From a virus, in the IMG/VR virus record IMGVR_UViG_3300030118_002095, positions 1 to 26,135 of that record: a stretch of 26,135 bases of DNA; one strand, written 5' to 3'. The position numbers were made by a program, and so were the translations under genes. Of the stretch, positions 1-26,135 are shown piece by piece (within the stretch, counting starts at the first letter, position 1; each line of letters begins with the position of its first letter). The notes under the pieces were generated by a model. That model was not told the DNA's origin and searched no databases. It was given only the letters and a program-made list of their open reading frames with translations.

Positions 1-2686
1 CAAAGTCACTGACCTTACCTTCATCACCAGGTATAAGAGGTCTTGTAAAAGGAGAACCTGCTGCCTCCATATCAAGCTGTGCTTTTATATCTCTTGCAAT
101 AGTAGCAGGATAAGTAAAAGTAGATACAATATTACCTGCTCTCTTTTCAAAGCCTACAGTAAACTCTCCTGTTTTAATTGAGTCTTGTACATCTTTAACA
201 AGAGAAAAATCAAAGCCAAGATCTCCCATACCAAGAGCAACTTCTAAAGAATCTTCACCCATATTTTTTATGGGCAATCCATTAAAGTATCTGTATATCA
301 AATCACCCAAGAGAAGGTGAGCTGCGAAAGGACCTGCTACACGTCCTGTCTCTACAGTTCCACCTGATATAGTTTCAAGACTTCCGTAGTCTAACTCACC
401 TTGTTTTTGGGCAGCAAGATATACACCACCCATAAGCATTGCAGCACCACTTATCTGTCTTGCTGTTCTGTCTTGCCAAGTCTTGTACTTAGTTCCTTTA
501 TAGAGTTGACTTTCTAAACCTGATAGACCACCAGTAACTAAACCAATAGGTGTGTAATCGTTTATGTACTCTAAATGATTTGCTATATATCGAGGAAAAG
601 GAATACCTAGTGCTCCTGAAATAATAAACGGAGCTTCTCTGTGAGCTTTAACTACACCTTTAACGAGTCTACCGTAAGAAGACTTATCACCTGCATACGT
701 TTGTTGGAACGTGAATCTTTGTGCATCTTCTATAGCATCTTGTAGAAGACCGGGGGGTAAACCTTTCTCTATAGTTTGACCAGATTCAATAAACTCTGCA
801 AAGGTTCTACCTTGTTGTCTCAGTCTCCTATCAACACCTGCGTATAACATTGACTGTTTAAAGATTGCGTCAACGCCTGTGTTAAGAGTGTTAACAAACC
901 TACCTGCTTGAGAAAGAATACTGTTACTTTCAATAGTTATCTCTGCTCTCTGAACATCATGAAAAAGGTTTCGATAAGCAATGGGTTGTTCTTTCAACAT
1001 CATTTCTCTAAGAATGAGTGCTTCATCCTTACTGAGTGTCATACCTCTTAGGTTAGCAAAGACACCTTTTGTCCATCCTCTTTGAACTGCTTCACCAGTT
1101 AGCAACCCTTTCCAAAACTGATCTGATATATCAAGGAAAGTATTGAACCCAGATGTAAATGCGTTAGCTGCAGTAGTACCAATCTGAGATGTCATAAAAG
1201 CAATACGAGCAGAGTCTAATTCTTTAGCCAGATTTAAAACTGTGCCTACCTTACCACCTTTGTTCTTGATAGCATTGCTTATTATTGACTGAGCAAAGTT
1301 ATCATTAAAAGTAGTGAGGCGAGAGTCATTAAGCTTTTTAATATTTAAAAGTATTTCGTCAATCTGCTGCTGTGCTTTAGTTTTTGGTGTAGCAGATTTT
1401 AACTTCTTACTTATCTGACTTGCTTCATTTAATTTTTTACCTGCTTCTGATAGATCAGCAAGGTATATTAAAGAGAAATCTTCTGAAGAAAGACCGTACT
1501 TTTTCTTTATCTTTTCTATCTCTTTTATATTTTTATTTGTAGACATAAATCTAGCTACAGCACTAGTTATTCTCTCACCTTTACTAGGTTTTACTTTGTC
1601 TATAAGATCCATAGTTGCAGCAGTTATACCTTTTAGTGTATCAAGAGATAGACCGGGGGTTACTTCTGTGTCCTCTACCCCTGTTTGAAGTAATTGACTT
1701 CTAAGAGTCTGACCTCTTTTAACTAGATCTGCATCTAAAGCATTTAATTTTGGTTTTGTTTTTTGAAATAGTTCTGTTTGTTCTCTGACTGCTAAATTTT
1801 TAAATAGTTCTATAGACTGATCCGTTGCTTTCTTTAGATTTGGGCTTCGTCTTTTTTTCTTTATTGTTTTTTCTGCAGCATTTTTTGCTCTAGTCTTTGC
1901 AGACTTTTCTTTGAAAGCTACATTACTTAAAGCATCTGCAGCTTTGTTCTTGGCTCTTTGACCAAAAGCTGCAGTGCCACCACCTATTACAGATCCAACT
2001 GTTGCACTTAAAGCTGCATCAAGAGCTAAGTCTGTTGTATCGTACTCGTACCCTTCAATTACTTCTTCTCTGGTTTCTCCCCTAGAATATCCTATGGCTG
2101 TACCTATAGCACCTTCAAATGCAGCACTCCTACGTGCACCTTTTAATCCTTCTTTAAGAACACTCTTCTGTACTGCTTCTTTAACAGCTTTCTTTCCTAG
2201 ACCTTTCTTTATAAGATCATCTATCTGTGATCGTATTGCTAGTTGGGCTGCTTTAGTTGCACCTCGAGCTGCGAGCTTACTACCTACACCCCAACCTCCT
2301 GTTGCAAGAGTAGCTGCAGTAGAAGGAGAAGAGGCAATAGCACCTATAAAATCTTTAGCTCCATCAAGCACACCTGTTCCTGCTTCACCTGAATGATCAA
2401 ACGCATTCATCAAGTTACCAAAAGATTCTAACTCTTGATCAGATACGTTCTCTCTGTCCTGAACATACTGTAAATCTTTCAGAGCAGTCACTTCGTTTGT
2501 AGCTTGATACCGCATGTGAGTTATGAAGTCTTCTGTTAAACCTTCAGCACCCTTTTCAAGTAACTCTTCTCTAGAGTAGTTATACCTATCACCAGTAAAA
2601 AAACGAATCAGATCGTCTTGAAAATCTGAATCGTCTTTTAAAGATATAAACTCTTTGTCTTTTACTTTTTCTAAATAGTTAGACAT
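1..2686 (-). CDS. Large internal virion / ejection-type protein (C-terminus cut off by the window edge)
   Basis: An open frame runs without a stop from the ATG at 2686 to the left edge, giving about 895 residues of a longer protein. I do not recognise a catalytic domain. The first 100 residues are charged. They are followed by Gly/Ala-rich, weakly hydrophobic stretches at about residues 101-145, 188-202 (GAIGTAIG) and 221-242 (GSVIGGG), which look like glycine-zipper membrane-inserting segments. The rest is long and helical, with further Gly-rich patches towards the cut end. It is the last gene seen in a tight late operon behind a lytic transglycosylase, where T7-like phages keep the large internal core proteins ejected into the host envelope (gp15/gp16 type). 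The start has only a weak Shine-Dalgarno (GAG) and lies 7 bases after the preceding stop. Virion role is inferred from size, composition and position; that it is a real gene is near certain. Confidence 0.72.
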   Translation of the reverse strand, partial: MSNYLEKVKDKEFISLKDDSDFQDDLIRFFTGDRYNYSREELLEKGAEGLTEDFITHMRYQATNEVTALKDLQYVQDRENVSDQELESFGNLMNAFDHSGEAGTGVLDGAKDFIGAIASSPSTAATLATGGWGVGSKLAARGATKAAQLAIRSQIDDLIKKGLGKKAVKEAVQKSVLKEGLKGARRSAAFEGAIGTAIGYSRGETREEVIEGYEYDTTDLALDAALSATVGSVIGGGTAAFGQRAKNKAADALSNVAFKEKSAKTRAKNAAEKTIKKKRRSPNLKKATDQSIELFKNLAVREQTELFQKTKPKLNALDADLVKRGQTLRSQLLQTGVEDTEVTPGLSLDTLKGITAATMDLIDKVKPSKGERITSAVARFMSTNKNIKEIEKIKKKYGLSSEDFSLIYLADLSEAGKKLNEASQISKKLKSATPKTKAQQQIDEILLNIKKLNDSRLTTFNDNFAQSIISNAIKNKGGKVGTVLNLAKELDSARIAFMTSQIGTTAANAFTSGFNTFLDISDQFWKGLLTGEAVQRGWTKGVFANLRGMTLSKDEALILREMMLKEQPIAYRNLFHDVQRAEITIESNSILSQAGRFVNTLNTGVDAIFKQSMLYAGVDRRLRQQGRTFAEFIESGQTIEKGLPPGLLQDAIEDAQRFTFQQTYAGDKSSYGRLVKGVVKAHREAPFIISGALGIPFPRYIANHLEYINDYTPIGLVTGGLSGLESQLYKGTKYKTWQDRTARQISGAAMLMGGVYLAAQKQGELDYGSLETISGGTVETGRVAGPFAAHLLLGDLIYRYFNGLPIKNMGEDSLEVALGMGDLGFDFSLVKDVQDSIKTGEFTVGFEKRAGNIVSTFTYPATIARDIKAQLDMEAAGSPFTRPLIPGDEGKVSDF

Positions 2687-2693
2687 CTAATAC

Positions 2694-3761
2694 TCATTTT
2701 GTTAAAGCATCAACTTTTTCACCAAAAGTTCCTGCTCCTGATATATTCTTTGAAGCAGTCGTAGCATCTAATTTTTTTTCATTTCCAGTACCACCTAGTT
2801 CTACTTCAAAAGCAGGAGGTGCTATAGGATCTAGATTCACTAAGTTTGGTAACTGTTCAGATAGGTAAACTATTGCTTTATTCTTATCTTCAGTAGGAGT
2901 CACGGCTAACACATCAGAAACCTGCTGTATTAAAAATTGATTTATGTCTGAAGCATTTACATCTCCAACATCTTGACTTCTATTCAACTCTTTTACTGTT
3001 GCATTCATAACATTAAATAATTTTCGGACTGATTGAGGAGCAGATGGTTTATAGACATAGATATTGTTTCCGTAAGAATCTGTGGATACGTCAAAGTATT
3101 CTCCCATTTGAGGACCTAGTGTACTCTCAGCAACTTTCATAAGTCTAGCCAACTCAGTTTCTTTCATTTCTGTAGCAGCCTCTCTTCTTATAGCAAGAGG
3201 ATCATCTTTGTATGTTCTTTCAGATTGTACCTGCAGTTGTGCAGTCATCTCTAAAAGATCGTCTGGGCTAACATCTGCAGCAAAAAGTTTAGCCATCGTT
3301 ATTGCTTCTAATTCTTTTTCAGGTGTGTCTATAGGACCATCTACAGAAAGACCTGCTTGAACACCTTGAACTATTTTATCAGCAGCTTCTTCAGGGTTAT
3401 CTTTAATTCGTTTATCTAATTGTTTTTCAAGACTAGAGTTTAGAATCGTAACAAACTTAGGGTCTACATTTTGATCTTGAGCTAGATTTACCATTTCTTC
3501 TAGCTGACCTCTATCATATAAAGCATTTGTTACTCTACGACTAAAGCCTCTTTCTATGGCATCACGTTTTAAATCTGCTTCTTTAATGGTAAGAGCTTTT
3601 TGTTTCTTCAAAGCCTCAAGAGCAAAGGGCAGTATGTCTGACCTATATCGAGCAGCTAGATTCTTTTCAAACTTCTCTCTTTCAAACTCAGACTCTTTCT
3701 CGTAACGTCTTAGATCTTCCATGTCCTGAACGGCTAGAAGAATACCCTGTGCATAACCCAT
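2694..3761 (-). CDS. Predicted helical internal virion protein
   Basis: A 355-aa protein I cannot place in a named family. The first 70 residues are strongly charged and helix-forming (DLRRYEKESEFEREKFEKN), suggesting a coiled coil. The remainder is mixed helical with no cysteine, no signal peptide and no clear membrane segment. It starts 3 bases after the stop of the 175-aa gene and ends 7 bases before the large ejection-type gene, so it is translated from the same message. In podovirus-like genomes this slot between the transglycosylase and the giant internal protein usually holds another internal core protein, and that is the inferred role. No catalytic motif argues for an enzyme. Confidence 0.6.
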   Translation of the reverse strand: MGYAQGILLAVQDMEDLRRYEKESEFEREKFEKNLAARYRSDILPFALEALKKQKALTIKEADLKRDAIERGFSRRVTNALYDRGQLEEMVNLAQDQNVDPKFVTILNSSLEKQLDKRIKDNPEEAADKIVQGVQAGLSVDGPIDTPEKELEAITMAKLFAADVSPDDLLEMTAQLQVQSERTYKDDPLAIRREAATEMKETELARLMKVAESTLGPQMGEYFDVSTDSYGNNIYVYKPSAPQSVRKLFNVMNATVKELNRSQDVGDVNASDINQFLIQQVSDVLAVTPTEDKNKAIVYLSEQLPNLVNLDPIAPPAFEVELGGTGNEKKLDATTASKNISGAGTFGEKVDALTK

Positions 3762-3764
3762 CTC

Positions 3765-4292
3765 TTAGTCCTTTGCCATCAAGCCCTTGGGCTTTTCTAT
3801 TGTAGTGATTTCATCAACCACTTTTTCCATCTCTTCTTCTCTACCTTCATTAGAAGATAGGTCAACGTCCTTGACGTTTTCTTTCACATCTATTCCCATC
3901 TCGTCTAGTTTCTTGTCAGCCAAAGCTGAAGCTCTAGTCTTACGTAATTCATCTCTGTCTTCTTCTTCAAAGCCAGTGCTGTAATCAACATCAAGTGCGT
4001 CAGCAGTTTGTTTTATAAACTCGTGCAACACTGGTTGGATTATCAAGCTAACATCTATTGAGTGGATACCTGCCATAACAGCACTACGAGTAATTCCTTC
4101 TACTAGAGTTTGAATATCAACGCCAATCTCTAGAACATACATAGCATCTTCAATAGCATCTGGATCACTTAATCGTTTTAAGTGTACTGCTAGAGCCTCG
4201 TCTGGATCTGTTATCTCAGGAGGTCTTTCGTAAGGTGCATTCCTTGGAGGAGTAGTTAAACTCTGCCCTGGAATAGGTGCATTAAAAATCAT
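3765..4292 (-). CDS. Hypothetical phage protein, 175 aa, in the internal-virion operon
   Basis: A small acidic protein with a Pro-rich start (IPGQSLTTPPRNAPYERPPE). A central block with predicted helices (about residues 45-115, including MYVLEIGVDIQTLVEGI and MAGIHSIDVSLIIQPVLHEF) is the part most likely to be folded. The last 50 residues are rich in Glu, Asp and Lys and probably disordered. The gene begins inside the last codons of the transglycosylase gene (4-base ATGA overlap at 4289-4292), the classic arrangement for translational coupling. Function is unknown. Position suggests a minor virion protein or an assembly partner of the transglycosylase and helical core proteins around it. Confidence 0.55.
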   Translation of the reverse strand: MIFNAPIPGQSLTTPPRNAPYERPPEITDPDEALAVHLKRLSDPDAIEDAMYVLEIGVDIQTLVEGITRSAVMAGIHSIDVSLIIQPVLHEFIKQTADALDVDYSTGFEEEDRDELRKTRASALADKKLDEMGIDVKENVKDVDLSSNEGREEEMEKVVDEITTIEKPKGLMAKD

Positions 4293-5068
4293 CTATATGT
4301 CTCCAGTAATTTTTGATATTGTGAAACTAAGGGCATAATATGTTTCTTAGATATAGCTAAACCACCCTTGTTTAATTTAGGACCATCGTGGTGTAAAGCA
4401 TAGACATAAGATTTATCATACCCTTTCTTTTCAGCCATATCAAAGTTGTCCATCGTATGCTCAATTAAAGCTTGGGCTTGCATACCTAAGTCTTCTCTGT
4501 TCTCACTATTTAAACCGTAAGCTCCACCTGTTTCATCAATAAATTGACCAAGACCACCTGCACTTGTTGATTTAGCAGAAGCATAAATATTAAATCCTGA
4601 CTCGTACCTTGCTGTTGCAAGGGCATAAGCTATTTGTTCAGGAGTTGCTTCAAGTGTTCTGCCAACTCTTATTATTTCTTTGATTGCAGCTTCTTGTGAT
4701 TCTTTAGGAGCACCACCTGCATTACGTGTAAATCCTTTTGGAACTGGTTTGTTATAGTAAGAGTTAGCAGCTACCTTACCTTTCTCAGTACCCTTCTTGC
4801 CGTACAAATTTTCAGGTATAACTAAAACAGAACTGTCATTACTAGCTGTCTCTTCTTTAAAGTTTTTCATTTCTTCTTTTAAAAGATTCATAGTTGAAGC
4901 ATCTTTTAAGACTTGATTAAGAACAGTGTCATCATAGACTACTTCGTTCCTAACTTTACGCAGCCCACCTAATCCCTCAGAGGAAGACTCTTTACTAACA
5001 ATGGAAGGATCTTCTTGAATCCTCTCAGCCATGTTAATTGCGTTTAAATAACTTTCTTTAGAACTCAT
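4289..5068 (-). CDS. Virion-associated soluble lytic transglycosylase (SLT-like)
   Basis: This 259-aa protein carries an SLT/goose-lysozyme-like fold in its second half. The motif ARYESGFN places the catalytic Glu at residue 156, and AGGLGQF at 170-176 is the usual second motif of soluble lytic transglycosylases. The first 120 residues are charged, with no signal peptide. Enzymes of this kind cleave the MurNAc-GlcNAc bond in peptidoglycan, and in podoviruses they open a local hole for DNA ejection. T7 carries the domain fused to gp16; here it is a separate gene. The frame is open up to an ATG at 5146, but that would overlap the previous gene by 65 bases. The ATG at 5068 has a GAGG eight bases upstream and is preferred. 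A lysis role is possible, but position among virion genes favours entry. Confidence 0.8.
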   Translation of the reverse strand: MSSKESYLNAINMAERIQEDPSIVSKESSSEGLGGLRKVRNEVVYDDTVLNQVLKDASTMNLLKEEMKNFKEETASNDSSVLVIPENLYGKKGTEKGKVAANSYYNKPVPKGFTRNAGGAPKESQEAAIKEIIRVGRTLEATPEQIAYALATARYESGFNIYASAKSTSAGGLGQFIDETGGAYGLNSENREDLGMQAQALIEHTMDNFDMAEKKGYDKSYVYALHHDGPKLNKGGLAISKKHIMPLVSQYQKLLETYR

Positions 5069-5076
5069 CAGGTAAA

Positions 5077-5080
5077 CCTC
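5077..5080 (-). promoter_or_regulatory. Ribosome binding site deciding the transglycosylase start
   Basis: On the minus strand GAGG lies eight bases before the ATG at 5068 and just inside the last codons before the upstream gene's stop (5082-5084). No comparable site precedes the upstream ATG at 5146, so the shorter 259-aa product is favoured. Confidence 0.55.
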
Positions 5081-5081
5081 A

Positions 5082-8000
5082 CTAAAATACACTAAAGAGA
5101 AGCTTAGTCCAAAGAGCACCTTTTGCTGTCTTCTCATCATTAGCAATTTTCTCTCTTACTGCTTCTAGTTCTTTATCAGCCAACACGATCTGTAAAGCTC
5201 TGTCTCCTGCAGTTTGCTCTGCTGAGAAAGCATAGCTCATGAGATCTCTTTCTTTCTGCCATATTGCATCTAAATTTGTAGATGTCAAAGCATTCATAGT
5301 CTGTGCAAAGTTCATGTTGCTTTCGTTAATTGCTGCAGTATTCAACGTAGCTAGGTTTTGTCTCCACTGTGCATTAGCTTGTGCTACAACCAATCCATTC
5401 TGAGCATTGAATAGATCTCTTTGTTGCTGCAGGTTAGAGTTAAACTCTCTTAATGCGTTAGCCTGTCCTGCATTAAACTGGTCTACTGCATTCTGTTGTG
5501 ACGCATTGAACTGTGAAACCTGAGAAGAAAGAGAAGCAAAGAACTGATTAGTTTGATTCTCGTTTGCTGCATTGAATTGTGCAGCAGCATTCTGTGCAGC
5601 CTGATCTGTAAACAATGCCTGTACGTTTTGCTGTGCTGTGAACATAGTTGCTTGCTGTTGATTACTTAGATTAGTCATGTCCATTTGCAAAAAGTTCTGA
5701 GCATTCTGTACTGCAGCTTGCTGTCGATTGGATAGGTTAGCCATGTCTAACTGAGCAAGAGCAGCAGCCTCTGCCATGACACCTGCCTGTCTGTTAGACA
5801 AATTGTTTAAGTTTACAGTATTAGCAGCACGAGCATCTTCAAGTGCTATCTGCTGTTCAGCCGTAAAGTTCATGTTAGCTATTTCACCAATACGAACTGA
5901 GTTCTGAACACGAGCTTGGAATGCTTGATCAAACTCCATACCTAAGAACTGAGCACGTTGCTGTGCAGATAGTATAGCTCTTTGCTGTCTGTTAGATAAG
6001 TTCTGTGCTTCAAACTGTGCAACAACTTGTGCATCCATTTGAGCTATCGGTAGTGCAGCTTCCATTGCAGCTTGTATAATAGCTTGACCTGCCAAACTAG
6101 ATGCACCTAAACCTCTAGCAGCCATAGTAGCCGTAGCATTTCTCATAGAACCTGCAGCCCAAGCAGGTGTGTTACCACCCTCAAACTGTTGCATCAATTG
6201 TTCTAGCTGACCTTGCACCGTAGCTTGTTTGCTTGGCGTAGCCTCTGCAGCTTGTATTGCTTCAGTAAAGTTCTTTGCAGTCTGTGCATTAGCTACACCA
6301 GAGATTATCTCACTCTCTCCACTAACAGGATCAGTCTGTAGTTTACGAGGGTCAGGTCCTGCTATCTTTATCGCATTACCTTGTGCAGCTTTTATGTCTA
6401 GAGAGGAAGCACCTTGTGCAGGGTCTATTGTTGACCCAGGAACTATAGCTCCTTGAGCAGGTTGCAGTTTATCTGTTTCTGCTTGCACTTGGTTATAAGC
6501 TGTGAACGGATTGAACTGACTACTAGGTATAGTCATAGGCATCCCTGCCTGAGAAGTTGTAGGTATTGTAGCTACTTGTGCAAAAGGAGAAAGTGCGTAA
6601 GCTTGTCCTGCAGTCTGACCTATAAAGTCTGCTTCCTGTGGTTGTATTTGTTGCACGTTAGCTTGTTGAGGTTGCATTGTTTGACCGACAAGATTACCTT
6701 GTAATTGCTTGTACTGCTCTTGAGTAGGAACAAACATACCTGTGTTAGCTCCCATTCTAGGATTAGCCATACCAACCATAGCTTGTCTATACTTATTCAT
6801 ACGTGCAGCAGCAGGTGGATTTGCTTGTAAAAAGTTAGGGAGTTGTGAGTCAGGTCCTTCAAAACCTAAGAACTTCCTAGCCATTGCTACATCACCACCG
6901 TTAGAAAAACCCATTAGTCCACCTTCAGCAGCAGAGGTAAAACCGGGGGGAACGTAAGTTATAGGATTACCTTGTGCATCCTCAGTTACCTGAATAGATT
7001 GACCAAAAGGATTTGTGTAAGTTTTTAAACCACCAGTGCCACCCTGAGATTGGCTAGTAAGGTTTGCCATAGTAGTGCCTGTAGGGTTTGTGTTGACTGT
7101 TACACTAGAAGGTACTGCTGACAAGTTTGCAGTTTGAGAAGGAGTATTAAAAGTTCCTGTTACATTAGCTTGTGGGTATGTACCTGTGCTTGCCCCACCT
7201 AAAGAAGGAGCAGTAGTACTTATGGTTTGTGTACCTGCAGTAACAGGTGTATACGTAGTAGCATTAGTGGCTACCTGTGTACCAACTGTATTACTTGCAG
7301 GAGTAGTAGTGGTAGTAGTAGCTCCTGTATTTGGTGTACTACTTGCTCCACCTGTAGATGTTGGTATACTAGTTTTTATTGGTTTAAAATCTTTCATTTT
7401 AAGAAAGTCGTAATCGTTCAAAAACTCAAACTGTTTTCTATAGCCATCGTAGTAATCTTTGTAGTTGTTAAAAACATCTCCCTCTACAATGCCTTGTATA
7501 TCTTCAGGATTAAACCAATTGGAACGCATCTTTTGTTTAGTTAAAACACTAAAAAATCCTCCTGCTCCTGTATAAATTGGTTGCCCATCTCTAACACTAA
7601 AAGTTAACTCAGCTTCAGGAGCATATCCAATTGGATTGCCATTATCATCTCTTTGCACAACACCTTCGGTCATAAGCTGTGTATTAGCTACACCCATAGC
7701 TTGAACAAATGCATCTGAACTTAGTCTAGATACGGCTAAAAGTTTTCCTATGTCTCTTGAATCAGCATTAGAACCTACAGCACCGTAGAGCAAACTTGAT
7801 GCTGCCTTACTGAGTGCTGCCTCTTCTCCATCCCCTGCAACACCGTAAGCAGACACCAACTCTTTTCTTAATTCATCACTAGCATTGCTGATAATATTTC
7901 TCATATCAACCATGCTCATTTTAAAGTTACCAGTACGTAGTAAGAAAGCCTCTTGCTCGTTGTCTACCCCCGGTGGAAGTCCTGTTGAAGGATCTATAAA

Positions 8001-8363
8001 CCCTCCCCCATCGTCTTCACCTGTCTCTACGTAGTGATTGTAACTTTCAATTATTTTATCAAGTTGTTCTGATTGATCAGAAGCAGTTTCAGTAACAGGT
8101 GTTACCTCTTCTGTTTCTTGATTCTTTGCTGCCTCTGCTGCGGCTGCTGCTGCGGCTGCTGCCTCTCTTCTTAATCGTCTTTTTCTACGTCTTTTTTTAC
8201 GCCTACTAACACCTGCCATATGCTTTTCCATAGCAGACGGTTCGTCACTCTCTGGTCTTGGTTTAGGTTTTTTATTACCTGACATGGCAGCACTACTTGT
8301 TACACCACCTGCAATAGCTTCATTAGCATCAAAGTTGACATTATCTGGATTTTGTTCTGCCAT
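5082..8363 (-). CDS. Large low-complexity virion-type protein with basic N-terminus and NLSN-type repeats
   Basis: A 1093-aa protein with no cysteine. Residues 54-66 are almost entirely Arg and Lys, followed at 68-76 by nine alanines. Residues about 335-440 form a Thr/Ser/Gly/Asn-rich linker. A Gly-rich block near GLMGFSNGGDVAMARKFLG follows. From about residue 780 the chain is Gln/Asn/Ala-rich and helical, with the repeated motif NLSNRQQ (four close copies) and later QFNA-type repeats. The last residues are hydrophobic (LWTKLLFSVF). No enzyme motif is visible. It starts 10 bases after the DUF6127-like gene and is followed by the lytic transglycosylase, so a structural or internal virion role is likely. 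The basic N-terminus could contact packaged DNA; that is inference. Confidence 0.62.
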   Translation of the reverse strand: MAEQNPDNVNFDANEAIAGGVTSSAAMSGNKKPKPRPESDEPSAMEKHMAGVSRRKKRRRKRRLRREAAAAAAAAAEAAKNQETEEVTPVTETASDQSEQLDKIIESYNHYVETGEDDGGGFIDPSTGLPPGVDNEQEAFLLRTGNFKMSMVDMRNIISNASDELRKELVSAYGVAGDGEEAALSKAASSLLYGAVGSNADSRDIGKLLAVSRLSSDAFVQAMGVANTQLMTEGVVQRDDNGNPIGYAPEAELTFSVRDGQPIYTGAGGFFSVLTKQKMRSNWFNPEDIQGIVEGDVFNNYKDYYDGYRKQFEFLNDYDFLKMKDFKPIKTSIPTSTGGASSTPNTGATTTTTTPASNTVGTQVATNATTYTPVTAGTQTISTTAPSLGGASTGTYPQANVTGTFNTPSQTANLSAVPSSVTVNTNPTGTTMANLTSQSQGGTGGLKTYTNPFGQSIQVTEDAQGNPITYVPPGFTSAAEGGLMGFSNGGDVAMARKFLGFEGPDSQLPNFLQANPPAAARMNKYRQAMVGMANPRMGANTGMFVPTQEQYKQLQGNLVGQTMQPQQANVQQIQPQEADFIGQTAGQAYALSPFAQVATIPTTSQAGMPMTIPSSQFNPFTAYNQVQAETDKLQPAQGAIVPGSTIDPAQGASSLDIKAAQGNAIKIAGPDPRKLQTDPVSGESEIISGVANAQTAKNFTEAIQAAEATPSKQATVQGQLEQLMQQFEGGNTPAWAAGSMRNATATMAARGLGASSLAGQAIIQAAMEAALPIAQMDAQVVAQFEAQNLSNRQQRAILSAQQRAQFLGMEFDQAFQARVQNSVRIGEIANMNFTAEQQIALEDARAANTVNLNNLSNRQAGVMAEAAALAQLDMANLSNRQQAAVQNAQNFLQMDMTNLSNQQQATMFTAQQNVQALFTDQAAQNAAAQFNAANENQTNQFFASLSSQVSQFNASQQNAVDQFNAGQANALREFNSNLQQQRDLFNAQNGLVVAQANAQWRQNLATLNTAAINESNMNFAQTMNALTSTNLDAIWQKERDLMSYAFSAEQTAGDRALQIVLADKELEAVREKIANDEKTAKGALWTKLLFSVF
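5650..6005 (-). repeat. Coding repeats: NLSNRQQ motif, four copies
   Basis: Within the 1093-aa gene the heptapeptide NLSNRQQ, or a one- or two-residue variant, recurs four times, separated by 25-60 Gln/Ala-rich residues. At the DNA level the copies near 5652, 5729, 5787 and 5982 share a TTGCTGT-type core but have diverged, so this is a protein-level repeat rather than a recent tandem duplication. Confidence 0.6.
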
Positions 8364-8373
8364 ATCTTATTCC

Positions 8374-8628
8374 CTATTTACCCATTGTCATCCACACTGC
8401 ACCTGCAATAAACGTCAGCAGACCGACAGTGGATAATTTAACTACTGTTGACCAGATAGATCTTCGTGTATCTCGCCAAGCTTCTAATAAACTACGCATC
8501 TCTACAATGTCTTTTATAGCATCATCATCAAGCAAACCAATAGAACGCAATGCCTCTTTAGCACCACGTCTAGCTGCACGATCCATCATATCTTCTAATT
8601 CTTCTGTGGTAAGTTTAATGTCTGCCAT
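8374..8628 (-). CDS. DUF6127-like small membrane protein, possible holin
   Basis: An 84-aa protein with a charged helical N-terminal part (about residues 6-55, including RRGAKEALRSIGLLDDDA and RSLLEAWRDTRRS) and a single C-terminal membrane segment at about 62-82 (VVKLSTVGLLTFIAGAVWM). This layout and these motifs resemble the DUF6127 family, known from alphaproteobacteria and their phages; the family call is from memory of its consensus. Size, one membrane helix and a short Lys tail would also fit a holin-like lysis or envelope protein. The start ATG lies inside hldD (34-base overlap) with no good Shine-Dalgarno, so translation may be coupled to hldD. Function is not established. Confidence 0.6.
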   Translation of the reverse strand: MADIKLTTEELEDMMDRAARRGAKEALRSIGLLDDDAIKDIVEMRSLLEAWRDTRRSIWSTVVKLSTVGLLTFIAGAVWMTMGK

Positions 8629-9380
8629 AATTTAACTGTGTCTGCCCTAGTAAAATCTTGATAGCTGTTCTTTAATTTCTCTGGCATCTCTATCCACTCG
8701 ATAGTTGCCCCTGTTTCTTTACATATCTCTAAAGCAACTTCATAAAAACTTTTTTCTATTCCTGTACCTACGTTCCAGACACCTGACTTTTCTATAGAGA
8801 AAAACTTTTGATGATACTCTATAATCTTGTCTACGTGTATAAAGTCTCTGTAAAAATATTCTGAGTTTTTGAATAGTTTTATCTTTCCAGTTTCTTTTGC
8901 TTGCTTTCTAAATTTAGTATAAGGACTTGCCTGTTCTCCTTTATGATCTTCGTGATCACCGTAGACGTTAAAGTATCTGAATACTTGAGTTATGATAGGA
9001 GCTTTTCTGTACTTGATATACTCCTCAACTATAGCTTTACTTCTAGCATAGTGATTCAAGGGATCTAAAACTGCAGTCTCTTTAAAACCGCATGGGTCTA
9101 AACCATAAACTGAAGCAGAACTAGCAAACTGAAAGTTTATTCCTCTATCTATACAATCCTCAAAGAGATAAATAGAAGACTCAATGTTCTGTACAGTTAT
9201 CTTACGTATGTCTTGTTCTGTAGTAGAACTCACTGCTCCTAAGTGTATTACCCAATCAAGATTATCTAGTATTGGGTATTGATTACCCCATTCGTAAGTA
9301 GAAACTTCATGATTATCTTTTAGTGCATTGACCATGTTCTGACCAATGAACCCTTTGTGACCAGTAACTAGTATTTTCAT
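8595..9380 (-). CDS. hldD: ADP-L-glycero-D-manno-heptose 6-epimerase (HldD)
   Basis: A 261-aa short-chain dehydrogenase-fold epimerase that converts ADP-D-glycero- to ADP-L-glycero-D-manno-heptose in the cytoplasm. The NAD(P) loop GHKGFIG is at residues 7-13. Ser at about 88-89 and the YxxxK pair Y111/K115 are the usual catalytic residues. AVSSTTEQD (49-57), FRYFNVYGDHEDHKG (134-148), FYRDF (176-180) and KLKNSYQDFTRAD (235-247) match E. coli HldD block by block. That includes the Lys (here K147) corresponding to the second catalytic base of HldD, which general sugar epimerases lack. It is about 50 residues shorter than E. coli HldD, mostly at the C-terminus and around the N-terminal domain. 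The start overlaps the cupin stop by 4 bases (ATGA). It completes the heptose-nucleotide pathway encoded by the neighbours. Confidence 0.9.
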   Translation of the reverse strand: MKILVTGHKGFIGQNMVNALKDNHEVSTYEWGNQYPILDNLDWVIHLGAVSSTTEQDIRKITVQNIESSIYLFEDCIDRGINFQFASSASVYGLDPCGFKETAVLDPLNHYARSKAIVEEYIKYRKAPIITQVFRYFNVYGDHEDHKGEQASPYTKFRKQAKETGKIKLFKNSEYFYRDFIHVDKIIEYHQKFFSIEKSGVWNVGTGIEKSFYEVALEICKETGATIEWIEMPEKLKNSYQDFTRADTVKLWQTLNLPQKN

Positions 9381-9733
9381 TCTTGGCTGTCACCCTTGCC
9401 TACTCTGTAATTATCTTCTACAGAATCAGGAGTAGAGACTTCCATTAGATTTCCCTCTTCTAAGCAAACTACTTGATGGGGAACTAGTGGTGGATTGTGC
9501 CAAACATCTCCTTCTAACAAAGAGACTTCTTTACGTTCTGCGTTTTCTGTGTCAATCCATATGACTTTAAATTTACCTGATATAACAAACCAAGTCTCAT
9601 CTTTTTCTTTGTGGAAGTGCATTGAAAACTTTGCACCTTTGTTAAACTTTAAAAATTTACCACAATACTTGTCGTTAGTTGCCCATATAAACTCAGACCC
9701 CCAACCTTTTTCTACAAGTCCTTCAAGCCTCAT
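9377..9733 (-). CDS. Single-domain cupin, sugar-phosphate isomerase type
   Basis: A 118-aa one-domain cupin. The metal site is recognisable: H39 and H41 (MHFHKEKDETW), with E46, form the first cupin motif, and H86 (VPHQVV) belongs to the second after a GDVWHNPP turn. The opening EKGWGSEFIWATND and the layout resemble the C-terminal cupin of type II mannose-6-phosphate isomerases and small cupins that phages carry in sugar clusters. It overlaps the kinase stop and the hldD start by 4 bases each, so it belongs to the heptose operon. Its reaction is not clear: sugar-phosphate isomerase or epimerase are possibilities. Nothing shows that it replaces the missing GmhA. Confidence 0.75.
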   Translation of the reverse strand: MRLEGLVEKGWGSEFIWATNDKYCGKFLKFNKGAKFSMHFHKEKDETWFVISGKFKVIWIDTENAERKEVSLLEGDVWHNPPLVPHQVVCLEEGNLMEVSTPDSVEDNYRVGKGDSQE

Positions 9734-10491
9734 CTAGTTATTTCCTTTAGTGTTGGAGCATAGACACCTATATGTTGCACCGTAACTGCTGCTGCACTCA
9801 TTGCAAATCTTATAGCCTCATCTATACTTTGTTTTTCTAAATACTTATAGACAAGGGCAGCTAGAAAGGTGTCACCTGCACCACACACATCATGAGTTTC
9901 TACTTTCGGAGGAATGTAGGTTCTGTTTTTATATTCGACTTTCTTTGAGCCGTATGTAACTATAAGTTCTTCGGTATCTGACTCTCGTGCTTCGTATTCG
10001 TACTGGTTTATTTTTACAAAGCAACCGTCAAATTGGGCTAGATCTTTTTTCTTAGTGTCTACAAAGATAGGACCTTTGTATTTTTTTATAAGATCTTCTA
10101 TTTCGTTGTCAGAAACAAATCCTTTATTGTAGTCCGAAACTATTACTGCTGCGTAATTATCTAAGGTTTGTTCTGCATTATCAAAGAATTGTTTCTTTAT
10201 CTTTTCGTCTATTCTGATAAGTTGTTGACCTGTTTTAATATCAACGTATCTATGCTTACGTTCAGAATACTCTGTTATAATATCTACTTTAAGTTTTAGA
10301 TTTACTAGATTGTTATGTACGTTATATGCCATCCCTTTCTTTGAGACAGTATCATGTAAATCAAATATAGGAACAGGAGCTTCAGGACTAATTCTATTTA
10401 CAAAGCCATAGTGATATTCATCGTAGCAACTATCTCCTATCAACAAAACTTTTAAGGATTTTTGTGCTTGATTCTTCGTTGACTCTTTCAT
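9730..10491 (-). CDS. hldA: D-glycero-beta-D-manno-heptose-7-phosphate kinase, compact (HldA / HldE N-domain)
   Basis: A 253-aa PfkB/ribokinase-family sugar kinase matching the N-terminal domain of HldE, which phosphorylates heptose-7-phosphate at C1. IGDSCYDEYHYG (18-29), RISPEAPVP (33-41), GQQLIRID (88-95), VSDYNKG (118-124) and DVCGAGDT (201-208, catalytic D207) align with HldE. It is about 65 residues shorter than the E. coli kinase domain. Two gaps explain this: about 30 residues after DIITEYS, and about 20 after the NQYEYEA segment that corresponds to NLSEFEA. The substrate-site GG is changed to KGMAYN. The ATG at 10491 has AAAGAGG nine bases upstream but overlaps the previous gene by 62 bases. 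The kinase is separate from the nucleotidyltransferase, as in HldA/HldC systems. Confidence 0.85.
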   Translation of the reverse strand: MKESTKNQAQKSLKVLLIGDSCYDEYHYGFVNRISPEAPVPIFDLHDTVSKKGMAYNVHNNLVNLKLKVDIITEYSERKHRYVDIKTGQQLIRIDEKIKKQFFDNAEQTLDNYAAVIVSDYNKGFVSDNEIEDLIKKYKGPIFVDTKKKDLAQFDGCFVKINQYEYEARESDTEELIVTYGSKKVEYKNRTYIPPKVETHDVCGAGDTFLAALVYKYLEKQSIDEAIRFAMSAAAVTVQHIGVYAPTLKEITR

Positions 10492-10831
10492 AGAAGACTA
10501 CCTCTTTACAGTACTCCTCCCCTATAATTTCTTTTCCCCTCCAATCAGAACCTTTTACCATTACATCTGGTTTGTACCTTTGAAGAATAGCAAGAAGATC
10601 GTTGTCTGTGTCAAACGTTACTACACTAGTAACAGGTTTTAACATAGCTATTAATTGTTTTCGATTCTTAAGATTATTAAAAGGTCTTCCTTTCCCCTTG
10701 TTATACTCAATACGCCTGTCTGTGTCAATAGCTACGAGGAGGTGAGTTCCTAAACCTCTAGCAAAATCAAGTAGATCAAGGTGTCCTGAATGCACTACAT
10801 CAAATGCTCCATTGACAAATATCTTCTTCAT
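10430..10831 (-). CDS. hldC: Heptose-1-phosphate nucleotidyltransferase (HldC / HldE C-domain)
   Basis: A 133-aa nucleotidyltransferase-alpha/beta-phosphodiesterase-fold enzyme with GAFDVVHSGH at residues 8-17 (the HxGH nucleotide site, H14/H17), GRPFNNLKNR (48-57), KPDVMVKGSDW (87-97) and the C-terminal ESSTKI (120-125). These match the adenylyltransferase domain of HldE, which joins heptose-1-phosphate and ATP to ADP-heptose. The frame is open to an ATG at 10864, but that start lies inside the divergent gmhB gene. The ATG at 10831 begins exactly where the fold does (MKKIFVNGAFD) and is used here. It heads the minus-strand heptose operon hldC-hldA-cupin-hldD. Only a weak GGTG precedes the start. 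Related cytidylyltransferases (TagD type) share the motif, but the heptose neighbours decide the call. Confidence 0.85.
   Translation of the reverse strand: MKKIFVNGAFDVVHSGHLDLLDFARGLGTHLLVAIDTDRRIEYNKGKGRPFNNLKNRKQLIAMLKPVTSVVTFDTDNDLLAILQRYKPDVMVKGSDWRGKEIIGEEYCKEVVFYERVNEESSTKILKSFVDRR
10501..10507 (-). promoter_or_regulatory. Ribosome binding site of the heptose kinase gene
   Basis: AAAGAGG on the minus strand sits nine bases before the ATG at 10491, inside hldC coding sequence. It supports this start despite the 62-base overlap between the two genes. Confidence 0.6.
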
Positions 10832-10840
10832 AATTAAAAT
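10812..10840 (+). promoter_or_regulatory. Sigma70-like promoter for gmhB, predicted leaderless start
   Basis: TTGACA (10812-10817), a 17-base spacer and TAAAAT (10835-10840) give a perfect -35 and a five-of-six -10. The normal +1 would be seven bases after the -10, which is the A of the gmhB ATG at 10847. The -35 lies inside the first codons of the divergent hldC gene. Confidence 0.6.
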
Positions 10841-10846
10841 TACACC

Positions 10847-11491
10847 ATGTCTAGATTTAAGCACATATTAGAACAAGACCCTCAACAGATTCAACAACAA
10901 AATATACCTAATGATTGGCCTAAAGTATTTCCTAAGTCAATTGTTGGTCTGGATCGAGATGGTGTAATCAATATAAACAAAGGTTATATTTCTAATCCTG
11001 ACGATTGGGAAGCTATCCCTGGTTCTCTTGAAGCTATTCGTATGATTAGGCTTAAAGGATATAAACTAGTTATACTAACTAATCAGGGTGGTATTATAAA
11101 AAAGGAGCAGACGCATGACCAAGTAGAAGCTGTTCATCAACGTATGATGGAAGTCTTTGGTAATGCAGGTATCTACTCCATTGATGGTCTATTCTACTCT
11201 GAGTCTTCACTTAAGTGTGACTGCTTTGCTAAACCTAATATAGGTATGTTTCACAGAGCAGAAAAAGAATTATTTTTAGGTAAACATAGATTTAAACAAA
11301 ATGGTTTCTATGTTGGTGACAAGATGACAGATCTTAAAGCTGCAGAACGTATAGGTGCTAAACCTATTCTTGTACGTACTGGTCATGGATTAGAAACTGA
11401 AGAAGACCTCAAGAAATTCTCAAGAGAGAAACTTAGAAAGAAGACCAAAGTTTTTGATGATCTTCTTCAGTTTGCTCAGAGGTTGCCTTAA
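10847..11491 (+). CDS. gmhB: D-glycero-D-manno-heptose-1,7-bisphosphate 7-phosphatase (GmhB-like)
   Basis: A 214-aa HAD-family phosphatase, the only plus-strand gene in the window. LDRDGVIN (35-42) gives the nucleophile D36 and acid/base D38. TNQGG (78-82), the Lys of FAKPNIGM (K129) and GDKMTDLKAA (157-166) complete the HAD motifs. The order and spacing match GmhB/HisB-N phosphatases. It would remove the 7-phosphate made redundant by the HldA step. Two differences from E. coli GmhB stand out: an extra 25 or so N-terminal residues rich in Gln, and a shortened zinc loop that keeps CDC (C124/C126) but lacks the usual upstream Cys-His pair. No Shine-Dalgarno precedes the ATG; a strong promoter ends seven bases before it. 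Its stop codon interlocks with the carbamoyltransferase stop through a shared TTAA. Confidence 0.85.
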   Translation: MSRFKHILEQDPQQIQQQNIPNDWPKVFPKSIVGLDRDGVININKGYISNPDDWEAIPGSLEAIRMIRLKGYKLVILTNQGGIIKKEQTHDQVEAVHQRMMEVFGNAGIYSIDGLFYSESSLKCDCFAKPNIGMFHRAEKELFLGKHRFKQNGFYVGDKMTDLKAAERIGAKPILVRTGHGLETEEDLKKFSREKLRKKTKVFDDLLQFAQRLP

Positions 11492-13200
11492 GCAGCTTCC
11501 TCCATATCCTCAACAATACTATCATTATAAGGATAATGTACTAACTTACCCATGTCTGGTAAGTATAAATAGTTTATGTCTGAGTTCTTCACAGTCAACA
11601 TGGCATCTTGCAAAGTCTCAACTAGAGGTTGACCTGCAAGATTAAAGCTTGTGTTGAACAAGATAGGAACACCTGTAATTTTATCAAACTCTTTTATTAA
11701 AGAATAGTAACTAGGATTCTGTTCTTTAGTTACAGTCTGAATGCGACATGTACCATCTACGTGTGTGATTGCAGGAACTTCACCATGCTTTTCAGTTTTA
11801 AAGTCCATAGCATACATCATATATGGTGACTCTTCTAGGCCACGAGTTTCAAACCACTCTTCAAAGTTTTCCTGTAGCATTGAACCTGCAAAAGGTCTGA
11901 ACCACTCTCTCCCTTTTACTGTGTTTACAAATTCTTTACCCTTGGGATCTGTGGGATCATACAGTATAGAACGATTACCTAGTGCTCGTGGTCCTGCTTC
12001 AGAACGTCCTTGAAACAAAGCTACAATGTTTTTATCTGCTATCAGTTTTGCTACATCAGCAGCTTTTACATCTTTAACTTTTATACTACTAAAGTCGTAT
12101 TCTTCTTTACGTTCAGGACCAAGATAAAGAGTAGTCATAGGACGTATAGTTTTATCTTCTTTGTTTTTATCGTAGTAAATTATTTTAGCTAACCCTATTG
12201 CTGTACCACCATCGTGAGATATAGGATCAACAAAGATATTGAGATCAGGAAATCTTTCTTTGTAGTAATAGTTGGCTACACAATTAAGACCATAACCACC
12301 TGATATAACAATGTTTTTATGCCCTGTTTTATCTACAGCTTTTTCAATTAAGTCACCTACAAGAGTTTGTGTCTCATCTTGTACAGCCCAAGCTAAGTCT
12401 TTTGCTGCATCTGTTACCTTTGTGTGGTCACTATGCCAAGCTTTAGGATCTTCTTTTAGTTCTAGGAGAGGATGACGTGAATGATCCACGTAAGCACCTG
12501 CAGGGTAATTAGGTATAAACACATTTTTGTTACCTCTGCCATTATAGAATAGGCTAGGTATAAACTCGTTTTCTTTTCCATAAGGGGCAAGACCCATAGT
12601 TTTACCTGCTTCTATGTAACCAAAACCAAGATAGTGTGAAACAGCTTCATATGCTTTAACTATTGTTATAGCACTATCCATTTCTAATTCTTCATTTACT
12701 ATACGTTGGGTATCATAGTTACCACCATAAGAGGTAAATATAGGTTTTATTCCCTCTTCATAGTCACAGTTAAAGATAGACTCTGTTTCAAAACCTAAGT
12801 TCTTAAACTCTTCATTAACTTCTATTTGTCTATGAGAACCAGACCCATCTACAATAACTGCTGCAGCCTGTTCAAAACCTGAGTTGTAAAAAGCACCTGC
12901 TGCATGACCTAAATGATGAGCACCACCAACATTTATTGTTTCTAGTTTAGGGTTAAACTTACGTAAGAAACCAGAGTAAGGATCTTCTCCTGTCCAAGGT
13001 AACTGTGGAAATTGTTCTGAAGTACCACCAAGAACTAGAATGTCTACACCATACTTTAGTGCTTCTACCATTCCTGCAAAAGGATTACCATCATACTTAC
13101 TACGAGAAAGTCTTTCTTCCTCTATGTAAAACTTTAATTCACCATCTACTAATAGAGCAGCAGAACCATTATGCCCTGGATTAATTGCTAAAATATTCAT
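11488..13200 (-). CDS. O-carbamoyltransferase, NodU/CmcH/TobZ family
   Basis: A 570-aa two-domain enzyme of full family length. The N-terminal ASKHA-fold domain begins NILAINPGHNGSAALL and carries the metal-binding GAHHLGHAAGAFY (H95, H96, H99) and VIVDGSGS (116-122). AGKTMGLAPYG (198-208) and SGGYGLNCVANYYY (300-313) follow. The C-terminal domain has GRSEAGPRALGNRSI (398-412), REWFRPFAGS (431-440), HVDGTCRIQTV (480-490) and FNTSFN (515-520). Such enzymes move a carbamoyl group from carbamoyl phosphate, through carbamoyl-AMP, to a sugar hydroxyl. Next to GT9 and ADP-heptose genes the likely acceptor is a heptose, as with the Pseudomonas inner-core carbamoyltransferase WapO; the acceptor is inference. 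The start shares one base with the GT9 stop (TAATG), so the two are translationally coupled. Confidence 0.9.
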   Translation of the reverse strand: MNILAINPGHNGSAALLVDGELKFYIEEERLSRSKYDGNPFAGMVEALKYGVDILVLGGTSEQFPQLPWTGEDPYSGFLRKFNPKLETINVGGAHHLGHAAGAFYNSGFEQAAAVIVDGSGSHRQIEVNEEFKNLGFETESIFNCDYEEGIKPIFTSYGGNYDTQRIVNEELEMDSAITIVKAYEAVSHYLGFGYIEAGKTMGLAPYGKENEFIPSLFYNGRGNKNVFIPNYPAGAYVDHSRHPLLELKEDPKAWHSDHTKVTDAAKDLAWAVQDETQTLVGDLIEKAVDKTGHKNIVISGGYGLNCVANYYYKERFPDLNIFVDPISHDGGTAIGLAKIIYYDKNKEDKTIRPMTTLYLGPERKEEYDFSSIKVKDVKAADVAKLIADKNIVALFQGRSEAGPRALGNRSILYDPTDPKGKEFVNTVKGREWFRPFAGSMLQENFEEWFETRGLEESPYMMYAMDFKTEKHGEVPAITHVDGTCRIQTVTKEQNPSYYSLIKEFDKITGVPILFNTSFNLAGQPLVETLQDAMLTVKNSDINYLYLPDMGKLVHYPYNDSIVEDMEEAA

Positions 13201-14126
13201 TACTTCACCTTCTTTTCAATATCTTTGACAATGTTGTTATACATTGCATTTATTTCTTCGTCACTAAAGTCCATTAAGGTGTCGTTAGCTCTATCAGCTA
13301 AATGACTCTCAAGACCTGAGATACGAATAGGTGAGTATTTTTTAGCATCCTTCTTTTCAATAATGTTAAAGTAGTCTGGGTACGTTGTGTTAACTGCAAA
13401 CGTAGAACCAATAATTACTGTTCCAGGAGTTCCTAGTGCTCTAGCCATGTGTTGACCTGCTGAGTCCACACCAATGAAGTAATCTGCTGAACCTATAAAC
13501 GCAGCCCACATTCGTAAATCTGCCTGTGGTTTTACAGTATAGGTGTCCTCTGGCATATGAAAGTCTGGTTCAGCCATAAGAACCAAGTTGTATTTTACAC
13601 TTAATTTTTTAATTAGTTTTAAATACGACTGAGGATCAAGAGAACGAGAAGATTCATCAACAATAACACCAGTAGGGTGTTTCTGTGCAGAACGACCAAA
13701 GGGTTGTAGTACAATATTCTTTTGTTTCTTTTGTTCGTTCTTTGCATCTAAGAACATACCTGCTGCGTTAATCTCTTCCATCTTAGAAGTTTTAAGTACA
13801 GGTAAACCTAGATCAGAATGATCATGGGTGTTATTAATTAGAACATCAAAGGCTTCAGCTAAAGATTTTTCTTGTTTAAAATATCCCGGCACTCGATATG
13901 GTTCAGGGGATATAAGTTCTTCAGCATCTTTTACTACATGTTCAAAAATACCTTTTTGTTCAGGATTAAATACTTTGTCTTGTAATTCAGGAATACCCCA
14001 ATATAAAGTATCCCATCCATGCACTAGTATACCAAAATCATCATGTTTTTTTGCATACTTTAGGAAAGCAGGTATAGATGCAATGGCACGACCTGCGCCC
14101 CCATCAATAAAAAATAGTTTTTTCAC
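13200..14126 (-). CDS. Glycosyltransferase family 9 (heptosyltransferase-like)
   Basis: A 308-aa GT-B-fold protein. The N-terminal half starts KKLFFIDGGAGRAIASIPA, the position where GT9 enzymes have their acceptor-side Gly-rich loop. The C-terminal half contains QPFGRSAQKHP (141-151) and ADYFIGVDSAGQHMARALGTP (214-234), the GT9 signature with D221 and H226, where the ADP-heptose phosphates are bound. WaaC/WaaF-type relatives add heptose to the lipopolysaccharide inner core. No cysteine is visible, so the iron-finger of autotransporter heptosyltransferases is absent. The start is a GTG with a purine-rich AGAAAGAAGA upstream. A strong sigma70-like promoter lies just before it, and the carbamoyltransferase follows with a 1-base overlap. 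The acceptor cannot be read from the sequence. Confidence 0.8.
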   Translation of the reverse strand: MKKLFFIDGGAGRAIASIPAFLKYAKKHDDFGILVHGWDTLYWGIPELQDKVFNPEQKGIFEHVVKDAEELISPEPYRVPGYFKQEKSLAEAFDVLINNTHDHSDLGLPVLKTSKMEEINAAGMFLDAKNEQKKQKNIVLQPFGRSAQKHPTGVIVDESSRSLDPQSYLKLIKKLSVKYNLVLMAEPDFHMPEDTYTVKPQADLRMWAAFIGSADYFIGVDSAGQHMARALGTPGTVIIGSTFAVNTTYPDYFNIIEKKDAKKYSPIRISGLESHLADRANDTLMDFSDEEINAMYNNIVKDIEKKVK

Positions 14127-14138
14127 GAGTCTTCTTTC

Positions 14139-14153
14139 TTATTATTATTATTA
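14139..14153 (-). repeat. TAA trinucleotide repeat (5 copies) in the GT9 leader
   Basis: Five perfect TTA units on the plus strand (TAA on the minus strand) lie in the predicted 5' untranslated region of the GT9 gene, between its promoter and its ribosome binding region. Confidence 0.7.
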
Positions 14154-14172
14154 CCCATGAAGGGTGCTCGTT

Positions 14173-14201
14173 ATTATAGTATAGTGTTAAACTAAACTCA
14201 A
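14173..14201 (-). promoter_or_regulatory. Sigma70-like promoter ahead of the GT9-carbamoyltransferase pair
   Basis: On the minus strand TTGAGT (14201-14196), a 17-base spacer and a consensus TATAAT (14178-14173) are followed by a leader of about 40 bases to the GTG at 14126. The -35 overlaps the stop codon of the tail-fibre chaperone gene. This is the largest gap in the fibre-to-glycan region (14127-14197), which fits a real promoter. Confidence 0.65.
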
Positions 14202-14566
14202 GAGGGTTGTGTAGGCCATTCTACAGTAAGAGGATTAGCAGAATCATCTGGAAGATCTCTTAACAAAACTCTGTAAGCTTTCCATTCTTTTATCTTTTCT
14301 TCTGTTAAACCTACATCAGCTAGTTGTGTCCAATCTGAGTCAAGTAAGTAAGCATTCCTAGTTTCTCTAATCTTACTCCACTCAGCTGCTCTTCTTTCTT
14401 CAAACACCACAAAGTCTGTAATATCAAAAACTGGATTGCTGTCGGCATCACGCCTTACAATTGAAGCTCCTTCGTAAACTTCTTCAAGGTCTTCAGCCTG
14501 AACTACTTCATCAGCATCATTAAAGTTATCAACAACTCGTCCATCTCTTATTCCTACAGCTTTCAT
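14198..14566 (-). CDS. Tail-fibre assembly chaperone (Phage_tail_APC-like)
   Basis: A 122-aa acidic protein. The C-terminal half, WSKIRETRNAYLLDSDWTQL (residues 74-93) followed by KAYRVLLRDLPDD and a closing VEWPTQPS, matches the consensus of phage tail assembly chaperones (RN-LL--SDW ... YRQ-LRD ... WP--P). The N-terminal half has no known motif (KAVGIRDGRVVDNFND). Such proteins are encoded directly after the fibre they help to fold or trimerise and are not usually part of the finished virion. Here it follows the 903-aa cysteine-rich gene by 11 bases with an AAAGGAAA ribosome binding site, so that protein is its probable client. Confidence 0.78.
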   Translation of the reverse strand: MKAVGIRDGRVVDNFNDADEVVQAEDLEEVYEGASIVRRDADSNPVFDITDFVVFEERRAAEWSKIRETRNAYLLDSDWTQLADVGLTEEKIKEWKAYRVLLRDLPDDSANPLTVEWPTQPS

Positions 14567-14577
14567 TTTAATTTCCT

Positions 14578-17289
14578 TTATCTACATGCATCATAAAAAG
14601 CATATGATTTTAATTGTCTTTCAGAGCCAGAAGATTGACATGTAATTATAGAAAAATTGTCTTGATCTATACAAGCACCTTTTATTAGGTTACACACAAA
14701 AGTATCTTCTAACCTATACACAGTGTCAGTTTTAAATTTATAAACGTTAGTAGGGCTGTCATATTCCCATTTAAAAAGTGCTAGAGAAGAATTAAATCCT
14801 CCACAAGGATGACTGTGACTCATTGCAAAACCAGTTGTAGGAGAAGTTAACTGAAAAGGGTAAAAGTTTTGATGACAAAAACATTTACTGTCGTTAACTG
14901 TAACGCAGAAACAGCAACCATCTCTTATACATATATTATTACAATGTTTTATACAGTAGTTAGAATCTCTACATATTTTTGCTAAACCTATTTTATAAGC
15001 ATTATTCTGAATAGAGCCTTGTATAAAGTGTTCATTACAACAATCTATCCATTGTAGATCACAAAAACCACAGCTACAATCTGATGAACCATGACTTAAA
15101 CCCCATCCTTTTCCATCACAGGTGTGTGCTCCACCAACCACACAAAAAGTAAATCCAAACAAATTATTTACTACGTCAACTCTTGCAGTTTGTCCAGATG
15201 TTCCTGGGGTAAATTGTAATACTGCAGCCCTGTTATCAGGATTACCATTTCCTCCTGGATACACTTCATAAGCTGTAGAACAACATGAAGGGTTAGCATG
15301 CCAACAACAAGCATCTACATAACAACATTGAAGTCTTCCCATAGCTGTTCCACAGCCACACATATAGTTCCATCGTGCAGTTGATCCATCTCTACATCTG
15401 GGGTAGAAGATACAGAAACCACATTCATCGCAACGATAGGCTATATTCATACCAGAGAAATAACCTGAACTCTCTCCACAGCTTGAAAATATAGCATTAA
15501 AATAATGCACACAGTTAGGTCTAGTTGATTTACCTGTGCTTGAATCAACACAATTATAAAACATAGAATTACATAATCTAATGTAACCATTTTCTCTATT
15601 ACTTGTACTACCTATATTTTGACCATACTGTTGGTGTGCAAACATCTTTTGATGATTATTCCACAAATCACATTGAGCAGCACCACAGTGTTGTGATGAC
15701 GTACAGCAAATTCCAGTGCATTGAGTACAAGCACAAGGAGAAGTTCCCCAACAAAGATGTATAAGTTCTCCACTACAGTTAGGTCTAAAAAATGGAGCAC
15801 AATTATTTTGGTTTCTTTGTACATATAAAAAACAATCATGCACAAGAGCAAAAGCCATTGAGTTATCTGAACTATTAGATTCAAAATTTTTACATTGTTT
15901 TGAGAAAGAAGTACAAATATACTCAGAACAAAATGCAGAACCTGTATACTGAACTATTTTTGCAAAAAATGCTTCATCGTTGTTACCATTACAGTACCTG
16001 TATTGATATATAAACCTACAAGGATCTCCTGCAAAATGGAGTGTGCCTGATCGACAAGGTACAGTAAAAGAAGCAAGTTTACGACAGCTATTACTACTAC
16101 CTGATAGGTAAGGAGCCATGTGCTGACCATTAAGGTTTGTTCCATTTAACGCACAAGGATTAAAAGCAGAAAAATGTTTAAAACCTGTCACTAAATGACA
16201 AGGAACATAAATCCAAACACACTCAGATTTTATACAATGATCACTACCATTATTTACAGTAGCCCCATTCATCCATTTTATAGAAGTAATCCTACATGTT
16301 TTTGTACCAAAAAAGTGATGGTAATGTCGTGTTAGCTCAAAAACAGGACCAATTCTTTGTGAGTTAACACCATTACTTAACTCATTACTTATAGTATCAG
16401 TAACTTCACATAGGCAAGTTATTGCACCTGTTACAGCACATATGTGCATTAGCCTTAATTTTTGACAGGCGTTTTCTCCAACTTTAGGAAGCATAGTAGC
16501 AAAGGTACTAAGGCAGTCAGTAGCATAACCATAAGTATTACTATTTCTATTACATAAACAAGAGGTGCACCAAGTTGAATCGTCTTCACAATATATACAT
16601 GCTGTACCTGTACAAGATATTCCTACGTGCTGACCAGTGCAAAGAAAACCTACTGCGCCCCCATGATAAAAAGATGTAAATGATCTGATATCTAAACTTG
16701 TTTCACCTGTAACACAACACTTTTGTACTGCCATAGGCTCGTAAGATTTTGATGTTGTATTGTACTTAGCAATTCCAGTAAAGACACAGTTACCTTTAAC
16801 AGCAAAAAAGTATTGACCTAAATCAGAGTCACCATGGCCTTTACATGTTAAATATGTAGCTTCAGTTGCAACTTGATCCATATCAGCCCTAGTAAATCCA
16901 GTAGGAAATGAATAGTTAGAATCTATAGCTAAATTTTCTAGGTTGGTTAAAGGTTTTTGAAAAGTCCAACCACCTTGGGCTGTTGAGTTATCATGTAAAG
17001 AAATTTGAATTGATTCAAAAGGTTTTATAAAATTATATAAATTACAACAGTGATCATGTAAAAGAACAGAGTTATTTGTGCTAAGATTTTTAATAGTATA
17101 AAGAGCAGAACCTTCGTCAAGTGTTGTAGCATTAGGTAAACAAACACAACCTGTTTGGTTAAAACATAAGGATAAGCTACTTGAGTTATCTGACGTAAGA
17201 CTAATTGTAGATCCATTACAAGTAATAGTCTCACCACCACTGGTTGCTCCACCGCCACTACTACCTGCAAATGTTGAATATGTACTCAT
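14578..17289 (-). CDS. Very cysteine-rich tail-fibre/appendage protein, 903 aa
   Basis: A 903-aa protein with about 82 cysteines by hand count (roughly 9%), many as CC, CxC or CxxC (CTSCLCN, CGFC, CDECGFC, CACTQCTGICC). Residues 20-115 resemble a beta-rich fibre module (SLCFNQTGCVCLPNATTLDEG ... GGWTFQKP), with Cys in strand positions where related modules usually have small or aliphatic residues. The rest is beta-prone with many Gly, Asn, Ser, Thr, His and aromatic residues, and repeated short blade-like units are suspected. No signal peptide, membrane helix or enzyme motif is seen. It has a good ribosome binding site (AAAGAGGAAA), follows a fibre-like gene and precedes the assembly chaperone, so it is probably the receptor-side tail fibre. 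Whether the Cys form disulfides or bind metal cannot be told from sequence. Confidence 0.7.
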   Translation of the reverse strand: MSTYSTFAGSSGGGATSGGETITCNGSTISLTSDNSSSLSLCFNQTGCVCLPNATTLDEGSALYTIKNLSTNNSVLLHDHCCNLYNFIKPFESIQISLHDNSTAQGGWTFQKPLTNLENLAIDSNYSFPTGFTRADMDQVATEATYLTCKGHGDSDLGQYFFAVKGNCVFTGIAKYNTTSKSYEPMAVQKCCVTGETSLDIRSFTSFYHGGAVGFLCTGQHVGISCTGTACIYCEDDSTWCTSCLCNRNSNTYGYATDCLSTFATMLPKVGENACQKLRLMHICAVTGAITCLCEVTDTISNELSNGVNSQRIGPVFELTRHYHHFFGTKTCRITSIKWMNGATVNNGSDHCIKSECVWIYVPCHLVTGFKHFSAFNPCALNGTNLNGQHMAPYLSGSSNSCRKLASFTVPCRSGTLHFAGDPCRFIYQYRYCNGNNDEAFFAKIVQYTGSAFCSEYICTSFSKQCKNFESNSSDNSMAFALVHDCFLYVQRNQNNCAPFFRPNCSGELIHLCWGTSPCACTQCTGICCTSSQHCGAAQCDLWNNHQKMFAHQQYGQNIGSTSNRENGYIRLCNSMFYNCVDSSTGKSTRPNCVHYFNAIFSSCGESSGYFSGMNIAYRCDECGFCIFYPRCRDGSTARWNYMCGCGTAMGRLQCCYVDACCWHANPSCCSTAYEVYPGGNGNPDNRAAVLQFTPGTSGQTARVDVVNNLFGFTFCVVGGAHTCDGKGWGLSHGSSDCSCGFCDLQWIDCCNEHFIQGSIQNNAYKIGLAKICRDSNYCIKHCNNICIRDGCCFCVTVNDSKCFCHQNFYPFQLTSPTTGFAMSHSHPCGGFNSSLALFKWEYDSPTNVYKFKTDTVYRLEDTFVCNLIKGACIDQDNFSIITCQSSGSERQLKSYAFYDACR

Positions 17290-17301
17290 TCTATTTCCTC
17301 T

Positions 17302-17868
17302 TTACTGTGATATAGCCCAACCAACAGTGGCATTAACGTATTGTAATTGAAAAGCTGCAAAAGCAGTATCTATTGTCATATCCTCTGCAAGACTTTGGAT
17401 TTTATGTCCATTACGTCCTATAATATTATTTGCATTTCCACCCATCTCAGATATAGCTATTGTGTCTCCTGCACTCGCACTAGAAGGAAGTGTAAGGGTA
17501 AGAGCAGAACCATTTAAAAAGTATCTGTTGTCTTTAGAGGCAGTTGTATTTCCTGTGATTACGTTAGGTGTAAGTTCTTGTTGTTTTGTATTCATTTGTG
17601 TTTGAATCGCAGAGGTTACACCCCCTACAAAATTTAACTCAGCAGCAGAAGCAGTAACTCCTGTTCCACCTATCTGTAGTGTAGTAGAAGCATTTACTGT
17701 AGGAGCAGCTACTGTACCTGTAGCTGTAATTGCAGCAGCACCTACTGTTCCTGTGAATGTAGGACTTGCTAGTGGTGCTGCACCAGATACCTCTGCGACT
17801 GCTATTGCACCATCTGCAAGCTCACCACCTGTAGCAACTAAGTCTGCTAATACTCTAGCCTGAGTCAT
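17302..17868 (-). CDS. Short tail-fibre-like protein, 188 aa
   Basis: A 188-aa, cysteine-free, low-charge protein built from marine-phage fibre modules: APLASPTFTGTV (30-41), the ASAAELNFVGGVTSAIQTQM block (73-92), and a C-terminal beta domain (about 100-188) with LTLTLPSSASAGDTIAI, NIIGRNGHKIQ and a closing YVNATVGWAIS. The first two modules reappear in the C-terminal part of the 826-aa fibre, so the genes share a domain stock. It lies between the two cysteine-rich genes with 11- and 12-base gaps and a GGGGAGA ribosome binding site. Likely a fibre subunit or an adaptor holding the cysteine-rich proteins to the tail; the exact role is inferred from position. Confidence 0.68.
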   Translation of the reverse strand: MTQARVLADLVATGGELADGAIAVAEVSGAAPLASPTFTGTVGAAAITATGTVAAPTVNASTTLQIGGTGVTASAAELNFVGGVTSAIQTQMNTKQQELTPNVITGNTTASKDNRYFLNGSALTLTLPSSASAGDTIAISEMGGNANNIIGRNGHKIQSLAEDMTIDTAFAAFQLQYVNATVGWAISQ

Positions 17869-17879
17869 CTAATTCTCCC

Positions 17880-19469
17880 CTAAATAAAACAACAGTTGTG
17901 ACAAGCAAATGGTTCTAGCTTGTACAAATCAACTATTATACATTGACTAGAAACACCTGAAAAAGCATTTACACCTACTTCAACATAATGATCTGTTCCA
18001 ATTACACCACCTGCTCTATATTTGTTTTTACAAGTACGTAGACCACCCTGCATTTGTCGAGTATAGTAATAAGGGTAGATATACTTTGCCCCACCTCTTT
18101 CTATGTCTGCTTTAGAGCAATTATGGCTAGGACCAAGAGCAACTAGTACGTCACCTTGATTGTTAAACCAGTTATTCTTATTTCCACTATTTGAGTTTAC
18201 TCTGTAAATACCATTAACTTGTAAACTGTAGCTTCCATTTTCATTTGTTGTCGTGTTTAAATCACCATCTCTATCACAAGTCGTTGCAGAGTTAAATGTA
18301 CCACTAAAACAATTAGAACAAACTACTTCGTTTCTACCCACACCTAAAGAGCAATAACCAAAATTTGGACCAAGAAAACCTGCATGTATTTCTACTTGTC
18401 TGTGACCACTACATCCCTGTGAGGAACTATGACTACAGTGACAAGCCATTTGTTGTGCATAACCACTAAATCCCATAGGAGCAACAACTTGACCTTTAGG
18501 TGGTAACTCTGCAAAGTATGTAAAACCACAACAATCTATATAGCCCTGATTCCAATCAACAAAAACACTAGTCTTACATCCAAGATTATGACAACATTGG
18601 TGATTAGTATTACTACAATGACAGACTAAATTTGGTTCGTTAGCTGCTGCAGTTAATACATTAAAAACATCTCTCCTCATCCCATAGACTCTTCCACAAT
18701 CTCCACCACCTGTTGATCCTTCACCTATCATTTGCACAGTACAGGCTGTTACTTGAGGCATATAGAAAAATTGTTTTATATTCTGAGATCCTTGAGGAGC
18801 AAAGGCATTATAATTAGTACCACATTGACAACAACGTTCTTTTATTTTTGTAAACTGCATACACCCACAGTCTCGTTGAAAAAAGTACCAATTATGGCCT
18901 GGAGTTCCTGTATACATTAAATGATGTCTACACTCTCCTACACTTTCTAAACATTTAAATTCACTAGAGTCAGTAAATTGAACCCTGTTAGTACAAAAAC
19001 AACCTGTGTCTGCATCGTAATGAAAAGCACTCATACAGTTGTTGCTGCCACCTCTTCCTGCCATAAGAATATTATCACACTCATCACTTGTAATAACTTC
19101 TATATTTAGATAATTACCACTACAACTTGTACAATTCCAAACATTGTGGTGACAACAACTGTGTCTGTGTACTGTGTGATTCGTTGTGTCAATACAGTAA
19201 ACACCTATATTAATACAGCAAAGGTTAGCATCCTCCCAATCATGTACAACAGCAAACCTGTTATTTCCCATGTCAACTACATGAGACTCACCTACTTGAT
19301 TGTCATTGTTATAAACGTTACCAACACAATCACAAAGAGTGTTACAAAGATTATACTGTAGATTTGTCCAAGGATAAGGAGCTAGTACACCCCAAGCAGT
19401 TCTGTTTGGATCTGCTACTGCTGTAGTTCCACCAGAACTAGTAGGAGTAGGAAAGACTGTAATACCCAT
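17880..19469 (-). CDS. Cysteine- and histidine-rich fibre-region protein, 529 aa
   Basis: A 529-aa protein with about 43 cysteines by hand count (8%) and many His, often together: HRHSCCHHNVWNCTSCSGN, VCHCSNTNHQCCHNLGC and MACHCSHSSSQGCSGH. The first 40 residues (VFPTPTSSGGTTAVADP) are Cys-free and could be a tail-attachment segment. The remainder is beta-prone, with recurring SHVV, RFAVVHD and YLNIEV strands suggestive of a propeller or solenoid. The C-terminus ends ACHNCCFI. No enzyme motif or signal peptide is visible. Its start shares one base with the 116-aa gene's stop (TAATG). It probably forms a second fibre or tip protein related in composition, though not clearly in sequence, to the 903-aa protein. 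Confidence 0.65.
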   Translation of the reverse strand: MGITVFPTPTSSGGTTAVADPNRTAWGVLAPYPWTNLQYNLCNTLCDCVGNVYNNDNQVGESHVVDMGNNRFAVVHDWEDANLCCINIGVYCIDTTNHTVHRHSCCHHNVWNCTSCSGNYLNIEVITSDECDNILMAGRGGSNNCMSAFHYDADTGCFCTNRVQFTDSSEFKCLESVGECRHHLMYTGTPGHNWYFFQRDCGCMQFTKIKERCCQCGTNYNAFAPQGSQNIKQFFYMPQVTACTVQMIGEGSTGGGDCGRVYGMRRDVFNVLTAAANEPNLVCHCSNTNHQCCHNLGCKTSVFVDWNQGYIDCCGFTYFAELPPKGQVVAPMGFSGYAQQMACHCSHSSSQGCSGHRQVEIHAGFLGPNFGYCSLGVGRNEVVCSNCFSGTFNSATTCDRDGDLNTTTNENGSYSLQVNGIYRVNSNSGNKNNWFNNQGDVLVALGPSHNCSKADIERGGAKYIYPYYYTRQMQGGLRTCKNKYRAGGVIGTDHYVEVGVNAFSGVSSQCIIVDLYKLEPFACHNCCFI

Positions 19470-19819
19470 TATTCTGTAGCTCCTGATATTTGAATTGTTA
19501 CTTTACTAGCAGTCGTAGTGCTTGCTTGAATAGTATCATTTGTATCTGAAAGAATTATTCCTGGAACAGGAAACTCAATTATAATTGTCGTATCTGCAGC
19601 CACACTTGTTTTATAAAACTGATTTGTAGCAGCAGCAGTTCCTACTGATCCACTATTATCTGGTACGTTGTGTAACGCCACAGTCTCAGCAGTAGTATTA
19701 GTGTTATGTATTACAATACTACGAATGTAAGATGTTTTAGAGCTAGGGTTTGTATACACTGCTCCTACACTACTAGCTATCGTAGTAATTGGTGTTAATT
19801 GTGAGTATGCAAAAGCCAT
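19469..19819 (-). CDS. Small beta-rich virion structural protein, 116 aa
   Basis: A 116-aa protein predicted to be mostly beta strand: ITTIASSVGAVYTNP, YIRSIVIHNTN, ETVALHNVPDNSG and IIIEFPVPGIILSD, ending KVTIQISG. I recall proteins of this pattern next to tail-fibre genes in marine phages, where they are annotated only as structural. It has no cysteine, in contrast with the gene it overlaps by one base. AGGAT lies upstream of the ATG, and the gap to the 826-aa fibre gene is 14 bases. It may be a fibre connector or a small trimeric baseplate protein. Confidence 0.6.
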   Translation of the reverse strand: MAFAYSQLTPITTIASSVGAVYTNPSSKTSYIRSIVIHNTNTTAETVALHNVPDNSGSVGTAAATNQFYKTSVAADTTIIIEFPVPGIILSDTNDTIQASTTTASKVTIQISGATE

Positions 19820-19833
19820 GTCAATATCCTATT

Positions 19834-22314
19834 TTATAGTAAGAAAGATTTTCTCAATTCAGTTTCTGTTGTAACAGATACAGAGTTTACAGTTAAATCA
19901 GTTGTAGCATTAACAGTAGGAGCAGTTACAGTTCCAGTAAATGTAGGACTAGCAAGTGCTGCCTTTGTATCTATTTGAGTTTGTATATTTGATGTAACCC
20001 CATCAACAAAATTTAATTCTGCAGTAGTAGCTGTCACACCATCAAGTATATTAAGTTCAGCAGCAGTTGCAGTAACACCATCTAAAATGTTAAGCTCAGA
20101 AGCAGTAGCTGTTACACCATCTAAAATGTTTAGCTCTGCTGCTGTTGAAGTAATACCTAGATTAGTTATTGCTGTTGCTGCACTATCTAAATCAGATAGG
20201 TTATTTGATTCTAGTAAGTATCTAGCATCAGACTGTGTTTGTGATAAATGGTCAGCTAGAGTAAATGTGCCATAAGCTACAATATCTACGATGTCTCCAA
20301 CAGTAGCTCCAGATGCAAGTACTATACTAGTTCCTGATGTAGCTGTAAAGTCTGTCCCATTTTTTAATTTCAAACCATTTAGATAGACATCTACAAAGCC
20401 AGAATCGTATGTAGCTGCAAACGTTGTTTGACCTGCAGTGGCTGTGTAAGTGTTACGATCTGAAGTTCCATTTACAGATGAACCTGCAGCAGTAAATCCA
20501 GAAGAACCAAAAACCTGCATAGAATTTGTGGTACTATTAAAATAGAGAGCACCTATAACCAAGGCATCTCCATCGTTGTCTGTTGAGGGTGCTGAAGACT
20601 TAGCACCAAGATATCTATCATCAAACGAATCAAAACTGGCGGCTGCAGAGGTTGCACTAGAAGCTGCTGCTGTTGCACTACTTGCGGCTGCAGTGGCACT
20701 TGAGGCAGCAGCAGTGGCAGAACTAGCAGCAGCAGATGCTGAGGTAGAAGCTGCAGTAGCTGAACCAAGTATGCCATCTACATATGTTTTTGTTGTAAGA
20801 TCAGCATTAGCACTAGGAGTATACGTAGCAGTAATCTTGTTACTACCTACTGCCAATGCACCTGTTAATGTACCACCTGCTAATGGTAAGAATGTAGTAT
20901 CAGTATAATTCTTTGTTGCAGCATCTTGTGCAGCACTAGGATCACCTAGTCCTGTAATCTTAGCTGTACCCATAGCTATAGCACCAGACATTGTACCACC
21001 TGCTAGTGGTAGCTTGGTAGCTATACTATTTGTAATAGTCGTAGAAAAATCTGCGTCATCACCTAACGCAGCAGCAAGTTCGTTAAGGGTGTTTAGTGTT
21101 CCAGGTGCTGAGTCTACAAGTCCTGCTACTTCTGTATCTACATATAATTTAGTTGCTGCGTCTAAATCAGAACTAGGTGCTGTAAGGTTTGTAATGGTTG
21201 CAGATGTACCTGCATTCATGTTTAAGTTACCATTAACTGTAACATTGGTAAACGTTGATGTACCTGAACCTGCAGTTACGTTACCTGTTACATCCCCTGT
21301 TACATCACCAGTAACATCACCTGTTACATTACCTGTAACGTTACCTGTAATGTCTCCAACAAAGTTTGAGCTTGCTGTAACTGTTGTACCTGTTACGGCT
21401 GCAGGTGTGCTACCCCCAATAACAGTACCATCAATAGCACCACCATTAATATCAACAGTCGCCAGTGTCGCCTGACCAGATGTAGAAACAGTTGTAAAGC
21501 TAGCTGCCGCAGCACTAGAAGCCCCAATTGTTGTGCCATCCATAGCACCGCCATTAATATCCACCGTAGCATGTGTTGACGTTCCTGTACTTGTTAAGTC
21601 TGTAAATGTACCTGCACCTGCAGAAGATCCACCAATAGTAACACCGTCTATTGCTCCACCATTAATATCTGCAGTTGTTATGGTAGTTGTGCCTGAAGCT
21701 GTAAGATCTGTGAATGTACCTGCTGCAGGAGTAGAACCACCAATCGTGGTGTTATCCATAGCTCCTGAGTTAATGTCAGCAGAGGTAATAGTTGCTGTGC
21801 CTGTAAGAGCAGACGTACCTGTAACAGCAAAAGTGCCACCTACAGTAGCATTACTAGAAGCAGCTAATGTTGTAAAACTACCTGCTGCAGCAGTGCTTCC
21901 ACCTATTACTGTATTATCAATTGTACCACCACTAATAACAACAGAGTCAATGTAACCTATACCATCGATGTATAAGTCTTTAAATTCTAAACTAGATGTA
22001 CCAATGTCTATATCACTATCAGTTACAGGAACAATAGCACCATCTTGTATTCTAAGTTGTTCTACTGCTGAAGATGATACCTCAGTAAAAAAACCTATGC
22101 GGTTGTTACTAGTATCTATTACAACTTTGTTAAGGGCATCAGCATCACCTATGAGAGGTACATAACCCCCTTCACCTGTACTGCCATCATGTTTGTGTCC
22201 AGTTGATGCAGCAAAGGCATCACGGATAGCATTGTACTCTGCATTTACTGGTGCAGCTTTAATGACTGCATTAGCAATAATGTCAGCTACTGATTGTCTT
22301 GTATAACCTGCCAT
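19834..22314 (-). CDS. Repeat-built tail fibre, 826 aa
   Basis: A long, cysteine-free fibre assembled from modules. The start (AGYTRQSVADIIANAVIKA, residues 2-20) and HKHDGSTGEGGYVP (38-51) look like the tail-attachment end. Next come 36-residue repeats with DINGGAIDG..IGGS (about 130-315), a tetrapeptide G(D/N)VT run (about 320-345), and LPLAGGT(M/L)(S/T)GA repeats. An Ala/Ser heptad-like stretch follows (about 520-560), then FDDRYLGAKSSAPSTDNDGD, a DVYLNGLKLKNGTDF module, and four TAAELNILDGVTA copies near the end. Such modules form trimeric beta or coiled-coil shafts. It begins directly after the nozzle gene's stop. The C-terminus (TELRKSFLL) has no receptor domain, so it probably serves as a stalk on which the downstream fibre proteins act. 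Confidence 0.82.
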   Translation of the reverse strand: MAGYTRQSVADIIANAVIKAAPVNAEYNAIRDAFAASTGHKHDGSTGEGGYVPLIGDADALNKVVIDTSNNRIGFFTEVSSSAVEQLRIQDGAIVPVTDSDIDIGTSSLEFKDLYIDGIGYIDSVVISGGTIDNTVIGGSTAAAGSFTTLAASSNATVGGTFAVTGTSALTGTATITSADINSGAMDNTTIGGSTPAAGTFTDLTASGTTTITTADINGGAIDGVTIGGSSAGAGTFTDLTSTGTSTHATVDINGGAMDGTTIGASSAAAASFTTVSTSGQATLATVDINGGAIDGTVIGGSTPAAVTGTTVTASSNFVGDITGNVTGNVTGDVTGDVTGDVTGNVTAGSGTSTFTNVTVNGNLNMNAGTSATITNLTAPSSDLDAATKLYVDTEVAGLVDSAPGTLNTLNELAAALGDDADFSTTITNSIATKLPLAGGTMSGAIAMGTAKITGLGDPSAAQDAATKNYTDTTFLPLAGGTLTGALAVGSNKITATYTPSANADLTTKTYVDGILGSATAASTSASAAASSATAAASSATAAASSATAAASSATSAAASFDSFDDRYLGAKSSAPSTDNDGDALVIGALYFNSTTNSMQVFGSSGFTAAGSSVNGTSDRNTYTATAGQTTFAATYDSGFVDVYLNGLKLKNGTDFTATSGTSIVLASGATVGDIVDIVAYGTFTLADHLSQTQSDARYLLESNNLSDLDSAATAITNLGITSTAAELNILDGVTATASELNILDGVTATAAELNILDGVTATTAELNFVDGVTSNIQTQIDTKAALASPTFTGTVTAPTVNATTDLTVNSVSVTTETELRKSFLL
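19990..20152 (-). repeat. 39-bp coding repeat (TAAELNILDGVTA), about four copies
   Basis: Four near-tandem copies of a 13-residue unit; matching bases such as those at 20072 and 20111 are 39 apart. A fifth, diverged copy of this unit occurs in the 188-aa fibre-like gene near 17620. Confidence 0.85.
20641..20760 (-). repeat. Ala/Ser heptad-like repeat (ATAAASS), 21-bp period
   Basis: Several ATAAASS units in a row form a low-complexity Ala/Ser segment, typical of helical coiled stretches in phage fibre shafts. Confidence 0.75.
21275..21358 (-). repeat. 12-bp tandem coding repeat (G-D/N-V-T), seven copies
   Basis: Seven consecutive 12-base units encode GDVT/GNVT/GDIT. Units differ mainly at third positions, so selection acts on the peptide. 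Confidence 0.85.
21400..21900 (-). repeat. 108-bp coding repeat (36-aa fibre unit), about four copies
   Basis: The DINGGAIDG core recurs with its TTAAT bases at 21446, 21554, 21662 and 21770, exactly 108 apart. The next copy (near 21932) is displaced by a further 54 bases, indicating an insertion of half a unit. Confidence 0.8.
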
Positions 22315-23853
22315 TTAAAGTCTATCCCCCACGCCAAACGTCACAACTAAGCCTTGGATACTGTGTGAAGCATTGGTATCATTTGTAACATATTTAAAAG
22401 AAACTGATCTACCTGAACCTGAAATATTAGTTCTTTGAACTGGTGATGGATTGCCGTCAAAGATAGCTGTGCTGTTATAGGCAGCTTCATTATAGTATGC
22501 AGCAGCACCTTCAGTACTCAAAGTAAAGTTAGTCGGATTCAAAGAATCTGGGTCTTCGTAGTCATACACTGCTGACATTACGATTTCGTTATCACCTTCA
22601 GAACGTAAGTATGTTGCTACGTTATAAATAATTTTACGTTGTTCAGGATCTTGAAAGTAATAGTAAGGAGTTTGGAATATACTAAATATATTAGTTCCTG
22701 CAAAACTATTACCTTGTTCTTGTCTATACACTTTTCCTGTACTGTCACCATGTATAACAAATTCGTTTTGACCTATATAACCACTAGCAGCAGCAGTTGC
22801 GGAAATACCTAACATCTGACTATACTCAAACCTTAGTCCGTTAGGAGTTTCTCTAAATCCACCTATTATACCTTGTGAATCTGCTGCACCAAAGAAGTAT
22901 CTAAACTGAGTCTTTTGTTTTATAGTAACAGCATTTAGAGTATCAAGATCAATATCAAATACGATGTCTGTAAAAATAGACTGAATGTTTTTTGATACCG
23001 TTTCTAAATTAACATCACCAATTCTGTCTGTACCAGAAACAGGACGTAGACCATCCTGTGAAAGAAATAGTAGATCTCCACCTATTTCTATAACACTGTC
23101 TGTTGCTAGACACCCAAGATCGTCTGTAACAGTTGATACCACAAAGTTAGCTAAAGCTGTACCTGATACTTTTTTAATATTAGTAGCACCAAAAATATAT
23201 AGTTCATTTCTAAAAGATTTTATAGCTACGATAGGAAAACCTACGTTTATTACACCTGCTCCATTACCTGATGCAAAGTCTGTCTCTGCTAGTGGTGCAC
23301 TAAAAAATAGTTTTGTTGGATGTGCAGGATCACCTGCTAGAAATAAATGATTCTGAAATATAGCAGAATATTTTGGATCTGTAGGTGCATCAGAGTGAGT
23401 AATCTGAGTATAGGTTGTACCATCATATGTAGCTGCAGGGTTTATACCATCAGTCAAAACAAGCTTTGGAGTACCAAAGTTAAGTCTAGAAAATCTAACC
23501 TTTGATACACCTGTCATTGTAGGTGAACCAGAAGTAGTTACAGCAACCCAAGCTGATGTAGAATTATTCCAGTAATGTAAATAATTATTCCCTGAAGATG
23601 GTTTACGAGCAGCAAAGATACCATCTTTAATACCATCTGCTACTGCTACACCAAGAACACTTCCTGTTCCTGTAACTGTGCCATAGTTATTAGCAAAGCC
23701 ATTTATCTTCCTATAGCCACCTGTAACAGCAGGTTCATAGTTAATAAGTGCAGTAGCAGAACCAGGGGCAAGTTCACCCTGAGATAAAACATCACGGCTA
23801 GTATTTAAGCCGCCTTGTGCAAACACTTTAAAGGAGGCGAGATTATCTGGCAT
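22315..23853 (-). CDS. Tail nozzle/hub-type structural protein, 512 aa
   Basis: A 512-aa, beta-rich protein with one cysteine. Its opening (FAQGGLNTSRDVLSQGELAPG, residues 11-31) followed by ALINYEPAVTGGYRKINGF is typical of podovirus proteins that form the propeller-like nozzle or packaged-DNA stabilising hub (T7 gp12 / P22 gp10 roles). The middle carries repeated propeller-like strands (TKLFFSAPLAETDF, IVAIKSFRNELYIFGAT, DLLFLSQDGLRPVSG). It lies between the adaptor gene (1-base overlap, TAATG) and the fibre gene, with its stop abutting the fibre ATG. That is the expected place of this component, which seals the DNA channel below the adaptor. Assignment to the gp10 or gp12 type is uncertain without a profile search. 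Confidence 0.65.
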   Translation of the reverse strand: MPDNLASFKVFAQGGLNTSRDVLSQGELAPGSATALINYEPAVTGGYRKINGFANNYGTVTGTGSVLGVAVADGIKDGIFAARKPSSGNNYLHYWNNSTSAWVAVTTSGSPTMTGVSKVRFSRLNFGTPKLVLTDGINPAATYDGTTYTQITHSDAPTDPKYSAIFQNHLFLAGDPAHPTKLFFSAPLAETDFASGNGAGVINVGFPIVAIKSFRNELYIFGATNIKKVSGTALANFVVSTVTDDLGCLATDSVIEIGGDLLFLSQDGLRPVSGTDRIGDVNLETVSKNIQSIFTDIVFDIDLDTLNAVTIKQKTQFRYFFGAADSQGIIGGFRETPNGLRFEYSQMLGISATAAASGYIGQNEFVIHGDSTGKVYRQEQGNSFAGTNIFSIFQTPYYYFQDPEQRKIIYNVATYLRSEGDNEIVMSAVYDYEDPDSLNPTNFTLSTEGAAAYYNEAAYNSTAIFDGNPSPVQRTNISGSGRSVSFKYVTNDTNASHSIQGLVVTFGVGDRL

Positions 23854-24581
23854 TACATAACTCTTCCTAAGACTTGATTAGAAGAGTTAATTCTGTCTAC
23901 AACTGTTGATCTTACTCTTAATGGTTCATCAATAAGTATTCTTCTCATTGACTTTATACCCATATCAAAATTAGCTTGGTGCATTGCGGCACTCTGCTCA
24001 TTAGATCTAAATCTCATCATGTACATCATAGCACCGTCAATAAGCACATGTTTAAACCTATCAGGTATTATTGCTGTATCATTAAAAGCAGTTAAGTCTG
24101 TAGGAAACTTGTAATAGATATATTCTACTTCGTAAGTATTATCTGGAATAGGTGTCACACCAAACTTAGATTCATTGGTTTGATAAACGAGAGTTGGTGC
24201 TGAAATACCTGTAGCATCTCCTGTATCATCAAAGTGCCTGTATCTTTGTATGTACTCATCGTATGTTATAGACGGTAAGTGCATAGGAGTATTATCTACA
24301 GATGTTAATTTTTTAATGTAGAACGTTTGCCAATCAGCCCTAGAGTAATCAGCAGGAAAATCGTACTGCCTCGTTCCTGCTGCTAGAGTTTGTGTTTGAG
24401 TAGTTTTTAGGAAAGGCCACTCTTGTCCTGTCTGTAAGATATTTCTAATGGAGTTGTTTACTGCATCTTTAGCTAATGCTTGAACGTTTCGTACAGCCGT
24501 AAAGCCATCTCCTGCTGTGTCAAGAGTAACTTCATTTAATCTACGTAGTAGTTCATTAACTAACGTAACGTATGTAGCCAT
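23853..24581 (-). CDS. Head-tail adaptor / tail tubular protein A-like, 242 aa
   Basis: A 242-aa protein whose helical N-terminus (YVTLVNELLRRLNEV, residues 4-18) continues into KDAVNNSIRNILQTGQEWPFL. A beta region with TRQYDFPADYSRADWQTFYI follows, then the TYDEYIQRYR helix and YEVEYIYYKFPTDL. This arrangement is typical of the adaptor ring below the portal in podoviruses (T7 gp11 / P22 gp4 role). AAGGA precedes the ATG at 24581. It is the first gene after the hairpin at 24607-24628, and its stop overlaps the nozzle gene's start by one base. Role is from family resemblance and gene order rather than a diagnostic residue. Confidence 0.65.
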   Translation of the reverse strand: MATYVTLVNELLRRLNEVTLDTAGDGFTAVRNVQALAKDAVNNSIRNILQTGQEWPFLKTTQTQTLAAGTRQYDFPADYSRADWQTFYIKKLTSVDNTPMHLPSITYDEYIQRYRHFDDTGDATGISAPTLVYQTNESKFGVTPIPDNTYEVEYIYYKFPTDLTAFNDTAIIPDRFKHVLIDGAMMYMMRFRSNEQSAAMHQANFDMGIKSMRRILIDEPLRVRSTVVDRINSSNQVLGRVM

Positions 24582-24606
24582 TACAAAAATCCTTCAGATA
24601 AGCTAA

Positions 24607-24628
24607 AGGGGCAAGTCTCCCTGCCCCT
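24607..24628 (-). terminator. GC-rich hairpin between head and tail genes, likely partial terminator
   Basis: AGGGGCA (24607-24613) and TGCCCCT (24622-24628) form a 7-bp GC-rich stem with an 8-base loop in a 56-base gap. On the minus strand the stem is followed by only a short TT-TAG stretch, so termination may be partial. Such a hairpin after the capsid genes would lower tail-gene transcription relative to capsid, or protect the 3' end of capsid mRNA. Confidence 0.55.
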
Positions 24629-24637
24629 AAAGTTTAG

Positions 24638-25174
24638 TTATGCTAGTAGATCACGATCTACGTCAACTGGTCTTACTCGACCAGAGATACCTGTATCCAT
24701 ACAACCTGCGACAACACGAATGCGTCCAGATGTAACGTCTGAAGAAGAAGCAATCAACTTAACGTCAATTGTGTCTGTAGATGTTACGTGTGCTGTAAAC
24801 GTATCTGCTGCTGCAGTGTTTACCACCATAGTTTGTCCGTTTGTTCCACCTGCTAAGAAACCTGTAGAACTAACGTCACCACCGTCAACGATATCGTCAC
24901 CTGCTGCAAAATCAATATCTACAGTTGGAGATGTACCATTAAAAGCAGTCTCAACTTCAGCACCTGCAAACAATACTAATGTATTAGCAGGTATTTCTAG
25001 AAGCTGAAAGATATCCCCATTCGTACAGGAATATCCGTCTTCTACCATTTTAGCAATGTCAAGACGTGCTTCACGCATGTACATTCCCATTGCTTGGTAG
25101 CGTGAGGTAGCTGCTGCAATGCTGTCAGAATCGACACCAACAGTAGCTTTTGAGGTCATGTCAAAAGTAGCCAT
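24638..25174 (-). CDS. Capsid decoration/accessory head protein, 178 aa
   Basis: A 178-aa protein with a helical start (about residues 18-46, RYQAMGMYMREARLDIAKM) and a beta-rich remainder containing GDIFQLLEIPANTLVLFAGA (54-73), DIDFAAGDDIVDGG and a closing ISGRVRPVDVDRDLLA. The IPA-T-V pattern followed by an acidic Gly-rich loop is one I associate with small head proteins encoded beside marine-phage capsid genes. It has the strongest ribosome binding site in the window (TAAGGAGGG) and lies 14 bases after the capsid gene, suggesting high expression. It ends just before the GC-rich hairpin. Decoration protein is the likely role; another minor head protein is the alternative. Confidence 0.6.
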   Translation of the reverse strand: MATFDMTSKATVGVDSDSIAAATSRYQAMGMYMREARLDIAKMVEDGYSCTNGDIFQLLEIPANTLVLFAGAEVETAFNGTSPTVDIDFAAGDDIVDGGDVSSTGFLAGGTNGQTMVVNTAAADTFTAHVTSTDTIDVKLIASSSDVTSGRIRVVAGCMDTGISGRVRPVDVDRDLLA

Positions 25175-25188
25175 ATCTTAATCCCTCC

Positions 25189-26135
25189 TTACGCTGCGTT
25201 GTATTTAGCAGTAACGATTGCTTCTGGTCGAAGAATCTTTCTGCCATATAGATGCATACCACGAACAATGTCAGCAAAGCTGTCAGGGTCACGATATGTT
25301 TCTGTCTTATTAATCTGCTCTGCAGTTGCTACAGCAGATTCATGTCCACCAACAATCACACCAAAGTTTGAGTTTTGGTTTGCTGTTCCTGATGTACCTG
25401 CACCAGTACCTACAGCAGGTAGGTTTGATGACACATACAAACGGAAGCCATGAAAGTTGTTGATTACAAGACCATTACGTAGTCCACCAGACTCACCGTA
25501 GTCTCCATTCATAAATCTGGAGTCTTCATCTGATAGGATTTCCATAAACACTGGGTCAACTACAAGCCATCTACCTTGTGTATCAACTTGTTGTTGATCA
25601 AGCAATCGCTTCATTCTTGCAACAACCATTGCAGGTGAAACAGTTGCAGTTGGAAGTGATGTAGCTCCAGGCATACGTGCAGTTACTGGGATTGAATGAT
25701 CCCCTGCTGATGACGTTGTAATGTTACCAAATGAATCTTTACGTATCTTCATGCTTGTAAGCAGTTCATCTGAACCTGCAGTTGTTACAGCTTTTGTACC
25801 ATTTACTTGGTCATTTGCTGTATCAGCTACTGAGTGTAAAGATGACTGTTTAAAACCTGCCATATAACCAAGTACCTCTTGGTCATATTGATCAGATAGA
25901 CGATACGCAGCACGATTGCTTGCAAGGTCCATAAAGTTTACATGACTATGAGCTTCTTCTATATCGTCCATTTTAAAAGCATAATAGTTTGCTTTATCAA
26001 TAACGAGTGAAAAATCCTCATCGTCAAGGTCTTGTGCATTAACCTGTGTTCCACGAGCATACTCACTCACAGAAATTTCAGGTTCTTTGATAATTTTCAC
26101 TGTATCACCTTGGGCAGAAATCTCCCCAAAATAAT
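25189..26135 (-). CDS. Major capsid protein (N-terminus beyond the window edge)
   Basis: At least 315 residues of a larger protein, without cysteine. The frame reads through to the window edge: codons upstream of the GTG at 26100 encode YFGEISAQGDT, so that GTG is internal (a Val) and the true start lies outside. Visible features are KIIKEPEISVSEYARGT, DKANYYAFKMDDIEEAHS and SPAMVVARMKRLLDQQQVD, then RWLVVDPVFMEILSDE and a C-terminal YGRKILRPEAIVTAKYNAA. These match the general pattern of HK97-fold coat proteins of podovirus-like marine phages, and gene order (capsid, decoration, adaptor, nozzle) agrees. It forms the icosahedral shell. Family assignment is from pattern and context. Confidence 0.75.
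   Translation of the reverse strand, partial: YFGEISAQGDTVKIIKEPEISVSEYARGTQVNAQDLDDEDFSLVIDKANYYAFKMDDIEEAHSHVNFMDLASNRAAYRLSDQYDQEVLGYMAGFKQSSLHSVADTANDQVNGTKAVTTAGSDELLTSMKIRKDSFGNITTSSAGDHSIPVTARMPGATSLPTATVSPAMVVARMKRLLDQQQVDTQGRWLVVDPVFMEILSDEDSRFMNGDYGESGGLRNGLVINNFHGFRLYVSSNLPAVGTGAGTSGTANQNSNFGVIVGGHESAVATAEQINKTETYRDPDSFADIVRGMHLYGRKILRPEAIVTAKYNAA

Follow-up and report, generated by a model that had tools for sequence, protein, structure and literature searches.

The seven-gene island at 8595-14126 of this viral sequence is read here as a tail-glycosylation cassette, with a probability of roughly 55%: the phage would make its own ADP-heptose, transfer it to its own cysteine-rich tail fibres and add a carbamoyl group. 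The presence of the same transferase beside cysteine-rich tail proteins in many unrelated phages suggests that these viruses sugar-coat their own tail rather than their host.

The window, i.e. the whole 26,135-nucleotide stretch that was analysed, belongs to record IMGVR_UViG_3300030118_002095, a fragment of 26.5 kb. Its carrier is a marine HMO-2011-type podovirus, with late-gene synteny to phages of that type and a coat protein 78% identical to that of the Roseobacter phage CRP-9 and 70% identical to that of HMO-2011. The seven cassette ORFs are tightly packed in the late tail region, with the following layout.

8374..8628, minus strand: DUF6127 protein, 84 aa (PF19622), downstream cassette border
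8595..9380, minus strand: HldD-like ADP-heptose 6-epimerase, short form (TIGR02197, PDB 1eq2)
9377..9733, minus strand: small cupin (PF07883)
9730..10491, minus strand: HldA-like heptose-7-phosphate kinase, short form, 253 aa (TIGR02198, PDB 4e84)
10430..10831 (ORF to 10864), minus strand: HldC-like heptose-1-phosphate adenylyltransferase (TIGR02199, phrog_7878)
10812..10840, plus strand: candidate promoter of inverted GmhB, TTGACA-17-TAAAAT, 11/12
10847..11491, plus strand: GmhB-like HAD phosphatase (PRK08942, PDB 4pnh)
11488..13200, minus strand: NodU/TobZ-type O-carbamoyltransferase, both domains (PF02543, PF16861)
13200..14126, minus strand: GT9-fold glycosyltransferase, predicted protein heptosyltransferase (Pfam GT9, phrog_8954, fold)
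14198..14566, minus strand: tail fibre assembly chaperone, upstream cassette border (PF16778, E 1.2e-18)
14578..17289, minus strand: tail protein rich in cysteine (903 aa, 9.1% Cys), putative acceptor
17880..19469, minus strand: tail protein rich in cysteine (529 aa, 8.1% Cys), putative acceptor

The first-pass annotation had placed heptose-pathway genes, a NodU-type gene and a cupin at this site, in the late structural region beside a tail-fibre chaperone. The best NCBIfam and PDB matches, the tight packing and the PF16778 match at the upstream border bear out both statements, and its identification of an ADP-heptose pathway with a transferase is supported by the pathway-enzyme matches and by an ADP-heptosyltransferase fold. 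Downstream of the cassette, besides the DUF6127 protein, a 1093-aa late protein is encoded; the DUF6127 protein is kept at the equivalent site in the cassette-free phages CRP-9 and CRP-1.

The Pfam GT9 match of the transferase is weak (E 7.7e-5), that to phrog_8954 has an E value of 4.5e-85, and no sequence-level PDB match to any solved heptosyltransferase was found. Its AF2 model (pLDDT 93.6) adopts a GT-B fold whose PDB matches are TibC (top), WaaF, 3tov and WaaC, and it carries the D-x4-H donor motif, with D221 and H226 aligning with D261 and H266 of WaaC. On the basis of fold and C-lobe motif, ADP-heptose is its predicted donor. TibC glycosylates an adhesin using ADP-heptose (PMC4358343). 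Similarly to the BAHT enzymes TibC and AAH (PMC4358343; PDB 4rap/4rb4), the window transferase thus combines a GT-B ADP-heptosyltransferase fold with a predicted heptose donor and a putative adhesin target. However, it is about 11% identical to TibC and contains no cysteines, so that it lacks the four-cysteine iron-finger of BAHT; it would therefore be BAHT-like in its predicted working without being a BAHT member. The acceptors also differ, being autotransporter serines in BAHT and, as proposed here, a cysteine-rich tail protein in the phage, and unlike TibC/AAH the phage transferase has a carbamoyltransferase partner and its own donor pathway. This NodU-like partner contains both the N- and C-terminal carbamoyltransferase domains and matches 7xb6 and TobZ in the PDB; its cluster is found in 105 loci, that of the transferase in 112. 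Since the lipopolysaccharide (LPS) of Pseudomonas contains 7-O-carbamoyl-heptose (PMC7168646), the pairing of heptose with a NodU-like enzyme is plausible.

The transferase family is almost virus-only, with at least 592 viral contigs as against 10 close loci among 84,980 species genomes, and its members lie between late tail genes of both podoviruses and myoviruses. Transfer of a bacterial LPS operon was rejected in view of this near absence from species genomes, and roles in DNA hypermodification or defence were rejected because PADLOC models gave no match and the location is in the late tail region.

Cysteine-rich tails track the transferase, not the heptose genes. Among HMO-2011-type contigs in which the tail region beside a separate anchor gene is covered, tail proteins with 6.9-11.6% Cys are encoded by 16/16 transferase-positive contigs and by 0/18 transferase-negative ones (maximum 3.2%), with about four, and at least two, switches on the tree. 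The same holds for T4-like cyanophages (5/5 with the transferase vs 0/6 without) and for a third lineage, with a neck gene as anchor (2/2 vs 0/32), so that the three lineages pooled give 23/23 vs 0/56; we do not count nominal Fisher P values as evidence, given the relatedness of the contigs and the fact that the positives were partly fetched via the transferase search. Across all transferase loci with at least 6 kb upstream, 61 of 63 have a 150-aa segment at 6% Cys or more. One well-covered locus (L068) has the transferase without a cysteine-rich protein, and L097 is doubtful. Two loci (L212, L213) combine HldE-like, cupin and HldD genes with another glycosyltransferase and have no cysteine-rich tail; conversely, cysteine-rich tails are present where the transferase and NodU-like genes occur without heptose genes (e.g., L057, L066, L078, L083).

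About 32 sequence families are represented among the cysteine-rich proteins, so that their shared cysteine richness is not simple common descent. Neither the 903-aa nor the 529-aa protein has a Pfam or PHROG match; no homologues of the former were found in other phage records, and the latter has two IMG/VR relatives, both in transferase-bearing contigs. A search with a cyanophage cysteine-rich protein returned cassette-carrying cyanophages and one single-cell virus, and nothing else. An apparent cysteine-rich ORF in Syn9 was rejected because it reads the capsid gene in antisense.

It could instead be that the fibres are stabilised by disulfides, that the transferase and the NodU-like enzyme act elsewhere (on a small molecule or a different protein of the virion), and that the genes simply travel as one receptor-binding module. 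Modular exchange of tail-fibre regions is known, and the clustering of cysteines at i+1 and i+2, with mild C-C clustering, would be compatible with cross-linking or metal binding as well. However, the diversity of the cysteine-rich families, in lineages whose other genes around the site are mostly different, argues against this explanation. The cytoplasm in which tail fibres assemble is reducing, and the near equality of odd and even cysteine counts (47 vs 49) speaks weakly against disulfides that are purely intrachain. We consider this explanation unlikely. No strong sequon motif was found around the cysteines. We note that exchange of whole adhesin modules could produce the linkage without any enzyme-substrate relation, and that the fibre may be cross-linked by disulfides instead of glycosylated.

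The first-pass annotation had offered two uses for the heptose donor, alteration of the host surface and glycosylation of the particle. The second is favoured by the tracking of cysteine-rich tails, the late tail location, the TibC-like fold and a deficit in the likely hosts, and the first has become rather improbable. In that explanation, heptose or carbamoyl-heptose would be placed on host LPS or capsule, blocking superinfection or masking receptors. The LPS core is classically built by GT9 enzymes, carbamoylated heptose is known in the Pseudomonas core (PMC7168646), tail-region glycosyltransferases of pelagimyophages have been read in this way (PMC7029224), and the related cyanophage genes have been named LPS genes (PMC3037559). 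Nevertheless, host-surface modification leaves unexplained why the transferase, and not the heptose genes, tracks cysteine-rich tails in several lineages, and for superinfection exclusion a position among the late tail genes comes late. In addition, 0/101 Rhodobacteraceae genomes pass the HldD, HldC or GmhA cut-off, and marine Synechococcus LPS is without heptose (PMC4515613). The probable host families thus appear to lack the heptose pathway or LPS heptose, and therefore no ordinary heptose acceptor is expected.

Under the tail-glycosylation reading, three steps would follow one another late in infection: (I) synthesis of ADP-heptose by the HldA-, GmhB-, HldC- and HldD-like enzymes (kinase, phosphatase, adenylyltransferase and epimerase), the initial isomerase step being supplied by the host or, hypothetically, by the cupin, (II) transfer of heptose by the GT9-fold enzyme to the cysteine-rich tail proteins whose genes lie directly upstream, and (III) O-carbamoylation of the sugar by the NodU-like enzyme. 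The computational analysis shows the gene identities, the ADP-heptosyltransferase fold, the linkage with tail genes and, in several lineages, a nearly perfect co-occurrence of transferase and cysteine-rich tail proteins. We infer catalysis, the identity of the sugar, the tail protein as acceptor and the carbamoylation of heptose, and the cysteine side chain is perhaps the attachment point. The benefit is a matter of conjecture and could be thiol protection in oxic seawater, stability or tuned receptor binding. A more specific version, which we put forward tentatively, is that the virus-only GT9-like family would be an S-linked heptosyltransferase hyperglycosylating cysteine-rich tail adhesins, with subsequent O-carbamoylation, and that the cupin would be a sedoheptulose-7-phosphate isomerase giving a host-independent donor pathway. 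Arg13, invariant in the phage family and located at the position of WaaC Asp13, would fit a thiolate acceptor without need of a general base.

All four pathway proteins have heptose enzymes as their best NCBIfam matches, with scores below the curated equivalog cut-offs. The HldD-like protein (TIGR02197, 214 bits; best PDB match HldD 1eq2, E 5.5e-38) aligns with E. coli RfaD over nearly its whole length (hhalign 100%), and the Tyr and Lys of YxxxK as well as the HldD-specific Lys of 'HKG' are conserved with RfaD and invariant across phage relatives. The HldA-like protein (TIGR02198, 128 bits) best matches heptose-7-phosphate kinase 4e84, and its GAGDT and N-terminal motifs are invariant in eight viral sequences. 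For the HldC-like protein, TIGR02199 scores 103 bits vs 68 for glycerol-3-phosphate cytidylyltransferase, with cytidylyltransferases as best PDB matches; its ORF opens at GTG 10864, and ATG 10831 is the likelier start. The GmhB-like protein (PRK08942/GmhB, 137 bits; best PDB match GmhB 4pnh, E 5e-22) has the DRDG of the HAD DxDxx motif, and the Cys/His ligands of the GmhB zinc loop are absent in most viral relatives, with only a CDC in the window's subclade.

By best match, four of the five ADP-heptose pathway enzymes are present in the window. GmhA is absent from it and from four long phage contigs, and a GmhA under another name was rejected on the same contigs. Judged by its genes, the cassette is pathway-like and would be incomplete unless the cupin or the host supplies the GmhA step. 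The cupin's metal-binding motif is intact (H41, E46 and H86 invariant, H39 nearly so). A fold search pairs it with generic cupins, among them phosphomannose isomerase 7zvy (TM 0.76/0.80) and D-lyxose isomerases, and singles out no isomerase. As a hypothesis only, it is a candidate aldose-ketose isomerase standing in for GmhA; if so, an unrelated enzyme would perform the opening step of heptose synthesis. The cassette resembles E. coli HldE-GmhB-HldD and WaaC/WaaF of the LPS inner core in predicted chemistry, HldD alignment and C-lobe motif, but differs in lacking GmhA, in its split kinase and adenylyltransferase, and in its Arg13. It could also be that the donor is not ADP-heptose: a different sugar phosphate from host central metabolism, with seven or six carbons, would then be the substrate of kinase, nucleotidyltransferase, epimerase and cupin, and the transferase would use their product. 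This would suit the sub-cut-off scores, the short kinase and epimerase, the missing zinc site and the missing GmhA, but is quite unlikely given the best solved matches, the invariant HldD-specific residues and the co-occurrence of the enzymes as pathway sets.

The arrangement is far above chance: about 19 loci carry the full set, and in the HMO-2011-type contigs its gene order is constant. Many transferase loci are without heptose genes, and the donor may therefore differ there or be host-derived. T4-like cyanophages share this core, with an almost unchanged gene order: clusters T4-GCs 302-308 of P-SSM2, S-SSM7 and S-CAM1, termed 'LPS genes' and suggested as possible stuffer DNA (PMC3037559), contain the same families between tail-fibre genes and gp13, with cysteine-rich tails. 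In P-SSM2 the cysteine-rich products are PSSM2_304 and PSSM2_306. Their phosphatase slot is occupied by a 114-aa HAD-like protein annotated 'phosphoheptose isomerase' (DxDGT motif, weak Pfam HAD-like match) in place of the window's GmhB, and their inverted gene is the epimerase, whereas in the window, on a podovirus, it is GmhB. The core cassette has thus been visible since 2010, and the earlier description 'unusual for a phage' was too strong. What is new here is the almost virus-only transferase family, its ADP-heptosyltransferase fold and its tracking of cysteine-rich tails; no description of virion glycosylation of this form was found in the literature searched. Pelagimyophages likewise carry glycosyltransferases within the host-recognition cluster of marine phages, but these are mostly GT8 and are read as host O-chain modification, and the available part of that report describes no link to cysteine-rich proteins (PMC7029224). 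If tail glycosylation is correct, widespread aquatic phages build receptor-binding proteins with up to 12% cysteine, capped or decorated by phage-made heptose, the cyanophage 'LPS genes' gain a concrete function, and the default reading of phage tail-region glycosyltransferases shifts from host-surface editing to virion modification. This is testable at once on cultured cyanophages.

The GmhB-like gene is the sole opposite-strand gene, inverted relative to all other late genes, and likewise so in HMO-2011-type loci. No RNA structure was found at its start. Its candidate promoter is the best promoter-like site of the stretch, in which such sites are as frequent as expected by chance (24 vs 22.4); its -35 box overlaps the HldC start codons, and the site recurs in many, not all, homologous loci.

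Immediately upstream of the gene for the GT9-fold transferase (GT), and outside the region marked by the first-pass annotation, sit two cysteine-rich tail proteins that are central to the finding:

Window 14578-17289: tail protein, 9.1% cysteine, no Pfam or PHROG match
Window 17880-19469: tail protein, 8.1% cysteine, no Pfam or PHROG match

The background median cysteine content is 0.5%. Among HMO-2011-type contigs spanning the tail region beside a 512-aa tail protein (the anchor), a cysteine-rich tail protein (6.9-11.6%) is present in all 16 with the GT and in none of the 18 without it, and contigs retrieved by the anchor alone split in the same way (4 GT-positive, 15 GT-negative). The anchor tree needs about four state changes, at least two of them forced by well-supported branches. 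The cysteine-rich tail likewise follows the GT in T4-like cyanophages (5/5 with versus 0/6 without) and in a third lineage, for which a 249-aa neck protein served as anchor (2/2 versus 0/32). Where at least 6 kb of upstream sequence is available, 61 of 63 GT loci contain a segment of at least 6% cysteine, the exceptions being L068 and the doubtful L097; the contigs in all of these counts are mutually related, and the GT-positive ones were partly retrieved via the GT itself. The cysteine-rich proteins fall into about 32 sequence families, and the other proteins of these loci have ordinary cysteine content.

The genes around the GT can be separated from it. Loci L212 and L213 pair an HldE-like fusion, a cupin and HldD with a GT2, a sulfotransferase and an APS kinase; this GT9-like GT and a cysteine-rich tail are both absent, and the pairing with other enzymes indicates that the donor module is interchangeable. 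Locus L208 has a gene resembling the NodU-type carbamoyltransferase (NodU) but lacks both the GT and a cysteine-rich tail. The reverse also occurs: such a tail is present at many loci where GT and NodU stand with no heptose genes nearby. We therefore find that the element tied to cysteine is the GT, the heptose block being one way of supplying it. Locus counts are similar for the NodU cluster (105) and the GT (112), and heptose genes occur in about half or fewer.

The GT model (AlphaFold, pLDDT 93.6) matches the folds of TibC, WaaF, a Veillonella GT9 and WaaC in the PDB. Its C-lobe D221-x4-H226 aligns with WaaC D261/H266. At position 13, 45 phage GT proteins have an invariant Arg, whereas WaaC and WaaF have Asp, an equivalence (GT Arg13 to WaaC Asp13) drawn from sequence position and secondary structure; the WaaC Asp is the catalytic base. 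In pattern scans, the family was found in at least 592 viral contigs and at 11 loci, one of them remote, in 84,980 species genomes; the remaining ten lie on contigs from metagenome bins, most of them marine, in a phage-like context. TibC uses ADP-heptose to glycosylate serines of autotransporter adhesins (PMC4358343). The phage cassette lies inside bins labelled bacteria or archaea at L110, L111, L115 and other genome-contig matches, some very long (335 kb, 153 kb); these are probably mis-binned virus contigs.

In the tail part of the 26.5-kb virus record, an ORF check bore out the seven genes and tight packing of the first-pass annotation. Family searches recovered HldD-, HldA-, HldC- and GmhB-like enzymes, a small cupin and NodU, with a weak GT9 match for the transferase; none of the heptose enzymes reached curated equivalog cut-offs. 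For three of them, the best solved relatives are heptose enzymes: HldD (1eq2), heptose-7-P kinase (4e84) and GmhB (4pnh). Both the kinase and the epimerase are of a short form. Along almost all of its own length the window HldD aligns with E. coli RfaD, and it retains the catalytic Tyr and Lys as well as the Lys of 'HKG'. In the GmhB-like protein the DRDG motif is present but the usual zinc loop is missing; its gene (window 10847-11491) is the only one on the + strand. A promoter-like box lies immediately upstream, its -35 box overlapping HldC codons, and such boxes are no more numerous in the stretch than expected by chance. Neither the window nor four long relatives yielded a GmhA, the isomerase of the first heptose step, in family searches. 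The cupin keeps its metal site intact and folds like cupins in general, and isomerases figure among its fold matches; we hypothesize that it could perform the GmhA step.

The carrier, judged by its coat protein (78% identical to Roseobacter phage CRP-9, 70% to HMO-2011), is classed as an HMO-2011-type podovirus, and its host is probably an alphaproteobacterium. CRP-9 and CRP-1 have no cassette at the equivalent site, between the tail genes and an 84-aa DUF6127 gene. HMO-2011-type IMG/VR relatives share a constant order: tail fibre assembly chaperone-GT-NodU-GmhB(inverted)-HldC-HldA-cupin-HldD.

Of 101 genomes from the family to which a Rhodobacteraceae bin belongs, none passed the HldD, HldC or GmhA cut-off, a result that speaks to ordinary versions only, since the cut-offs are strict and the phage enzymes also fall below them; the best HldD and HldC matches were on the bin's own phage-cassette contig. 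Marine Synechococcus LPS contains neither heptose nor KDO (PMC4515613). On both grounds, an ordinary heptose acceptor is not expected in the host envelope, which argues against host-surface change, one of two functions initially proposed; the other, particle glycosylation, gains from the link between GT and cysteine-rich tail. Most likely, on a case that is computational throughout, late-made cassette enzymes would build ADP-heptose, the GT would place heptose on the adjoining cysteine-rich tail proteins, perhaps at the cysteines themselves, and NodU would then carbamoylate the sugar. A 7-O-carbamoyl heptose is known from the Pseudomonas core (PMC7168646).

The cassette had been thought unusual for a phage, but it is not unique: the T4-like cyanophages P-SSM2, S-SSM7, S-CAM1, S-CAM3 and Sf-FS3 have the same core, flanked by tail-fibre genes on one side and by gp13 or other structural genes on the other. 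These cassettes have so far been read differently; a 2010 genome comparison labelled them LPS genes and asked whether they have a function or serve as stuffer DNA (PMC3037559). In cyanophages, the phosphatase slot holds a protein of 114 aa that carries the annotation phosphoheptose isomerase. In P-SSM2 (PSSM2_311, L002:19312-19656) and relatives, it starts with a HAD-like DxDGT motif, with weak Pfam support; it is probably a phosphatase, and the annotation therefore looks wrong.

Gene layout varies among the loci. Inversion affects GmhB in HMO-2011-type loci and, in other phages (L048, L052, L059), either the epimerase or the entire donor block, leaving genes of the block antisense within a late operon. 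The donor block with GT2, sulfotransferase and APS kinase occupies 5610-9985 of L212, and in the GT-less tail region of L208, positions 5770-9339 encode a radical SAM protein beside the NodU-like carbamoyltransferase. In L094, L096, L101 and L104 (L101:12731-15353), GT-NodU is followed by four inverted genes replacing the heptose block: two 2OG-Fe(II) oxygenases and two unknown proteins (237 and 243 aa). In L062, L066, L075, L083 and L084, GT-NodU is accompanied in the tail region by sulfotransferase, APS kinase, GT4 and FkbM methyltransferase genes, and tail glycans there are possibly larger, sulfated or methylated.
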